Below are positions 1-64,000 of a stretch of 64,000 nt of DNA, piece after piece. A program made the translations under genes and the position numbers. A model generated the notes under the pieces. It ran no database searches. It saw only the letters and a program-made list of their open reading frames with translations, and had not been told where the DNA came from. Location of the stretch: the NCBI RefSeq assembly GCF_014126615.1, contig NZ_CP059897.1, positions 868,001 to 932,000 on the forward strand. Direction: 5' to 3'. This stretch comes from Ciceribacter thiooxidans. GTDB taxonomy: Bacteria > Pseudomonadota > Alphaproteobacteria > Rhizobiales > Rhizobiaceae. Position 1 is the stretch's first letter. The number at the start of each line of letters is the position of its first letter.

Positions 1-60
1 AAACCGCATTATATCGATGTGACAATCGACGGAATCGGGCGCCAACGGGTGTGGTACTGA
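1..60 (+). CDS. C-terminal end of an unidentified protein (partial)
   Basis: Frame 1 is open from the window edge to a TGA at 58-60 and gives 19 residues ending in GRQRVWY. Only this tail is visible, so no family can be assigned. The stop lies 3 bases before the VirB1-like start, which suggests it is the previous gene of the same operon. Confidence 0.4.
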   Translation, partial: KPHYIDVTIDGIGRQRVWY

Positions 61-63
61 GCC

Positions 64-735
64 ATGTCCGTCGCTTTGCTCTACCTCACACAAAGTTGCG
101 TGCCGACCTTCGTGACCGAGACCCCGGCTCGTGTCGTTAGCGCTGAAAGCGGCTTCGATCCGTTCGCCATTCGGATCACCGGTCCCGCCCCGCTTTCGCG
201 AAAGCCGGCGTCCAGCTCGGAAGCGATCGAACTCGCAACGTCGCTGACGGCCGAGCGCCAGGATATTCAGCTTGGCCTCGGCGCCATCAGCACCCAGCGA
301 CTCCGCACGTTGAACATAACAATGTCCGAGACCTTCGATCCGCGCCGAAACCTTCAAGTCACGGCGGGACTGCTCGACGAGTATTACCGTCTCGCCATGA
401 AGGCAGGCGCAGATTCCGGCCGGCCTGAACAGTTGATGCTGCAATCCTACTACGACGGAGGCGGTTCCTCTGTCGGCTCCTCGCTCCGGTACGAAAAGCA
501 GGTCGAGGAGAACGCGAGGCAGCTCGATCGAGCGCTGGCGACTGCCGTGATCGCAGACAACGAGCAGGATGGAGACAGCATCGAAGACAGCCATGTCGAA
601 GTCACGGTTGAGGCAGCAACCAGCGACCAGCGACCCGACGAAGCGGCATCGGCGCCATCGTGGGACGTTTTTAGTTTGCGACGGAGGTCCCCCGTCCTCG
701 TGTTTCAGAACAGTCAAATGGAGCAGAGCGAATGA
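64..735 (+). CDS. virB1: VirB1-like lytic transglycosylase of a type IV secretion system
   Basis: 223 residues. VirB1 proteins are periplasmic lytic transglycosylases that open the peptidoglycan locally for assembly of the secretion channel. The SLT-type fold is visible: the catalytic Glu is probably E28 in SAESGFDP, and GLGAIST (about 71-77) takes the place of the usual GLMQINS. FDPRRNL and a Tyr-rich helix follow. The tail from about residue 150 is acidic and low in complexity. No clear signal peptide is seen, so the true start could lie elsewhere or export may need the upstream gene. It is the first gene of the virB operon and overlaps virB2 by 4 bases. The family call is firm from motifs plus operon position; activity is inferred. 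Confidence 0.8.
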   Translation: MSVALLYLTQSCVPTFVTETPARVVSAESGFDPFAIRITGPAPLSRKPASSSEAIELATSLTAERQDIQLGLGAISTQRLRTLNITMSETFDPRRNLQVTAGLLDEYYRLAMKAGADSGRPEQLMLQSYYDGGGSSVGSSLRYEKQVEENARQLDRALATAVIADNEQDGDSIEDSHVEVTVEAATSDQRPDEAASAPSWDVFSLRRRSPVLVFQNSQMEQSE

Positions 736-1031
736 CCTTGATTTCCCGATTCCGCCCGGTCGCCGCCTCGACCGCGATGGCCGTCGCCACCATGATCATC
801 CTGGTCGAACCGGCCTTCGCGCAAGCGGCCGGCATCGAGACCGTGCTGCAGAACATCGTCGATATGCTGACCGGCAACATCGCCAAGCTGCTGGCAGTGA
901 TCGCCGTGATCGTGATCTGCATTGCCTGGATGTTCGGCTACATGGACCTGAGACGGGCCGGGTTCTGGATCATCGGGATCGGCGGCATCTTCGGTGCCAC
1001 TGAACTTGTGAACACGATTGTCGGGAGCTGA
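732..1031 (+). CDS. virB2: VirB2 major pilin of the type IV secretion system
   Basis: 99 residues. VirB2 is the inner-membrane prepilin that is processed and polymerised into the T-pilus or conjugative pilus. An N-terminal signal peptide ends near residue 30 (PAFAQA), followed by two hydrophobic helices (about 50-70 and 77-95) joined by a short loop, the usual VirB2 layout. Its ATGA start overlaps the stop of virB1, and virB3 begins 4 bases after its stop. Confidence 0.85.
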   Translation: MTLISRFRPVAASTAMAVATMIILVEPAFAQAAGIETVLQNIVDMLTGNIAKLLAVIAVIVICIAWMFGYMDLRRAGFWIIGIGGIFGATELVNTIVGS

Positions 1032-1035
1032 GCGC

Positions 1036-1377
1036 ATGCTGCCCCCACGGCCAACGCTCGAGGAAGACACTCTCTTCATTGCTTGCACACGGCCGGCAAT
1101 GATCGCCGGCGTCACAATGGAGGCGATGGGGCTAAACATCATGCTCACGACGGTCCTCTACATCCTCGCCGGCTCGATCGCCTACTTGGCCGTCGGCGTC
1201 GTCTTCCATCTCGTCTTTCGCGCGAGTGTGACGCACGACCACAATATGTTCCGCATCCTGCTTGCCTGGGTGGAAACGCGCGGCCGGTCGCGCACCAGCT
1301 CCTATTGGGGTGGAGCGACGGTTTCGCCGCTGAAGCTCGCCCGCCGTTATGACGAAAGAGACCTTGGTTATGCCTGA
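1036..1377 (+). CDS. virB3: VirB3 inner-membrane protein of the type IV secretion system
   Basis: 113 residues. VirB3 is a small inner-membrane protein that works with the VirB4 ATPase in pilus biogenesis. A hydrophobic segment covers about residues 29-53, after an N-terminal part with the family-typical TRPAMIAGV. The ATG at 1036 is chosen over a TTG at 1018, which would lie inside virB2. The end overlaps the VirB4 start by 8 bases, so translation of the two is probably coupled. Confidence 0.82.
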   Translation: MLPPRPTLEEDTLFIACTRPAMIAGVTMEAMGLNIMLTTVLYILAGSIAYLAVGVVFHLVFRASVTHDHNMFRILLAWVETRGRSRTSSYWGGATVSPLKLARRYDERDLGYA

Positions 1378-3751
1378 CCTCGCCACGCTCAGATCTCGCG
1401 AGCTCGGCCCGGAGACCTTCATCCCCTACATCCGCCACGTCGACGAGTCGGCGATCGCGCTCGATTCCAGGGCGATGATGATGATGATTGCGCTCGAAGG
1501 CGTCTCATTCGAGACAGCCGACTTTCTCGATCTGAACGCGCTTCATTGCGACCTCAACACGCTCTACCGGAACATCGCGGACGAGCGGCTTGCCCTATGG
1601 ACCCATCTCATTCGCCGTCGGGACAGTGACTATCCCGATGGAACCTTCACGAGCACCTTTTCGGCCACGCTCGACGACAAGTACCGCGAGAGTATGGTCG
1701 GCCAGCATCTGTTCCGCAACGATCTCTACCTGACAGTCATTCTGTCCCCCGCCCAAGATCCGGCTGACAGGGCGGCGAAGCTGCTGTCGCGGCTATGGCA
1801 TGCCCGCCGCGCTCGTGCCGAACTGGACGAGGAAGCCCTGAAGCAGCTTCGGGACACAGTCGTCGACATCAAAACCGCGTTGAAGCGCTTCGAACCCAGG
1901 GTACTTTCCGTCTATGAGCGCGATGGCCTTCTATTCTCGGAGCCAAGCGAGGTGTTGCATCAACTCGTCGGCGGGCGGCGTGAGCCGATCCCGCTGACGG
2001 AGGGGCGTGTCGGTTCCGCGATCTATTCGGAACGTCTCATCTTCGGACGCGAGATAATCGAAATTCGCAGCGAGGCAGACAGCCGCTATGCCGGCATGCT
2101 GAGCTTCAAGGAATATCCAGCCCGCACTCGGGTGGGCATGCTGGACGGCGTGCTCACCGGTCCGTTCGAACTCATCCTGTCACAATCCTTCTCCTTCGTT
2201 TCGAAGGTCGACGCCCGGACCATTTTGGGCCGAAAGCAGAACCAAATGGTCAGCAGCGGTGACAAGGCTGCCTCCCAGATCGACGAACTCTACGAGGCTA
2301 TGGATGACCTGGAGTCCAACCGGTTCGTGCTAGGGGAGCATCACCTGACCCTCGCTGTCTTCGCCCCTTCTGTGAAGGAGCTTGTCGACAATCTTGCCAA
2401 GGCGCGCGCGGGCCTGACGAGCGGCGGCGCTATCGTCGCACGCGAGGATCTCGGCCTTGAGGCGGCCTGGTGGGCGCAACTGCCTGGCAATTTCCGCTAC
2501 CGTGCCCGCTCCGGCGCAATCACCTCACGGAATTTCGCCGCCTTGTCGCCCTTCCATTCCTATCCGACCGGGCAGAAAGATGGCAACGAGTGGGGTCCCG
2601 CCGTTGCGCTGCTCAAAACTGCATCCGGATCGCCATACTACTTCAATTTTCATTATAGTGATCTCGGCAACACCTTCCTCTGCGGGCCATCCGGAGCCGG
2701 CAAGACGGTGCTCCTCAACTTCATGCTGTCGCAACTCGGAAAGCACGATCCGCATGTGGTGTTCTTTGACAAGGACAGGGGTGCAGACCTCTTTGTGCGC
2801 GCCGCCGGCGGCACCTACCGACCCCTCAAGAACGGCATGCCAACCGGCTGCGCGCCTCTTAAGGCTCTTGAACTCACGCCGGCAAACAAGGTTTTCCTGA
2901 CACGTTGGGTCGGCAAGCTTGTCGGCTCGTCTTCCCGGGAACTCAGCGTCGGCGAACTCCGCGACATCGCCTCCGCGATCGAGGGCCTTTCCGATCTTCC
3001 GGTGGAGCGCCGCACGATCGGGGCGCTAAGGGCCTTCCTCAACAACACTGATCCCGAAGGCATTGCCGCGCGGCTGCGGCGGTGGGAAAGGGGAGGGCCC
3101 CTCGGCTGGGCCTTCGACAACGTCATCGAGGATATCGGTTTCGGCGAGTTTGGCATCGGCGGCAAGTTCGTCGGCTACGACATGACCGATTTTCTCGACA
3201 ACGAGGAAATCCGCACGCCCCTCATGGCCTATCTCTTCCATCGCGTCGAGCAGTTGATCGACGGCCGGCGGATTATCATCGTCATCGACGAGTTCTGGAA
3301 GACGCTCCAGGATGAAGGGTTTCGCGATCTCGCTGAGAACAAGCTCAAGACGATCCGCAAACAGAACGGTCTCATGCTGTTTGCCACGCAGAGCCCGCGC
3401 GATGCACTCGTTTCGCCAATCGCCCATACGATCATCGAGCAATGCCCGACGCAGATCTTTCTGCCGAACTCCCGCGGCAATCATGCCGACTATGTCGACG
3501 GATTCAATCTGACGGAACGCGAATACGAGCTGATCTCGCGCGAGCTCACCGTCGAGAGTCGCCGTTTCGTCCTCAAACAGGGACACAACAGCGTCGTCGC
3601 CGAACTGGATCTGAACGGCTTCGACGACGAACTCTCCATCCTCTCCGGCCGCACCGCCAATATCGAACTCGTCGACGACATCCGCGGCGAGGTCGGCGAC
3701 CATCCTGAGGATTGGCTGCCGGTCTTCCATGAACGAAGGAGTGCGAGTTGA
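1370..3751 (+). CDS. virB4: VirB4 ATPase of the type IV secretion system
   Basis: About 793 residues, normal for VirB4. It is the conserved ATPase at the cytoplasmic base of the channel. The N-terminal half is the CagE/TrbE/VirB4 domain. The C-terminal half has Walker A GPSGAGKT near residues 440-447 and Walker B IIIVIDEFW near 640. An in-frame ATG at 1349 would add 7 residues, but 1370 has a better upstream purine stretch (AAAGAGA). The stop overlaps virB5 by 4 bases. Confidence 0.92.
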   Translation: MPDLATLRSRELGPETFIPYIRHVDESAIALDSRAMMMMIALEGVSFETADFLDLNALHCDLNTLYRNIADERLALWTHLIRRRDSDYPDGTFTSTFSATLDDKYRESMVGQHLFRNDLYLTVILSPAQDPADRAAKLLSRLWHARRARAELDEEALKQLRDTVVDIKTALKRFEPRVLSVYERDGLLFSEPSEVLHQLVGGRREPIPLTEGRVGSAIYSERLIFGREIIEIRSEADSRYAGMLSFKEYPARTRVGMLDGVLTGPFELILSQSFSFVSKVDARTILGRKQNQMVSSGDKAASQIDELYEAMDDLESNRFVLGEHHLTLAVFAPSVKELVDNLAKARAGLTSGGAIVAREDLGLEAAWWAQLPGNFRYRARSGAITSRNFAALSPFHSYPTGQKDGNEWGPAVALLKTASGSPYYFNFHYSDLGNTFLCGPSGAGKTVLLNFMLSQLGKHDPHVVFFDKDRGADLFVRAAGGTYRPLKNGMPTGCAPLKALELTPANKVFLTRWVGKLVGSSSRELSVGELRDIASAIEGLSDLPVERRTIGALRAFLNNTDPEGIAARLRRWERGGPLGWAFDNVIEDIGFGEFGIGGKFVGYDMTDFLDNEEIRTPLMAYLFHRVEQLIDGRRIIIVIDEFWKTLQDEGFRDLAENKLKTIRKQNGLMLFATQSPRDALVSPIAHTIIEQCPTQIFLPNSRGNHADYVDGFNLTEREYELISRELTVESRRFVLKQGHNSVVAELDLNGFDDELSILSGRTANIELVDDIRGEVGDHPEDWLPVFHERRSAS

Positions 3752-4449
3752 TGACTTACTTCCAATTCCACGGCGAAGCGCTTGCTGCTGCGATCGTCTT
3801 TGCTGCCAGCGGGGCAGCGGGCCAGGGGATCCCGGTGATTGACCAGACCGCAATCGCCAAGCACATCGAGACGATCGCTGAGCTCAAGTCGCAGCTCGAC
3901 GCTCTCAATCAGCAGATCGAGCAGGCGCAGCAACTCTACGGCTCGCTCAACAAGCTGACCGACATGGCCGATGTCGCCGGCGTCCTGAACGATCCCGCGA
4001 TCCGCAGGGCGCTGCCTGAGGACTTCGCCGCCATCGAGGCGCTGTTCAACGGCAATGGTGCGGGCGTCTTCAGTGACGCCGCTTCGAAGTTCGTCGAGAC
4101 GAATTCGACGTACCGGACCAGCGCCGATGACTTCTATGCGCAGGAGCTTACCCGCATTCAAAACAGGAACGCCGGACAGATGAGCCTCGGGCAGCAGATC
4201 TACGATGCGGTGACCAGGCGCATCGATGGGATCGATCAGTTGCGTGAGGAAATATCGACGGCAAGTGACGCCAAGAATGTCGCCGATCTTCAGGCGCGGC
4301 TTCAAGCCGAGCAGGCCTTTCTTCAGGCCGATGTGCTGCGGATGGAGGGGCTCCGCATGGTTCAGCAGGCCCAGGTTCAGATCGGTGAGCAACGCAAGGC
4401 CGAGGATTGGCGCAAGCGCATGGACGCGATGGGGGCAGCCCTACAATGA
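3748..4449 (+). CDS. virB5: VirB5/TrbJ minor pilus component
   Basis: 233 residues. VirB5 is a minor component at the pilus tip, used in adhesion and host or recipient contact. An N-terminal signal sequence (about 1-25, small residues around GAAGQG) is followed by a helical body with a long coiled-coil-like region (KSQLDALNQQIEQAQQL), as expected for the VirB5/TrbJ fold. It overlaps both neighbours through ATGA junctions, so it is translated as part of the virB operon. Confidence 0.85.
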   Translation: MMTYFQFHGEALAAAIVFAASGAAGQGIPVIDQTAIAKHIETIAELKSQLDALNQQIEQAQQLYGSLNKLTDMADVAGVLNDPAIRRALPEDFAAIEALFNGNGAGVFSDAASKFVETNSTYRTSADDFYAQELTRIQNRNAGQMSLGQQIYDAVTRRIDGIDQLREEISTASDAKNVADLQARLQAEQAFLQADVLRMEGLRMVQQAQVQIGEQRKAEDWRKRMDAMGAALQ

Positions 4450-4799
4450 GATCTCAGCTTGTGTCTATTTTTCTCGTCCTTCTCGCCGGCTGTTCGGACG
4501 ATGCGGAGCGTGTCTATACGGTGGAAGAACTGATGGCCGACGAGGCGTTGCTTGTCGAGTGGGTTGGCAAATGCCGCGACAATCCGGGAGAGTTGGGTGA
4601 CACGCCAAACTGCCAGAACGCCGCCGCCGCGGATTTCAAGGCGCGTCTTGGAAGGATGGGCAAGGTACTGGGGGCTAAGGCATGTACCAGGTATTTGCCT
4701 TTGTGGACCAACAGTTCAAGACGCCGCTCGAAACCTTTGTTTCGGACGGAACCTCGAACATCTCCGATTGGGTCTCGAATCCTCTTACAGCCGGGGTGA
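4446..4799 (+). CDS. EexN-like entry-exclusion lipoprotein, 3' end apparently frameshifted
   Basis: Open frame of 117 residues. EexN lipoproteins sit in the envelope of plasmid-bearing cells and block redundant conjugal entry of the same plasmid type. A lipobox (LLAGC) gives Cys16 after a short hydrophobic leader. The family pattern VEWVGKC..NPGELGDTPNC is clear. Family members are usually about 80 residues, but this frame runs 118 bases into virB6. One extra G in the G5 run at 4670-4674 would bring the TAA at 4676-4678 into frame and end the protein 3 bases before the virB6 start. The gene is therefore either frameshifted or affected by a sequence error. The position between virB5 and virB6 matches pKM101-type operons. 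Confidence 0.75.
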   Translation: MRSQLVSIFLVLLAGCSDDAERVYTVEELMADEALLVEWVGKCRDNPGELGDTPNCQNAAAADFKARLGRMGKVLGAKACTRYLPLWTNSSRRRSKPLFRTEPRTSPIGSRILLQPG

Positions 4800-5617
4800 C
4801 TCTCTACGTCGTGCTCTACGGATACCTTGTGCTTCGCGGCTCCGTCCAGGAGCCGGTCCTCGATTTCGCATTTCGGGGGATCAAGCTCGCTATCATCGTG
4901 ATGCTGGTGAAGAATGCCGATTCCTACCAGACCTACGTCACGGACATATTCTTCGACGCCCTCCCGCGCGAGATCTCGCAGTCACTCAATACCGGTGCCG
5001 CACCGAGCGCCTCATCCTTCGACAGTCTGCTCGACAAGGGACAAAGTTCTGCAAAGGAGATATGGGCGCGGGGCTCGTGGCCCGTCGATGTCGTCACGGG
5101 TGTCTGCGGGATGATGGTGATCGCCGCCAGCTTCGTCGTTGCGGCAATCGGCTACATCGTCTCGCTCTACGCCCGGCTCGCGCTCGCCATCGTGCTTGCA
5201 ATCGGTCCGATCTTCGTGACCCTCGCCATGTTCAAATCGACGAGGCGCTTCACCGAGGCGTGGATCGGGCAGCTTGCGAACTTCGTGATCCTTCAGGTCT
5301 TGGTCATGGCAGTCGGATCGCTGCTGATCACCTGCATCGACACCACCTTCACGGCCATCGAGGGATACAGCGACGTCCTGATGCGGCCGATCGCGCTTTG
5401 TGCAATCTGCCTTGCCGCTCTCTACGTCTTCTACCAGCTTCCGAGCATTGCCTCTGCTCTGGCAGCTGGCGGTGCATCGCTGACGTACGGCTACGGTGCG
5501 GCCCGGGATGCTCACGAGAGTTCGCTGGCCTGGGCTGCCTCACGCGGCCTTCACGCTACAGGTCGCGGAGTTCGAGCCGTCGGGCGAACGTTCAGATCGA
5601 AGGACGCCAGCTCATGA
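4682..5617 (+). CDS. virB6: VirB6 polytopic membrane protein of the type IV secretion system
   Basis: 311 residues with five or more hydrophobic segments (about 40-60, 68-85, 135-160, 165-185, 195-225 and 235-255), typical of VirB6/TrbL. This inner-membrane protein forms part of the translocation pore. The start at 4682 gives MYQVFAFVDQQF, a normal family N-terminus. The stop overlaps a possible ATG at 5614, but the VirB7-like gene more likely begins at 5653. Confidence 0.88.
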   Translation: MYQVFAFVDQQFKTPLETFVSDGTSNISDWVSNPLTAGVTLYVVLYGYLVLRGSVQEPVLDFAFRGIKLAIIVMLVKNADSYQTYVTDIFFDALPREISQSLNTGAAPSASSFDSLLDKGQSSAKEIWARGSWPVDVVTGVCGMMVIAASFVVAAIGYIVSLYARLALAIVLAIGPIFVTLAMFKSTRRFTEAWIGQLANFVILQVLVMAVGSLLITCIDTTFTAIEGYSDVLMRPIALCAICLAALYVFYQLPSIASALAAGGASLTYGYGAARDAHESSLAWAASRGLHATGRGVRAVGRTFRSKDASS

Positions 5618-5652
5618 TACCCGTCGCCGAACGAGAAGAAGGCAATTCACAA

Positions 5653-5928
5653 ATGATCAGACCAGTCCTCCTGCTATCCATGGCGGTGATCTTGAGCGGT
5701 TGCGCATCGATGACCTATCCACTCCCCAAATGCGACGGGTATTCGCGTCGGCCGCTCAATCGATCGATGTGGGAGTGGGAGGATAATAGCAACGTCAAAC
5801 AGGAACACTCGAATGCGCCGCCGGCGAAGTCGCCGGCCATGGGCGCAGCCTATGTCGCGGAACGTAAGGAGAATCCAGCCTTCGCGCATCTCGACATCGC
5901 CACATCTTATCGTCCTTGTGAAGGATAG
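5653..5928 (+). CDS. virB7: VirB7-like outer-membrane lipoprotein
   Basis: 91 residues. VirB7 lipoproteins stabilise VirB9 in the outer-membrane core complex. A hydrophobic leader ends in a lipobox (LSGC, Cys about 17) and is followed by a soluble region containing LPKCDGYSRRPLN, also seen in rhizobial VirB7-type lipoproteins. An in-frame ATG at 5614 overlaps the virB6 stop, but AGAAGG just upstream supports 5653 and gives a proper signal peptide. Confidence 0.75.
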   Translation: MIRPVLLLSMAVILSGCASMTYPLPKCDGYSRRPLNRSMWEWEDNSNVKQEHSNAPPAKSPAMGAAYVAERKENPAFAHLDIATSYRPCEG

Positions 5929-5932
5929 CGCC

Positions 5933-6604
5933 ATGTTCTCGAGGGACGAGCTAAAGAGCTATTTCGACAAAGCACGCCGCTTCGATCAGGATCGCATGAT
6001 CCAGGTCGAGCGCTCGGCACGTATCGCCTGGTCCGTCGCAATCATGGCCGGCGTCCTCGCGGGAGCTTCGGTCCTTGCTGTCGCCGGTCTCACGCCGCTG
6101 AAGACGGTCGAACCGTTTGTTGTCCGCGTCGACAATTCGACGGGCATTGTCGACGTGGTATCGGCATTGACGTCGACCGCCGGTACCTATGATGAGGCGG
6201 TGACCAAATACTTCGCCGCCAAATATGTCCGCGCTCGCGAGGGCTATGTCTGGAGCGAATCCGAGGAGAACTTCCGCACGGTCGCCCTCTTGTCCACTCA
6301 GCCCGAGCAGACCCGGTTCTCCGTCTTCTACCGTGGCAGCAATCCGGAGTCGCCCCAGAATACCTACGGACGCGGCGCCACCGTGCGCGTCGGCATCGCT
6401 TCGATCTCGCTGATCAACCCGAATGTCGTCTCCGTCCGCTACATGCGCACGATCACCCGGGGCGATGACGTCCGCACGACTCACTGGGTTGCGACGCTCA
6501 CCTTTGCTTACGTGAATGCGCCGATGTCGTCGACCGACCGGCTTGTGAACCCTCTCGGCTTCGCCGTCAGCGAATACCGGGCCGATCCGGAGGCGATCAA
6601 CTGA
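5933..6604 (+). CDS. virB8: VirB8 assembly factor of the type IV secretion system
   Basis: 223 residues. VirB8 is a bitopic inner-membrane protein that nucleates assembly of the complex. The N-terminus is cytoplasmic, one membrane helix covers about residues 31-53, and a periplasmic domain of about 170 residues follows (TVEPFVVRVD, YVRAREGYVW). The ATG at 5933 is chosen because the open frame upstream would overlap virB7. It overlaps virB9 by one base (TGATG). Confidence 0.9.
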   Translation: MFSRDELKSYFDKARRFDQDRMIQVERSARIAWSVAIMAGVLAGASVLAVAGLTPLKTVEPFVVRVDNSTGIVDVVSALTSTAGTYDEAVTKYFAAKYVRAREGYVWSESEENFRTVALLSTQPEQTRFSVFYRGSNPESPQNTYGRGATVRVGIASISLINPNVVSVRYMRTITRGDDVRTTHWVATLTFAYVNAPMSSTDRLVNPLGFAVSEYRADPEAIN

Positions 6605-7470
6605 TGCGGACGACTGCAATTCTCACTCTTCTCTTGGCGGGCTCAACTTCAGCGACGCTTGCTCTCGAAATACCGCGCGGTGCATCGCAGGACAGCCGTG
6701 TGCGCTTTGTCGATTACCAGCCCTACAACATAACCCGCATCATCGGCACGTTGCGGTCCTCCGTACAGGTCGAGTTCGCGGGCGACGAGGAGATCGCTCA
6801 TGTCGCACTCGGTAACAGCGTCGCGTGGGAAGTGGCGCCGGCAGGAAACATCCTGTTCCTCAAACCCCGCGAGAACCAGCCGGTCACCAACATCTCCGTT
6901 GTCACGACACGCCGGGACGGATCGACCCGCAGCTATCAGATGGAATTGACCGTGCGTGACGGAACCGTGGATGTCGGCCAGAATACCTATTTCTACGTCA
7001 AGTACCGATACCCGGCCGACGAAGCCGAGCAACGGCGGCAGGCGGCTCAAGCCCGCGCCCTGGTAGCACGGGCCAAGGAAGCCGATGATGTGCTCGCTCT
7101 TCACGAGGCCTATGGGCCGCGAAACTGGCGCTACTCGGCACAAGGCTCCAAGGCTCTCGAACCACAATCCATCTACGACAACGGCAAGGTCACCACCTTT
7201 GCCTTTGTCGGCAATCAGGAAATGCCCGCGATCTACGTCGAGAATTCTGACGGCAGCGAGAGCCTGGTGCCGAAATCGGTCGACGGTAACCTGGTCCTCG
7301 TCCATGCGATCAGCCGAAAGTTCATCCTGCGCCGGGGAGGCGACGTGCTCTGCGTCTTCAACGAGGCCTACGAGCGGGTTGGCATCGATCCCGACACGAA
7401 CACGACGTCACCATCGGTCGAGCGAGTCGTGCGCACGGATGGTGACGGGATCGATCGGGGGCGGCCATGA
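6604..7470 (+). CDS. virB9: VirB9 outer-membrane core complex protein
   Basis: 288 residues. An N-terminal signal peptide (about 1-21, ending near TLAL) is followed by the VirB9/CagX domain: GDEEIAHVALGNSVAWEV near residues 60-77, the NTYFYVKYRYP linker near 125-135, and the C-terminal VirB7-binding part (GPRNWRYSAQGS onward). Together with VirB7 and VirB10 it forms the outer-membrane core complex. It overlaps virB10 by 4 bases. Confidence 0.9.
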   Translation: MRTTAILTLLLAGSTSATLALEIPRGASQDSRVRFVDYQPYNITRIIGTLRSSVQVEFAGDEEIAHVALGNSVAWEVAPAGNILFLKPRENQPVTNISVVTTRRDGSTRSYQMELTVRDGTVDVGQNTYFYVKYRYPADEAEQRRQAAQARALVARAKEADDVLALHEAYGPRNWRYSAQGSKALEPQSIYDNGKVTTFAFVGNQEMPAIYVENSDGSESLVPKSVDGNLVLVHAISRKFILRRGGDVLCVFNEAYERVGIDPDTNTTSPSVERVVRTDGDGIDRGRP

Positions 7471-8636
7471 CTGATGAAGATGGAAGCCGCATTCCCGGCG
7501 AGCGCGCGGAGACCCTCACGGGCAGGCGGATGGCGAGCAATTCTGTCCTGAGGCGGGGCGCTGTGTCACTGTCCGTCGTTGCTTTTGTCGCCTTCGCGCT
7601 CTGGTCCATGAGTGGCACGAAAACGCCGACGGAACCCAAAAAACCAGAGCGGGTGGTCATCCGCCAGACGGCGGATTTCGAACCGGCCAAGGAACAGGTC
7701 GAGCCGGTCCAGGCCGAGCCGCAGGTGAAGCTGCCAGTCCCCGTCGCCACTGAGGAGGAAGAGCACGAGGATCCGCTGCTCGACTCCGCTCGACGTGCGC
7801 CGGTCATGGCGTATAGCGGCGGACAGAACTCCGCGACGGCGCATCGCCAGAACCAGGATGCCTCCATAGCCACAGAAACCCATTTTGTGCCGTTCGATAG
7901 AGCGGTTGGTCAGGACACGGCCATCGCTGATGAACAGAGATTCAGCGGATTGCTGCGGCCGACCCGACTTGAGGGCTCTCGAGCGGGCACCCTCGGAAAC
8001 CGGAACTTCATCGTTGCAATGGGCACCTCGATACCCTGCGTCCTTGAAACGGCCCTCTCGTCGGATCAGCCCGGCTTTACCAGTTGCGTGCTCAACCGTG
8101 ACGTTCTCTCGGACAACGGCCGGGTCGTGCTGATGGAGAAGGGCACCCAACTCGTCGGCGAGTATCGCGGCAGCCTCCAGCGAGGACAGAAGCGGCTGTT
8201 TGTGCTCTGGAATCGGGCAAAGACGCCAAAAGGCGTCATCGTCACATTGGCCTCACCGGCGACGGACGCGCTCGGCCGCGCCGGCGTCGACGGCTATGTC
8301 GATACGCACTGGTGGGAGCGATTTGGAAGCGCTCTTCTTCTCTCGATCGTCGGTGATGCCACAGGCTACGCGAATGGTCGCCTGCAACAGAATGACGTGG
8401 GCGCTGAGAACACGACCGGCGCTGGAAAACAGGCGGCCGCCATCGCTGTCGAGCAGTCGATCAACATCCCGCCGACACTCAACAAACACCAGGGCGAGAT
8501 CGTCTCGATCTTCGTGGCGCGGGATCTCGACTTCTCACGTGTCTATGGATTGCGTGTCACCGAGCCGATGAACAAGGTCCTGGACCGCGCGGTGCTCGGC
8601 AACTTCAGTCCGCAATCCACGCTCGTCACGAAATAG
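7467..8636 (+). CDS. virB10: VirB10/TrbI core-complex protein
   Basis: 389 residues. VirB10 spans the envelope and passes the energy signal from the inner-membrane ATPases to the outer-membrane pore. The layout is a short cytoplasmic N-terminus, one membrane helix (about 31-48), a Pro/Glu/Lys-rich periplasmic linker (about 50-100) and the TrbI beta-barrel domain (about 160-385). LMEKGTQLVGEYRG and the STLVTK end are family-like. The stop is 10 bases before virB11. Confidence 0.9.
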   Translation: MTDEDGSRIPGERAETLTGRRMASNSVLRRGAVSLSVVAFVAFALWSMSGTKTPTEPKKPERVVIRQTADFEPAKEQVEPVQAEPQVKLPVPVATEEEEHEDPLLDSARRAPVMAYSGGQNSATAHRQNQDASIATETHFVPFDRAVGQDTAIADEQRFSGLLRPTRLEGSRAGTLGNRNFIVAMGTSIPCVLETALSSDQPGFTSCVLNRDVLSDNGRVVLMEKGTQLVGEYRGSLQRGQKRLFVLWNRAKTPKGVIVTLASPATDALGRAGVDGYVDTHWWERFGSALLLSIVGDATGYANGRLQQNDVGAENTTGAGKQAAAIAVEQSINIPPTLNKHQGEIVSIFVARDLDFSRVYGLRVTEPMNKVLDRAVLGNFSPQSTLVTK

Positions 8637-8646
8637 GATAGGGTGC

Positions 8647-9636
8647 ATGACCGAGGGAGCCGACGCCACTGTCGTCCGGGAATTGTTGTCACCGCTGGCG
8701 CCGTTCCTCAACGACCAAACGCTCTACGAAGTGATCGTAAATCGGCCCGGGCAGGTGCTGACGGAGGGCTCAGGTGGGTGGCGGACCTATGATCTGCCCG
8801 GGCTTTCATTCGAAAAATTGATGCGTCTTGCCCGGGCCGTGGCCAGTTTCTCTCATCAGGCGATCGATGAGACCCGACCAATCCTGTCCGCGACGCTCCC
8901 GGGCGACGAACGAATTCAGATTGTCATCCCGCCGGCGACGACCAGGGGCACAGTCAGCATGACCATTCGGAAGCCATCCTCCGTTGCCTTCACACTTGAC
9001 GATCTTGATGACAGGGACTTTTTCGAGGGGACACGAGCAGCCGACGGCGGAGCCACGACACCGGACGTGGAGTTGCGCGAGTTATACCGTGCCGGCCGCT
9101 TCAAGGAGTTTCTGCAGCACGCCGTTATCGCACGCAAGAACATCATCATTTCGGGCGCAACCGGATCGGCCAAGACGACCCTTTCAAAGGCGCTGATCAG
9201 GCATATTCCAGAGGATGAGCGGATTATCTCGATCGAGGACACGCCGGAGTTGGTAATTCCTCAGGCAAACCACGTACGCCTCTTCTATTCCAAGGGCGCT
9301 CAGGGGCTATCGAGTGCCAGCGCGAAAGAACTGCTGGAATCGAGTCTGCGTATGCGGCCGGACCGCATCTTGCTGCAGGAACTTCGTGACGGCACCGCCT
9401 TCTACTACGTCCGCAACGTCAACTCTGGTCACCCTGGATCGATAACGACAGTCCACGCCGACTCTGCCAGCCTCGCGTTCCAGCAGTTGACACTGCTCGT
9501 GAAAGAATCTGACGGCGGGCACAACCTGGAGCGCAAAGACATCGAAGCATTGCTGAGACTGTCGATCGATGTGATCGTTCAGTGCAGTCGAATTGAGGGA
9601 CGGTTCCGGGCGACAGAGGTCTACTTCCGAACGTGA
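8647..9636 (+). CDS. virB11: VirB11 hexameric traffic ATPase
   Basis: 329 residues. VirB11 is a cytoplasmic ring ATPase that switches the machine between pilus assembly and substrate transfer. The P-loop GATGSAKT is at about 170-177, with Ala where most homologues have Gly before Lys (GxTGSGKT). An Asp box (RIISIEDTPEL), Walker B (RILLQELRDG) and the His box (GHPGSITTVHA) follow in order. It is the last virB gene; downstream is about 200 bases with no gene. Confidence 0.92.
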   Translation: MTEGADATVVRELLSPLAPFLNDQTLYEVIVNRPGQVLTEGSGGWRTYDLPGLSFEKLMRLARAVASFSHQAIDETRPILSATLPGDERIQIVIPPATTRGTVSMTIRKPSSVAFTLDDLDDRDFFEGTRAADGGATTPDVELRELYRAGRFKEFLQHAVIARKNIIISGATGSAKTTLSKALIRHIPEDERIISIEDTPELVIPQANHVRLFYSKGAQGLSSASAKELLESSLRMRPDRILLQELRDGTAFYYVRNVNSGHPGSITTVHADSASLAFQQLTLLVKESDGGHNLERKDIEALLRLSIDVIVQCSRIEGRFRATEVYFRT

Positions 9637-9844
9637 GATGGAGGAATGGTCTCAGCGAGGCCCGCCGGCTTTTCACGTTCTTTCCGGGCTCGCCAGATCC
9701 TCGTTCCCCGCGGTGCGTCAGGCCTTCGTTAACCACACCGGACTTCGACTTGCGTGATGCGGGAACCGATGCGATCCGCAACCGTTGATACTGGTTGGCC
9801 GTCCATCTTCAAATGTCTGCATTGCGCCGTCGTGAGGTCGTTAC
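9637..9844. other. Intergenic gap between the virB operon and the sensor gene
   Basis: About 208 bases with no convincing gene on either strand. It presumably holds the virB transcript end and the promoter of the following gene, but I see no clear terminator hairpin or promoter match. Confidence 0.4.
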
Positions 9845-12800
9845 ATGTACGATGCATTTCAGGAAGAGTTGTCTCCTGCATCCCGTCATCTCGTGGAAGC
9901 CGTGCTCGATGGCGTCGCCGAGCCGGTGATCATCAAGGACGACGGCTCGCGCTTCGTCTTTGTCAATGACGCGGCCTGTGCGCTTCTGTGCAAGAGCCGC
10001 TCTGATCTTATCGGGCACACCGACTATGACTTCCTGCCAAAGGAAGAAGCCGACGAGATCGTTGCAACGGACAGACTTGTTCTTTCGACCGGCGAGGAAC
10101 ACCGGTTGGAGGAGACGATCACGGTCGCGGACGGTTCCTCTCGAACCCTGCTGACGAAGAAGCGTTGCGGGACAGTTCGGGTGGGGGCGGCCATCCGGAA
10201 GTTCCTGGTCGCCGTTCTTGTCGATATCACCGACCTTCGTGAGGCTGAGGCAACGCTGCGGGCCAGCGAAGAACACTATCGCTCGCTGGTCGACCTTCAT
10301 CCTCAGGTGCCCTGGACCGCCGATGCCTCCGGGCAAGTCCTAGACGCGGGGCCGAGATGGACAGAGCTGACCGGTTTTCCGGTAGAGGAGTCGCTTGGAA
10401 GTGAATGGGCAAAGGCAGTGCATCCTGAGGACGCCGCAACAGTTCAGCGGGAATGGCAGCATTCCATCGCCAGCGGCGAACCTCTCGACCTCGAGTATCG
10501 GATTATCACGAAGACCGGCGACTATCGCTGGTTTCGTGCCCGCGCCGCGGCCAAGCGGGACAAGGACGGCAAGGTGTTGCGATGGTATGGTGTCCTGGAG
10601 GATGTCGACGAGAGGCGGCGCGCGACCGATGCATTGCGCGAGAGCGAGGCGAGGTTCAGGGCCATTGCAGATGATGCTCCGGTCGTGATCTGGGTCGCAG
10701 GCGAAAATGGTGGCACAAGTTTTCTCAGCCGACTGTGGCGGGAAACGACGGGGCAGAGTGAAGAAGAAGCAGAAGGCTTCGGTTGGCTTGATGCCATTCA
10801 TCCCGATGATCGGGGAAAGGTAGAGAAGGCGTTCCAGCGGGCGAGCAAAGATCATGAGCCGGTGCAAAGCGAGTACCGGTTGAGGCGGGCTGACGGCACA
10901 TGGGCATGGGTGATCGATATCGGCCAGCCGCGCTTTGCCAGCGACGGCACCTTTCTCGGATACATCGGCTCCGTTCTCGACATCAGCGAGCGCCGAACCG
11001 CGGAACTCGCCCAGCAGGAGACGCAGGCCTTCATCACGAGTATTTTCGACAGCAGCCCGGATTGTGTACGCGTGCTTGACATGGACGGACGGCCGACGGG
11101 TATGAACAAGGCCTGTCGGCGACTATTCGGCATCGACGAAGATGCCCCGATATCGGAGCAGACGTGGGACGTCGTCGGCGATCCAGCCGATGCAGAGAGA
11201 GTACAAATCGGCTGGGACGAGGTCAGGGCGGGCCGGGAGGCGCGGTTCGAGATCTCCGTTCGAGACGTGGAGGGAAACGACCGTTGCATGGACGTGATCG
11301 CAGCGCCCGTTCGTGATCGTGACGGGAACCCGATACGGATGCTGACGATCTGGCGTGACATCACGGATTCGCGTCGCGCCAGCGAGGAGTTGAACAGAGC
11401 TCACAAGGAAGCCGAAGCAGCGGCCCACCAACTTGCATCCGTCCTGGAAAGCACCATGGACAGCGTTTTGTCGTTGGATGCGGACTGGCGAATTCATTAC
11501 CTCAACGAGAATGCAAAGAAGCTGCTTCGGATCGGGGACGAAGCTGTCGGCCGCACGCTGTGGGCCTTTTTCCCCAAAGAGGGGACGGAGAGCTTTGCCG
11601 AACACTGCAAGGAAGTCATGGAGCGGCGTGTTCGGTCGTTTTTCGAGGACTATCTGCCTTCCCTCGATATCTGGGTCGAGGCGAATGCGTCACCGTCCGA
11701 CGAGGGCATTTCCGTCTTCTTCCGCGACATTACCGAACGCCGCAGGGCGGAGGAGAACCGACTCCTCGCCCAAAGGCAGATGGTGCATATGGCGCGACAT
11801 GACATGCTAACCGGTCTGGCAAACAGGGTGTTCTTCCGCGAGTGCTTCGAGCTTGCCCTCGCCGAGCAGGAGACGTCCGCCGGCATGGCAGTCCTCTGCA
11901 TGGACCTCGACGGATTCAAGGCCGTGAACGATACCTTTGGCCATCCGACCGGCGATGCTCTGCTTCGGCAGGTTTCCACGCGGCTCGCTCAGGTCGTTCG
12001 TGCCTCCGACATTCTGGCGCGCCTTGGGGGCGACGAGTTCGCCATTATTCAGCCCCTGTCGAAGTCGACGGACGACGCTGTCGCACTCGCCAGACGGATC
12101 ATCGATACCTTGGCCCAGCCCTTCAGCATCGAAGGTGTCACCGCCGTCATCGGTGTCAGCGTGGGGATCGCCTTCGCACCGAAAGACGGCACGTCCGCCG
12201 ACGAACTCATCAAGGCGGCCGACATCGCGCTCTACAGCGCCAAGGCGAGTGGCCGAGGGACGTACCGATGCTTTGACCAGGCCATGCACGCGCAGTTGCA
12301 GGCACATCAGCAGTTGATCGTCGCCTTGCGTGAGGCCCTCGAAAAGGGGGAGCTCGAACTTCACTACCAACCGCTTGTGAATTTGCAGACACGGCAGGTG
12401 ACCGGATGTGAGGCCCTCCTGAGGTGGCGCCATTCCGAAAGAGGCACAATTCCGCCATCCGAGTTCATACCGATTGCCGAGGAAACCGGTCTGCTCGTAC
12501 CGATCGGTGAGTGGATCCTGCGGCAAGCCTGCCGCGAGGCCGCAGGGTGGCCTTCTCACATTAGCGTTGCAGTCAATCTGTCGCCCGTCCAGTTCAAGCA
12601 CAAGGCACTCGTCAAAGTCGTGGCCGACGCCCTTTCAGCCTCGAGTCTCGATCCGGCACGCCTTCAACTCGAGATTACAGAATCGGTTCTGCTGGAGGAA
12701 AGCGAGCATAATCTTGAGATACTCCAGGCCCTGCGCAATATCGGCGTGAAAATCGCACTGGATGACTTCGGCACCGGCTATTCGTCGCTCGGCTATCTGC

Positions 12801-13093
12801 GTAGCTTTCCTTTCGACAAGATAAAGGTCGATCAGGCCTTCGTCCGTGATTTGCCGCAAGGAAAAGAGTCACTTGCTATCGTCCGCGCGGTGGCAGGCCT
12901 TGGCCACAGTCTCGGCATGATGACCACCGTCGAAGGCGTGGAAACCGAGGAGCAGCTGACAGCAGTTAACGTCGAAGGTTTCGACGAGGCGCAAGGCTAC
13001 CTCTTTGCGCGACCGCTGCCGGCCGCGCAAATCCAACTGCTGTTGAAGAACGGAATGACGCAAGGGGAACTGGCTCTGTCGGCGCCCCAGTGA
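9845..13093 (+). CDS. Cytoplasmic multi-PAS diguanylate cyclase/phosphodiesterase (GGDEF-EAL)
   Basis: 1082 residues. It is predicted to make and/or degrade cyclic di-GMP in response to signals sensed by PAS domains. About five PAS units are seen (roughly 15-130, 140-255, 265-385, 395-510 and 535-640). A GGDEF domain follows with an intact GGDEF near residue 728 and an RASD product-inhibition site five residues before it. The EAL domain has EALLRW near 856 and DDFGTGYSS near 975. No signal peptide or membrane helix is visible, so it should be soluble. It lies 114 bases upstream of a response regulator and the che operon, in the same direction. Both catalytic motifs look intact, so the net activity cannot be told from sequence. 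Confidence 0.9.
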   Translation: MYDAFQEELSPASRHLVEAVLDGVAEPVIIKDDGSRFVFVNDAACALLCKSRSDLIGHTDYDFLPKEEADEIVATDRLVLSTGEEHRLEETITVADGSSRTLLTKKRCGTVRVGAAIRKFLVAVLVDITDLREAEATLRASEEHYRSLVDLHPQVPWTADASGQVLDAGPRWTELTGFPVEESLGSEWAKAVHPEDAATVQREWQHSIASGEPLDLEYRIITKTGDYRWFRARAAAKRDKDGKVLRWYGVLEDVDERRRATDALRESEARFRAIADDAPVVIWVAGENGGTSFLSRLWRETTGQSEEEAEGFGWLDAIHPDDRGKVEKAFQRASKDHEPVQSEYRLRRADGTWAWVIDIGQPRFASDGTFLGYIGSVLDISERRTAELAQQETQAFITSIFDSSPDCVRVLDMDGRPTGMNKACRRLFGIDEDAPISEQTWDVVGDPADAERVQIGWDEVRAGREARFEISVRDVEGNDRCMDVIAAPVRDRDGNPIRMLTIWRDITDSRRASEELNRAHKEAEAAAHQLASVLESTMDSVLSLDADWRIHYLNENAKKLLRIGDEAVGRTLWAFFPKEGTESFAEHCKEVMERRVRSFFEDYLPSLDIWVEANASPSDEGISVFFRDITERRRAEENRLLAQRQMVHMARHDMLTGLANRVFFRECFELALAEQETSAGMAVLCMDLDGFKAVNDTFGHPTGDALLRQVSTRLAQVVRASDILARLGGDEFAIIQPLSKSTDDAVALARRIIDTLAQPFSIEGVTAVIGVSVGIAFAPKDGTSADELIKAADIALYSAKASGRGTYRCFDQAMHAQLQAHQQLIVALREALEKGELELHYQPLVNLQTRQVTGCEALLRWRHSERGTIPPSEFIPIAEETGLLVPIGEWILRQACREAAGWPSHISVAVNLSPVQFKHKALVKVVADALSASSLDPARLQLEITESVLLEESEHNLEILQALRNIGVKIALDDFGTGYSSLGYLRSFPFDKIKVDQAFVRDLPQGKESLAIVRAVAGLGHSLGMMTTVEGVETEEQLTAVNVEGFDEAQGYLFARPLPAAQIQLLLKNGMTQGELALSAPQ

Positions 13094-13207
13094 CTTGAAC
13101 ACTTAGAGTTGGAGATGGAACCGGCCTGAGGTTGCGGTTCGAAGTAATGTTGAACGTTTCGGCCCATTCCGGGCCACAGTTCGGGGGAGACCCGTCCGGA
13201 GTAGGTA

Positions 13208-13921
13208 ATGGACGAGTTACGCGTAGCACTGATTGCCGACGATGATGAGTTCTTCAGGATTGCACTTGCGTTCATTCTCAAGAACGAACTCGGGTTTCAA
13301 ACGGTCGTGGAAGCGAGATCGCTTGACGAAGCAATCGACGAACTCTCTGAGCGAGGCAGCTTTGAACTCGCGCTCTTCGACCTTCAGATGCCCGGAATGG
13401 AGAGTGCCGCAAGTCTTGCGGGCGTGCGCGACGTCCACCCGCACCTGAAGATCGGGGTCGTATCGGCCTCCTCCCGCAGGGCTGACATCCTCGCCGCCCT
13501 GGCTGCAGGCATCAACGGATATGTCCCAAAAGGCCTCGGGGCACGGGATCTCGCCAATGCGATCCGCGCGATCATCGAGGGGAGGGTATTCGTGCCCCCT
13601 TCCATCACCGACCGGTCATCCCGGGACGATGAGAAATCCGAAGCGACCTCAATCCCCGATAAAGCGGCCGATCAGGTCGGTCGGACGCTGGCGTCGCTGA
13701 CGCCTCGGCAGCGCGAAGTTCTTTCTCTCCTGGTTCGTGGCCTTTCGAACAAGGAGATCGCCCGTCAGCTGAAGCTTGGTGAGGGAACGATCAAAATTCA
13801 TCTCGCCGCGCTCTTTCGCAGCCTCCAGGTGCGAAATCGCCAGGAGGCGGCGGTCGCCGGTGCGCGTCTCCTGGCGGACCCGGACGTCGGACGACCTAGT
13901 CCCGCCGGCCGACCAACCTAG
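13208..13921 (+). CDS. NarL/FixJ-type response regulator with LuxR DNA-binding domain
   Basis: 237 residues. The receiver domain (about 1-120) has the acidic pocket D11-D13, phosphoacceptor D58 in LFDLQMP and Lys108 in YVPKG, so it should be phosphorylatable. The LuxR helix-turn-helix is at about 160-220 (LTPRQREVLSLLVRGLSNKEIA). No histidine kinase other than CheA is encoded nearby and the che operon has no separate CheY. It may therefore be an output of CheA that controls transcription; this is inference from context. Confidence 0.88.
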   Translation: MDELRVALIADDDEFFRIALAFILKNELGFQTVVEARSLDEAIDELSERGSFELALFDLQMPGMESAASLAGVRDVHPHLKIGVVSASSRRADILAALAAGINGYVPKGLGARDLANAIRAIIEGRVFVPPSITDRSSRDDEKSEATSIPDKAADQVGRTLASLTPRQREVLSLLVRGLSNKEIARQLKLGEGTIKIHLAALFRSLQVRNRQEAAVAGARLLADPDVGRPSPAGRPT

Positions 13922-13989
13922 ATCAACCGGCCGAATAGCGTAGCGGAAGCCCGCGACCTAGTAATATCGCAGCATGTGGAAGGTGGTTC

Positions 13990-14919
13990 GTGACCGGAAC
14001 GCAAGTCAGTACAGATATGGGACGGCTGGCCGAGAGCGTCGCGGCAGGGCTCGGCATGCGCTTTTCGGAACCGGGGCAGGGGCGTTTCACGTCGGCGGTT
14101 CGGCGGGTGATGGTGGCGCATCGGGTTCGCACCGATCGTCTTCTGCAGCAGCTGACTTGGGACGAAGACCTTGTGCGGGATCTCGTGTCCGCTGTGGCAG
14201 TCGGGGAGACGTGTTTCTTCCGCGGCGCGGAGCAGTTCGCCTTCATTCGCGATGAAATCATCCCCGAGATACGTGAGAGGCGCGCTGGCAGCCCCATCCG
14301 TATCTGCAGCATTGGCTGCTCGACAGGTGAAGAACCCTATTCGCTAGCGATCCTGTGCGCGGCGGAGGGCCTCTCGGACGAGGTGCAGATCACGGGTTTC
14401 GACATTCGCCGCAAAGCGTTGGCGCGCGCCAGAGACGGCGAATACGATTCCTGGTCCCTGAGGAGGCTCCCTCCCGCCTTCAGGCAACGATACTTCATAC
14501 CCACAGGACGACGCTTTCGCCTCAGGCGCTCGATCGCCACGCAGGTCGGGTTTCACCTCCTCGACGTGGCGGCGCAAGACGTCGCATCGCCGGATGTGCA
14601 GGGTGGCTATGATCTCGTTCTTTGCCGCAACCTGCTCGTCTACTACGAGCAGACCTCGGTGAACCGGATAGGCCGCCATCTCTTCGAGTGCCTTTCGCAG
14701 GGCGGTTGGTTGATCACGGCACCCGTCGATCCCCTGATTCCCAAGGTTGCTCCGTTCCTGACCATGACGACCGAAGCAGGTGTCGTGTACCGTCGGGCGG
14801 CAACCGCAGAACCCCCATCGTCACTGAACACGGATGCAGCACCCGACGTGAAGCCGAATGGCACTCAACCGCGACGGCCGAATGACCGCCGCAAGCCGCC
14901 AGGGGAGATATCAACGTGA
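13990..14919 (+). CDS. cheR: CheR chemoreceptor methyltransferase
   Basis: 309 residues with a GTG start preceded by GGAAGGTGG. CheR transfers methyl groups from S-adenosylmethionine to receptor glutamates. An N-terminal helical CheR domain is followed by the SAM-binding fold with ICSIGCSTGEEPYS (about 105-118) and DLVLCRNLLVYY (about 208-219). The C-terminal 40 residues are polar and probably disordered. It is the first gene of a tightly overlapping che operon; its stop overlaps the GTG start of cheW. Confidence 0.9.
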   Translation: MTGTQVSTDMGRLAESVAAGLGMRFSEPGQGRFTSAVRRVMVAHRVRTDRLLQQLTWDEDLVRDLVSAVAVGETCFFRGAEQFAFIRDEIIPEIRERRAGSPIRICSIGCSTGEEPYSLAILCAAEGLSDEVQITGFDIRRKALARARDGEYDSWSLRRLPPAFRQRYFIPTGRRFRLRRSIATQVGFHLLDVAAQDVASPDVQGGYDLVLCRNLLVYYEQTSVNRIGRHLFECLSQGGWLITAPVDPLIPKVAPFLTMTTEAGVVYRRAATAEPPSSLNTDAAPDVKPNGTQPRRPNDRRKPPGEIST

Positions 14920-15557
14920 CGCCCCAAAACACGCAGTCCCGTTCGGCAATCGATTGGATCGACGTCCGCTCGCGGATGAATGCGGCGATAGCGCAGACCG
15001 AAGCGCTACTCTTCCCGGCCGCCCGACACGCCGCGTCTTTGCGGAACCCGGAAGAGAAAAAGGGAGGCATTTCGCAGGGGAGCGAGGACGCTGGCATTGC
15101 CATGGCGTTTACACTTGCAGGACAGAGGTTCGCAATCGAGCTTTACCTGATCTGTGAGGTCGTCGCCAAGCTCAGGGTCACGCCGCTCGCCGGGGCGCCG
15201 CCGCATCTCGTTGGCATCCACGACATGCATGGTGATCTGCTGCCGGTCTTCGATCTGCGTCCATTGTTGGAATTGCCCTGCGGCGACGAAAGCACCACGG
15301 ACTGGGGTATCGTAGTCGGCGCGTCTCGACCGGAGTTTACCGTCCTTTGCGAGAGCATTCCGGAGATCATAGCGCTTGCCCCCGACAACCGGGACCGCGA
15401 CTCCACGGCGGACGACGAGGCCGACAGCGGTCGCAGGGTTGTGCCCGAGCCGGATATTCGTCGCCTCGATGAACGGTTCCTCCTGACGGATCCGCGCCTT
15501 TTTCCTGAGAGATCGGACGCAGGAATATCTCCGCCTGCTGCAAAGGAGATTGGGTGA
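14916..15557 (+). CDS. cheW: CheW-like coupling protein
   Basis: 213 residues with a GTG start and AGGGGAGA upstream. CheW links receptors to CheA. The CheW domain covers about 60-160 (AMAFTLAGQRFAIELYLICEVV, then GIHDMHGDLLPVFDLRPLL). About 50 polar residues on each side make it longer than the usual 150-residue CheW. It overlaps cheR by 4 bases and the next gene by 1 base. Confidence 0.85.
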   Translation: MTPQNTQSRSAIDWIDVRSRMNAAIAQTEALLFPAARHAASLRNPEEKKGGISQGSEDAGIAMAFTLAGQRFAIELYLICEVVAKLRVTPLAGAPPHLVGIHDMHGDLLPVFDLRPLLELPCGDESTTDWGIVVGASRPEFTVLCESIPEIIALAPDNRDRDSTADDEADSGRRVVPEPDIRRLDERFLLTDPRLFPERSDAGISPPAAKEIG

Positions 15558-17185
15558 TGAAACGCATTTGGCGAAGTGGTCTCTACGGGAGGCTCGGGAT
15601 CGCCGTATTCTTGCTTGTCGCCGCCGTGGCCTTGCTCCTCACCTCGAGCTGGATCGCTCTGAACCGCGTGCGGAATGACCTTTCGCTGGCGTCTGCGCTC
15701 GCCAATGGGCGGATATTCCATGAAATGCTGTACACAGCCAGCCGCCTTGAGGCTCCCGGCAGTCCTACTTCGTTCGAGCGGGCACATCAGCTGAGGCACC
15801 TGATGGGGCGCTACGAACAAGTGCTGGATGATCTCGACTCGGGAATGAAACAACCGGAGCAATCCCCGTCTGAAACGACCGAAATGCTCAACTCGGCGCG
15901 CATTCGCGCCCTTTGGCAGGCAGAGGTGAAGCCCGCGCTCGAGTCCGCAATCGCGGCGGCGCCACTGAATGAAGCGGCGCTCGACGATCTGGAGCAGAAG
16001 ATCAGAGACTACGCGGCACACTTCGAGGGCTATGTAGGCTCAATTGAACAAACGGCGACGACGCGACTGCAACGTTCTGAGTTGCTGCAGCTCGGCCTTG
16101 CCGCCGTCACCATCGTAACGCTCTTCCTCATGTTGCGGGTCGTTCGGCAGTTCATCGGACGGGTGCGTGCACTTGCGGCGATCGCCAAGCTGATCAGCGC
16201 AGGCGACCTCACCCAGAGAGCACCCGTGGACGGCGACGACGAACTGAGCGTCCTCAATACATCCTTCAACATGACGACGGACAAGCTTGCGGGAATGATC
16301 GAGAAGGAACGAAGTGCCAAGGAAAGGCTGGAACGCCTGCTTGGGACGATCGCCGAAACGGCGCAGCATCTCTCATCGTCGGCCGCGGAGATCCTTGCAG
16401 GAACCACGCTCCAGGCGGAAGGCATGCGCGAACAGTCGGTCGCCGTCGCCGAGACGGTCAAGAGCGTCGATGATGTTCGCGGAACCGCGGTGCAGGCCGC
16501 CGAGCGCGCTCAGCAGGTTTCCGCCGCATACGATTCCGCCGTGCGCATAAGCAGTGAAGGACGTCGCGCTCTCGATGAAACGGTCGGAGCTATGAATGCC
16601 GTTAGCCGTCGCACCGAGAGCATCGCCAACGATATTCTTTCCCTTGTCGAAAGCAGCCTCGAGATCGGCGAGATCGTGTCCGTGGTGTCGGAAATCGCCG
16701 ATCAAACCAATCTTCTGGCGTTGAACGCGGCCATCGAAGCGTCCCGCGCAGGTGAACACGGCAGAGGCTTCAATGCCGTCGCGACCGAAATCAGGGCGCT
16801 GGCCGACCAGTCCAAGATCGCCACGGCGAGGGTAAGGCGAATACTGATGGAGAACCAGAAATCGACCAATGCTGCGGTGATCGGCACGGAGGAAGGCAGC
16901 AAGAGTGTCGGGCGCGCTTTGGAGACGGTGACCCAGGCGGGCGACACCATACGCCAACTCGAGACGATCATTGCCGAGTCGGCGCGCTCGGTTGCCCAGA
17001 TCGCTGCCTCGGCGGGGCAACAGAAAGCCGGCATGAAGCAGATCCAGGACGCCATGCACGACATTGAACAGGCGAGCAGTCAGAATCTCTCCGCCATCAG
17101 ACAGTCGGAAGAGGCCGCAAAGGATCTCAATAGATTGGGGTCGAGGCTCCAACGCCTGCTGACCGAACACGGCGGTGAAGTGTGA
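15557..17185 (+). CDS. Methyl-accepting chemotaxis protein
   Basis: 542 residues. It is a transmembrane chemoreceptor: helix 1 at about 11-33, a periplasmic ligand domain of about 140 residues, helix 2 at about 173-195, HAMP to about 250, then the signalling domain whose conserved tip (ADQTNLLALNAAIEASRAGE) is near 380-400. There is no C-terminal pentapeptide for CheR/CheB docking. The ATG at 15557 is chosen over GTG 15554 because AGGAG at 15544-15548 is 8 bases away. It overlaps cheA. Confidence 0.9.
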   Translation: MKRIWRSGLYGRLGIAVFLLVAAVALLLTSSWIALNRVRNDLSLASALANGRIFHEMLYTASRLEAPGSPTSFERAHQLRHLMGRYEQVLDDLDSGMKQPEQSPSETTEMLNSARIRALWQAEVKPALESAIAAAPLNEAALDDLEQKIRDYAAHFEGYVGSIEQTATTRLQRSELLQLGLAAVTIVTLFLMLRVVRQFIGRVRALAAIAKLISAGDLTQRAPVDGDDELSVLNTSFNMTTDKLAGMIEKERSAKERLERLLGTIAETAQHLSSSAAEILAGTTLQAEGMREQSVAVAETVKSVDDVRGTAVQAAERAQQVSAAYDSAVRISSEGRRALDETVGAMNAVSRRTESIANDILSLVESSLEIGEIVSVVSEIADQTNLLALNAAIEASRAGEHGRGFNAVATEIRALADQSKIATARVRRILMENQKSTNAAVIGTEEGSKSVGRALETVTQAGDTIRQLETIIAESARSVAQIAASAGQQKAGMKQIQDAMHDIEQASSQNLSAIRQSEEAAKDLNRLGSRLQRLLTEHGGEV

Positions 17186-19251
17186 TGACATCCGATCCAT
17201 TGAACCGTGAACTCCGCCAGATGTTCGCCCAGGAGCTTGGCGAGCGCTCCTCCAGCATCGAAAATCTCGTGCTTGCGCTCGAGCGGGCAGATCGGCCCGC
17301 GACAAGTGAGGAACTCCAGCGACAACTCCTCAAGGCGGTCCACAGTCTCAAGGGAGCTGCAGGCCTCATGCAGGTTCGCCCTGTCGAGAACCTGTGCCAC
17401 GCCATGGAAGAGATCCTCTCGACGGCGCTCAAAGAAAGCAGAACGATTGACGCCCGCAAGCTTGATCTCTTTCTCGCGGCAACCGACAGGTTCCGCGAGG
17501 CCGCGGGATCGGTCGGCGATGCGGCGCCCGAAACCTCCGCTGAGGACCGTGAACTGCTCGAAGCAATGCACCGCGCGGTGCAGGCGGGCCACGGCGCGGG
17601 GGCTCGCACACATCGGCGGTCAACGAGGTTTCGTGCAGATGACTTGGATGGTTCCTTGCGAATAGCGGCCGAACGGCTGGATGCGCTCCTTTACCGAAGC
17701 GGTGAATTGCTCACCTTCAATCACATCTTGCGCCACCAGGTTGAAGCAGCCCTGGCTTTGAGAGAGCAAGCAAGCGCGGTTCGCGCATCGTCCGAACATG
17801 CGGGCGAAATCGCGGTCATCCAACGCGGCCTGCGTCAACTCGTCCGCTCGCTGCGGCAAAGCTCGCGCCAGGTTCAACGCGCCTCGACTGCCCTCGACCA
17901 GGAGGTTCGCGAGGCACGTACACTCCCGTTCTCCGAAGCCTGCCAGGGACTGAACCGCATCATCAGAGACGTTGCCGAGACCGCCGGCAAGTCGGCGGAA
18001 CTGGGGATATATGGCGGCGATATCCAGATCGATCGTGCGATCCTCTCGAGCCTGCGGGATGTACTGCGCCATCTGGTGCGAAACGCGATTGACCATGGCA
18101 TCGAACCTCCCAATGACCGCCGCAAGGCTGGAAAGCCGGAGGTGGGGAAGATCGCGATATCCGCCGCCGTGACCGGAGATCGCATCCGTGTCAGGGTCGA
18201 GGACGACGGGCGCGGATTCAACTTCCCGGATTCTCGAGAAGCGGCTCCCGGCAACAGCCCCGGTCCGGACTTCCTGCAGCAGGTATTTTCGCCGGGCTTC
18301 TCGACGTCGAAAACCGTCACGCGTTTGTCGGGCCGCGGCCTTGGTCTTGATATCGTCAAAACCGCGGTCGAGAGCCTGCGCGGGACGGTGGAGGTCTTGC
18401 AGGTCGAAGGGGGTGGAGCTGCGTTCATCCTGACCATCCCGCTCTCGGTATCCACTATCAGGATATTGCAGGTGAGCTGCGCCGACCACATCTTTGCAGT
18501 CGACACCGCATCGGTGCGGCAAGTGATCAGTATAGACCCGACGGCTGTTGCCGTATCGTCGGCAGTCGAAACGTCCGAGGGCGCAGTTCCGGTTGTCGAT
18601 TTGGCGCGCTGGCTGGGGATCGCCGGTGCCACGCGGCCACTCGCGATGCGGGCGGTCGTGATGGACCTCGCCGGCCGTCGGATTGCTGTTCTCGTTGACC
18701 AAATAGAGGGGGAACGAGAGCTCCTCATTCGAAAACTCGGCCCGCGACTGGCAGGATTCCGCCAGTATTGTGGTGCGATGAACCTGCCGGACGGGCGCAT
18801 CGCCCTGCTCTTGAACGCGGCCGCCCTTGTCGATGTCGCCCCCGAACCGTCGTCGCCCAAAGCCCCAATTCTTGGGGCGAAGCCGAAGCCGTCTCGGGTG
18901 CTCATTGTCGACGATTCCAATGCCGTTCGCTCGCTTCTCCGTATGATCACCGAGCGGGCCGGTTACGAAGTCGTTGTCGCAAGCAATGGCGCGGAAGCGC
19001 TGGAGCAACTGGCGCTACAGCGCGCCGACATCGTCGTTTCCGATATCGACATGCCCCAGATGGACGGCTTGCAGCTCGTAGAGACGATTCGACGATCCGA
19101 CCAGTTCGCCAGGTTGCCGGTCATCCTTGTCACGGGACGGGATTTCGATGACGCCGATCGCACGATCGTCGCCGGCGGTGCGAATGCCTGTTTGAGAAAA
19201 GACCGTTTTGACGCAGAAGAGTTCCTCGAAACCATGCGCCGGGTCGTCTGA
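17185..19251 (+). CDS. cheA: CheA histidine kinase with C-terminal receiver (hybrid CheA)
   Basis: About 688 residues. Order: Hpt domain with phosphorylated His about 53 in AVHSLKGAAG; a dimerisation/linker region; HATPase with N box LVRNAIDHGIEP, G1 DDGRGF and G2 SGRGLGLDIV; a CheW-like regulatory domain; and a receiver (about 570-685) with VDDS, DIDMPQMDG and a Lys. The P2 domain is short or absent. CheA hybrids of this type occur in non-flagellar chemosensory systems. GTG 17182 is an alternative start; both overlap the MCP stop. Confidence 0.92.
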   Translation: MTSDPLNRELRQMFAQELGERSSSIENLVLALERADRPATSEELQRQLLKAVHSLKGAAGLMQVRPVENLCHAMEEILSTALKESRTIDARKLDLFLAATDRFREAAGSVGDAAPETSAEDRELLEAMHRAVQAGHGAGARTHRRSTRFRADDLDGSLRIAAERLDALLYRSGELLTFNHILRHQVEAALALREQASAVRASSEHAGEIAVIQRGLRQLVRSLRQSSRQVQRASTALDQEVREARTLPFSEACQGLNRIIRDVAETAGKSAELGIYGGDIQIDRAILSSLRDVLRHLVRNAIDHGIEPPNDRRKAGKPEVGKIAISAAVTGDRIRVRVEDDGRGFNFPDSREAAPGNSPGPDFLQQVFSPGFSTSKTVTRLSGRGLGLDIVKTAVESLRGTVEVLQVEGGGAAFILTIPLSVSTIRILQVSCADHIFAVDTASVRQVISIDPTAVAVSSAVETSEGAVPVVDLARWLGIAGATRPLAMRAVVMDLAGRRIAVLVDQIEGERELLIRKLGPRLAGFRQYCGAMNLPDGRIALLLNAAALVDVAPEPSSPKAPILGAKPKPSRVLIVDDSNAVRSLLRMITERAGYEVVVASNGAEALEQLALQRADIVVSDIDMPQMDGLQLVETIRRSDQFARLPVILVTGRDFDDADRTIVAGGANACLRKDRFDAEEFLETMRRVV

Positions 19252-19258
19252 GGGCCTA

Positions 19259-20293
19259 ATGATCCGGCTGCTTCTCATCACGACCTCACCCGATCTTGCC
19301 GGCAGGACAGCGGCAGCGCTTCGCATGGACACGTCCATGACCCTCGTTGGGATCGCCCGGGACGGTGAACAGGCTTTGGCAATATCGAACGAACTTCGCC
19401 CGGATGTCGTTGCGATCGAACTCGAGCTTGCGGGCCACGACGGAGCTGATGCGATCAAGGAAATCATGATCGCGTCGCCAAGGCCTGTCGTCGCGATTGC
19501 CGGTCCCGGAGGGGGTGGGGCCGGGGCAATCTCGGACAAGGCACTCGAGGCGGGCGCACTTGCCGTCATCCCGGCACCCTTGCCGGACGATCATCCGTCG
19601 ATGGGCAAGTTCCTCTCGACGATTCGGGCGATGGCGCAGGTCATGGTCGTCCGCCAACGGCGACGCGAACGCAGGCACGGGCTCGAGGCCGAGCTGCCTG
19701 CGGGCAGGGCACGGTACGCTGCATCCGTCGTTGGAATAGCGGCCTCGACCGGGGGGCCAGCCGCGCTGCGCACCATTCTGACGGCACTTCCGGCAACGTT
19801 TCCCGCACCGGTTCTGGTCGTCCAACATATGTCGGACGGGTTCATCGAAGGCGTCGCCGCACGTCTCGATGCCACCGTTTCCCTCACGGTCAGGATCGCC
19901 GTCGACGGTGAGCGCTTGAGACCGGGCTTCGTCTATCTTGCACCCGACGGTCGCCAGCTCGGCCTCTCCGGAAAGACGCGCATACGCGTGACGGACGACG
20001 CGCCCGTCGGTGCATTCCGGCCCTCGGCGACGTATTTGTTCCGGGCCATGGCCGATTGCTTCAAGGAGGAAGCGCTTGCTGTCGTCCTGACCGGCATGGG
20101 TGATGACGGAATTGCGGGCCTTGGCGACATAAGGCGCCGCGGAGGTAGAATTATCGCCCAGGATGAGAATACGTCCACGGTATTCGGAATGCCGAAAGCA
20201 GCCATCCTTGCCGGTCTTGCGGATGATGTGCTTCCATTGGAGGCCATTGCCGACAAGTTGGTCTCTCTGGCAAGCAGGCCCGCCACCGGCTGA
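19259..20293 (+). CDS. cheB: CheB-type methylesterase with a degenerate receiver domain
   Basis: 344 residues. CheB removes methyl groups from receptor glutamates. The esterase domain (about 155-340) keeps the triad: Ser163 in AASTGGP, His190 in VVQHMSDGF and the Asp of GMGDDGIAG. The receiver (1-125) lacks the phosphorylation residues: the Asp pair is TT at 8-9, the phosphoacceptor is Glu54 and the conserved Lys is Ala106. The start at 19259 follows the cheA stop by 7 bases; the longer open frame would overlap cheA. It faces the Tad operon. Confidence 0.9.
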   Translation: MIRLLLITTSPDLAGRTAAALRMDTSMTLVGIARDGEQALAISNELRPDVVAIELELAGHDGADAIKEIMIASPRPVVAIAGPGGGGAGAISDKALEAGALAVIPAPLPDDHPSMGKFLSTIRAMAQVMVVRQRRRERRHGLEAELPAGRARYAASVVGIAASTGGPAALRTILTALPATFPAPVLVVQHMSDGFIEGVAARLDATVSLTVRIAVDGERLRPGFVYLAPDGRQLGLSGKTRIRVTDDAPVGAFRPSATYLFRAMADCFKEEALAVVLTGMGDDGIAGLGDIRRRGGRIIAQDENTSTVFGMPKAAILAGLADDVLPLEAIADKLVSLASRPATG

Positions 20294-20346
20294 CTTGCCC
20301 TTTCCTCGTTCGGCTTATGCTGACGAGCGCCGTGTCAAAATCAGGC

Positions 20347-21303
20347 TCAGATGTCCATTATCTGGATCACCGCCGGTGTGATGATGACGGCGAACAGGAC
20401 CGGCAGGAAGAACACGATCATCGGGACTGTCAACTTCGGCGGAAGGGAGGCTGCCTTCTTCTCCGCCTCGCTCATGCGCATGTCACGGTTTTCCTGAGCC
20501 ATGACCCGCAAAGCCTGTCCGAGCGGGGTCCCGTATTTTTCGGCCTGGATCAGACTGGTCACCACGGCCCGGACACCGTCGAGCCCTGTCCGCCGCGCAA
20601 GGTTTTCGTAAGCCTGGCGGCGGTCCTGCAGATAGGACAGCTCCGCGGTAGTCAGCATCATTTCTTCGGCGACCTCCGCCGACTGCACGGCGATTTCCTC
20701 ACCGACTTTGCGAAACGCACTTTCGATGCCCATGCCGGATTCGACCGTGATCAGCAGCAGGTCCAGAGCCTCGGGCCATGCGCGCCCGATCGCCTGCTGG
20801 CGCTTGGTGATCCGGTTCTTGACGTAGATCGTCGGCGCAAAGTAGCCGACGGCGCCCATGCCGGCTGCCATTGCCGCCATCAGCACCGGTGAAAGGTCTG
20901 GCCTCATGACCACGAAGAGATAGATCAAGCCCACAATGAAGATGACGAGCGGCGCCAGCAGACGAACGGCGAGGAAGGTCGTCACCGGCGCCTGACCGCG
21001 ATAACCGGCCATGTGTAGTCTTTCGACGAGTTCGCCGCTTTCGGCCTGCTTGGCGAGATTGAACCGATCGACGATCGCCGTGTAGAGCTTGCGGGGCTCC
21101 GCCCGAAGCGACGCGGGGCGCACTCTTGCGTTCAGGCGAGCGCGTTCCCGAACCCGGATACGCTCCCGTTCGCCTTCGATCCTGCGCATCCGCGCAGTGA
21201 GGTTGTCCGGAAAGACATATGGCCATGAAGCGGCGAGAACGGCCGCGAAGGCTGCGAACGCCGAAAGCGCGATTGTGAGGTGTTCGGGACTTGGAATGTT
21301 CAC
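20347..21303 (-). CDS. tadC: TadC pilus assembly membrane protein
   Basis: 318 residues. TadC is an inner-membrane platform protein of the GspF/T2SF family that works with TadB and the CpaF ATPase. A membrane helix at the N-terminus (about 10-30), a cytoplasmic T2SF domain (about 165-285, with ALDLLLITVESGMGIESAF) and hydrophobic segments near 115-150 and 290-315 are seen. It is the last gene of the Tad operon, 12 bases after tadB, and is convergent with cheB. Confidence 0.9.
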   Translation of the reverse strand: MNIPSPEHLTIALSAFAAFAAVLAASWPYVFPDNLTARMRRIEGERERIRVRERARLNARVRPASLRAEPRKLYTAIVDRFNLAKQAESGELVERLHMAGYRGQAPVTTFLAVRLLAPLVIFIVGLIYLFVVMRPDLSPVLMAAMAAGMGAVGYFAPTIYVKNRITKRQQAIGRAWPEALDLLLITVESGMGIESAFRKVGEEIAVQSAEVAEEMMLTTAELSYLQDRRQAYENLARRTGLDGVRAVVTSLIQAEKYGTPLGQALRVMAQENRDMRMSEAEKKAASLPPKLTVPMIVFFLPVLFAVIITPAVIQIMDI

Positions 21304-21315
21304 GGTCGACGGCCC

Positions 21316-22317
21316 TTAGAAGTCAAAGTTGATCATCTTGCGCATGACGAGGATTCCCATCGCCATCCAGAGGCCACAGCCCGCCAGCACGACCTTTCCC
21401 ACTGCCGTCGAAAACAGCAGTGACATGTAGTCCGGGCTGGTGAAGTAGACTGCTCCGGCGACGAAGATCGGCAGGAAGCCGATGATGCCGGCCGACGACT
21501 TGGCCTCGGCGCTCATCGCCTTGATCTTGGCCTTCATTTTCTTGCGATCTCGTAGCACTTTCGAGAGGTTTCCTAGCGCTTCGGAGAGACTGCCGCCGGT
21601 GCGTGACTGGATGGCGATGACGATCGCGAAAAAGCTCGCCTCCGGCAGCGGGACACGCTCGCGCATCCTCTGTACCGCCTCGTCCAGCGGAATGCCGAGG
21701 GTTTGGTCCTGAACAATCAGCAGGAACTCGCTTCTGACAGGCTCCTGCGCTTCCGACGCGATCACCCGAAGACAATCTGCCACCGGCAGTCCGGCCTTCA
21801 GACCCCGCACGACGACGTCCACGGCGTTCGGGAACTCAGCAGTAAAACGGTTAAGGCGCCGGTTCCGCTTCGCGTTGACGTAGAGGTGCGGCAGCATGAG
21901 CCCCCCCGTGACGGCAAACCCCGCCGCAGCCGGATGACCCGCCCCCAGTGATACCGCCACGACGTCGGTTGCGAGTGCGCAGGCGACCACAACAAGATAG
22001 TAGGTCTTGACGGACCACCGGAGGTCGGCCTGCGCCAGCCTGACCGGAAGAGCGACCTTGCCGGCCTTCTTCAGCTTGTTCTTCTGCTTGGCTTCCATTT
22101 CTCGCAGCGTCTTTTCGACAGATCGCCGGCGATCGTGGTCATCATCGGCAGCGCGCCCGTCGCTGGGACTGACGTCCGGCGTAGCCAACGCGGTGAACCG
22201 CCGGCGGTATGGGCTCAGCTTTGCTGCGCGTGGAAAAAAGACAGTCAGCAACACACCGCCTATGCTCGTCGCGGCAAGGATAAAGACGAGGACCGGCAGG
22301 AGAGATTGGGGAAGCAT
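21316..22317 (-). CDS. tadB: TadB pilus assembly membrane protein
   Basis: 333 residues. TadB is the paired inner-membrane platform protein of Tad pili. It has an N-terminal membrane helix (about 7-28), a charged linker rich in Asp/Arg/Lys (about 50-90), a pair of helices (about 105-145), the T2SF domain (about 165-290, VVVRGLKAGLPVADCLRV) and C-terminal helices. It lies between cpaF and tadC in the usual order. Confidence 0.9.
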   Translation of the reverse strand: MLPQSLLPVLVFILAATSIGGVLLTVFFPRAAKLSPYRRRFTALATPDVSPSDGRAADDDHDRRRSVEKTLREMEAKQKNKLKKAGKVALPVRLAQADLRWSVKTYYLVVVACALATDVVAVSLGAGHPAAAGFAVTGGLMLPHLYVNAKRNRRLNRFTAEFPNAVDVVVRGLKAGLPVADCLRVIASEAQEPVRSEFLLIVQDQTLGIPLDEAVQRMRERVPLPEASFFAIVIAIQSRTGGSLSEALGNLSKVLRDRKKMKAKIKAMSAEAKSSAGIIGFLPIFVAGAVYFTSPDYMSLLFSTAVGKVVLAGCGLWMAMGILVMRKMINFDF

Positions 22318-22343
22318 GAAAGACCTCCTGTAAGAAGCGACGG

Positions 22344-23774
22344 CTAAGCCGCCGCCGCGATTTCCGCGGCGTCGAGAGCGGAAGCGAGCCGCTTTTCCTC
22401 TCCGTAGTAGCGAGCGCGGTCCCAGAAGGCCGGTCGCCCGATCCCCGTCGAACGGTGCCGACCGATGATGTTGCCCTTGGCATCTTCGCCCAGGATCTCG
22501 TAAACGAACAGATCCTGCGTCGTGACGACGTCACCCTCCATGCCGAGCACTTCGGTGATGTGCGTGATGCGACGGGAGCCATCCCGAAGACGGGCCGCCT
22601 GCACGATGACGTCCACGGACGAAACCAACATTTCCCGGATGGCTTTGGCGGGAAGACTGTGTCCGCCCATGGTGATCATCGCCTCGACACGGGAGATTGC
22701 CTCCCGAGGCGAGTTTGCGTGCAGCGTTCCCATGGATCCGTCGTGCCCGGTGTTCATCGCCTGGAGAAGGTCGAATGCCTCGGGACCGCGGACTTCGCCG
22801 ACAATAATGCGCTCCGGCCGCATGCGAAGGCAGTTCTTCACAAGGCTGCGCATGGTGATCTCACCTTGACCTTCGATGTTCGGCGGACGGGTTTCGAGTC
22901 TGACGACGTGTGGCTGCTGCAACTGGAGCTCGGCGGCGTCCTCGCAGGTGATGATGCGCTCGCCATTGTCGATGTAGCCCGTCAGGCAGTTGAGCAGTGT
23001 GGTCTTGCCCGACCCGGTACCGCCGGAAATCAGGACGTTGCAGCGAACCCGGCCAATGATCTTGAGGATCTCGGCACCCTCAGGCGAAATCGAGCCAAAA
23101 CGGACCAGTTGATCCAGGTTCAGCTTTTCCTTCTTGAACTTTCGAATCGTCAGGCTCGGCCCGTCAATTGCAAGCGGAGGGACAATCACGTTCACACGCG
23201 ACCCGTCTGCAAGACGGGCATCGCAAATCGGGCTGGATTCATCGACGCGGCGGCCGACCTTGCTGACGATCCGCTGGCAGATGCTGACGAGCTGCTCGTT
23301 GTCGCGGAAGCGGACGCCCGTTTCCTCGACCTTGCCTGCAACCTCGATAAAGACCTGATTGGCGCCATTGACCATAATGTCCGCAATGTCGTCCCGGGCA
23401 AGCAAAGGCTCGAGAGGACCATAGCCCAGGATGTCGTCGCAGATATCGCGCAGCAGCGTGTTCTGCTCCGCCATGGAAATTCCCGCCTTCTTTGCCGCCA
23501 CGATGTCGTTGACGATGGCGCCGATCTCTTTGCGGGCCTGCTCGACATCCATCCCGGACAGTGCTGCGACATCAATGGTGGCGATCAGCGCGCTGAAGAC
23601 GTCCTTTTTCAGGACATAGTACTGGTCGGACTTCTCGGTCTTGGGGGGCGGCGGCTCGACGGCCTGACGGGGAGGAGAGGCAGGTGCTTCCCTCTTCTGC
23701 TCGTCCTTCGATGCATCATCCTGCACGGCCACGCTGGCGTGTTCCGCATCACTCAACGACTTCCTGCCGAACAT
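22344..23774 (-). CDS. cpaF: CpaF/TadA secretion ATPase of the Tad pilus
   Basis: 476 residues. CpaF is the hexameric ATPase that powers Flp pilus assembly. After a polar Pro-rich N-terminus (about 1-55) comes the TadA fold with Walker [12 protein letters not shown] (about 250-260), Asp box, Walker B ([16 protein letters not shown]) and His box ([14 protein letters not shown]). It is 99 bases downstream of the pilin gene on the same strand, so it may be co-transcribed, with the pilin usually expressed far more strongly. Confidence 0.93.
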
Positions 23775-23873
23775 GGAATGTCACCTCGCTTGCTGCTGCA
23801 TCGTTCTTTACGCGAACGGGCCGGCGTGGATTTTCTCCGCCGCCAGCCCGCTCGCACTGCGTTGAAGAAAAGC

Positions 23874-24053
23874 TTACGCGGTCGGGAAGTTCAGGGCGTT
23901 CGCGATTGCCTGGAAGGCGCCGTTCACGTCGGTGCCGACCAGGCCAACCGTCGTGATGATCGCGACAGCGATCAGGCCGGCAATCAGGCCGTATTCGATG
24001 GCAGTGGCGCCGGACTCGTTGCGAACGAAGCGTGCGAGAAGGTTCTTCATCAT
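23874..24053 (-). CDS. Flp-type pilin
   Basis: 59 residues. It is the major subunit of the Tad/Flp pilus. A short positively charged leader ends in RNESG, followed by ATAIEYGLIAGLIAVAI: cleavage after Gly15 leaves the conserved Glu at mature position +5 and Tyr at +6, the Flp motif. AAGGA lies 6 bases before the first of two tandem ATGs (24053 and 24050). Confidence 0.93.
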   Translation of the reverse strand: MMKNLLARFVRNESGATAIEYGLIAGLIAVAIITTVGLVGTDVNGAFQAIANALNFPTA

Positions 24054-24481
24054 TCAAGTTCCTTGTGTGGGGTTCTGGTTGAGCCGACACCAAGCATGCT
24101 TTGGCTGGATCGGTACCACAGCCGGGTGGGCAACTCTCTGGCTTCCCGCGCTCTGTGTAGCCGTTATATAGCTGCTGAAGAGCCTGCCGATCTATTCGGC
24201 TTCATGGCCGAACTCACCTGGACTACCGGTTCGGCCTGTTGGTCTAGACCGCTCGCCCGGACATCGTCTCGGCAGGCTCCGCCGCGCCAGGCCCGGCAGA
24301 CCGTTCAGGCAGCTCGTTGAGTATGGCGGTGCGAGAATTGGTCACGCGCGGCGAAGAAAGCGCCCTGCAGACGCCGGGGCGATCGGCAAGTGGGCTGCCT
24401 GTTTGGACGGGGAAACGTCGGAAGATACGAGGCTTGCCAATTGCGACGGCACAGGGCCGCCCGTGTAAAGGGTGCGTGATC
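24054..24481. other. 428-base gap upstream of the pilin gene
   Basis: This stretch between tadE and the pilin gene on the minus strand has no convincing gene. Open frames here are shadows without ribosome sites. It probably holds a separate promoter and long leader for the pilin. A TATATAAC-like element lies near 24163-24170 on the minus strand, but I cannot assign promoter boxes with confidence. Confidence 0.4.
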
Positions 24482-24907
24482 TCAACCGATCGGGATACGG
24501 CGCGAGAGCCCAATCGTGATCGGCGTGTCGACCAGGTCCGGCAGGAGGAACGTGAACGGATACCGCAAGGTCAACACTCTGAAATCCGATCCGTTCACCG
24601 TTTCCCTCGCCGTCATGACCTGGAGCAGGGCAGGATCGCCGCTTCGGAAATTCGCCCGCACGGCATTGTCGAGCTTCGCCGTGGCATCCGTTTCCGATAG
24701 ATTCGGGCCGACCTGTCCGATCAGGACTTGGCGTGCCGCGACGTCTGCCGCATAGGACAAGTCGTTTTGCAGAAAGAATGCTCGCCCGAACTCCACAACG
24801 CCCAGTATCAGGAGAAACAGTGGCAGGCCGACCAGGGCGAACTCGACGGCCGTCGCGCCAGACTGGCATTGACGAACACGCCCGAGACGCGAACGAACGC
24901 TCGTCAT
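24482..24907 (-). CDS. TadE-like minor pseudopilin
   Basis: 141 residues. TadE proteins are pseudopilins processed by the prepilin peptidase and needed for Flp pilus assembly. The leader ends in CQSG, followed by ATAVEFALVGLPLFLLILGVV with Glu at +5, then a periplasmic domain. The start overlaps the stop of the CpaE fusion gene by ATGA, so the two are translationally coupled. Confidence 0.88.
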   Translation of the reverse strand: MTSVRSRLGRVRQCQSGATAVEFALVGLPLFLLILGVVEFGRAFFLQNDLSYAADVAARQVLIGQVGPNLSETDATAKLDNAVRANFRSGDPALLQVMTARETVNGSDFRVLTLRYPFTFLLPDLVDTPITIGLSRRIPIG

Positions 24908-26649
24908 TGCACCTGCACCTGCATCGAAGAGCTCAGCCGGAACGCGGGCAGGGCTTCAGGGAGCGACATTGGTTGATAGTCCTTGTGCGCCCGCATCCGA
25001 TAGTAGACGTATTGGGACGCCATGCCGGAGCAGGGCGTCCCGCAGGCGGGAGCTGTCTCTGGCGCCACGCCTGCGCTTTCCGGGCACGCGCAGTAACGAT
25101 GGACCGGGTCCAGGACCACGTTGCTGGCTTCGCCACTCCCTGCGAGCGTCGATTCCATCACCGCCAGCACCTTTGCCTCACCTGCATCGGACATCGCAGC
25201 CTGCGCCCCTGCACGGAGAACGTGATCCATTGCCATGCGTTGATGCAGGGCAAGCCCAATATCGGCCGTGGCGACCAGGCCGATCGCGAAAACCGGTGCG
25301 ATCAATGCGAATTCAACAGCCGAAACACCACTTTCCGAGGCCTTCAGCTTGTTGAAGTGCTGTGCCGGCGAAAGCCGGTCTCCCGTCGGTTTCTTGCCCT
25401 TCAAAAATCCGGAAAGCAGTCCTCGAAACACCGATTTCGGCTTCGTTCGCCGCTCCCTGGTTCCGCCGACCCGCCAGGCAAGGGATACCATGGCCTTCCC
25501 GGCCGCCGATTGCGGGGCTGTCTCGATGATCAGGCGACCGTCATTGGCTGCCTTTCCAAACAGTGGCACGTCGAGTGGCACCGCCACATGCTCGTCCAGG
25601 CCGACGGCGTCAGCAAAGTCCTTCGATTTGATTTCTCGGAGCTTCGGAGTCCCAATCCTGTTGAGAACCAGTCTCGGTGGCGGATCGTTCGGCCGGGCCT
25701 GCTTCAGGAAGCTGACCATGTGTTTGGCATTGCGCATGCTTGCGAGATCTGACGTCGCCGTGATGACGATCTCGTCTGCCTCCATAAGGATTTTCCGCGT
25801 CCATTCGGTCCACAGATAAGGCAGGTCGAGAACGACGTTCCAGGAGCTCGACCGTGCGACGTCGAGAAGGCGATCGACGTCGCTTTCCTTGAGCTTGACA
25901 GCTTTGCTGTAGTCGCCTGCAGCGGTGAGCAAATGCAGATGATCCGAGTACTGCACGGCGAGGCGTCGCAACAGTACGTCATCGAGCCGCTCCGTGCTCG
26001 CAAGCACCTCCGCCATTCCCTGTGGCGCATCGACATCGAAGTTCAGGCCGAGTGTTCCGGATTGCAGGTCGAGGTCGGCCAGCAGAACGTCGGCGCCTGT
26101 CCTGTTCGACATCGCCATCGCGACGTTATGGGCGATGGTGGATGATCCCGTACCTCCTTTGGTGCCGACGAAGGCAATGATGCGCCCGAGCTTCTCGCTG
26201 TCGGTATGGCGAAAGCAACGCTGGACTGCTGCAATCAACGCCATTGGATCAAGAGGCGAAAGCAGGTAGTCGCTCACGCCGGCGTCGAGCAATGTCTTGT
26301 AGAGGTCGATGTCGTTCGAACGGCCGACGATGATGACCTTCGTGCCGGTCACGCATTCCACGGCTAGGGCCTCCAGCGCCGCCATCAGGCTCGCTTGGCT
26401 GTCGTCGTTCTCGATCACGATCAGATTCGGGGACGTGACGCCGCCGTAGAGCGCAGTGGCTTCTCTGATCCCTCCGGGTTTTACCGTCAGTGTGACGCGT
26501 GCCATGCGGCGGTCGATCGCAGCTGTCTGGGCTGCAGCGGCAATGACGTCGGATGTGCAGAAAACGGCAATATCCACTTTCGGGATGGATAGTGCCGGAG
26601 AAGCAGCTACAGCCTGGATGGGCTTTGCTTCTTTGTCGAGCTGGTTCAT
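24904..26649 (-). CDS. cpaE: CpaE/TadZ ATPase fused to a TadE-like pseudopilin
   Basis: 581 residues. Residues 25-400 are CpaE/TadZ: a receiver-like N-terminal domain followed by a ParA/MinD-type ATPase with a deviant P-loop KGGTGSST (164-171), LLADLDLQSG and VLDLPYLW. This protein localises pilus assembly at the cell pole. Residues 436-581 are a TadE-like unit: ASESG then VSAVEFALIAPVF with Glu446 at +5 after Gly441, one membrane helix and a periplasmic Cys-containing domain. No start codon with a ribosome site was found at the junction, so this is one polypeptide as written. The ATG at 26649 is chosen for its AAGGAAGG site; a longer frame would overlap cpaB. Confidence 0.9.
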   Translation of the reverse strand: MNQLDKEAKPIQAVAASPALSIPKVDIAVFCTSDVIAAAAQTAAIDRRMARVTLTVKPGGIREATALYGGVTSPNLIVIENDDSQASLMAALEALAVECVTGTKVIIVGRSNDIDLYKTLLDAGVSDYLLSPLDPMALIAAVQRCFRHTDSEKLGRIIAFVGTKGGTGSSTIAHNVAMAMSNRTGADVLLADLDLQSGTLGLNFDVDAPQGMAEVLASTERLDDVLLRRLAVQYSDHLHLLTAAGDYSKAVKLKESDVDRLLDVARSSSWNVVLDLPYLWTEWTRKILMEADEIVITATSDLASMRNAKHMVSFLKQARPNDPPPRLVLNRIGTPKLREIKSKDFADAVGLDEHVAVPLDVPLFGKAANDGRLIIETAPQSAAGKAMVSLAWRVGGTRERRTKPKSVFRGLLSGFLKGKKPTGDRLSPAQHFNKLKASESGVSAVEFALIAPVFAIGLVATADIGLALHQRMAMDHVLRAGAQAAMSDAGEAKVLAVMESTLAGSGEASNVVLDPVHRYCACPESAGVAPETAPACGTPCSGMASQYVYYRMRAHKDYQPMSLPEALPAFRLSSSMQVQVQ

Positions 26650-26677
26650 GTGGGTGCCTGCCTTCCTTGCGTCTCGA

Positions 26678-27475
26678 TCAACTCCCGCTGGTGCCGGAGA
26701 GCGGCACCTGGACCACCATCTCGCGTCCACCAGCGAAGACCCGGACCACGCCTTGTTTCGTCTGCTCGCGCACCGACGCCGACACGTCGGTATTGTCGGT
26801 CGTCGAGCGCAAGGCGAGGGAAACGGTACCGGACGCCTCCGCCGCAGTGATGATCGCGATCTGCTCCGGTTTCACTTCGAGCGTCGCAGTTTTGCCGACG
26901 ACCGCCGCACCGCCTGCACCGTCCGAGGCAACCTGGTCGATCGCAAGCACCCTGACATTCGTCAGCAAGGTCCTGCTCGTGACCTTGCCGGCGGCTCCGG
27001 ATGCACCTGAACTGACGACAGTGTGGATGACGTCGACACGATCGTCCGGCAGAATGAACCCGCCGGCGGTGCTCTCTGCCGTGACGCGAACCGCGATCGC
27101 CCGCATTCCTCCCGGGAGCGAGCTGGAAAGGAAGCCGGCCCCTCGCTCGGAGAGCCTGTCACGCCGGATCGGTTCGCCCGTGACGAGGTCTCCGAGCGTG
27201 TGCCAGCCTTCATAAGACGCAGGCGCGTCAGGGACGTCGGCGCGGCTTATGAAGGCGGAAGGCACGTCGCCCTCCCACCGTTGCCAACGCAACGCGCCCT
27301 TCTCGACGACCGCTCCTCTTGCCATGTCGGACGCCGCGACCAGGACTTCCTTTGATGACGTCGGTGTGGTCGCAGTGACGATCGTGTCGGCGGGCTCCTC
27401 GGACGAGGCAGCCGCGAGCCATGCGGCAACACCGCCGGATGAGAGGGCGAGCACGAGTATGAGGATCCGTATCAT
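26678..27475 (-). CDS. cpaB: CpaB/RcpC pilus assembly protein
   Basis: 265 residues. CpaB proteins are periplasmic parts of the Tad system associated with the outer-membrane secretin. An N-terminal membrane anchor (about 3-22) is followed by a SAF-like domain (EVLVAASDMARGAVV near 44) and the RcpC region (MRAIAVRVTAESTAGGFILPDDRVDVIHT). It sits between cpaA and cpaE. The partner secretin CpaC, normally next to it, is missing from this window. Confidence 0.88.
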   Translation of the reverse strand: MIRILILVLALSSGGVAAWLAAASSEEPADTIVTATTPTSSKEVLVAASDMARGAVVEKGALRWQRWEGDVPSAFISRADVPDAPASYEGWHTLGDLVTGEPIRRDRLSERGAGFLSSSLPGGMRAIAVRVTAESTAGGFILPDDRVDVIHTVVSSGASGAAGKVTSRTLLTNVRVLAIDQVASDGAGGAAVVGKTATLEVKPEQIAIITAAEASGTVSLALRSTTDNTDVSASVREQTKQGVVRVFAGGREMVVQVPLSGTSGS

Positions 27476-27501
27476 TGCGGCGACCCTTTCCTTGGGCGAT
27501 T

Positions 27502-28014
27502 CTACAGGACGGTGGCGTACCAGTGGCTTTGTGGAAGCAGAACGAGTGCTGCCAAGGCGAGCGCGACGCCGTAGGGCACGCCCATGTCGTCGTCATGAAG
27601 GCGTCGGAACCATGCTCTCGATACGAGTGACGTGGGCACGGAAATGCGCCGCAACGGAAGGACCAGCATGGTCAATGCTGCTCCGAACACGGACGCGTAG
27701 AGAGCGAACTCGAGCGCAAGACCGTGACCGAGCCAGAGGACTACGACGGGAGCAAGCTTGGCATCTCCGCCGCCGATCCATCCCATGGCGAAGAGGCCCA
27801 TCGTGCAGGCGAGGGCGGTTGTCGCCGCCAGAGCGCTCAGGAACGCGGTATCGACGCCGATACCAGTGGCAGGAGCGAGAACCAGGTAGGCAGCGAAGAG
27901 GACGATGACGAGACGGTTGGAGATCGTCATCGTTAGCACGTCCTTGATGCCCGCAAAGATTATCGTCCCTGCAAAGAGTAGAAGCGCAATCCACGCAAAG
28001 AGTGCCGAGAGCAT
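27502..28014 (-). CDS. cpaA: CpaA-type prepilin peptidase
   Basis: 170 residues. CpaA is a membrane aspartic protease of the GxGD type that cleaves Flp prepilin and pseudopilins. It has five or six hydrophobic helices. The two catalytic Asp residues are likely those in AGIKDVLTM and GWIGGGDAKL. The ATG at 28014 has AAAGG upstream; the longer frame to 28089 adds a polar stretch without a ribosome site. It is the first gene of the Tad operon. Confidence 0.88.
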   Translation of the reverse strand: MLSALFAWIALLLFAGTIIFAGIKDVLTMTISNRLVIVLFAAYLVLAPATGIGVDTAFLSALAATTALACTMGLFAMGWIGGGDAKLAPVVVLWLGHGLALEFALYASVFGAALTMLVLPLRRISVPTSLVSRAWFRRLHDDDMGVPYGVALALAALVLLPQSHWYATVL

Positions 28015-28216
28015 GTTCGTACCTTTCGGAGTACCGACCGTGACTTGGTGACGATGCACTATGTGCCCGCTTCTCGTCGTCCGCGCCATTCGGCCTGATG
28101 GACTAAGGGAGGACGGGCGATCAACGGTCTGGACTAGTCCGTCAGGTCGAATGGTCGTGGGCGCATCTTCTCGCGTATAGCGATACTAGAGCGAAACCAC
28201 AGGATGTGAGACGCAG

Positions 28217-29503
28217 ATGCGCCAGAAGTCACGACGGCATCTCCCGATACGCTACGCCCGCGGGTTCATGAGGCACTTTGTGCGAGATGATGCGGGCGCT
28301 GTGGCGGTCATCGCCGCCATTGTGTTTCCAGTCGTGGTTGGCGCGATGGGGCTGGGGGCCGAGACCGGCTATTGGTACTTCAAACAGCGCGAATTGCAGC
28401 ACGCGGCCGATGTCGCTGCCCATGCCGCGGCCATCCGCTACCGCGCGGGCGACGGACTTTCATCCCTCGGTGCTGCGGCGACGACCGTCGCTGTCGCCTC
28501 GGGCTTTGTGTCTTCTTCCGGCACGCTCAATGTCAGCACCGAAGCGGGGTCTGGGGCCGAAAAGGTCACTGTCGTCATCAGCGAGACGCATGCGCGGCTG
28601 TTTTCCTCCGTCTTCTCCAATGCCCCGGTCGTTTTCAGCGCCCGTGCGGTGGCACAGGTCACGGGGGGCTCGAAGGCCTGCGTCCTGGCGCTGTCGAATT
28701 CTGCCTCGGGTGCTGTCACTGTGACGGGTTCGACGGAAGTTCAGTTGTCCGGGTGCAGCGTCGTTTCGAACTCGACGGCCTCCGACGCCTTTCTGATGAA
28801 GAATGGCAGCGCGATGATGTCCACGGACTGCGTTTACACCGTAGGCGGTGCGATGACCACAAGCGGCCTTACCCTGTCGGGATGCGATGCGCCTGTCGAG
28901 CGTGTACCACCGACTGCCGACCCCTTCGCCTCGGTCGCCGAACCCGACGACATGCAGATCCAGCAGCTTCCTTGCCGAACGCTCGAGTATATCTCGAATT
29001 CCACCTACACGTTTGACCGATTCCCGTCGGGGGAGGAGGCCCTACGGTTCTGTGGTGGGCTGGACATCAAGGGAAACGTGACGCTGAAATCCGGGCTTTA
29101 CATTCTCGATGGAGGCGATTTCACCGTAACCGCCGGCGCCAACCTGTCCGGTAGCGGCGTGACCCTGCTGCTGGTCAACGGCGCGGCTGTGAAGCTGACC
29201 GGAAACGGAAACATCGACCTCTCGGCGCCGACGAGCGGGCCCTACGCAGGTCTCCTCTTCTTTGCTAGCCGCAGGACCACGGGTTTGGTCCATGAGATCA
29301 CCGGGAATACGGAGTCGACCTTTCAGGGCAACATATACATGCCGACCGGGCAGGTTGCGTTCACCGGCAACTCCTCGGTTTCGGGGGGATGCACGCAGAT
29401 CGTCGCCGATCAGGTGGTCTTCACCGGCAATTCCGCGATGGAAACTTGCGCCCTGTCGAGCGATGAAATCCTGGTCGGCCAGACGGTCGCGCTCATCGAA
29501 TAG
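28217..29503 (+). CDS. TadG-like protein with a repetitive C-terminal half
   Basis: 428 residues, divergent from the Tad operon. The N-terminal 150 residues match TadG/Tad-type proteins: a cytoplasmic basic tail, a membrane helix about 34-55 after DDAGAVAVIAAIVFPV, then a region rich in Ala. From about 145 on the sequence is Gly/Ser/Thr/Asn-rich with repeated short units of the type TGN-x(1-3)-hydrophobic (KLTGNGNIDL, EITGNTESTF, AFTGNSSVSG, VFTGNSAMET), suggestive of a parallel beta-helix. This is a probable pilus-associated or surface protein; its exact role is unknown. Confidence 0.8.
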   Translation: MRQKSRRHLPIRYARGFMRHFVRDDAGAVAVIAAIVFPVVVGAMGLGAETGYWYFKQRELQHAADVAAHAAAIRYRAGDGLSSLGAAATTVAVASGFVSSSGTLNVSTEAGSGAEKVTVVISETHARLFSSVFSNAPVVFSARAVAQVTGGSKACVLALSNSASGAVTVTGSTEVQLSGCSVVSNSTASDAFLMKNGSAMMSTDCVYTVGGAMTTSGLTLSGCDAPVERVPPTADPFASVAEPDDMQIQQLPCRTLEYISNSTYTFDRFPSGEEALRFCGGLDIKGNVTLKSGLYILDGGDFTVTAGANLSGSGVTLLLVNGAAVKLTGNGNIDLSAPTSGPYAGLLFFASRRTTGLVHEITGNTESTFQGNIYMPTGQVAFTGNSSVSGGCTQIVADQVVFTGNSAMETCALSSDEILVGQTVALIE

Positions 29504-29645
29504 GACGGCCCGGCCCGGCCGGTCGTGTACGCTCGGACGCATCCTGAGCTGTGCCGCCACGCCGCAACCACCACAAGCTCAAGTCGGCTGCAACGTCGGT
29601 CTCGTGAACGTCACCGGCGGATGGCGGTCGCCGCTGCGGCAGCGA

Positions 29646-30110
29646 TCAACGCGGCGTGCGCTTTTTCGGGCGGTGAGCCACTATTCGCTCCAGCAGATCG
29701 CTGAGCGTGTTCGCTTGCTCGTCAGAAAGGTGCTGTCCGACCGCGGCTTCGATCGCGGCGGAATAGACTGCCCAGATCTCGCGCCGCGCCGTCTTGCCGG
29801 CGTCGGTTATCGTGATGAGCTGGCCACGGCCGTCTTCCTCGCAATTCTGGCGCACAATGTATCCGGCCTCTTCGATCCGGCTCAGCAAGCGTGACAGGCT
29901 ATATTGCGCGAGCAGCATGGCTTTCTCCAATTCGAAGGGGCGCAAACCTGCCGGCCCGGCCCGCTCGACCTCGAGAAGAACGTCATACCACGCGAGTGGC
30001 GGCAGCTTTGCGGCCTTCAGGCGTTGCTCGATTACGCCCATGGCGGTCTGTTGCGCTCTCGTCAAACGCGCCCAGGCGCGAATAGCGGCATCACTCGGTG
30101 TTTTTTCCAT
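29646..30110 (-). CDS. MarR-family transcriptional regulator
   Basis: 154 residues, normal for MarR. The winged helix (about 45-110) contains LPPLAWYDVLLEVE, LAQYSLSRLLSRIEEAGYI and a DGRGQLITITDAG wing. The ATG at 30110 is preferred; the open frame upstream runs into the operator boxes. It is divergent from the DoxX-Rieske-GST genes with 95 bases between, containing three palindromic boxes, so it likely represses both directions. Confidence 0.88.
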   Translation of the reverse strand: MEKTPSDAAIRAWARLTRAQQTAMGVIEQRLKAAKLPPLAWYDVLLEVERAGPAGLRPFELEKAMLLAQYSLSRLLSRIEEAGYIVRQNCEEDGRGQLITITDAGKTARREIWAVYSAAIEAAVGQHLSDEQANTLSDLLERIVAHRPKKRTPR

Positions 30111-30130
30111 AACGGCGTCATAACACAAAG

Positions 30131-30190
30131 ATGCAAATGCATCCAGATTGACAGATAGATGCATATGCATTAAAAAACATGCAAATGCAT
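30131..30190. promoter_or_regulatory. Three palindromic boxes, probable MarR operators
   Basis: The 12-base element ATGCAWATGCAT occurs at 30131-30142, 30159-30170 and 30179-30190. The middle copy is ATGCATATGCAT, a perfect palindrome. All lie between the divergent MarR and DoxX starts, and the last ends 15 bases before the DoxX start. Position and repetition suggest binding sites for the adjacent MarR; binding itself is inferred. Confidence 0.75.
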
Positions 30191-30205
30191 CTAAATGGAG
30201 TCGCC

Positions 30206-30628
30206 ATGTTTCCCATCACCTCTTCCGATTACGCCGGCCTTGTGCTGCGCCTCAGCCTCGGGCTGATGTACCTGTCCCACAGCATCCTTCTCAAGTTTGT
30301 GACTTACGGCCTCGACGGAACGGCGATGTTCTTCGTGCACGTCGGCCTGCCTGGCTGGCTCGCCTACATGACCTTCGTCGCTGAGGCGGCAGGCGGGATA
30401 CTGCTTGTGCTGGGGATCCAAACCCGGTGGGTGGCTCTTGCGCTCACGCCGGCTCTGGCGGGCGCCATCATCTGGGTTCACGGCGCCAACGGCTGGGTCT
30501 TCACCGCGCCGAACGGCGGCTGGGAATATCCGGCGTTTCTGCTGGCAATAAGCATCGTCCAGTTCCTTCTCGGCGACGGAGCCTTCGCTCTTTCCCGTTC
30601 GCGCACATTCGAGTTCAGCCGCGGCTGA
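30206..30628 (+). CDS. DoxX-family membrane protein
   Basis: 140 residues with four hydrophobic segments, the DoxX family layout (LRLSLGLMYLSHSILLK, TFVAEAAGGILLVLGIQTRWVALAL). DoxX-type proteins are often linked to redox stress or electron transfer, but the biochemistry of most members is unknown. The ATG at 30206 has GGAG 5 bases upstream. It is first in a short operon with a Rieske protein and a GST. Confidence 0.82.
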   Translation: MFPITSSDYAGLVLRLSLGLMYLSHSILLKFVTYGLDGTAMFFVHVGLPGWLAYMTFVAEAAGGILLVLGIQTRWVALALTPALAGAIIWVHGANGWVFTAPNGGWEYPAFLLAISIVQFLLGDGAFALSRSRTFEFSRG

Positions 30629-30652
30629 CATGAGACAACAGGAGATTCCGTC

Positions 30653-31138
30653 ATGAAACACGAACTCTGCAAGGTGGCGGACATTCCCGCCGAAGGCAGT
30701 CTCCTTGTCCCATTTTTCGGGCGCGAACTTCATGTCTATCGCAGCGGCAACCGGATAAGGGCGGCGGCCAATGTGTGCCTGCATTTTGGCGGACCGCTCG
30801 AGTGCCGGGACGGTCGGCTGGTGTGCCCGTGGCACAACGCGGCCTTCGACATGGCGACAGGTGACCGTGTGGACGGCCCGGCGCCGAAGGGATCGCGCCT
30901 GATGTTCCTGTCGACACGCGTCGAAGACGACGGCCTCTACTATGTCTGGGGGAGTGCAGGGCATGACCTCGTTGACGTTGATCAGCCATCCGCTCTGCCC
31001 CTATGTGCAACGCGCAGTGATTTCGCTTTCGGAAAAAACCGTGCCGTTCAAACGCATCGATATCGACCTTTCCCAAAAGCCGGACTGGTTCATGGCGATT
31101 TCCCCACTCAGCAAGACACCGGTCCTCAAGGTCGGTGA
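30653..31138 (+). CDS. Rieske [2Fe-2S] ferredoxin, 3' end apparently frameshifted
   Basis: Open frame of 161 residues. The Rieske motif is CLHFGGPL followed after about 15 residues by CPWHNAAF, giving the two Cys and two His of the cluster. This is a small electron carrier for an oxygenase or reductase. The domain ends near residue 100, but the frame runs 176 bases into the GST gene. One extra G in the G5 run at 30948-30952 would produce a stop at 30964-30966, forming an ATGA junction with the GST start and a normal length of about 104 residues. I infer a one-base loss, real or from sequencing. Confidence 0.78.
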   Translation: MKHELCKVADIPAEGSLLVPFFGRELHVYRSGNRIRAAANVCLHFGGPLECRDGRLVCPWHNAAFDMATGDRVDGPAPKGSRLMFLSTRVEDDGLYYVWGSAGHDLVDVDQPSALPLCATRSDFAFGKNRAVQTHRYRPFPKAGLVHGDFPTQQDTGPQGR

Positions 31139-31622
31139 TCACCCCATCTTCGAAAGCGCCGTGATTCTCGAATACCTGGAAGAGACGGCGCCCCATCCGC
31201 TGCATCCTGCAGATGCCCTTTCGCGTGCCGATCATCGGGCATGGATGGAGTTCGGCTCAGCGGTCCTGAACGACATTGCAGGTTTTTATTCCGCCCCTGA
31301 CGAGGCAGCTTTCGAGGCCAGGATGGTTGCCCTCAAGGCGAAATTCGGCCGGATCGAACAGCGCCTTGGTGACGGCCCGTTCTTCGACGGCGACCGGTTC
31401 TCGCTGGTCGATGCGGTCTTCGGACCCGTCTTTCGGTATTTCGATGTCTTCGACCTCGTCGGCGACTTCGGCATTCTGGCGGATAGGCCCAAGACGAACG
31501 GCTGGCGCTCGGCTCTCGCTGCACGCCCCTCCGTCGCATCCGCAGTCGGCGCCGATTACAACATGCGCCTCAAAGCCTTCCTGCATGGGCGTCCATCCTA
31601 TCTGGCAAGACTGATGCAATGA
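30963..31622 (+). CDS. Glutathione S-transferase family protein
   Basis: 219 residues. The thioredoxin-like N-terminal domain begins SLTLISHPLCPYVQRA, with Cys12 in the catalytic position as in omega/beta-like GSTs, then SPLSKTPVLKVGDHPIFESAVILEYLEE for glutathione binding. A helical C-terminal domain follows. A probable role is conjugation or reduction of an electrophile. The ATG at 30963 is the natural family start; the upstream extension overlaps the Rieske gene. Confidence 0.87.
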   Translation: MTSLTLISHPLCPYVQRAVISLSEKTVPFKRIDIDLSQKPDWFMAISPLSKTPVLKVGDHPIFESAVILEYLEETAPHPLHPADALSRADHRAWMEFGSAVLNDIAGFYSAPDEAAFEARMVALKAKFGRIEQRLGDGPFFDGDRFSLVDAVFGPVFRYFDVFDLVGDFGILADRPKTNGWRSALAARPSVASAVGADYNMRLKAFLHGRPSYLARLMQ

Positions 31623-31798
31623 CCTGTGCTGATCTCAGTGTTTTGACGGCGCGGGCGTGGCAGACGCGCCGCTTCCGATGCCCGCGCTGCGAACCCAGCC
31701 GCCGTGCAACCGGTGAAGGCTGCCGGCGTTGGGTGAGATGATCCTCCCACAGCTCGACCAGGACGGGGCAGGATCGAGCCGTCGAAAGGAGTATCCCG

Positions 31799-32008
31799 AT
31801 GGTCAGCGATAGCGACCGCGATCCGCGGCACCACACGCGCAAGATGCGCGCCCGCCTAGAAGAGACGATCAATCACCTCCGTGAAGATATCGACAAGGTT
31901 GACGAGCCGCAGCTCAAGGCGATGTTCGAGACCTCGGCGGAAGTCCTCGAAGGGCTGAGAACGGCGTTCTCGCACTACGAGACCCGCAGCGAAAGCGCAT
32001 GGCGCTGA
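31799..32008 (+). CDS. Small conserved-looking helical protein of unknown function
   Basis: 69 residues, charged and predicted helical (RKMRARLEETINHLREDIDKVDEPQLKAMFE is a probable long amphipathic helix). AAAGGAG lies just upstream of the ATG. I recall similar short proteins in rhizobia, but no function is known to me. It stands alone between the GST gene and the convergent MarR gene. Confidence 0.65.
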   Translation: MVSDSDRDPRHHTRKMRARLEETINHLREDIDKVDEPQLKAMFETSAEVLEGLRTAFSHYETRSESAWR

Positions 32009-32123
32009 GCGCATCGTCGCTGCTCCGAACTTGGTCCGGGTAAGGTCGGCCGATGGACGTCCCCTCGGCCGACGATCGAAGTCCAGGGACTTCGCTATGC
32101 CATGCGCCGGAGGCTCCGCAAGC

Positions 32124-32681
32124 TCAGTCAGGGCGCGTCCGCCGTTCCGGCAGGTTGCCGGCTTCCTGGTCCCCATGCGGCCCTTCGCCAGAGAGATAGA
32201 TCCGCCGCAACTGCGCGATGAACGCGTCGAGTTCGGCCGCGGAAAAGCGCGAGGTGAAGCGCTTTTCATGGGCGGCGATGAGATCCCGGGCTTCCTGCAG
32301 CACCGTCTGCCCCTCGCCGGTCAGAAAGAGGTCCTTGCGCCGGCGGTCGATGGTTGAGGTGCGGCGTTCGAGGAAGTTGCGTGCCTCCAGACGATCGACG
32401 AGCGCCATCGTCGTTGCCTTGTCCATGCTGAGAAGCTCGGCGATGTCGATCTGCACGACGCCGGGATTGCGCCCGACCAATTCCAGCACCGTGAATTGTT
32501 TCGGGGTCAGGGAAAGGCCGGCCATCGTCGCCTGATAGTCCTGGAAAATAGCGACGTTCGCCATCCTGAGGTGGAAGCCGAGGATCTCCGTCAGGCAGCC
32601 CATGTCCAGAGGGTGCTTTCCCGCAGTGCCCGGACCGGGCACCGAATGTCCATCGTCTTCCAGTTTTCCGTCTCCCGCCAC
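32124..32681 (-). CDS. MarR-family regulator of the ferulate genes
   Basis: 185 residues, GTG start with GGGGAG upstream. The winged helix is clear: LTPKQFTVLELV, MDKATTMALVDRLEARNFLERR and STIDRRRKDLFLT. It is divergent from the feruloyl-CoA synthetase gene. Many MarR regulators of hydroxycinnamate catabolism respond to the CoA thioester; that ligand is inferred here. AT-rich palindromes lie in the shared intergenic region. Confidence 0.87.
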   Translation of the reverse strand: MAGDGKLEDDGHSVPGPGTAGKHPLDMGCLTEILGFHLRMANVAIFQDYQATMAGLSLTPKQFTVLELVGRNPGVVQIDIAELLSMDKATTMALVDRLEARNFLERRTSTIDRRRKDLFLTGEGQTVLQEARDLIAAHEKRFTSRFSAAELDAFIAQLRRIYLSGEGPHGDQEAGNLPERRTRPD

Positions 32682-32747
32682 GCCGGTCTCCCCGCAGATT
32701 TCACGATCGCGGCACTCCTAGCATTTTCCGCTTGTGCCGGCGACCGG

Positions 32748-32769
32748 ATTATATAATATGTAATACATA
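32748..32769. promoter_or_regulatory. Two abutting AT-rich palindromes, probable MarR operator
   Basis: ATTATATAAT (32748-32757) is a perfect 10-base palindrome and runs straight into TATGTAATACATA (32757-32769), a perfect 6+1+6 palindrome. Both lie between the divergent MarR start (32681) and the acyl-CoA synthetase start (32823). The placement suits an operator overlapping the promoter; binding is inferred. Confidence 0.6.
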
Positions 32770-32822
32770 CTAATGTGGTTCGTATGGGAGTGCGGACCGT
32801 GGAGGAGAAGGTGGAGGAGAAG

Positions 32823-34373
32823 ATGGACCAGCACGCTTTTGCCGGCGTCTCGATGGATACGGCCTTCGCGCTCGGCGATCCGGTCGGTTACCGCGCTCTG
32901 GTCGGTCCCCGTCGGCCGGCGGTGTACGAGGTAGGGACGGGTAACGATCTCACCTATGGAGAACTTGACGACCTGGTTGCCCGGTTCGCCGCGGTCTTCC
33001 TGAACACCGTCGCCACGCCCGAACCTTTTCCCCGCATCGCCTATCTCGGACGAAATTCTATCGCCGCAGTCGCGGTCTGCCTCGCCTGCCAGCGCACCGG
33101 CTACGTCTTTGTTCCAGTCAATTGGCGTCTCGGCCCCGCCGAGATTCTTCAGATCCTGGCCGACTGCCAGCCATCTCTCCTGATCCACAGTGCCGAGTTT
33201 GCCGACGCGGTCGGCGAGATTTCTGATCACGTTCCCGCGCTGCTCTCCGTCGAGGGCGAGCATGGCCTGCTGGCGCTGGCCGCCGACAGCCCGCGTGCGG
33301 AGCCTGAGGCCGCGACCGGCGACGGGCCCTGCATCATGCTCTACACCTCCGGAACGACCGGAGCGCCGAAGGGCGTCGTCGTGACGCGCCGCAACGCCTT
33401 TGCCGCAGCGCTCAACTTCGCCCTGGTCGGCGAGGTGACGGCGCGCTCGGTCGCCCTTCTCGACCTGCCGCTCTTCCACACCATCGGTCTCGTCGCGATC
33501 GCCCGCACCACGCTCTTGATGGGCGGACGGCTGGTGATTTCCGACCGATTCCTGCCCGAGCGGACGCTTGCAACACTCGGCGATCCCTCGCTCGGCGTGA
33601 CGCATTATTTTGCCGTACCACAGATGGCGGCCGCATTGCGCGCCTCTCCGAACTGGGACTCCACCGCGCTGAGAGCCTTGCAGGCGATCTTCATCGGCGG
33701 AGCGCCTCTCTCTCCGGCTTTGATCGAAACCTTCCTCGCGGACGGTATCCCGCTCGTCAACGGCTACGGCATGAGCGAGGCGGGTACCGCGATCCATATG
33801 CCACTGGACCCCGACATGGTAGCGGGTTTCCCCGGAGCCGTAGGCTTTCCGGCACCTATGCTCGATGTCCGCCTTGTCGGCGACGATGATCGCGACGTCG
33901 CTGACGGCGAGGTCGGCGAGATCTGGCTCCGCGGCCCATCGGTGACGCCGGGCTACTGGAACAAACCCGAGGAGACCGCAAGCGCCTTCGTTGGCGGCTG
34001 GTACCGCAGCGGCGATCTCGGCCGCCGTGGCCCCGGCGGCGTCATCTACGTGCCCGACCGGCTGAAGGACATGTATATCAGCGGTGGCGAAAACGTCTTC
34101 CCCGCCGAGGTGGAAGCGGTCATCGGCGCCCACCCGAAGGTCCTCGACGTCGCGGTCGTCGGCGCGCCGGACCCGAAATGGGGCGAATGCGGCATCGCCT
34201 TCGTCGTGGCCGCTGTTGCGGATGCGACCGCCGACGAGATCCTCCTCCACTGCGCCGAACGGCTCGCCTCCTACAAGCGGCCCGCCCGGGTGGTGTTCCT
34301 GGAGGCGATCCCGCGCACCGCCTCCGGAAAAGCGCAGAAGCACGTGCTGCGTACCCGTCATCTGCCCTCTTGA
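32823..34373 (+). CDS. Acyl-CoA synthetase, probably feruloyl-CoA synthetase
   Basis: 516 residues. An AMP-forming ligase: P-loop-like YTSGTTGAPKGVVVT, A5 motif NGYGMSEAG, A7 YRSGDLGRRG, the hinge DRLKDMYISGGENVFPAEVE and the catalytic Lys in PRTASGKAQK. Paired with a hydratase/lyase and a MarR, it should activate ferulate or another hydroxycinnamate to its CoA ester. The ATG at 32823 follows GGAGGAGAAG; a GTG at 32775 would overlap the probable operator region. It is 59 bases before the next gene. Confidence 0.85.
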   Translation: MDQHAFAGVSMDTAFALGDPVGYRALVGPRRPAVYEVGTGNDLTYGELDDLVARFAAVFLNTVATPEPFPRIAYLGRNSIAAVAVCLACQRTGYVFVPVNWRLGPAEILQILADCQPSLLIHSAEFADAVGEISDHVPALLSVEGEHGLLALAADSPRAEPEAATGDGPCIMLYTSGTTGAPKGVVVTRRNAFAAALNFALVGEVTARSVALLDLPLFHTIGLVAIARTTLLMGGRLVISDRFLPERTLATLGDPSLGVTHYFAVPQMAAALRASPNWDSTALRALQAIFIGGAPLSPALIETFLADGIPLVNGYGMSEAGTAIHMPLDPDMVAGFPGAVGFPAPMLDVRLVGDDDRDVADGEVGEIWLRGPSVTPGYWNKPEETASAFVGGWYRSGDLGRRGPGGVIYVPDRLKDMYISGGENVFPAEVEAVIGAHPKVLDVAVVGAPDPKWGECGIAFVVAAVADATADEILLHCAERLASYKRPARVVFLEAIPRTASGKAQKHVLRTRHLPS

Positions 34374-34432
34374 TTTTCCGTTTCGCGGCCGGGTTCGGCC
34401 CTCACACAGATTTGGATGAAAGGACTGCAACA

Positions 34433-35263
34433 ATGACCGAAACCGACAAGACCAAGGCCGATCCGGTCGTCGTCGACTTCGACGGCGGCATCGCTTTCGT
34501 GACCCTCAACCGACCGGAGAAGCGAAACGCCATGAACCCGGCGCTGAACCGCCGGATGATGGAGGTCCTCGACGAGCTTGAGGGCGACGAGCGCTGCGGC
34601 GTGCTGGTGCTGCGGGGCGCAGGCTCCTCCTGGTCGGCAGGCATGGATCTCAAGGAGTATTTCCGCGACAACGACGGCAAGGGGCGTCACGTGACGCTCA
34701 AGAGCCGCCGGCAATCGGGTGGCTGGTGGAACCGCCTGATGTTCTTCGAAAAGCCGACCATCGCCATGGTCAACGGCTGGTGCTTCGGCGGGGCTTTCAC
34801 CCCGCTCGTCGCTTGCGACCTTGCGATCGCCGCGAACGAGGCGACCTTCGGTCTTTCGGAAATCAACTGGGGCATTTTGCCCGGCGGCAACGTCACCCGC
34901 GCCGTCGCCGAGGTGATGAACCACCGCGACGCGCTCTACTACATCATGACCGGCGAGACCTTCGGCGGCGAGAAGGCCCGCGAGATGGGACTGGTCAACG
35001 AGGCCGTGCCGCTTGCCGAACTCGAAACACGCGTCCGGAAGATCTGCGCAAGCCTCCTCGAAAAGAATCCGGTCACCCTGAAGGCGGCGAAGGACACCTT
35101 CAAGCGTGTCCGCAACATGCCCTGGGATCTTGCCGACGACTACATTTACGCCAAGCTCGAGCAGATGCTCTATCTCGACAAGACCCGTGGACGCGACGAG
35201 GGCCTGAAGCAGTTCCTCGACGATAAGACCTATCGCCCAGGCCTCGGCGCTTACAAGCGCTGA
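34433..35263 (+). CDS. p-Hydroxycinnamoyl-CoA hydratase/lyase (feruloyl-CoA hydratase)
   Basis: 276 residues, crotonase fold. This enzyme hydrates feruloyl-CoA and cleaves it to vanillin and acetyl-CoA. Oxyanion-hole segments are SSWSAGMDLKEYF and NGWCFGGAFTPLVACDLA. The C-terminal part LEQMLYLDKTRGRDEGLKQFLDDKTYRPGLGAYKR is characteristic of the HCHL group rather than general enoyl-CoA hydratases. ATG 34433 is chosen; the open frame upstream overlaps the synthetase. Vanillin dehydrogenase is not in this window. Confidence 0.88.
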   Translation: MTETDKTKADPVVVDFDGGIAFVTLNRPEKRNAMNPALNRRMMEVLDELEGDERCGVLVLRGAGSSWSAGMDLKEYFRDNDGKGRHVTLKSRRQSGGWWNRLMFFEKPTIAMVNGWCFGGAFTPLVACDLAIAANEATFGLSEINWGILPGGNVTRAVAEVMNHRDALYYIMTGETFGGEKAREMGLVNEAVPLAELETRVRKICASLLEKNPVTLKAAKDTFKRVRNMPWDLADDYIYAKLEQMLYLDKTRGRDEGLKQFLDDKTYRPGLGAYKR

Positions 35264-35293
35264 AGCCCGAAGCTCGCTCACCGTCGTCCTGCG

Positions 35294-37294
35294 TCACCTC
35301 GACTTGGGCGCGGCGGATCCGGCGGCGTCGAGATAGCTGCCCAGTTCATGTCCCGCCACCGGCGGCGAATAGAAATAGCCCTGGATCAACACGGCGCCCA
35401 GACCCGTCAGGGCGTCCATCTCCTCCTGGGTTTCCACGCCCTCGACCACACAGTCGAGGTGCATGTCGCGGCCAAGCGCCAGAAGCGATTTGACGATCTT
35501 GAGGCTTGCCGCATTCTTGTGCAGGTCCTTTACGAAGCTGCGGTCGATCTTGATCTTGGTCAATGGCAAGGCGTGCAGTCGTGTCAGACTTGAATAACCG
35601 GTGCCGAAATCGTCGAGCGAAATGCCGCAACCCAATGCCCGCAGCATTTCGATCGAACGGCGCACCTGCTCGAAATCGTGTGCGAAGGCCGTCTCGGTGA
35701 TCTCGAAGTCGATCCGGTGACTGTCGAAACTGCTGCGGCCGAGGATGGCGGCGATCGCGAGCACGCTCTCTTCAGTGTTGAGGTCGTGTGCCGAGAGATT
35801 GAACGAGAGCCGCATGCCGGCGGGCCAATGTTCCGCAGCCGTCACTGCCTTCCGCAAGAGGCTGCGCGTAAGTCTGCCGACGAAGCCGCCCCGCTCGGCG
35901 ACCGGGACGAACTCCCCGGGCGGAACAGGCCCGAGAACGGCACTTTCCCAGCGGGCGAGTGCCTCGAAGCCGATCGTCGTTCCGCTCGAGCTGTCGACGA
36001 TTGGCTGGAAGACGACGGTGAGTTCCTCGTCCATGTCGGTCTGCTTCAGGACCTGCTCGATCAGTGCCTCGCGGCGGATCTGTGCATCCATCGCGTTCGA
36101 GAACAGCGTGCAGGTGCCGCGGCGCGTCCGCTTCCCGTGATAGAGCGCGTAATCGGCATGGTCGAACAGCATCTCCGGCGATGAGGCCGAGTCCGGATGG
36201 ACGGCGGCGCCGACCGAGGCGGAAATCTGCACCGTGGCGGCGGGCAGCGCGAAAGGCTCCTGCAGGGCGCGGCAGATGTCGGTGCCGAACGAGACGAGCA
36301 CGTCGGTCGCGCACAGATCCGTGGTCACGAAGGCGAACTCGTCGCCGCCGAGACGGAAGAAGCGGTTTTCGTCGGTCCCGAGGTTTTCCAGACGGCTACC
36401 GACCTCGACCAGGAGCTTGTCGCCGGTCGAGTGGCCGTAGATGTCGTTGACCGGCTTGAAGCCGTCGAGGTCGAGGACGCCGACGGCGACGCGGGCTCGG
36501 GTCGTGCTTGCGCGTTCCCAGACCGCCTGCAGGTGGGCGAAGAAGGCACGTCGGTTCGGCAGGCCGGTCAGGCTGTCGAGATTGGCGAGCCGCAGGTTTT
36601 CGTTGCTCAGCGTCTCTGTGCGCGCCTGCGCATCCACCATCTCGGCAAAATTGCGGTAGTTGACCATCAGGATCACCAGCATGCCGGCGCTGACGAGGGC
36701 GATGTTGACGGCGATGGCAATAAAGGTCGGCTGGCCGGTCAGCGCATAGAAGGGGATGAAGGTGCCGTTGACGATGACCGTCACCATGACGGCTGCCGAC
36801 CGCAGGAACATCAGGCAGAAAATGCAGCTGATGACGGTGATCGACATGTAGAAGGCGAGGTGCGATTGCGCGTAGGCGTCGCCATACGGAAAGAGCATAT
36901 AGGACCAGCCGGTAAAGACCGCCGCAATGATGAAGGCCAGCCGGTTGGTGCGCCGGAGCGCGTGGAGCGCTGCCTCTGGCGTCGGTTCGATGTTGCGCGA
37001 TCTCCACCAGTGCAGGATGCGGGCGAGGCTCGCCGCGGTGAAGAGGGACGGGAGCCCGATGGTCAGCCAGAGAGGGGCTGTCGCCATGTGGGTTGCGGCG
37101 ACCGCCCAGGTGCTCGTCATCAGGATGAAGTACATCATCGGCATCTGGCGGGCGAAGGCGCGGTACTGCTCCTTGAGCAGCGCCGGGTTGTCGGAAGGCA
37201 CCGACATGAAGGCGATGGTGCGTGACACCGCCGATCTCAGTGGGTGATTTCGCGCGTCGGGTGGATATCCGGCAGAGGGCTTGAATAATTTCAT
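35294..37294 (-). CDS. Membrane-bound GGDEF-EAL cyclic di-GMP enzyme
   Basis: 666 residues. About six membrane helices in the first 215 residues form a sensory membrane domain (MASE-like). A GGDEF domain follows with intact RLGGDEFAF near 335, but without the RxxD inhibition site five residues before it. The EAL domain has GFEALARW near 440 and DDFGTGYSSL near 565. Both catalytic motifs look intact. An alternative start is the ATG at 37207. It stands alone, convergent with the hydratase/lyase gene. Confidence 0.88.
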   Translation of the reverse strand: MKLFKPSAGYPPDARNHPLRSAVSRTIAFMSVPSDNPALLKEQYRAFARQMPMMYFILMTSTWAVAATHMATAPLWLTIGLPSLFTAASLARILHWWRSRNIEPTPEAALHALRRTNRLAFIIAAVFTGWSYMLFPYGDAYAQSHLAFYMSITVISCIFCLMFLRSAAVMVTVIVNGTFIPFYALTGQPTFIAIAVNIALVSAGMLVILMVNYRNFAEMVDAQARTETLSNENLRLANLDSLTGLPNRRAFFAHLQAVWERASTTRARVAVGVLDLDGFKPVNDIYGHSTGDKLLVEVGSRLENLGTDENRFFRLGGDEFAFVTTDLCATDVLVSFGTDICRALQEPFALPAATVQISASVGAAVHPDSASSPEMLFDHADYALYHGKRTRRGTCTLFSNAMDAQIRREALIEQVLKQTDMDEELTVVFQPIVDSSSGTTIGFEALARWESAVLGPVPPGEFVPVAERGGFVGRLTRSLLRKAVTAAEHWPAGMRLSFNLSAHDLNTEESVLAIAAILGRSSFDSHRIDFEITETAFAHDFEQVRRSIEMLRALGCGISLDDFGTGYSSLTRLHALPLTKIKIDRSFVKDLHKNAASLKIVKSLLALGRDMHLDCVVEGVETQEEMDALTGLGAVLIQGYFYSPPVAGHELGSYLDAAGSAAPKSR

Positions 37295-37489
37295 TCACGC
37301 AGATCGCATAAAAAACGTCCTGCATTATCGACGGCGGTCGCTAAGAATCGGTTACGGCGGGCAGCGGAGGCGGCGCTCCTCGCCTCGGGGTGCCTTGCGG
37401 ACGGGGACCATCGGAACTGCCCGAGCTACCACAAGGCTACGCCGATGGAACGAGTCCCGGGTTGACCGGAACTCCCCTTCCGGCCCAGC

Positions 37490-37660
37490 TTACCTCTTGC
37501 CGGCGACCCGTCGTGTCTTGTCGAGCTTGCCCCTGGCCGAGGATGTCTTTGCGTCATACCCTTGGCCGTGGTTCGTACCGCCGAGGTGCCCACCAGCACT
37601 GGTGTTCGCCACCTGCCGTTGCGCTCTGAGGATCTGGAGTGCTGCGTCTGTCTTTTTCAT
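37490..37660 (-). CDS. Small basic protein of unknown function
   Basis: 56 residues, rich in Lys, Arg, Gly and His (starts MKKTDAALQILRAQRQV). AGGA lies about 9 bases upstream of the ATG. It lies downstream of the cspA gene on the same strand, beyond the cspA terminator. No family recognised; small size and lack of other support keep confidence low. Confidence 0.4.
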   Translation of the reverse strand: MKKTDAALQILRAQRQVANTSAGGHLGGTNHGQGYDAKTSSARGKLDKTRRVAGKR

Positions 37661-37690
37661 GAGTGTTTTTCCTAGATTGGAAAACGAGAA

Positions 37691-37712
37691 AAGGCCGGGC
37701 GAGCCCGACCTT
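37691..37712 (-). terminator. Probable terminator of the minus-strand cspA gene
   Basis: On the minus strand AAGGTCGGGC and GCCCGGCCTT pair around a two-base loop with one mismatch, followed by TTCTCGTTTT. It begins 61 bases after the cspA stop, a typical rho-independent arrangement. Confidence 0.6.
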
Positions 37713-37773
37713 GTTCGTACGGTTCTATGATCTGTGCCCTCTACGGTGGCCAGAGACCAGAACCAGGACTGGC

Positions 37774-37983
37774 TCAGGCTGCCTGAAGATTTTCGGCGGC
37801 AGTTTTGCCGGAGCGCTGGTCGGTGACGACGTCAAAGCTGACCTTCTGACCTTCCATGAGGTGCGTCATGCCAGATCGTTCGACCGCGGAGATATGCACG
37901 AATACATCCTTCGCGCCGTCCGTGGGCTCGATAAAACCGAAGCCTTTTGTCGAGTTGAAGAACTTCACGATGCCGTTGCTCAT
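37774..37983 (-). CDS. CspA-family cold-shock protein
   Basis: 69 residues. A single OB-fold domain that binds RNA and single-stranded DNA. RNP1 is KGFGFIEP (about 14-21) and RNP2 is DVFVHISAV (about 26-34). A long leader upstream (about 37984-38100), AT-rich with an A/T-rich ribosome site, is typical of cold-regulated csp mRNAs. It is one of two CspA genes about 1.6 kb apart in opposite orientation. Confidence 0.92.
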
Positions 37984-38275
37984 AACAATTTCCTTTCGAT
38001 ATTTCAGGAGTTTTTGGCCGGCAATATGCGGGCTAAACAGTCATCGATTTTGAAATTGAAGATCACACCAGCACAATTTGCACAAAAATGAAGAAAATCA
38101 GCCAAATTCGATTTTCAGAAACTATCAGTCGAGTGTGTTCGATACAAGGCAGCTTCGATTTTTATTTTGTTGCACTTTGCGACGGCGGGGCGCATTATAA
38201 GGCATCGGTAGCCATGTTCAGGGCGCTGCCGCTTCGGGGCCAGCATGCCTCGGCCCCAACGAAAGGAGGACGCCC

Positions 38276-38506
38276 GTGTCTTCCGAGCTTCAGCTACATC
38301 GAAATCTCCTCAGCGTAAGCGGGCCTGGATACCGTGAGAATATCCGCCATCGTGAGAGCGGTCCGACGAACGCCGCTGCACGAACTATATGGCGGTTCCG
38401 CACAGGTCTTTCGGCGTCAGGTCAGGCCCTGCCGTATTCGTTGTCCTTTTGCTCCATGTCGGCCTTGCTGGCTGGGCGCGCGGATACTGCAACTCCTCAA
38501 AGCTGA
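38276..38506 (+). CDS. Possible small protein with a very strong ribosome site
   Basis: 76-residue open frame starting with GTG. AAAGGAGG at 38262-38269, 6 bases before the start, is nearly ideal. The first half (SSELQLHRNLLSVSGPGYRENIRH) looks protein-like; the second half does not, so the frame may be degraded or shifted. No family recognised. Confidence 0.35.
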   Translation: MSSELQLHRNLLSVSGPGYRENIRHRESGPTNAAARTIWRFRTGLSASGQALPYSLSFCSMSALLAGRADTATPQS

Positions 38507-38608
38507 GTTCGATCCGGCGGTCGTTGTTCCACATCGGGCCAGAAATCGGTCAAAGCGGTCCGGCGGTTCGCTTCCTTTCACCAGACAGTCAACCTTGGAG
38601 AAATTGCC

Positions 38609-38749
38609 ATGGCAAAGGGCCAAATGCGAAGTAACCGCGAAGCGCGGAAACCAAAGAAGGAGAAGGTCACGTCAGTCCCGCCCGTCGTTTCGGGCATTCA
38701 GGTCAAGCTCGCGAACAGCGGATTGAGCCTCGGCAAGAAGCAGCGATAG
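38609..38749 (+). CDS. Small basic conserved-looking protein
   Basis: 46 residues starting MAKGQMRSNREARKPKKEK, strongly basic, with GGAG upstream of the ATG. I recall short proteins with this N-terminus in many rhizobia, often near cold-shock genes, with no known function. The basic, Lys/Arg-rich sequence suggests nucleic-acid or ribosome contact; that is inference only. Confidence 0.6.
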   Translation: MAKGQMRSNREARKPKKEKVTSVPPVVSGIQVKLANSGLSLGKKQR

Positions 38750-38926
38750 CTGCCGTGATAAAAGCAAGAGCGCCCTTGGCGGGTGGTTTGGATCACGAGC
38801 AGTTCCCATTTCCCGACTGACCGGGCCGGCCGGTCCTTGGTGGTAGTGCCCTTTCACGGAACGTACCGACCTACGATATCTGCCAGAGTGACTCTGAACT
38901 GGCGGAAATACTCGAGGAGACAGTCC

Positions 38927-39052
38927 ATGACAGATATAGTCTGCCGTTTGTCCGAGAGTTTCTTCCGATCCTCACTTGCGTTGGCAGGAGCGGGGCCGCT
39001 GCTGCGGCTTCTCCGCGTGTTCAGTTCCAAAAGAGAGCAATTGGACCAATGA
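38927..39052 (+). CDS. Possible 41-residue protein
   Basis: Starts MTDIVCRLSESFFRSS and has a weakly hydrophobic centre. GAGGAGA lies upstream and its stop forms an ATGA overlap with the next gene, which hints at coupled translation. No family recognised; it could be chance. Confidence 0.25.
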   Translation: MTDIVCRLSESFFRSSLALAGAGPLLRLLRVFSSKREQLDQ

Positions 39053-39312
39053 CGAACGTTGATTACACTGCCGCCGCGGGACTTTACCCCTGCAAAACGG
39101 TGCGCCGCGCGAGCAGGCTTCGATACAAGAGGTTTGAAAGCGTGGCGGAAGCGCTCCGTTTTGCAATCGAGGACATGCCCAGCTCGATGCTCCGAGGCTG
39201 CGTCCTTGAGGTCGATGAGGCCCGCTTCGATGGGGCGCAGATGCAGAAGCTCTACGATGCTGACAGCTACCCGCTTCCGCGGCGCTTTCGCCCGGGCCGC
39301 CAGCGCCGGTGA
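39049..39312 (+). CDS. Conserved-looking rhizobial protein of unknown function
   Basis: 87 residues. The pattern Y-K-R-F-x5-EALRFAIEDMPSS and LEVDEARFDGAQMQKLYD is one I recall from short rhizobial proteins located near cspA genes. No catalytic motif or membrane helix is seen. Probably a small globular protein; function unknown. Confidence 0.6.
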   Translation: MTNVDYTAAAGLYPCKTVRRASRLRYKRFESVAEALRFAIEDMPSSMLRGCVLEVDEARFDGAQMQKLYDADSYPLPRRFRPGRQRR

Positions 39313-39575
39313 CCAGTGTCGCGCAGTTCGCGCGGCCACCGATCTGCGCGGGCGGGTCTTCAGTCGCGTATACCATCATAGGTAGAAACAAGGGAAAAGC
39401 AAAACAAAAGGTTGACGATTGCTCAGTGACCGTATATTGAACACCCATCGATACTTTGTTTGCTGATATTTGTTTGGCTGCGCCTCGCGCTTCGTGACGA
39501 ACTTCCCCTTCAAAAGTCGAAAACACCGCCGTGCGTCGCCCGGCGGTACTCAACGTTGCTAAGAAAGGGCTCGTT

Positions 39576-39785
39576 ATGGCCACTGGCACAGTTAAATGGT
39601 TCAACTCCACCAAAGGTTTCGGCTTCATTCAGCCTGACGATGGCAGCGCGGACGTTTTCGTCCATGTTTCCGCTATCGAGCGGGCAGGCATGAACACGAT
39701 CGTTGAAGGCCAGAAGATCGGCTTTGAACTCGAACGTGACCGCAAGTCAGGCAAGATGTCGGCGGGCATGCTTCGCGCCGCCTGA
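39576..39785 (+). CDS. CspA-family cold-shock protein
   Basis: 69 residues. OB-fold with RNP1 KGFGFIQP and RNP2 DVFVHVSAI; closely similar to the CspA encoded on the other strand at 37774. It starts at 39576; the longer open frame adds 15 unrelated residues. The 263-base region before it has no gene and probably holds the promoter and a long 5' leader of the kind that controls csp translation by temperature. A terminator hairpin follows at 39841. Confidence 0.92.
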
Positions 39786-39840
39786 AGCTTCAGCCGCAGG
39801 TGACCACGGATGTACTGGCATCGCGGCGAAAAGTTGGAAA

Positions 39841-39869
39841 GGCCAGGCACGTGTCTGGCCTTTTTCTTA
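39841..39869 (+). terminator. Rho-independent terminator after cspA
   Basis: GGCCAG (39841-39846) pairs with CTGGCC (39855-39860) around an 8-base loop, followed by TTTTTCTTA. The stem can extend with flanking A/T pairs. It is 55 bases after the cspA stop. Confidence 0.85.
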
Positions 39870-39960
39870 GCTTGCACACCGCTGCAAATTCTGGAGCCAG
39901 TCCCGCTCAGGGCGTGACGTGGCGGAACTCTCGAACTAACGAGTTCCAAGGGATGAGAGA

Positions 39961-40308
39961 TTGAGACACCCGAACGACAACGGCTTCCATGCACGCCGTA
40001 CGGCCGCGGCCGAGGCAAAGCGCGCATTATTGGAAAAATTCGCATCCGCACCCAAGGCGGTCGATCCGCAGATGCGGGAGCGATTGGCCGCGCGTGAAGC
40101 GGTCGCCATCGCCAGAGAGCAGCGTCGGGCCGAGCGACAAGCGATGAAAGTCGCGGAGCACGAGCGAATGCTCGCGGATGCGCAGGCTCGCGCGGCTGCA
40201 GCAGCAGCCGAGGAGGCAGACGCCGCCAAGACACGACAGGACGACGAGGCTGCCCGCAAGGCGGAACGGGATCGCCGCTATGCCGCCCGAAAGGCGCGCC
40301 GGTCCTGA
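39961..40308 (+). CDS. DUF6481-like charged helical protein
   Basis: 115 residues from a TTG start (GGGATGAGAGA upstream). The sequence is almost all helical with many Ala, Arg and Glu (AKRALLEKFASAPKAVDPQMRERLAAREA), a coiled-coil-like pattern I associate with the DUF6481 family of alphaproteobacteria. No function is known. It lies between cspA and the desaturase gene in the same direction. Confidence 0.65.
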   Translation: MRHPNDNGFHARRTAAAEAKRALLEKFASAPKAVDPQMRERLAAREAVAIAREQRRAERQAMKVAEHERMLADAQARAAAAAAEEADAAKTRQDDEAARKAERDRRYAARKARRS

Positions 40309-40398
40309 CGATTCGAGATGCGCCCCTGATCGGGCGCGAGGAACAACACCGCCCTCTGCACTTTCATGCAGCGAAGCGCGTGAACGGATGGTTTTCCG

Positions 40399-41439
40399 AT
40401 GAACACTATGATCCAAGTGCCTGCAGGGCCTCTCGAGGTCGATGCCGCGGCCTGGTTGAAAACCTTGTCGCGGTACCGCCAGCCACAAGTGCCGCGCAGC
40501 ATCTTTGAACTCGTTGTGACGATTGTTCCGTTCGCGGCTTTCTGGTTTCTCGCATATGCCTGCATCTCCGCTGGTCTGTGGTTCGGGCTGATATTCGTCA
40601 TACCGGCAGCAGCGTTTCTGTTGCGCCTGTTCATGATTCAGCATGATTGCGGGCACGGTTCGTTTTTTGCCCGTCGCGGTCTTGATGACTGGGTCGGGCG
40701 CTTGCTCGGCGTGCTTACCTTGACGCCGTATGACTACTGGCGTCGCGCTCATGCCGCCCACCACGCCTCGGCCGGGAATCTGGACGAACGGGGCGTCGGC
40801 GACATCACGACTCTTACGATTGCCGAGTATCGTTCGCTCTCCCGCACGGGGCGTCTCGGTTACAAACTCTACCGGCACCCGCTGGTGATGTTCGGTATCG
40901 GTCCCGCGTGGTTATTCCTTTTCAAGCAACGCCTGCCGTTCGGAATGATGCGATCAGGCGCCTTGCCGTGGATATCGACGATGGGCACCAACGCTGCCAT
41001 CGCCATCCTGGCGGGCGTGATGGTCTGGCTCATTGGAATTGGACCCTTCGTCACTATCCACCTGCCGATCGTGCTACTGGCGGGTGCGGCCGGCATCTGG
41101 CTCTTCTACGTCCAGCATCAGTTCGAAGCGACCCACTGGGCCAAAGGCGACGACTGGCATTTCCCGGAAGCGGCGCTTCACGGTGCTTCCCATTACGATT
41201 TGCCACTGGCGTTGCGATGGATCACCGGCAACATCGGCATTCATCACGTGCATCATCTGTCGAGCCGCATTCCCTATTACCGGCTCCCCGAGGTGCTGCG
41301 TCATCACCCGGAGCTCGCTTCCATCGGGCGCATCACTTTCTGGGAGAGCCTGAAGTGCGTCAGGCTCGTCCTCTGGGACGAGCGAAGCAGAAAACTTCTC
41401 TCCTTCCGGGATGCCGCCAAAGTTACGACCACCGCGTGA
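40399..41439 (+). CDS. Membrane fatty-acid desaturase
   Basis: 346 residues. A di-iron acyl-lipid desaturase with the three His boxes HDCGH (about 78), HAAHH (about 115) and HHVHH (about 280), separated by membrane helices. It introduces a double bond into membrane lipid acyl chains; the exact position (for example delta-12) is not certain from sequence. Location beside csp genes fits a role in membrane fluidity at low temperature. Confidence 0.88.
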   Translation: MNTMIQVPAGPLEVDAAAWLKTLSRYRQPQVPRSIFELVVTIVPFAAFWFLAYACISAGLWFGLIFVIPAAAFLLRLFMIQHDCGHGSFFARRGLDDWVGRLLGVLTLTPYDYWRRAHAAHHASAGNLDERGVGDITTLTIAEYRSLSRTGRLGYKLYRHPLVMFGIGPAWLFLFKQRLPFGMMRSGALPWISTMGTNAAIAILAGVMVWLIGIGPFVTIHLPIVLLAGAAGIWLFYVQHQFEATHWAKGDDWHFPEAALHGASHYDLPLALRWITGNIGIHHVHHLSSRIPYYRLPEVLRHHPELASIGRITFWESLKCVRLVLWDERSRKLLSFRDAAKVTTTA

Positions 41440-41444
41440 ATGCG

Positions 41445-41495
41445 TTGCAGCCGGCTTCTTGTTGGCCGCACTTCCTCGCAATGACAAAGAAGGAC
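41445..41495 (-). repeat. Possible degraded dispersed palindromic repeat
   Basis: Read on the minus strand it contains GTCATTGCGAGGAAG, very close to the start of a dispersed repeat I recall from many bacteria (GTCATTGCGAGGAGC). Only one partial copy is seen here, so assignment is tentative. Confidence 0.3.
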
Positions 41496-41499
41496 GATC

Positions 41500-41790
41500 A
41501 TGATTGAACTAACACCGATACAGATACGAAGTCTGAAACTCGCGAAGGACGGAGACGTATTTCTCCACCAAGACGGCAAGAGGTGGACGCATCTCGACGC
41601 CACCGAAACCTATGCAAAGACCGACCGGTTCAAGGAACGACCGCAGAAGGTCAAGTTCATGAAAACCAGCACGCTGGTTGAACTGACCGAATTCGGTCTT
41701 CTGAAGAAGCTCGATCCCGAAGCGCAGACGGAAGAGTCCGCTCACGCCATCACGATGGCAGGAAAGATGTGGCTTCTCAAGAACAAGTGA
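41500..41790 (+). CDS. Small protein of unknown function
   Basis: 96 residues, starts MIELTPIQIRSLKLAKDGDVFL. The length, GGACG upstream and even amino-acid use suggest a real gene, but no domain is recognised. It follows the desaturase by 60 bases, after a stretch that resembles a degraded dispersed repeat. Confidence 0.5.
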   Translation: MIELTPIQIRSLKLAKDGDVFLHQDGKRWTHLDATETYAKTDRFKERPQKVKFMKTSTLVELTEFGLLKKLDPEAQTEESAHAITMAGKMWLLKNK

Positions 41791-42109
41791 CGCCAGCAAA
41801 GAAGCATTGGCAGATCTGGTGGATGTGCCGTCCAAACATGCTCCTTGGTTCGCGCTCGTCACCCGCCGAGGGAAGCCGCAACCTCATGCAACGGATCCAC
41901 AACGCTACAAATTGTCTGCTTCGATGAACGGCGAGAAGGATCGCAGCTTCGCCAACCCGGCCGGCCAACCGGCGATAGTGGGCCGTGGGTCGGAAGACGA
42001 TATTGTCAAGGGAAGGTCGGGCGGCGCATGCCGCCGGCAACCTCAGGCGCTGACAAAGGCATCGACGTCATTCCTTGGCTGAATTACGCCTCAGGGACTG
42101 TGCATGCCC
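41791..42109. other. 319-base gap with no supported gene
   Basis: Open frames here begin at TTG or lack a ribosome site and have unnatural composition. I see no clear terminator, repeat or RNA. It separates the cold-shock group from the FkbM gene. Confidence 0.4.
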
Positions 42110-42775
42110 TCAGGCGGGTGCGTAGAGCCAGTCCAGCTTGTGATCGCCGATCTTTTCCACGAGCCGGTAACCCCTGATGCGGAGCTCCCATTCGGCCCTG
42201 GTTCCGAGCCATCCGAAGATGGACCCGGGCCGCCGGTTTTCGATGAGCACCCAGGGGCTGAACTGCTTCAACGTCTTCGTCGCACCGCGGATCGCGTTCG
42301 CCTCGTGGCCCTCGAGATCGAACTTCAGGAACGAGCAGGCATCAAGCTGCAACTCGTCGATCGAGATGCATTCCGTCGGTCCGGGACCGCAAATCCTGCT
42401 GGTGACGGTTCGGGCTTCCGCCTTCGGCGGCGCAACGGTCACATAGCCGTGGCGATCCGAAATCGCTTTGGGGTGGAGCGAGACCCGGTCGCGAATGCCC
42501 CATTCCTCGACGTTTCTCTCGAGACACTGGAAGGCATCGGTGTTCGGCTCGAAGGCATGGACGTGGCCGAAGTGCAGGGCCATTTCCCTGGTCCAGGCAC
42601 CGACATTTGCTCCTCCGTCGACCGCGACGGCGCGCCCGGGGACCAGTTCCAGCGCCCTTCGAAGGTGGTGTATCTGAATGCCCTGGCGCTTCTCGAAACC
42701 TTCCTTGCTGCGTTCGAGGTTCCTGCCTGGCAGGGCGTCGATGTCAGGCACCCAGAATTCGCCGATCTTCTGCAT
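42110..42775 (-). CDS. FkbM-family methyltransferase
   Basis: 221 residues. SAM-dependent methyltransferase: motif I AVDGGANVGAWT (about 50-61), acidic loop HAFEPN and the family SFLKFDLEGHEANAIRGA (about 146-163). FkbM-like enzymes O-methylate sugars, polysaccharides or small molecules. It stands alone here, so the substrate cannot be inferred. Confidence 0.82.
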   Translation of the reverse strand: MQKIGEFWVPDIDALPGRNLERSKEGFEKRQGIQIHHLRRALELVPGRAVAVDGGANVGAWTREMALHFGHVHAFEPNTDAFQCLERNVEEWGIRDRVSLHPKAISDRHGYVTVAPPKAEARTVTSRICGPGPTECISIDELQLDACSFLKFDLEGHEANAIRGATKTLKQFSPWVLIENRRPGSIFGWLGTRAEWELRIRGYRLVEKIGDHKLDWLYAPA

Positions 42776-42964
42776 TGTCTACCCCTGTCCGCCTTGCGCA
42801 TGACCTTATGGCGACGCGCGCGATAGCTGTTCTCCGTCCAGGCCTTCCATCCGATGAATGCCCGCCGTTTGTCAACCGGCTCCCGGGCGGACAAGGCCCG
42901 CCGGCAAGCTCGTGTGCGGCGGCGGCAAGATCAGGCGTCGGTGTGCAAGGGCGGCGGTCCGTCG

Positions 42965-44041
42965 TCACCTCACCAACAGCGGTGCGAAATACGGATTCTC
43001 CAGGACCCCGGCAGGCGAAACGGTGTGGTGAGCCACGAAGCCGTTTTCTCCGAGATCGCCGTCGCGCAGGAGGGACAGCAATCCGGCCGCATAGCCTGCC
43101 GCGACCGACGTGATCGCATTGAAGGGACCGAGGGTCGCGCTCGGGCGGAACCTGTAGGACGACGAGGCTTCGAGCTTGCGTGCACCTCTGGCGGAGCGCG
43201 CCGTCAGGAACATCACCAGTTCGTCCTCCTCGACGATCGGCAGGCCGTTGAGGAGAAGCGAGCGCAGCATGTCGCGGCGGGTCCTGAGACCGAGGTCGTC
43301 GAGAAGGAACTGCATGTGATCGAGGTGACCGGGGTAGCGCAGTGTCTTGAAAGTGACGTCACCGACGCCGGCCGCCCGGAACATGGCGAGATCTTTCAGG
43401 CCCCGCGACGTCGTGAAACCTTCATAGGTGACACCGTCGAGGACGACGTGTTCCTTGCCTTCGAGCGGCGCGAGAAGGACATGCTCGCCGTTGCGAAGCG
43501 CCTCGCAGGGCGCCGTGTATTCATCGATCAGGCCGTCGATATCCCAGATCTGCCCGTAACCCAGACGGTTGGTCGGAAAGCGCGGGACCGAGCCGACGCG
43601 GATCGTCAGTTCGCAAACGGGCGCATATCGGGCGAGCAGCCCGCTTGCGATGTTTTCCACGAGGCCCGGCGACACGCCGCAGCCGTTGAGCACGACCCTT
43701 TCACCGGCAAGCGGTTCGAGCGCCTGCCGCGTCTCGGCATGCGGCGGCGAGAAATCGAGGAAATGCGTTTTCGCGGATGCGGCCGCCCGAGCGACCGCCG
43801 GTATCGCTCGCTCCGGCACGGCCGCGACCGTCACGTCGCTCTGCTTCAGCCGGCTTGCCAGCGGTTCGTGAGGCCCCAGGTGATGGAGGCGGGCGGGAAG
43901 GCCCAGCTCCTGCAGTCGGTCGAGCGCCTGCTCTGAGGGATCGACGACATGGATGTCGAAGCCTCCGCTGCTTACGAGGCAGGCAGCCAGCGCCGAGCCG
44001 ATATTGCCGGCGCCGACGATCGTTATCCGGAAGTCGACCAT
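42965..44041 (-). CDS. Saccharopine-dehydrogenase-like NAD(P)-dependent enzyme
   Basis: 358 residues. Rossmann fold with IVGAGNIGSALA (about 7-18), then DFSPPHAETR and NGCGVSPGLVENIA, the pattern of saccharopine/carboxynorspermidine dehydrogenase family proteins. These reduce or oxidise a C-N bond linking two amino acids or an amine and an oxo acid. The gene ends a transporter-enzyme operon; the nearby DapA/DapB-like and flavoenzyme genes suggest a shared amino-acid or opine-like substrate. The actual reaction is unknown. Confidence 0.78.
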   Translation of the reverse strand: MVDFRITIVGAGNIGSALAACLVSSGGFDIHVVDPSEQALDRLQELGLPARLHHLGPHEPLASRLKQSDVTVAAVPERAIPAVARAAASAKTHFLDFSPPHAETRQALEPLAGERVVLNGCGVSPGLVENIASGLLARYAPVCELTIRVGSVPRFPTNRLGYGQIWDIDGLIDEYTAPCEALRNGEHVLLAPLEGKEHVVLDGVTYEGFTTSRGLKDLAMFRAAGVGDVTFKTLRYPGHLDHMQFLLDDLGLRTRRDMLRSLLLNGLPIVEEDELVMFLTARSARGARKLEASSSYRFRPSATLGPFNAITSVAAGYAAGLLSLLRDGDLGENGFVAHHTVSPAGVLENPYFAPLLVR

Positions 44042-44045
44042 CGGA

Positions 44046-44819
44046 TCACCCTCTGAAGCGCGAGACGAACGCCTGCAGGCGCGGGTTCTGCGGGTTGAGG
44101 ATCACATCGTTGGCCGATCCGGATTCTGCGATCACACCCTGGTCGAGGAACAGGACTCGATTGGAAACCTCGGCGGCAAACGCCATTTCGTGGGTGACGA
44201 TCGCCATCGTCATGCCGGCATCCGCCAGCTGGCGGATGACCGTCAGCACCTCGCCGACCAGTTCGGGATCGAGCGCACTGGTCACCTCGTCGAGCAAGAG
44301 AACCTCGGGATCCATGGCAAGGGCCCGGGCAATCGCCACGCGCTGCTTCTGCCCGCCGGACAGATGGCTCGGATAGGCGGCGTGCTTTTCCGCGAGTCCG
44401 ACCTTGGCGAGCAGGTCCATGGCGCGCTCCTCGGCCTCCTTGCGGGGCGTCTTGCAGACCACGATCGGACCTTCCGTGACGTTCTGGAGAACGGTCTTGT
44501 GCGGAAAGAGATTGAAGTGCTGGAAGACCATACCGACGTGGCGGCGGAGCGTGCCGATGCCGATGTCGCCGTCCTTGTCGCGGAACTTCTGACCGACCTT
44601 CTTCTGGCGAAAGCGTATCGTGCCGGCGCTCGGGATCTCCATCATGTTGAGACAGCGGATGAAGGTCGACTTGCCGGAGCCGGAGGGGCCGATCAGGGCC
44701 ACCACTTCGCCACGTCCAAGGCTCAGATCCAGCCCCTTCAGGACTTCGAGAGGGCCGTAGCTCTTGCGTAGCGAGACCGCTTCGATGACCGGTGCGCTTG
44801 TTTCCTTGTTCATACTCAT
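44046..44819 (-). CDS. Amino-acid ABC transporter ATP-binding protein
   Basis: 257 residues, GlnQ/HisP type. Walker A GPSGSGKST (about 41), signature LSGGQKQRVAIARA, and Walker B VLLLDEVTSALD, where Val replaces the usual Pro of DEPTSALD. Between the permease and the saccharopine-dehydrogenase-like gene, in one operon. Confidence 0.92.
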   Translation of the reverse strand: MSMNKETSAPVIEAVSLRKSYGPLEVLKGLDLSLGRGEVVALIGPSGSGKSTFIRCLNMMEIPSAGTIRFRQKKVGQKFRDKDGDIGIGTLRRHVGMVFQHFNLFPHKTVLQNVTEGPIVVCKTPRKEAEERAMDLLAKVGLAEKHAAYPSHLSGGQKQRVAIARALAMDPEVLLLDEVTSALDPELVGEVLTVIRQLADAGMTMAIVTHEMAFAAEVSNRVLFLDQGVIAESGSANDVILNPQNPRLQAFVSRFRG

Positions 44820-44834
44820 GATCGCACCGTTCCC

Positions 44835-45500
44835 TTAGTCGCTTGCCCGGAGGCGTCGTTCGATCCAGTCGGCAGCCTGCGTCAGCGGCAGAAGCATGAC
44901 GATGTAGAGCCCGGCCATGATCGTGTAGGACTCCAGCGGCCGGTAGGTCTGCCCGTTGACGACGGCCGCCATGTAGGCGAGGTCGGCGACGGATATCACG
45001 GAGACCAGCGAGGTGTTCTTGAACTGGATCACCGACTGGTTGATGAAGGAGGGCAGCATGCGCTTGATCGCCTGGGGCAGGATGATGCGCGTCATCGACT
45101 GCCACGGGCTCATGCCGATGGCGGCGGCCGCCTCGCGCTGGCCACGGTCGATCGAGACGATGCCGCCGCGGAAAATCTCGGCGTAGAAGGCGCCGACATA
45201 GAGCGAAAGCGTCAGCATCGCCGCCACGCGGTTGTCAATGGATCCGCCGACCAGCAGCGGGAAGGCATAGTAGAACCAGAGCAACTGGACGAGGAGCGGC
45301 GTGCAGCGGAATATCTCCTGGTAGACCCGCGCCACCGCCTTGAGAACCTTGAAGCGCGACAGGCGCGCCCCGCAGGTGGCGAAGCCGATGATCACGCCGA
45401 AGAAGATCGACCCGAAGGTGTAGAGAACTGTGATCCACAGCCCTTCGAGAAAGAGGTCGTAGTTGAGCCAGACCGAGTGAAAGTCCCAATTGTAGGTCAT
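44835..45500 (-). CDS. Amino-acid ABC transporter permease
   Basis: 221 residues, HisM/GlnP type with five hydrophobic helices and the EAA loop (IDRGQREAAAAIGMSPWQSMTRIILPQA, near residues 120-147). The ATG at 45500 has AGAAGG upstream; a further frame to 45533 has no ribosome site. Only one permease gene is present, so it may act as a homodimer. The likely binding protein is encoded at 52790. Confidence 0.9.
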   Translation of the reverse strand: MTYNWDFHSVWLNYDLFLEGLWITVLYTFGSIFFGVIIGFATCGARLSRFKVLKAVARVYQEIFRCTPLLVQLLWFYYAFPLLVGGSIDNRVAAMLTLSLYVGAFYAEIFRGGIVSIDRGQREAAAAIGMSPWQSMTRIILPQAIKRMLPSFINQSVIQFKNTSLVSVISVADLAYMAAVVNGQTYRPLESYTIMAGLYIVMLLPLTQAADWIERRLRASD

Positions 45501-45672
45501 CTTGGCCTTCTCTCCTGCGTGAATCTCCGCCACCGGCCGATATGGCGGTGGGTGTTACTGGCTCTCATGGTCGTTCCCCATCTTCTTCGTGATCCGGGAC
45601 TGGCGTGGTCCAGCCATGGTTTCATGGTCCTATCTTCCGCGGCGTGCGGCAATGCAAAGCTGCGGCAGGCGC

Positions 45673-46590
45673 TTACCGCATTTCTTGGAAGGCCGCCGCA
45701 GCGGCGCTGTAGCGCCCGAGGATGCCGGTGAGCCGTTCACGGTTGGCGTCGGAAACCGGCACCATCGGCAGGCGCAGCTCCGGACCGGCGAGGTTCGAGA
45801 GGGCGAGTGCCGCCTTGACCGGTCCCGGATTGGACTCGATGAACATGCCTTCCGTGAGCTCGGCGACGATATCGTTGAGCGCCAGCGCGAGGCTGGTGTC
45901 ACCGTTCTCCCATGCCCTCACCATCGCGACCATTTCGCGGGGGGCGACGTTGGCGACGACGCTGGTAACCCCGCAGGCACCGAGAGAAAGGAACGGCAGG
46001 GTGAGCCCGTCATCTCCGGAATGGATGATCAAGTCGTTGCCGCAAGTCCGACGCAGTGCGGTCACGCGGCCCGGATTGCCACCGGCCTCCTTGATCGCGA
46101 CGATGTTGGCGTAGCGTTCCGTCAGCGTTGCACAGGTTTCCGGTGCGATCTCGACGCCGCAGCGGCCGGGAACCGAATAGAGCATGATGGGCAGGCTGGT
46201 CGCCTCGGCCACCGCGCCGTAATGGGCGATCAATCCGGCCTGGGTCGGCTTGTTGTAGTAGGGGGTGACCACCAGCAGCGCATCGGCTCCGGCTGCTTCC
46301 GCCGCCTTCGCCTTTTCGACCGCCTTGCACGTGTTGTTGGCGCCGGCGCCGGCGACCACGAGTGCACGGCCCTTCGCGAGTGCTGCGGTGCGGGCGACGA
46401 GCTCGACGGCCTCCTCGTCCGACAAGGTCGCGGCCTCACCGGTCGTGCCGACGGGGACGAGCCCGGTGACACCGGCCGAAAGCTGCCGTTCGACGAGCGC
46501 GTCGAAGGCGGCGATGTCGACACTCCCGTTCTTGAAGGGGGTGACGAGTGCGGTGAAGACGCCTTTGAAGCGCTGAGCCAAATCCTGCAT
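45673..46590 (-). CDS. DapA-family aldolase/deaminase
   Basis: 305 residues. Dihydrodipicolinate synthase fold with GTTGEAATL, catalytic Tyr in MLYSVPGR and Schiff-base Lys in IVAIKEAGG. Location in a catabolic operon beside DapB-like, ALDH and flavoenzyme genes suggests a degradative role rather than lysine synthesis; members of this family also act on keto-deoxy sugars and pyrroline hydroxy-carboxylates. ATG 46590 has AAAGGA upstream. Confidence 0.85.
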   Translation of the reverse strand: MQDLAQRFKGVFTALVTPFKNGSVDIAAFDALVERQLSAGVTGLVPVGTTGEAATLSDEEAVELVARTAALAKGRALVVAGAGANNTCKAVEKAKAAEAAGADALLVVTPYYNKPTQAGLIAHYGAVAEATSLPIMLYSVPGRCGVEIAPETCATLTERYANIVAIKEAGGNPGRVTALRRTCGNDLIIHSGDDGLTLPFLSLGACGVTSVVANVAPREMVAMVRAWENGDTSLALALNDIVAELTEGMFIESNPGPVKAALALSNLAGPELRLPMVPVSDANRERLTGILGRYSAAAAAFQEMR

Positions 46591-46616
46591 GTGCCTCGAT
46601 CCTTTCCTGTCTCTTG

Positions 46617-47360
46617 TTACCTGGCCAGACTGTCGGCCAGCGTATAGCGCCTGTTGGCGCGTGGTTCCGATATCAGCCACTCGGCTGCTGCAAGTGCACC
46701 TTCCGCGTAAGCCGCAAGGGTGTGGACGCGGTAGGTGAAGGTGACGTCCGCCGAGCCGAGATCGAAGCGAACCTCGTTGACGCCGACGGTATCGCCTTCC
46801 CGATGAACGGAGATCGGCGGTTCGGGGGCGGCAAATCCCATGACCTCACTGCGCGTCGCGTGCAGTTCGCCGGCCAGAAGCCGCGACGTGCCGGAGGGCT
46901 CGCTCTTCTTGCGCGCGTGATAGATCTCGGCGACCGAAGGCTCCGCCGCAGCCATGCGGCGCATGAAATCGACGGCGCCGAGACGAAAGGCTTCGAACCC
47001 GCGCGCGAAATTGGCGCTGATGAGCATCGGCCGATGGGCGGCATAGCCCGCGAGCCTCTCGGCCTCCTCGATGGAAAAGCCCGTCGTGCCGATGACCATC
47101 GGGATCGGTTTTTCGCCGATCTGCTCCTGGAAGGCGAGGCTTGCCGCAGGAGTCGAAAAGTCGATGACGACGTCGCAGTGGCTGTTCATCGCACTGTCGG
47201 CGGCCCGGTATTCGATACTGCCCCCGGCCACCGGCGTTCCGCAGAGCCGGGACGCCGGGGAGACGAGCGCTGCCGCCAGTTGCAGGCCGGGATTGGCGAG
47301 GACGAGCTCCACGAGCCTTGTGCCGACGCGGCCGGACGCCCCGAGAATGCCTACTCTCAT
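46617..47360 (-). CDS. DapB-like dihydrodipicolinate reductase homologue
   Basis: 247 residues. Rossmann fold GILGASGRVGTRLV (about 4-17), DFSTPAAS and GTTGF, then HARKKSEPSGTS in place of the usual H-K-x-D-x-PSGTA, so the substrate site is altered. This suggests a paralogue with a different cyclic imine substrate. ATG 47360 is chosen; TTG 47375 is a longer option that overlaps the next gene. It is 26 bases from the DapA-like gene. Confidence 0.78.
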   Translation of the reverse strand: MRVGILGASGRVGTRLVELVLANPGLQLAAALVSPASRLCGTPVAGGSIEYRAADSAMNSHCDVVIDFSTPAASLAFQEQIGEKPIPMVIGTTGFSIEEAERLAGYAAHRPMLISANFARGFEAFRLGAVDFMRRMAAAEPSVAEIYHARKKSEPSGTSRLLAGELHATRSEVMGFAAPEPPISVHREGDTVGVNEVRFDLGSADVTFTYRVHTLAAYAEGALAAAEWLISEPRANRRYTLADSLAR

Positions 47361-47371
47361 CGTCCCGGCCC

Positions 47372-48766
47372 TCAATCGATCACCACCTTGGGCTCGGACA
47401 TTTCCCGGAGCGCAATGCGGACTCCTTCGCGGCCGAGGCCTGAGCGTTTCACGCCGCCGAACGGCACATGTTCGGCCCGGAAATCCGGTCCTTCGTTGAT
47501 CATTACGCCGCCCACCACGAGGTCGCGAGAGAACTGCTTGATGACGGCGTGGTCGTTGGTAAAGACGCCCGCCTGCAGTCCGTACTCCCCGGCATTGACC
47601 TCCGCGATCGCTTCCGCCGCGTCGCCGAAGGTGCGGATGGCGATGACGGGGCCGAAGGTCTCGTCGGCGATCACCGGCGCGTCGGCAGCGATCTCCGACA
47701 GGACGGTCGGTGCGAACAGCGCCCCGGCATGATTGCCACCGGTCAAGAGCTTGCCACGCTTGCCGGCGATGGTCGCATCGATCCGTTCCTGGACGTTCCT
47801 TGCTGCGACCGCATCGATGAGGGAACCCATATCGGTGTCGTCGAGGGAAGGATCGCCGAATTCGACCGCGTCGACTTCGGCGAGCAGCTTCTCCGTGAAC
47901 GCCCGCTCGATATCGCGGTGGAGATAGAGCTTCTTGACGGCCGCGCAGCTCTGGCCGGCAATTTCGAAACGGTGACCGATCGTGGTGGCGACGGCCTTGT
48001 CGAGGTCCGCGTCCGGCATGACGAAGAGGGGATCATTGCCGCCGAGTTCCATCAGGCAGCGGACGAGGCCGCTTGCGTTCTTCAGCGCCAAGCCCGCCGT
48101 CGGTCCGCCGGTGAAGGAGAGAAGATTGATCGGCGAGCGGGCGAGCGAGAGGGCCACCTCGGCACCGCCGTGGACGACCTGGAAGAGATTGCGGGGCCAG
48201 CCGGCCCTCTCCGCCAGCGAGCAGAGCCTTTCGGCCGTGAGTGGCGCCTTCGGCGAGGGCTTGGCGACGACGGCATTGCCGGCCGCAATCGCCGGGCCGA
48301 GCTTGTGGCAGAGGAGGTTGAGCGGATAGTTGAAGGGCGTTATGGCGGCGACGACGCCGACGGGTTCATAGGTGATCGTCGCAAGCCGGTCGGCTCCGCC
48401 CTCGACGATCGCGCAGTGGAGCGCCTCGCCGTCGAGGAAGGTCGCCGCGTCACCCGAGAGCTTCAGAGTATTCTGGGCACGACGGACTTCATTGCGGGCT
48501 TCGCGGATGGTCTTGCCCATCTCCGACGAGATGATCCGCGCCAGGTCTTCGGCATCTGCCGCAATTTCGGCCGCAAGGGCATTCAGCAGGCTGCGACGAA
48601 GCGCCGGCGTCGAACGCCGGAAGTCCTGCTGGGCGATCTTCGCCCGGGCCACGGCCGCGGCGATCTCGGACGGCGTGCTTTCGGCGACGTCCCCGACGAC
48701 ATTGCCGTTGAACGGGTTCCGGACGGTGATTGTCGAGCCGGCGCTGAGGGTCGCGACTTGGGTCAT
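47372..48766 (-). CDS. NAD(P)-dependent aldehyde dehydrogenase
   Basis: 464 residues. Catalytic Glu in CLMELGGNDP (about 240) and Cys in AGQSCAAVKK (about 274), with FTGGPTAG and the PFGGVKRSGLGREG end. This oxidises an aldehyde (often a semialdehyde from amino-acid catabolism) to the acid. It lies next to the DapB-like gene, with only 11 bases between. Confidence 0.88.
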   Translation of the reverse strand: MTQVATLSAGSTITVRNPFNGNVVGDVAESTPSEIAAAVARAKIAQQDFRRSTPALRRSLLNALAAEIAADAEDLARIISSEMGKTIREARNEVRRAQNTLKLSGDAATFLDGEALHCAIVEGGADRLATITYEPVGVVAAITPFNYPLNLLCHKLGPAIAAGNAVVAKPSPKAPLTAERLCSLAERAGWPRNLFQVVHGGAEVALSLARSPINLLSFTGGPTAGLALKNASGLVRCLMELGGNDPLFVMPDADLDKAVATTIGHRFEIAGQSCAAVKKLYLHRDIERAFTEKLLAEVDAVEFGDPSLDDTDMGSLIDAVAARNVQERIDATIAGKRGKLLTGGNHAGALFAPTVLSEIAADAPVIADETFGPVIAIRTFGDAAEAIAEVNAGEYGLQAGVFTNDHAVIKQFSRDLVVGGVMINEGPDFRAEHVPFGGVKRSGLGREGVRIALREMSEPKVVID

Positions 48767-48779
48767 CTATGGGCCTCTT

Positions 48780-50126
48780 CTAATCTTGCTGTTCGTCTTG
48801 GGGGATCGTCTCGTCGCCGCGCGCGGCGACGATTGCGCCGATCGGCACGGGTCGGATCGGCCAGCGTCGGCCGGTCAGATCCTCGGGGGAGGGGGGCGGC
48901 TGGTCGGGTCCGAGCGCGGCCATCAGCGCGGCGGTGTTGTCGGCGCAGAACCGTCCCTGGCAGGATCCCATGGCGTAGCGACCATTGTGCTTCACCTCGC
49001 GTCCGCTCGGAGCGTCCGGTCCGGCACACAGGCGCCTCAGGTCGCCGACCGTCCGGCTCTCGCAGCGGCAGAGGATTGTCTCGTCGGGCAGGCGCAAAAG
49101 CGGATCCGCGCGGTCGACCGGCTGGAAGAGCCGGCCGAGAACGTCCTGGGCCTGTCGCAGCCTCTTGATCTCGTTTCCGGGCCGGCTGCCACCGCCGGAG
49201 AGCCGCCTGGCGATCTCTCCCGCGGCCCGCCTTCCGTCGGAAATCGCCGCCCTCGCGCCGAGTGCCTCGCGGCAATCTCCGGCGCGCAGTATGACGGGAT
49301 GCGACGCTTCCTCGGTGTGCTCGGCGGGAAGCCCGAATTCGTTGGGCCGGATGCCGTCGTGAAGACCGATGCGATCGACCTCGAAGACACGCTCGCGACC
49401 ACGGCCATCGCGCACGAGGGCGCGCAAACTGTTGTTGCGCCGTTCGATCCCGACGACCGAGGCCGTGCGCATCCAGGGAATGCGGTGGAGATGGACCGTC
49501 CGCAGATAGGCGAGTGCCTCAGTGACGAGGTCCGGATAGGCGCAAAGCCCGACACCTGCCGCAAACCGGCGGAGGGGATCGCCGGCCTCGACGATGGCGG
49601 CGGGTGGATTGCCGAGCTTCGCCATCTGCGCCGCGACCGCGATGAGGAGCGGGCCGTTGCCGGCGAGCAGAACGCGCCCGACAGGCGCCCGACCGGTTTC
49701 CTTCATCATCACCTGAAGGCCGCCCGCCGTCGACACGCCGGCAAGCTGCCAGCCGGGACGGGGCAAGACCTTCTCCACGGCACCGACAGCAAGGATGACG
49801 GCCCGGGCCGCAATTTGCCTGACCTTTCCGGCATGGCGATCTTCAATGAGGACGAGGCCGGTCCCGTCGACACCAACGAAAACCGAGCGATGCCGGACCG
49901 CAATACCGCTTGCGGCAAAGTCATCGGCAAGCGCGTGCCAGCGGCGCTCGGCGCTTGCCGTCTGCCGTACGGGGCTAACCCCTGCGATCGGCTGGCGATA
50001 GATCGCACCACCGATGGTCTCGCGCTGGTCGACGATTTCGACCGAGACGCCGCTGCGGCGGAGTTCGACGGCTGCGGCGAGCCCGGCGGGGCCGGCGCCG
50101 ACGATCAGGACATCGACGTCAGTCAT
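48780..50126 (-). CDS. FAD-dependent oxidoreductase, HcnB/opine-oxidase A-like, with C-terminal [2Fe-2S]
   Basis: 448 residues. N-terminal FAD motif VLIVGAGPAGLAAAVEL, a second nucleotide motif (GRVLLAGNGPLLIAVAA) and a C-terminal Fer2_BFD-like cluster site (ILCRCESRTVGDL, MGSCQGRFCA). With the small Fe-S protein and DAO-like subunit it forms a heterotrimer like hydrogen cyanide synthase, opine oxidase or hydroxyproline dehydrogenase. It overlaps the ferredoxin-like gene by 8 bases. Confidence 0.87.
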   Translation of the reverse strand: MTDVDVLIVGAGPAGLAAAVELRRSGVSVEIVDQRETIGGAIYRQPIAGVSPVRQTASAERRWHALADDFAASGIAVRHRSVFVGVDGTGLVLIEDRHAGKVRQIAARAVILAVGAVEKVLPRPGWQLAGVSTAGGLQVMMKETGRAPVGRVLLAGNGPLLIAVAAQMAKLGNPPAAIVEAGDPLRRFAAGVGLCAYPDLVTEALAYLRTVHLHRIPWMRTASVVGIERRNNSLRALVRDGRGRERVFEVDRIGLHDGIRPNEFGLPAEHTEEASHPVILRAGDCREALGARAAISDGRRAAGEIARRLSGGGSRPGNEIKRLRQAQDVLGRLFQPVDRADPLLRLPDETILCRCESRTVGDLRRLCAGPDAPSGREVKHNGRYAMGSCQGRFCADNTAALMAALGPDQPPPSPEDLTGRRWPIRPVPIGAIVAARGDETIPQDEQQD

Positions 50127-50373
50127 GATGCACCCCTATGCTCTCGACCTTCATTCCAGCGCGCGCGGGTGTCAGGCAGGCCTCGCGTGCGACGCCGTCG
50201 ATGATCGCCAGGCAGCACTGGCAGGCGCCGGTCCCGCAGAAATAGCGTGCCTCGACGTCCAGTGCGTCACGCCCGAGGATCGTGATACCGGCGGCATCGA
50301 GCGCCGCCGCCACGCTTTCGCCCGGACGGAACGGAATCTCCCGGCCCATGAAATCGAAGAGATGCCCGCTCAT
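50119..50373 (-). CDS. (2Fe-2S) subunit of the flavoenzyme complex, HcnA-like
   Basis: 84 residues. A ferredoxin-like fold with the cluster ligands CGTGACQCC and a fourth Cys in REACLTP. It carries electrons between the two flavin subunits. Its ATG overlaps the stop of the DAO-like gene (ATGA), so the three subunits are translated together. Confidence 0.87.
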   Translation of the reverse strand: MSGHLFDFMGREIPFRPGESVAAALDAAGITILGRDALDVEARYFCGTGACQCCLAIIDGVAREACLTPARAGMKVESIGVHHD

Positions 50374-51542
50374 GCAGCTACCTCGATACCGGCAAACCGG
50401 GCGGGATCGAACGCGGCGAGATCGATGGACGGTTCTTCGTCACAGGCGAGCTCGACAACCGCCTTGGCGGCGACTGGACCGAGACAGATGCCGTCGCCTT
50501 CGAAGCCGGTGGTGACGTAGGTATTCTCGAGACCCGGCAGGCGACCGATCAGCGGCAGGCCGTCGACGACGGCGGTGCGCACACCGGCAAAGCTTCGCAG
50601 TAGCCGGACCTCGGCGAGACCGGGAACCAGCGCAACCGCATCCGCGAGAATGCGTGACACCGCGTCGAGGTCGTTGGTGCGATGGTTGTCGGTATCCTCG
50701 CGTGTGCCGCCGATGAGAAACTGCCCTGTGGTCAGCGGATCAATCACCAGACCGATGCCGCGGGCGGGTTTGCCGGCGTCGGCCGTCTTCTGGCTGCCCT
50801 TGCTCAGGAGGTAGCGCCCGGACATGATTGCACCCGGCATGGCGGCATTGAGCTGCGGCGCGCGCTCGGTGACGAGAAGCTGCCCCTTGCGCGGCGCGAA
50901 CGTGTCGCGAAGACCGAGCAGATGTGCCGAGCCGCTTCCGGCCGCGAGGATCACCGCGTCGGCCTTCAGTATGCCCCTGCTGGTTTCCACACCCTCGGCA
51001 CGTCCGCCGGAGACAAGAAGCCTGCGCACGGGCTCGTCGCGCCGGACCGTCATACCGGCAGCCGTCAGCAGCCGATGGACGATCCGGTAGCCGATCGCGT
51101 GACCCTCGCCATGAACCTCGACCGCCATCTCTGTATTGGGCGAGAGCACGGGAAAGCGTCGTGCGGTCTCGGCACGGGAAAGCCTCTCGGTATGCACGCC
51201 GGTGCTCGCCAGAGCATCGGCATGGGCGTGCAGCACCTGCGCCTCCTGCTCCGACGACGCGACGATGAAGGTCGAACGCAGCTTGAAGAGATCGGCAAAC
51301 AGGCCTTCGCCAGCCAGTTCGCGATAGAGCCGGATGCCGCGCAGTGCGGCCTCCATCATCGGACCCGGCCGCTTGCTGGCGACCGAGACTGCACCGTCTG
51401 CGGCCCCGGTTGCCGCGGCGGCGGGAGCGGCTGCCTCGAGCACTTCGACATCCACGCCGCGCCGCGCCAGGAAATAGGCGGCTGCCGCGCCGGATATCCC
51501 CGATCCGATGACGATGGCTGATCTTGGTGGGCGGGACTTCAT
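50370..51542 (-). CDS. D-amino-acid-oxidase-like catalytic subunit, HcnC-like
   Basis: 390 residues. FAD-binding AIVIGSGISGAAAAYFLARRG (about 9-29), DAO fold, and a C-terminal GFEGDGICLGPVAAKAVVELA. It is expected to oxidise an amino or imino acid C-N bond, passing electrons to the other two subunits. The ATG at 51542 is family-normal; a further start at 51575 has no better ribosome site. Divergent from a LysR regulator, 157 bases apart. Confidence 0.85.
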   Translation of the reverse strand: MKSRPPRSAIVIGSGISGAAAAYFLARRGVDVEVLEAAAPAAAATGAADGAVSVASKRPGPMMEAALRGIRLYRELAGEGLFADLFKLRSTFIVASSEQEAQVLHAHADALASTGVHTERLSRAETARRFPVLSPNTEMAVEVHGEGHAIGYRIVHRLLTAAGMTVRRDEPVRRLLVSGGRAEGVETSRGILKADAVILAAGSGSAHLLGLRDTFAPRKGQLLVTERAPQLNAAMPGAIMSGRYLLSKGSQKTADAGKPARGIGLVIDPLTTGQFLIGGTREDTDNHRTNDLDAVSRILADAVALVPGLAEVRLLRSFAGVRTAVVDGLPLIGRLPGLENTYVTTGFEGDGICLGPVAAKAVVELACDEEPSIDLAAFDPARFAGIEVAA

Positions 51543-51699
51543 ATCATTTGACCGAGATTCTTGCGTTCGATACATCTGATATTGGCGAAGTGCGGCCTCT
51601 CCCGTCGATACAAGATGACGGCCTTACCAGTTCACGAAATTTGTATCCGCTGGAAAGAAAAGTCCCCTTATGCCGATCGGGTATAAAAGGGGCCCAGCA

Positions 51700-52629
51700 A
51701 TGGCGAAGATCAGCCTTACACTCATCCAGACCTTCTATCAGGTGGCGCGGCACGGCTCCTTTTCGGGCGCGGCGCGCGAGCTGAATCTCAGCTATCAGTC
51801 GGCGGCAAACCACGTCCGGCGGCTCGAGCAGATCCTTCAGGGCAAGCTCATCGATAGCGAACAGGGGGCGAAGAGGATTTCGCTGACGCCGCGGGGGCGT
51901 GCCCTTTACAATCTCCTCCATCCGGAGCTGGACATTATGCTCGAACGGCTCACCAAGCTGATCGAGAACCAGCGCTCGTCACTTCGCGTGGGCATGCCGC
52001 AGGCCATCTTCTTTTACCTGTTTCCCAAGGTCCTGGCGCGTTTCCGCGAGAGCTTCCCGGAGATGGAATTCGCCATCTACGAGCGCGACACCGTGCTCGC
52101 CGAGCTGGTGAAGAACGGCAGTCTCGATGTCTGCATCTCGGAGCGCTATTTCGGTGATCCGGTGGTGCCGCAACGGCTTCTCGGCAGCTATCGGCTGAGC
52201 CTCGTCTATCCCCGTGCCTGGGGTGAGCCGCCGGCGGCTGAGGACATTCCCGCCTGGACGGAGGGGCGGCCCTTCGTCACCTACGAGCCGGGACAGACAC
52301 TCAGAAACCTTTCGGTCGACTTCCTTGCGCGCGACGGCGTCGCCGTCCAGCCGATCATCTCAACGTCGGGCAGTTCGAGCGTCAAACGCTGCGTGGAGGA
52401 AGGGCTCGGCTTTTCCATCATCCCGTCCTGGTGCATCGGTCCGGAAGACCACACCATCGCGTCGGTCAGGCTGGATACGCTGCCGGAAGTGCGGGTCTAT
52501 TTCGGAAGCGCCAGCTTCCTGCAGAAGCATCCGATGGTTCTGAAGCTCTTCGAGGACTGTCAGCGCGAACTCGTCGGCCCGGTGCTCGACCCGCCGCAAG
52601 GCGGCGACTTTCCCCGAAGCGGCCTTTGA
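51700..52629 (+). CDS. LysR-family transcriptional regulator
   Basis: 309 residues. N-terminal helix-turn-helix (TLIQTFYQVARHGSFSGAARELNLS) and a periplasmic-binding-like effector domain. ATG 51700 follows AAAAGGGG; the further start adds 10 residues. Divergent from the flavoenzyme operon and upstream of the binding-protein gene, so it likely regulates both. Confidence 0.88.
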   Translation: MAKISLTLIQTFYQVARHGSFSGAARELNLSYQSAANHVRRLEQILQGKLIDSEQGAKRISLTPRGRALYNLLHPELDIMLERLTKLIENQRSSLRVGMPQAIFFYLFPKVLARFRESFPEMEFAIYERDTVLAELVKNGSLDVCISERYFGDPVVPQRLLGSYRLSLVYPRAWGEPPAAEDIPAWTEGRPFVTYEPGQTLRNLSVDFLARDGVAVQPIISTSGSSSVKRCVEEGLGFSIIPSWCIGPEDHTIASVRLDTLPEVRVYFGSASFLQKHPMVLKLFEDCQRELVGPVLDPPQGGDFPRSGL

Positions 52630-52789
52630 GCGACAACATACAAAAATGCCGATAAGTGACTCCGGTTCTCTAGCATTGTGCCGCTTCCGTTCGGCGATAC
52701 GCTGTCCATGGCCGCGATTGCTCCTACGGAAATGGACGGATGCGAGGCGGGTAGACAATCGATCTCGGGGAACAAGGGAGAACCTTACC

Positions 52790-53614
52790 ATGAAACTTTT
52801 CGCCAAGCTTTGTAGTATTGCCGCCGTCGCGGCATCGCTTCTTGCGACATCTGCCTCGGCGGGCACGATCGACGACATCCGTTCGCGCGGCGTGCTCAGG
52901 ATACCGGCGATCCTCAACGAAGTGCCCTACTTCAACAAGGACCCGCGCACAGGCGAGTGGCAGGGCTTCGTCATCGACATGGCGAACGACATCGCCAAGA
53001 CGCTGGACGTGAAGCTCGAAGTCGTGGAGTCGAGCTGGTCGAACGCAATCCTGGACGTGCAGAGCGGCAAGGTGGATATGGCGTTTGCCGTGACCGCGAC
53101 GCCGGTCCGCGCCATGTCGGTCTCCTTCTCCGATCCGACCTACTATAACAGTTTCGTCCTCGTCTCGGCCAACGACGAGCTCGCCGGCAAGTCGTGGAAC
53201 GAGCTGAACGACCCGAAATACACCTTCGCCGTCGACCTCGGCTCCGCCCAGGACCTGATGGCCACCCAGTATCTTCCGAAGGCGAACATCCTGCGCTTCA
53301 AGACCCGCGATGAAGCGATCGTCGCCGTGACGACGGGCAAGGCTGAGGGCCTGGTGAACACGATGCTGAACGGGCTCGTTATCGCCAAGAAGGCGCCCGC
53401 GGTGGGCAACGTCAAGGTACCGACGCCCGTCCTTTCCACCCCGTCCGTCATCGCGCTCAATTACGGTGCCGACGAAACGTTCAAGAGCTTCGTCTCGGCC
53501 TGGGCGGAATACAATCGCCGCATTGGCAACAACCAGACCTGGATCCTGAACAGCCTGAAGCCCTTCGGCGTCGAGCTGACCGACATGCCTCCGGGCTTCG
53601 GCTTCGGCGGTTGA
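52790..53614 (+). CDS. Amino-acid ABC transporter substrate-binding protein
   Basis: 274 residues. A signal peptide (about 1-24, ATSASAG) and a type-II binding fold (IDDIRSRGVLRIPA, MAFAVTATPVRAMSVSFSDPTYYNSF). It has no lipobox, so it should be periplasmic. It is the likely partner of the ATPase and permease encoded at 44046-45500, about 7 kb away on the other strand. GGGAG upstream; a strong terminator follows. Confidence 0.88.
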   Translation: MKLFAKLCSIAAVAASLLATSASAGTIDDIRSRGVLRIPAILNEVPYFNKDPRTGEWQGFVIDMANDIAKTLDVKLEVVESSWSNAILDVQSGKVDMAFAVTATPVRAMSVSFSDPTYYNSFVLVSANDELAGKSWNELNDPKYTFAVDLGSAQDLMATQYLPKANILRFKTRDEAIVAVTTGKAEGLVNTMLNGLVIAKKAPAVGNVKVPTPVLSTPSVIALNYGADETFKSFVSAWAEYNRRIGNNQTWILNSLKPFGVELTDMPPGFGFGG

Positions 53615-53641
53615 TCCTCCGCAGTCAAACGAACAGTACAC

Positions 53642-53676
53642 GCCGGCGAGCATGAAAGTGCTCGCCGGCTTTCGTT
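53642..53676 (+). terminator. Rho-independent terminator after the binding-protein gene
   Basis: GCCGGCGAGCA (53642-53652) and TGCTCGCCGGC (53659-53669) form a perfect 11-base stem with a 6-base loop, followed by TTTCGTT. Confidence 0.85.
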
Positions 53677-53702
53677 CGACATGGACTTTCCGGGCGCGAT
53701 CT

Positions 53703-53727
53703 TTTACATCGGAAATCGTGATATAGA
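53703..53727. promoter_or_regulatory. Degenerate inverted repeat before the regulator gene
   Basis: The right half TGATATAGA (53719-53727) is identical to that of the repeat at 54761-54785. The left half TTTACATCG (53703-53711) matches TCTATATCA at 6 of 9 positions with the same 7-base spacer. Probable operator for the regulator at 53750 (autoregulation); inferred. Confidence 0.55.
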
Positions 53728-53749
53728 CCCGGTTTGTCTGGATGAACGC

Positions 53750-54679
53750 ATGACACCCAATTTTCTCCTGATCGATGCGGAGAAGGAATTCGACGTGCTG
53801 AAGGCGGCAGCCTCGCTCGTGCGGGTCCAGATCCTGAAGCTCCTGCACGAGGCGAACGGCCTTAATGTCAACGAGATCGCCGAGAGGCTGGAGCTCCCGC
53901 AATCGACGGTGTCGACAAGCGTGGCGCTGCTCGAGGAGGCGGGCCTTTTGCGGACCGAAGCACGCAAGGGACGCAAGGGTAGTCAGAAGGTGTGTTTCGC
54001 CACCTGCGACGAGCTGATCGTATCTTTTCACAAGGCGGAGAAGGCGAGCGAAAGCAAAGATATAACCGTCGCGATGCCGCTCGGTCTCTATACCCAGAGT
54101 TCGGTCACGGGCCCGTGCGGCATCTGCTCGCCGGAAGGCATCATCGGGCTTCTCGACGTGCCGGAGACCTTCATGGATCCCGACCGCATGAAGGCGGCGC
54201 TCCTCTGGTTCACCTCCGGCTACGTGGAATACCAGTTTCCCAACAATGCCAAGATCCAGGGCCGCGCCGTCCGCGAGATGTCCTTTGCCATGGAGGTGAG
54301 CTCGGAAGTTCCCGGCACGCACAGCAACTGGCCCTCCGACATCACGCTCAGCGTCAACGGCATCGAGATCGGCGTCTGGACCTCGCCTGGCGATTTCGGC
54401 GACAAGCGCGGCACCTACACGCCCGACTGGTGGAAGCTTTCCGGCTCGCAGTACGGCATGCTGAAGACGTGGCGGATCACCAATGACGGAACCTTCGTCG
54501 ACGGCACGAAGATCTCCGATATCGCTCTGAAAGATCTTGATCTCTCGGCCCATCGCTCGATCCGTCTGAGGATCGAGGTGAAGGCTGACGCCAAGCATCC
54601 CGGCGGTCTGAACATCTTCGGCCGTGGTTTCGGCAATTACGATCAGGACATCGTGCTCAGATTGCGCGTCGCCGACTGA
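53750..54679 (+). CDS. ArsR-type HTH regulator with a C-terminal ligand domain
   Basis: 309 residues. Residues about 10-85 are a winged helix (SLVRVQILKLLHE, NVNEIAERLELPQSTVSTSVALLEEAGLL). Residues about 105-309 form a long beta-rich domain with many Trp, Gly and Asp residues (DITLSVNGIEIGVW, TYTPDWWKLSG, GGLNIFGRGFG), which may bind a sugar. It lies just before the arabinofuranosidase gene and shares an inverted repeat with it, so it is the probable local regulator. The C-terminal assignment is inference. Confidence 0.8.
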   Translation: MTPNFLLIDAEKEFDVLKAAASLVRVQILKLLHEANGLNVNEIAERLELPQSTVSTSVALLEEAGLLRTEARKGRKGSQKVCFATCDELIVSFHKAEKASESKDITVAMPLGLYTQSSVTGPCGICSPEGIIGLLDVPETFMDPDRMKAALLWFTSGYVEYQFPNNAKIQGRAVREMSFAMEVSSEVPGTHSNWPSDITLSVNGIEIGVWTSPGDFGDKRGTYTPDWWKLSGSQYGMLKTWRITNDGTFVDGTKISDIALKDLDLSAHRSIRLRIEVKADAKHPGGLNIFGRGFGNYDQDIVLRLRVAD

Positions 54680-54760
54680 CACGATGACCCGGCTGGCAAA
54701 AGTGTGATTTTTCCGGTTGACAGCTTCAATCACTCCCTGCATGAATATTAAAAAATACGG

Positions 54761-54785
54761 TCTATATCAAAAATAGTGATATAGA
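54761..54785. promoter_or_regulatory. Perfect inverted repeat before the arabinofuranosidase gene
   Basis: TCTATATCA (54761-54769) and TGATATAGA (54777-54785) are exact inverse halves with a 7-base spacer. It ends 21 bases before the glycosidase start, overlapping where a promoter or leader would be. A related copy lies before the regulator gene. Confidence 0.75.
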
Positions 54786-54806
54786 AAATCATGCGGGAGG
54801 AAGCCT

Positions 54807-56318
54807 ATGAAAGTGCGCGTCTCCGTCCATCGTGACTTCCGGATCGGCCCGATCGACGACCGGCTCTATTCCGCCTTCATCGAACACATGGGCCGTGCCA
54901 TCTACGGCGGCATCTACGAGCCCGGGCACCCGCAGGCAGACGAAAACGGCTTTCGCAAGGACGTGCTGAAATTCGTTCAGGATCTGAAGATTCCCGCGAT
55001 CCGCTATCCGGGCGGTAACTTCGTTTCCGCCTACCGATGGGAAGACGGCATCGGCCCGCGCGACCAGCGACCGGTACGCCTCGACCTTGCCTGGCGGTCG
55101 AAGGAAACGAACCAGGTCGGCATCAATGAGTTCGCCGAATGGGCGAAGATGGCCGGCATAGAGATGATGCTTGCCGTCAATCTCGGCTCCCGCGGCCTCG
55201 ATGACGCGCGAAACTTCCTCGAATACGTGAACTTCCCGGGCGGGACGACGCTGAGCGACCTTCGTCGTAGCCACGGCGCGACCGCGCCGCACGGTGTCAG
55301 GATGTGGTGCCTCGGCAACGAAATGGACGGACCCTGGCAGATCGGCCACAAGACCGCCGTCGAATACGGCCGGCTCGCCAACGAGACGGCCAAAGCCTTC
55401 AAGGCCTTCGACGCGACCATCGAGACGGTGGTCTGCGGCAGCTCCAACGACCGCATGCCGACCTACCCCGAATGGGAGCGCGAGGTGCTGGAGGAATGCT
55501 ACGAGAACGTCGAATACATCTCGCTGCACAAATACTTCGGCAATAACAGCGGCGACACGCTGAATTATTTCGGCAAGATCGAGGAGACCGGCCGCTACAT
55601 CGGGACGATCGCCGGTGTCATCGACTACGTGAAGGCGAAGAAGCGCGCGAAGAACGATGTGCGGATCTGCTTCGACGAATGGAACGTCTGGTATCACATC
55701 CGCGAGGAGGACGGCCGGCGGATCAAGGGCTGGGACTGGCCGGAGGCGCCGGCTCTGCTCGAGGAGACCTACAATTTCGAGGACGCACTCTTCGTTGCCG
55801 GCTTGCTCAACGAGTTCATCCGCCGGTCCGACCGGGTGCGGATCGCCTGCATCGCCCAGCTCGTCAACGTGATCGCGCCGATCCGCGCCGAAAAGAACGG
55901 CCCCGCCTGGCGCCAGACGATCTACTACCCTTACCAGTTCGCCTCGCTCTATGGACGGGGCACTGCGCTGAACGTGGCGGTCGACTGCCCGACCTACGAC
56001 TGCCGTGCCGCCGACGACGTGAAGTACCTCGACGTGGCGGGTGTCCACGACGAGGAGGAGGGGATCGTCACTCTCTTCATCCTGAACAGGCATCTGAGCG
56101 ACGCCGCAGAGCTCGACCTCGGCCTCACCGGTTTTGCCGCGCCGGAGCTTCTCCTGCATCTCACCATGGCGGGTCATGACCTGCGCACGGGCAACGGGCC
56201 GGACCACCCGGATCGCGTCGCACCGGTTCCGGGTTCCGGCGTCGGCGTCGAGGACGGGGCGCTGAAGGGCTCGCTGCCGGCGCTCTCCTACCACGTTCTC
56301 CGCCTGAAGGTCCGGTGA
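54807..56318 (+). CDS. GH51 alpha-L-arabinofuranosidase
   Basis: 503 residues, normal for GH51. It removes L-arabinofuranosyl groups from plant arabinan or arabinoxylan oligosaccharides. The acid/base is Glu172 in CLGNEMDG and the nucleophile Glu291 in CFDEWNVWY. No signal peptide, so it acts in the cytoplasm on imported oligosaccharides. GGGAGGAAG upstream; the next gene starts 8 bases after it. Confidence 0.93.
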   Translation: MKVRVSVHRDFRIGPIDDRLYSAFIEHMGRAIYGGIYEPGHPQADENGFRKDVLKFVQDLKIPAIRYPGGNFVSAYRWEDGIGPRDQRPVRLDLAWRSKETNQVGINEFAEWAKMAGIEMMLAVNLGSRGLDDARNFLEYVNFPGGTTLSDLRRSHGATAPHGVRMWCLGNEMDGPWQIGHKTAVEYGRLANETAKAFKAFDATIETVVCGSSNDRMPTYPEWEREVLEECYENVEYISLHKYFGNNSGDTLNYFGKIEETGRYIGTIAGVIDYVKAKKRAKNDVRICFDEWNVWYHIREEDGRRIKGWDWPEAPALLEETYNFEDALFVAGLLNEFIRRSDRVRIACIAQLVNVIAPIRAEKNGPAWRQTIYYPYQFASLYGRGTALNVAVDCPTYDCRAADDVKYLDVAGVHDEEEGIVTLFILNRHLSDAAELDLGLTGFAAPELLLHLTMAGHDLRTGNGPDHPDRVAPVPGSGVGVEDGALKGSLPALSYHVLRLKVR

Positions 56319-56325
56319 GGGCGGG

Positions 56326-57396
56326 ATGGGTGTCCGTCTCGCAAACGTCGCCAAGTCCTTCGCATCGTTCCGCGCCATACGGGACGTCTCGATGGACATC
56401 CCGACGGGAAGCTTCGCGGTCTTCGTCGGTCCGTCCGGCTGCGGAAAGTCGACGCTGCTGCGCATGATCGCCGGGCTCGAGGAGACGAGCGGCGGGCAGA
56501 TCTTCATCGACGGCCGCGAGGTGACCGCCGTCGAGCCGGCCGATCGCGGCGTTGCCATGGTGTTTCAGAACTACGCCCTCTATCCGCATCTGACGGTCTT
56601 CGAGAACATGGCTTTCAGCCTGAGACTCGCGCGCCGGCCGAAGGCGGAAGTCGCCGAGCGTGTTGGCGAGGCAGCCCGCATCCTGCAACTCGAGGAGCAC
56701 CTCGAAAAGAAACCGTCGCAGCTTTCCGGCGGGCAGAGGCAGCGCGTCGCCATCGGCCGCGCCATCGTGCGGCAGCCGAAGGTCTTCCTGTTCGACGAAC
56801 CGCTGTCCAACCTCGACGCCGAACTGCGCGTGCAGATGCGCCTCGAACTCACACGTCTTCACCGCAAGCTCGGCGCGACGATGATCTACGTCACCCATGA
56901 TCAGGTGGAAGCGATGACGCTTGCCGACCGGATCTTCGTGCTGAAGGCCGGCGTGCTCCAGCAGGCGGGCGCCCCGCTCGAACTCTATGACGAGCCGGAG
57001 AACCGTTTCGTCGCGGGCTTCATCGGCTCGCCCTCGATGAACTTCCTGCCCGCGACCGTGGTCGGCCGGGCGCCTGAGGGCGCCGTCGTTGCCGTCGAGG
57101 GGAGCGAGCACCGGTTCGTCGCGCGTATGGCAAAGCCATTGCCGGAGGGTCATGCCGTCGAGATCGGCATACGGCCGGAACACCTGGCGATCGGCGAGGG
57201 CGGGCTGCCCGTCACCGTCGAGGTGGCCGAGGAGCTCGGCGACATCTCCTATCTCTACACGCGCACGGCGAGCGGGCGGGAGCTCATCGTCCAGCGGCAG
57301 GGATCGCGCGAGCGCCTGGACGGCAGGGCGGTCGCCGTTTCGGCGGCAGCGCAGAACGTGCTGGTCTTCGACAAGGAAGGGAAAAGATTGCGCTAG
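56326..57396 (+). CDS. Sugar ABC transporter ATP-binding protein (UgpC/MsmK type)
   Basis: 356 residues. Walker A GPSGCGKST, Q-loop MVFQNYALYPHLTV, signature LSGGQRQRVAIGRA, Walker B VFLFDEPLSNLD, then a C-terminal TOBE regulatory domain. Drives uptake of the oligosaccharide used by the upstream arabinofuranosidase, with the binding protein and permeases that follow. Confidence 0.93.
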   Translation: MGVRLANVAKSFASFRAIRDVSMDIPTGSFAVFVGPSGCGKSTLLRMIAGLEETSGGQIFIDGREVTAVEPADRGVAMVFQNYALYPHLTVFENMAFSLRLARRPKAEVAERVGEAARILQLEEHLEKKPSQLSGGQRQRVAIGRAIVRQPKVFLFDEPLSNLDAELRVQMRLELTRLHRKLGATMIYVTHDQVEAMTLADRIFVLKAGVLQQAGAPLELYDEPENRFVAGFIGSPSMNFLPATVVGRAPEGAVVAVEGSEHRFVARMAKPLPEGHAVEIGIRPEHLAIGEGGLPVTVEVAEELGDISYLYTRTASGRELIVQRQGSRERLDGRAVAVSAAAQNVLVFDKEGKRLR

Positions 57397-57475
57397 GCGC
57401 AGGGAGGCGCCTTTCGCATTTCGCGAGATCATCCCGAGCGCGGGATGACGGCGACTAAAACCGGGAGGAATGACG

Positions 57476-58750
57476 ATGCGACTGTTCAAGACATTGCTGC
57501 TGGGTACCGCACTGACCCTGGGCGCCATGCCGGCGCTCGCAAAGGAAACCGTCATCTGGTGGGATTTCCTGTCGGGCGGCGACGGTGTCCGCATGAAGGC
57601 GCTGATCGACGGCTTCAACAAGGAACATCCCGACATTCAGATCCAGGGCACGACGCTCGAATGGGGCGTGCCCTTCTATACCAAGGTGAGAACCGCCTCC
57701 GCCGTCGGGGAAGGCCCCGACGTCATGACCTATCATCTGTCGCGCGCGCCGCTTGGCCTCGAGGAAAACGTTCTCAGCGAAATCACCAACGAGGACCTCG
57801 CGACAGCCGAGCTGAAAAGAAGCGACTTCTTCGAGGCACCGATCGACGCGGCGACGAAGGACGGCAAGCTCTACGCCGTGCCCTTCGATATCCACGCGCT
57901 GATCCTCTACTACAATGCCGATCTGCTCGAAGGCTCGCCCTACCTCGACGCCAATGGCAAGCTGACGGGCATCAACTCGATCGAGGACTTCGATGCAGCG
58001 CTCGCATGGGCGAAGGAGAAAGGGGTCGAGACGCCCGTCACCTACCAGACTGGCGGCGAAGGCGGGGTCTGGCGCGTCTTCTACACGCTTCTTTCCCAGC
58101 AGGGCGGTGAGTTCGTGACGAACGGCGAAGTGCTTTCCGGCGACAATGCCGAAAAGGCTGCCAAAGCGATCGACATCATGTCGAAGTGGCGGGAGAACGG
58201 CTGGGCGCCTGAACAGGCGGAATACGAGGCCTCCGTCGCGCTGTTTTCCGCCGGCAAGTCCGCCTTCCAGCTGAACGGCGTATGGGAGGTTCCGACCTTC
58301 AAGGATCTCGAAAAGAGCGGCAAGCTCGGCTTCAAGTGGGGTGCGGTCGAGGTGCCGGCCCTCTTGGGCAAGCGCGCGACCTGGGCCGATTCCCACGCGT
58401 TTGCGATCCCGAACGAGGGCGACAAGACGATCTCCGGGGAGAAGCGCGCAGCCGTGATGACGGTAATCGGCTGGATGGAAAAGCATGCGATCGGCTGGGC
58501 CGATGCCGGTCACATCCCAGCCTACAAGGCGGTGACGACGAGCGACGAATACAAGGCGATGGAGCCGAACGCCACCTATGCTTCGCTGGCGGAAGCGGCG
58601 GTCTTCGATCCCAAGACGACGATCACGGGCGTCGCATCGCCGGCCTATGACGCGGCGCTCAACATCATCGCCCCGGCGATCCAGGGCTATATGAGCGGTG
58701 CCGACGCCGTGGAGCAGATCAAGGCGGACCTGCAGGACAAGCTGCAGTGA
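57476..58750 (+). CDS. Sugar ABC transporter substrate-binding protein
   Basis: 424 residues. Signal peptide (about 1-22, ALTLGAMPALA) and a type-I sugar-binding fold (VIWWDFLSGGDG, FNKEHPDIQI, IHALILYYNADLL). ATG 57476 is chosen over 57470 because GGGAGG is 7 bases upstream. A terminator-like hairpin follows, which could keep downstream permease levels lower. Confidence 0.9.
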   Translation: MRLFKTLLLGTALTLGAMPALAKETVIWWDFLSGGDGVRMKALIDGFNKEHPDIQIQGTTLEWGVPFYTKVRTASAVGEGPDVMTYHLSRAPLGLEENVLSEITNEDLATAELKRSDFFEAPIDAATKDGKLYAVPFDIHALILYYNADLLEGSPYLDANGKLTGINSIEDFDAALAWAKEKGVETPVTYQTGGEGGVWRVFYTLLSQQGGEFVTNGEVLSGDNAEKAAKAIDIMSKWRENGWAPEQAEYEASVALFSAGKSAFQLNGVWEVPTFKDLEKSGKLGFKWGAVEVPALLGKRATWADSHAFAIPNEGDKTISGEKRAAVMTVIGWMEKHAIGWADAGHIPAYKAVTTSDEYKAMEPNATYASLAEAAVFDPKTTITGVASPAYDAALNIIAPAIQGYMSGADAVEQIKADLQDKLQ

Positions 58751-58755
58751 TCCCG

Positions 58756-58796
58756 GCCGCCCTCCGGAGTTCCCCTCGCCGGAGGGCGGCTTGTTT
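58756..58796 (+). terminator. Hairpin between binding protein and permease genes
   Basis: GCCGCCCTCCGG (58756-58767) and CCGGAGGGCGGC (58779-58790) form a perfect 12-base stem, followed by TTGTTTT. Likely a partial terminator or mRNA-stabilising end for the binding-protein message. Confidence 0.8.
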
Positions 58797-58820
58797 TCCG
58801 CACGTATCGGAGGCCCAGCC

Positions 58821-59705
58821 ATGGCGATGATCGAGAATCGGAAAAAGAAGTCGCTGATCGCGCTGACGATGGTGGCGCCGTTCATCGTGGTCTTCTCGAC
58901 TTTCTTTCTCTACCCGATGATCGAGATGATCCGGATGAGTTTCACCGATGCGCCGCTCGTCGGAGAGGGGAACTGGGTCGGGGTGGACAACTACATCCGC
59001 CTTATCGGCGACCGTCTCTTCGTCACCTCCTTGAAGAACAACGGCTATTTCGTGCTTCTGACAGTCGTGCCGACGACGGTGATTGCACTCCTGATCGCGC
59101 TTGCGGTCAGTCGCCTCAAGGGCGTGGCGCAGACGCTGGCGCTCAGTCTCTTCTTCCTGCCGTACGTGCTCCCGGTGTCGGTGGTGACGGAAATCTGGGC
59201 CTGGATGCTGGACCTCCAGTTCGGTATCCTGCAGCCGCTGATCGCGCTCGTCTCCGGCAAGCCCGTCGCGGTCTTCAAGAACCCTTACTGGGTAATGCCG
59301 ATGGTTGCCCTCGTCACGATCTGGTGGACGAATGGCTTCAACGTCCTGCTCTTCATCGCCGGGCTCCGCAACATCCCCCAGGAACTCTACGAGGCGGCCG
59401 CGCTCGACGGCGCGACACGTTTTCAGCGGTTCCGGCGGGTAACCTGGCCGCTGCTCTGGCCGGTCACGGCGCTTGTGCTCACGCTCCAGCTCATCCTGCA
59501 GCTCAAGATCTTCGACCAGATCTACCTCCTAAGCGGCGGCGGGCCGTTCAACTCCTCCTATGTTCTCCTGCTGAAGGTCTACCGTGAGGCGTTCCAGATG
59601 AACCACGGAGGCTATGCCTCGGCGGTCGCGACCGTGCTCTTCATGCTGATCGCCGTCGTTTCCGTTCTGCAATACCAGCTTCTGCGCATTCGGAGGGGAG
59701 CATGA
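58821..59705 (+). CDS. Sugar ABC transporter permease (MalF/UgpA type)
   Basis: 294 residues with six hydrophobic helices and the EAA loop (NIPQELYEAAALDGATRFQRFRRVTWPLL, about 190-218). ATG 58821 follows CGGAGG. Overlaps the next gene by 4 bases. Confidence 0.92.
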   Translation: MAMIENRKKKSLIALTMVAPFIVVFSTFFLYPMIEMIRMSFTDAPLVGEGNWVGVDNYIRLIGDRLFVTSLKNNGYFVLLTVVPTTVIALLIALAVSRLKGVAQTLALSLFFLPYVLPVSVVTEIWAWMLDLQFGILQPLIALVSGKPVAVFKNPYWVMPMVALVTIWWTNGFNVLLFIAGLRNIPQELYEAAALDGATRFQRFRRVTWPLLWPVTALVLTLQLILQLKIFDQIYLLSGGGPFNSSYVLLLKVYREAFQMNHGGYASAVATVLFMLIAVVSVLQYQLLRIRRGA

Positions 59706-60529
59706 GTGCCGCCAGACGTCTCGAAAACCTCGTCCTGACGATCTTCACCTTCTCCGCCGCGCTCGTCTGGATCTTTCCGCTCTACTGGAGCTTCGTGACC
59801 TCGCTGCGCTCGGAGGAAAACGTCGTCGGCAATGCCTCCCTCCTTCCGGACGAGTTCCGGCTGTCGGCCTATGTCGACGCCATCTTCAATACCCGGTTGA
59901 TGGTCTGGTATTTCAACTCGGTCGGAACCGCAGTGATCGTCACGGTCACCGTCCTCGTCATCTCAATGCTCTGCGCCTACGCGCTGTCGCAGATCCGGTT
60001 TCCCGGACGCCGCCTGCTTTACGGCGTGGTCCTTGCAAGTTTCATGGTTCCGACGCAGGCGCTTCTCGTCAATCAGTTCATTCTGATGAACAACCTCAAC
60101 CTCATCAATACCTGGGCCGGGATCATCCTGCCGCAGCTCATCACGCCGATCGTCATCATCGTCTACAAGCAGTTCTTCGACAGTGTGCCGAAGGAGATGC
60201 GCGAGGCGGTGGTGCTCGACGGCGGCGGAGAATTCACCATTCTGTTTCGGATTTATCTGCCGCTCAACTGGGGCATCACCACCGCCATGGCAATCGTCAC
60301 ATTCATCACGGTGTGGAACGCCTTCCTCTGGCCTTTCCTCGTCGTCACATCCGAAGACATGATGACAATCCCCGTCGGCATCACCCAGGTGAACGACGCT
60401 TTCGGTGTCGCCTATGCCCGTCTGATGGCGGTAGCCATGCTCGCCGCACTGCCCGTCATTCTCGCCTATGTTCTCTTCCAGCGCCGGGTAACCGAGGCGA
60501 TCATGATCTCGTCCGGCGTCAAGGGCTGA
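59702..60529 (+). CDS. Sugar ABC transporter permease (MalG/UgpE type)
   Basis: 275 residues with six hydrophobic helices and the EAA loop (VPKEMREAVVLDGGGEFTILFRIYLPL, about 160-186). Second permease of the arabinoside transporter. A terminator hairpin follows at 60554. Confidence 0.92.
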   Translation: MSAARRLENLVLTIFTFSAALVWIFPLYWSFVTSLRSEENVVGNASLLPDEFRLSAYVDAIFNTRLMVWYFNSVGTAVIVTVTVLVISMLCAYALSQIRFPGRRLLYGVVLASFMVPTQALLVNQFILMNNLNLINTWAGIILPQLITPIVIIVYKQFFDSVPKEMREAVVLDGGGEFTILFRIYLPLNWGITTAMAIVTFITVWNAFLWPFLVVTSEDMMTIPVGITQVNDAFGVAYARLMAVAMLAALPVILAYVLFQRRVTEAIMISSGVKG

Positions 60530-60553
60530 GCTCGGCGCGCCGTATGGTTCCGC

Positions 60554-60579
60554 AAGAAGGCGGCGCTCGCCTTCTTTCC
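60554..60579 (+). terminator. Terminator after the sugar transporter operon
   Basis: AAGAAGGCG (60554-60562) pairs with CGCCTTCTT (60568-60576) around a 5-base loop, then TCC. The tail is short, so strength is uncertain, but it marks the probable end of the arabinoside operon. Confidence 0.65.
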
Positions 60580-60666
60580 TCACCAGCTTTTCCGGATGAA
60601 TCGGTATAGTCTGTCCGGGACATCGGAGCCCGCTCTCCGGCATGTTCCCCGACGACGAGGCTCGCC

Positions 60667-61956
60667 ATGTTCGATCTGATCATCCGCAACGCCAACCTGC
60701 CCGACGGCCGTTCCGGCTTCGACATCGGGCTTGCCGGCGGCAGGATCGCAGCGATCGAAAAACGCATCGACGCGACCGCCGGTGAGACGTTCGACGCAAC
60801 GGGACGCCTTGCCAGCCCGCCGTTCTGCGATCCGCATTTTCATATGGACGCGACGCTCTCGCTCGGCCTGCCGCGCATGAACGTCTCCGGCACGCTTCTC
60901 GAAGGCATCGCCCTTTGGGGCGAGCTGCGGCCGCGGCTGACGAAGGAGGCGCTGGTCGAACGGGCGCTGCGCTACTGCGACCTCGCCGTCACCCAGGGCC
61001 TTCTTTTCATCCGCAGCCACGTCGACACCTCCGACCCGCGGCTGATAACGGCCGAAGCGCTGATCGAGGTGAGGGAGCGGGTGAGACCCTATATCGAGCT
61101 GCAGCTCGTCGCCTTTCCGCAGGATGGATACTATCGCGCGGCCGAGGGAGAGAAATCACTCGAACGCGCCCTCGACATGGGCCTCGACATCGTCGGCGGC
61201 ATCCCGCATTTCGAGCGGACCATGGAGGATGGCCGGCGCTCGCTCGAGGCGCTCTGCCGGATCGCTGCCGAGCGCGACCTTCCCGTCGACATCCATTGCG
61301 ACGAGACGGACGATCCGATGTCGCGCCACATCGAGACGCTGGTGGCGGAGACCGTGCGCCACGGGCTGCAGGGACGTGTCGCTGGCTCGCATCTCACCTC
61401 AATGCACTCGATGGACAACTATTACGTCTCCAAGCTCATGCCGCTGATGGCAGAGGCCGAGATCAACGTCATCCCCAACCCGCTGATCAACATCATGCTG
61501 CAGGGTCGCCACGACACCTATCCGAAGCGCCGCGGCATGACGCGCGTACGCGAACTCATGGCGGCGGGCCTCAACGTCTCCTTCGGGCAGGACTGCATGA
61601 TGGACCCGTGGTATGCGATGGGCTCGGCCGACATGCTCGAGGTCGGCCACATGGCGATTCATGTGGCGCAGATGGGCGGCGTCGAGGACAAAAGGCGGAT
61701 CTACGAGGCACTGACCGTCAATTCGGCGAGGACCATGGGCCTCGACGGCTACGGGCTTTCGGTCGGCTGCAAGGCCGATCTCGTCGTGTTGCAGGCCGCG
61801 GATGTCGTGGAAGCCCTGCGGCTCAAGCCGACGCGGCTCCTCGTCGTCAAGGGCGGCAGAGTCGTTTCCCGCTCCGCCCCCCGTATTGGCGAACTCTTTC
61901 TCGAAGGCCGCCCGGCCAGCATCGATCCCGGTCGGGATTACGCTCCGCGCCTCTGA
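60667..61956 (+). CDS. Cytosine-deaminase-like amidohydrolase
   Basis: 429 residues. Metal site residues of the amidohydrolase superfamily: His57 and His59 in DPHFHMD, His in DIHCDETDD, His in GSHLTSMHS and Asp in FGQDCMMDP. This arrangement fits the CodA-like branch, which deaminates pyrimidines or related rings or hydrolyses cyclic amides. The actual substrate is unknown; the following isochorismatase-like gene suggests a two-step breakdown of an N-containing ring or carbamate. Confidence 0.85.
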   Translation: MFDLIIRNANLPDGRSGFDIGLAGGRIAAIEKRIDATAGETFDATGRLASPPFCDPHFHMDATLSLGLPRMNVSGTLLEGIALWGELRPRLTKEALVERALRYCDLAVTQGLLFIRSHVDTSDPRLITAEALIEVRERVRPYIELQLVAFPQDGYYRAAEGEKSLERALDMGLDIVGGIPHFERTMEDGRRSLEALCRIAAERDLPVDIHCDETDDPMSRHIETLVAETVRHGLQGRVAGSHLTSMHSMDNYYVSKLMPLMAEAEINVIPNPLINIMLQGRHDTYPKRRGMTRVRELMAAGLNVSFGQDCMMDPWYAMGSADMLEVGHMAIHVAQMGGVEDKRRIYEALTVNSARTMGLDGYGLSVGCKADLVVLQAADVVEALRLKPTRLLVVKGGRVVSRSAPRIGELFLEGRPASIDPGRDYAPRL

Positions 61957-62042
61957 ACGGCCGAACTCGCGCCTGCGTGCCGGAGGAGGGAACAGGAGGG
62001 GCCGTGAGCCGGTTCGAGTGGGCATCAAGAGAGGATTGCCTG

Positions 62043-62621
62043 ATGAGCAACGGCGCCTTCGTCCACCTTTGCATCGACATGCAGGAGATGTTCAAACAGC
62101 CGACGCCCTGGCACGTGCCGTGGATGGCGCAGGTCGCCGACACGGTCGTCGAGGTGGCCGAACGGTTGAGCGACAAGACGATCTTCACCCGGTTCATCCC
62201 ACCGCGGCGACCCGACGAGATCTGGGGCATGTGGCGGAGCTACTACGAGAAATGGCCGATGATGACGGGAGAGCATCTGGAGCCGGAGCTCCTCGATCTC
62301 GTGCCGGAGCTGCGCCGGCTCGTACCGCCCGCCCGCATTTTCGACAAGGCGACGTACTCCCCCTGGTTTGACGGCAGCCTCGACTGGATGTTGAAGGGAG
62401 AGCGGGTATCGAACCTCGTCGTGACGGGCGGCGAGACGGATGTCTGCGTGCTCGCAGCCGTCCTCGGTGCTGTCGACCTCGGCTACCATGTCGTGGTCCT
62501 CTCGGACGCCGTCTGCAGCGGTGCCGACGAGACCCATGATGCATCGCTCGAAGTGCTCGGCGAACGCTTGTCCGTGCAGGTGGAGATCTGCCGGACCGAG
62601 GCGTTCCTGTCTTCGTTGTGA
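62043..62621 (+). CDS. Isochorismatase-family cysteine hydrolase
   Basis: 192 residues. Catalytic Asp in LCIDMQEMF, Lys in IFDKATYSPW and Cys in GGETDVCVLAAV, as in N-carbamoyl amidases and related hydrolases. An in-frame GTG at 62004 with AGGAGG upstream is an alternative start; ATG 62043 matches the usual family N-terminus. Downstream of the amidohydrolase in the same direction. Confidence 0.85.
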   Translation: MSNGAFVHLCIDMQEMFKQPTPWHVPWMAQVADTVVEVAERLSDKTIFTRFIPPRRPDEIWGMWRSYYEKWPMMTGEHLEPELLDLVPELRRLVPPARIFDKATYSPWFDGSLDWMLKGERVSNLVVTGGETDVCVLAAVLGAVDLGYHVVVLSDAVCSGADETHDASLEVLGERLSVQVEICRTEAFLSSL

Positions 62622-62706
62622 GGGACGGCATCTTCGACGCCGATGCACGAGGCGGGACGGCCGGACGGGCAACCTGACCGCCCGTCTGACCCCGGTTGAA
62701 ACGCCT

Positions 62707-63675
62707 TCAAGTCGAAGGAAAATGCGTCGTCCTCGGCAACGAGCCCGCGCCCCTTCTCTTGCCTGAGAACGCCTGCGCCAACGCCTCGGCCTGCTCCGGT
62801 TCGTCAAACCGCATCAATCCACCGTGCCGGCTCTGGCGAACGCAACGCACGTGGTCCCGGGGACTTAAGCCGGTGATGCGGCGGAACATGCGCGAGAAAT
62901 AGTAGGGATCGGCATAGCCGACTTCCGCTGCGGCACTCGCCACGGGAAGACCCGCCTCGAGAAAATGCATGGCGCGCTCCATGCGCTGCACTTCCTGGTA
63001 CTTGCGTGGCGTCCGGCCGACGCGCTTCTTGAATTCGCGCAGGAAATAATCGCGGTTGAAGGCCGATCCGGCGACAGCCCTTTCCGCAATGTCCGGGTCG
63101 AGAGGATTGGCGGCGATCATGGTCGCGGCCTTCATGACGGCGAGATCGAGCGCATCGGCGCCTTCCGGCTGGTAGGCGGCACGGTCACGCCAGCCCATGA
63201 AGGCATCCTCGATGAAGGCAATCAGGATATACATGAACAGGTGGTGCTGGCCGAGCGTGACCGAGGACGGCGGCGCCGTCTGGCGGTACTGGCGCACCAG
63301 CGGTTCGAGCAGGTTCCAGCGGCTGAGCGGCACCTTCGGCCGGAGTTCCATTTGTGCCAGCAGGTCGTGGCGGCCGTAGATGTCGAGCGTGAAATGCTGG
63401 GCGATGCCGAGATAGGTGGCGGCATCCCCGTTCCAGCCCTGAAAGCGCTGGCCACGACGGATCAGCATGGCTTCGCCCGGCTCGATCGTGCGGGGCTCGC
63501 CGTCGATGAGATAATGGCCGCGTCCGGTGAGCCCGATCACCAGATCGTCGACCGAATTCGTCTTGTCGATGCGCCAGGTCTGCGAATGCTCCATGCGGAT
63601 CGTCGCCCGCGTCAGGTTTAAGGTCAGCGCCGAGGGCGGAATACGGGAGAGGATACCGCCTTCGATTTCGTCCAT
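62707..63675 (-). CDS. AraC-family transcriptional regulator
   Basis: 322 residues. N-terminal cupin-like sensory region (RGHYLIDGEPRTIEPGEAMLIRRG) and a C-terminal AraC domain with two helix-turn-helices (about 190-290; KYQEVQRMERAMHFLEAG, GYADPYYFSRMFRRITGLSP). Divergent from the sugar permease gene at the end of the window, so it probably controls that sugar transport operon. Confidence 0.88.
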   Translation of the reverse strand: MDEIEGGILSRIPPSALTLNLTRATIRMEHSQTWRIDKTNSVDDLVIGLTGRGHYLIDGEPRTIEPGEAMLIRRGQRFQGWNGDAATYLGIAQHFTLDIYGRHDLLAQMELRPKVPLSRWNLLEPLVRQYRQTAPPSSVTLGQHHLFMYILIAFIEDAFMGWRDRAAYQPEGADALDLAVMKAATMIAANPLDPDIAERAVAGSAFNRDYFLREFKKRVGRTPRKYQEVQRMERAMHFLEAGLPVASAAAEVGYADPYYFSRMFRRITGLSPRDHVRCVRQSRHGGLMRFDEPEQAEALAQAFSGKRRGAGSLPRTTHFPST

Positions 63676-63720
63676 CTTTTTTTCGCCTTTGTTTATTCAT
63701 TCAGCGAGGGAAATACGATT

Positions 63721-63906
63721 ATGTCACCCCACACACGGCAGAGGCAAACCGAATTGTCTCGGGAGGAGATCGGAAATGGGGTCGAGGCGGTGCGCCGCGC
63801 ATCCTCACCCAATACGATCCGGGAGCTTGACTTGTACGAAACCGCATCTATTCGCGCCGTCGCGGGTCATTGGTTGAGCCACTGTTGCAAGGGGGCGCAC
63901 GCGTGA
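63721..63906 (+). CDS. Possible small protein before the permease
   Basis: 61-residue open frame with GAGGGA upstream of the ATG; its stop overlaps the GTG of the permease gene (GTGA), suggesting coupled translation. No family recognised, and it could be a leader region read by chance. Confidence 0.3.
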   Translation: MSPHTRQRQTELSREEIGNGVEAVRRASSPNTIRELDLYETASIRAVAGHWLSHCCKGAHA

Positions 63907-64000
63907 AGAACCAGCGCCTTCTCGGCCTCGCCTATTTGGCACCCTACGTCCTCGGTCTTCTGGTTTTCACGGCTATTCCGTTCCTGTCGTCGCTCTACCT
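63903..64000 (+). CDS. Sugar ABC transporter permease (5' part only)
   Basis: Opens with GTG and reads KNQRLLGLAYLAPYVLGLLVF, the usual N-terminus and first membrane helix of MalF-type sugar permeases. It runs off the window after 32 residues. Preceded by a divergent AraC gene. Confidence 0.7.
   Translation, partial: MKNQRLLGLAYLAPYVLGLLVFTAIPFLSSLY

Follow-up and report, generated by a model that had tools for sequence, protein, structure and literature searches.

The locus described here raises the question of why two components of one pilus machine, a cytoplasmic ATPase and a pilin, should be encoded by a single gene, and whether they then act as one protein or as two. In the window, by which we mean the whole 64,000-nucleotide stretch of Ciceribacter thiooxidans DNA that was analysed, the minus-strand frame 26649..24904 runs for 581 codons without an internal stop, from an ATG at 26649, preceded (by eye) by the SD-like AAGGAAGG, to a TGA at 24904-24906, and comprises a complete CpaE/TadZ ATPase followed by a Tad minor pilin. 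The first-pass annotation had reported such a single frame with a separate TadE gene directly behind it; coordinates, domains and motif all proved to be as it described them, and the TadE start overlaps the fusion stop as ATGA. The gene sits among cpaB, cpaF, tadB and tadC, the tad/cpa context expected of CpaE/TadZ. The fusion gene, its parts and its neighbours are:

24904..26649, minus strand: cpaE2-type fusion gene, CpaE/TadZ ATPase plus minor pilin, 581 aa
26200..26589, minus strand: REC-like domain, residues 21-150; solved homologue 4MYR (S. meliloti CpaE2)
25465..26199, minus strand: ParA/MinD-type ATPase, residues 151-395; KGGTGSST replaces the classical Walker A
25330..25464, minus strand: basic CpaE C-terminal tail and former prepilin leader, residues 396-440
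25327..25329, minus strand: Gly441, predicted prepilin-peptidase cut after it (G/VSAVEF, the slash marking the cut here and below)
24907..25326, minus strand: predicted mature minor pilin (CpaK/TadF-like), residues 442-581
24482..24907, minus strand: TadE/CpaJ-like minor pilin, separate gene, its start overlapping the fusion stop
23874..24053, minus strand: Flp major pilin, 59 aa
22344..23774, minus strand: CpaF/TadA motor ATPase
21316..22317, minus strand: TadB/CpaG platform protein
20347..21303, minus strand: TadC/CpaH platform protein
26678..27475, minus strand: CpaB/RcpC
27502..28089, minus strand: CpaA prepilin peptidase, presumed cutter, with GGGD and KD motifs
28217..29503, plus strand: TadG-like protein with Tad domain, divergent

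We take the GGGD and KD motifs of CpaA to be the Asp motifs expected of a prepilin peptidase. Position +5 of the pilin-like helix in the TadG-like protein (28217-29503) is, by eye, Ile and not Glu. The ORF at 19208-20293 beside the cluster looks CheB-like, again by eye; an annotated CheB also flanks an S. meliloti pSymA cluster. Elsewhere on the same replicon (G000:C2, about 1194150-1195492) a second secretin gene, possibly corresponding to pilQ2 of S. meliloti Locus 3, reads as two frames that overlap (370 aa and 167 aa; 760-1872 and 1599-2102 of L041), as if frameshifted by error or inactivation. The genome also has an uninterrupted secretin match at C1:3322732 and encodes an unfused CpaE at C1:3320501.

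The N-terminal half of the fusion protein has the domain order of CpaE/TadZ, a REC-like domain and then a ParA/MinD-type ATPase with a deviant Walker A. Pfam places AAA_31 (ParA/MinD-type ATPase) at residues 156-318, and the Foldseek matches include 4MYR, confined to residues 24-149, 4N0P (both REC-like), MinD/ParA chains and 3FKQ, identified as TadZ in PMC10499894. At the junction, KASESG/VSAVEFALIAP, Gly441 stands in the prepilin-peptidase pattern G/xxxxEF, and a hydrophobic stretch follows the motif; PF07811 (TadE) matches residues 441-482 with 36.8 bits against a cut-off of 22.9, and residues 442-581 have the long alpha-1 helix, beta strands and conserved Cys. Ahead of Gly441, where an ordinary prepilin has a short leader, the full frame has 440 residues. 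AlphaFold2 modelled the whole fusion (mean pLDDT 74.5, pTM 0.45) as two domains, with the pilin helix from 444 and a stretch of pLDDT below 50 at 397-426 joining them. Modelled alone, the pilin part reached pLDDT 90, with a long helix and three strands, and it had no match in the PDB with E below 0.001, so no significant solved counterpart there.

That a sequencing or assembly error had deleted a stop between two genes was named beforehand as a possible refutation. The comparison of homologues, which the first-pass annotation had put forward as a check on its proposal, finds the fusion in 16 clusters and in 51 of the 120 homologues listed (of 1410 matches), among them S. meliloti pSymA CpaE2 (SMa1573) and three proteins whose frames are disrupted elsewhere (P0030, P0048, P0051); 68 are unfused CpaE, and P0050 stops short of the junction. 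A tblastn search of plasmids matched 80% or more of the query at a single site in 72 records; 40 of these are listed, all of them from Sinorhizobium, and pSymA of strain 1021 is one. The 80 genome loci comprise 14 that are fused (13 Sinorhizobium/Ensifer, 1 Chelativorans), seven with cpaE directly before an unfused pilin, seven with cpaE at another place in the locus, and 52 without a CpaE match; both pSymA loci are fused. The 16 fused clusters (L037, L038 and L046-L059, being the 14 genome loci and the two pSymA plasmids) share one gene order. With the same junction in 50 other listed proteins, and the fused frame in 16 records and in the genomes G196 and G104, an error is rejected for the main clade, and we give it next to no chance as the source of the fusion; the one case for which it is still conceivable is P0067, from a single contig. 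The fusion is a real, conserved, variant arrangement of known parts.

Its distribution is rare and patchy. Among the matches listed, in order of E-value, the junction is spanned in three of 199 genomes drawn evenly from the family of the window genome, and in none of 35 other genomes of the same genus. Within the fusion clade, identity to the window protein goes as low as 53%. The search of genome contigs recovered relatives with alignment A2 as the query; with the single window protein as the query it found none.

The fusion would have arisen through loss of the stop between adjoining cpaE and pilin genes. Stand-alone relatives of the pilin (P0123-P0129, 52-56% identical, with P0124 of Mesorhizobium at 54%) have ordinary leaders that end in a motif of the same type. 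Seven loci, from Microvirga/Aurantimonas (L060-L063), Microvirga (L071), Palleronia (L072) and Nioella (L084), have cpaE directly upstream of an unfused pilin, which in L060-L063 is 42-46% identical to the fused unit. In L061 and L062, which are of one genus, and in L063 the two genes are in frame, a single stop keeping them apart (about 5895-6040, 2961-3106 and 5880-6022, respectively; Aurantimonas and Microvirga VF16); readthrough at that single stop might yield a fusion in these three also. In the fusion, the basic tail with which unfused CpaE ends can still be made out by eye ahead of the former leader. Separate genes in relatives, which the first-pass annotation had set against its reading, are thus a fact of the neighbouring lineages, but the fusion stands and they point instead to its origin.

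In a 90-row CpaE tree, to which 13 loci were added and from which P0003-P0006, P0050, P0051 and 37 of the 68 listed unfused proteins were left out, 45 fusions form one clade with support 100, the unfused P0053 coming next. P0067 is fused but lies outside this clade (AU p 5.8e-5, on a 70-row subset leaving out 19 fusions and L084). This 575 aa protein from one metagenome contig, with the junction SDERG/LSAVEF, is apparently a second, independent CpaE-pilin fusion, but it may be an error, since it comes from a single contig and the relative closest to it in the list, P0185 (77%), is an unfused protein. A 100-row pilin tree (leaving out 23 near-copy fusions, P0030 and P0048 with their broken C-termini, P0184, and P0051, P0131 and P0179, where no motif was found) groups the fusions with P0123-P0129. 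Two stand-alone pilins, P0121 and P0122, nest inside its fused clade, perhaps as a result of gene fission or of a frameshift in the assembly; the AU p of 1.4e-5 obtained here comes from a test that such nested stand-alone rows make unclean.

The fused pilin had been called a TadE-like pseudopilin, which holds as far as it is a PF07811 minor pilin, but it is nearer to a CpaK-like than to a CpaJ/TadE-like paralogue. In hhalign comparisons with the minor pilins that this genome encodes on its chromosome, the fused unit matched the CpaK-like one with E 8.5e-7 and the CpaJ-like one with 1.3e-3, over 44 helix columns only; the separate TadE matched the CpaJ-like one with E 2.8e-9 and the CpaK-like one with 6e-7. 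The labels CpaJ and CpaK (L005 and L004) follow the S. meliloti table in PMC10934763 and the gene order with respect to the Flp pilin. Each of the 16 fused clusters has a single CpaK-type match, and it is the fused unit. By the hhalign results the fused pilin appears to be of CpaK/TadF type rather than another TadE, and as a CpaK/TadF counterpart it would be the partner of the TadE that follows rather than its duplicate.

The S. meliloti pSymA flp-2 cluster carries the same gene and the same fusion, CpaE2/SMa1573 (66.6% identical; H12/L038; PMC10934763; 4MYR), in the cpaA-cpaB-cpaE-TadE order of the window. CpaE2 is described in PMC10934763 as a putative docking protein, the word 'fusion' having no occurrence in the main text, and flp-2 is said there to be without a cpaK homologue, with no impediment expected. 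This reportedly missing homologue appears to be hidden inside CpaE2. An flp-1 mutant of S. meliloti is still piliated according to the same source, but smc04118 (cpaK) is absent from the list of deleted genes given there, so flp-2 pili in the delta-flp-1 strain are no proof of a working fused pilin.

The first-pass annotation had left two fates for the product, a polyprotein cut by CpaA or a CpaE tethered to the membrane, and the polyprotein is the better supported of the two. We put the probability that the fusion is a polyprotein cut by CpaA, whether the coupling is useful or not, at a little under 60%, the cut itself being inferred from sequence. The second-replicon Tad cluster, of flp-2 type, would make CpaE and a CpaK/TadF-type minor pilin as one chain, whose pilin helix would enter the inner membrane while the entire CpaE stayed in the cytoplasm, in the usual position of a leader. 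CpaA, encoded two genes upstream, would cut after Gly441 and leave CpaE with its own basic C-terminal tail and some 24 residues of the old leader; the freed mature minor pilin would join TadE and TadG and prime the pilus tip. Prepilin leaders are cytoplasmic, variable in length and cut at the membrane (PMC10191384), so a CpaE ahead of the pilin is topologically possible, though this leader, 440 residues long and including a folded ATPase, differs from those discussed in that source.

The cut site proposed at the junction by the first-pass annotation, G/xxxxEF at Gly441, is intact and also conserved. All 51 of the listed fusions have Gly ahead of an SA.EF-type motif, any letter having been allowed there, and the 45 of them in alignment A1 all keep Gly-1, Ala+3, Glu+5, Phe+6, Ala+7, Ala+10 and Pro+11. 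Mean identity among these 45 is 49% over residues 401-416 and 52% over 417-440, against 78-80% in the CpaE domains and 86% from +1 to +25. Pooled over 18 genes (153 pairs, uncorrected for multiple hits), pN/pS is 0.25 for CpaE, 0.48 for the tail and linker, 0.13 for alpha-1 and 0.34 for the rest of the pilin; the pilin part is under purifying selection. The invariance of Gly-1 and Glu+5 despite a drifting linker, together with CpaA in the same run of genes and short leaders in unfused relatives, is why we favour the polyprotein over a tether. Invariant Gly-1 could have another cause, such as a helix break; TadG was dropped as an uncut control for this residue because TadG/CpaL may itself be processed (PMC12607857).

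Were the protein left uncut, the pilin helix would be a permanent anchor holding CpaE at the pilus base, its periplasmic pilin docked on the platform and outside the filament. The topology permits this, the low-confidence and probably flexible stretch 397-426 would join the halves, and CpaE is believed to associate with the inner membrane by a C-terminal amphipathic helix (PMC13170226). An anchor of this kind would work without Gly-1 or Glu+5, yet all 45 aligned fusions keep both residues; ahead of the leader the basic CpaE tail is retained (by eye), and the cluster would be left without a free CpaK-type pilin. We consider it quite improbable.

Whether a cut polyprotein would be of use to the cell is a separate matter. 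In Caulobacter six CpaE dimers have been fitted round the CpaF motor, with CpaJ, CpaK and CpaL modelled at the base before extension (PMC13170226), and deletion of cpaJ or cpaK abolishes pili (PMC12607857). These are the component families of the window, with CpaJ, CpaK and CpaL modelled at base and tip, but CpaE and CpaK are named in these sources as separate proteins. With CpaE ringed round CpaF and CpaJ/K/L at the base, the fusion would link neighbours in the machine, and both halves would be delivered to one site, the pilin acting at the tip. The fuller proposal, that the peptidase processes a polyprotein whose leader is an ATPase, that CpaE brings the tip subunit to the motor and that the cut arms the first pilus, is less likely than not. 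The loss of the stop may instead have been tolerated because CpaA cuts anyway, with no gain in delivery or stoichiometry. This has on its side the three relatives with adjoining genes and one in-frame stop and the small number of fused genomes (the three of 199 in the family, among the matches listed); against that, the clade has retained the fusion down to the 53% identity given above, and in the pilin tree just two stand-alone rows, those possible fissions or assembly frameshifts, nest inside it. A neutral history strikes us as rather unlikely. It shares the cleavage with the polyprotein explanation and denies the benefit only, and so the odds of the two overlap and do not sum to one.

The pilin might also, or only, be made from an in-frame start about 29 codons before Gly441, the CpaE-pilin form then being a by-product or minor; stand-alone relatives of the pilin begin in this zone. 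A scan of 16 fused genes found in-frame starts in every one, and no position common to all 16. At aligned residues 411-412, TTG, GTG or ATG occurs in 14 of 18 fused genes, a count reached by 23 of 540 two-column windows, although the related Sinorhizobium rows do not count as independent and a conserved Met may lie in some of those 23. Of the 17 Leu codons in column 411, 9 are TTG, the highest share in any of 67 Leu columns (overall TTG 8%). At 411-412 the mean SD energy is -4.7 (null mean -2.7), resembling the real ATG starts before TadE (+0.3 to -5.9), but of 38 candidate starts just 5 score better than the null 5th percentile, -7.0. Nor is a 9-column window out of the ordinary (15 of 18 genes, with 123 of 540 windows as high), and synonymous change in the linker is not lowered (pS 0.646). 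The window gene, L053, L126 and L127 are without a start codon at 411-412; the nearest in the window gene is a TTG at 416, and L053 has only a GTG at -5. At 25414-25419 (residues 411-412) the window gene has CTG where Sinorhizobium fusions favour TTG, as if a weak start were kept. The 14 of 18 make internal translation a stronger rival than the first scan implied, and a free pilin from the same frame in Sinorhizobium might well exist, but as the explanation of the fusion we judge it distinctly unlikely. Such a start, if used, would give an ordinary leader of about 29 residues with the same Gly cut and would break the equal amounts of CpaE and pilin that the first-pass annotation expected of a polyprotein; cutting of the long form would still be compatible with it.

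Among known systems, TadE/TadF pseudopilins cut by TadV (Tomich 2006, cited in PMC10934763) share the G/xxxxEF motif and pilin helix but are separate proteins, whereas the window pilin has 440 ATPase-bearing residues before its site. The Mesorhizobium (P0124) and Aurantimonas/Microvirga pilins are homologous to the fused unit but unfused. In the tad-2 cluster of Micrococcus luteus, TadB-TadC (PMC4322843) likewise places two Tad components in one frame, but it joins platform proteins, and the account of it in that paper describes no prepilin site between them. The titles and abstract openings listed from the open-licence literature yielded no CpaE-pilin fusion and no prepilin with a comparable N-terminal domain.

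The polyprotein explanation concerns certain nitrogen-fixing soil bacteria and bacteria related to them, in which the ATPase, a protein that positions the pilus machinery, is carried in one chain with a pilin subunit thought to start the pilus, and the intact cutting site between the halves suggests that one cut would release both parts. In S. meliloti flp-2 the fused unit could be the minor pilin that was reported to be absent. The fusion gives a natural physical link from CpaE to the tip-initiation complex, and raises the question whether a prepilin peptidase can cope with a large folded domain at the N-terminus of its substrate.
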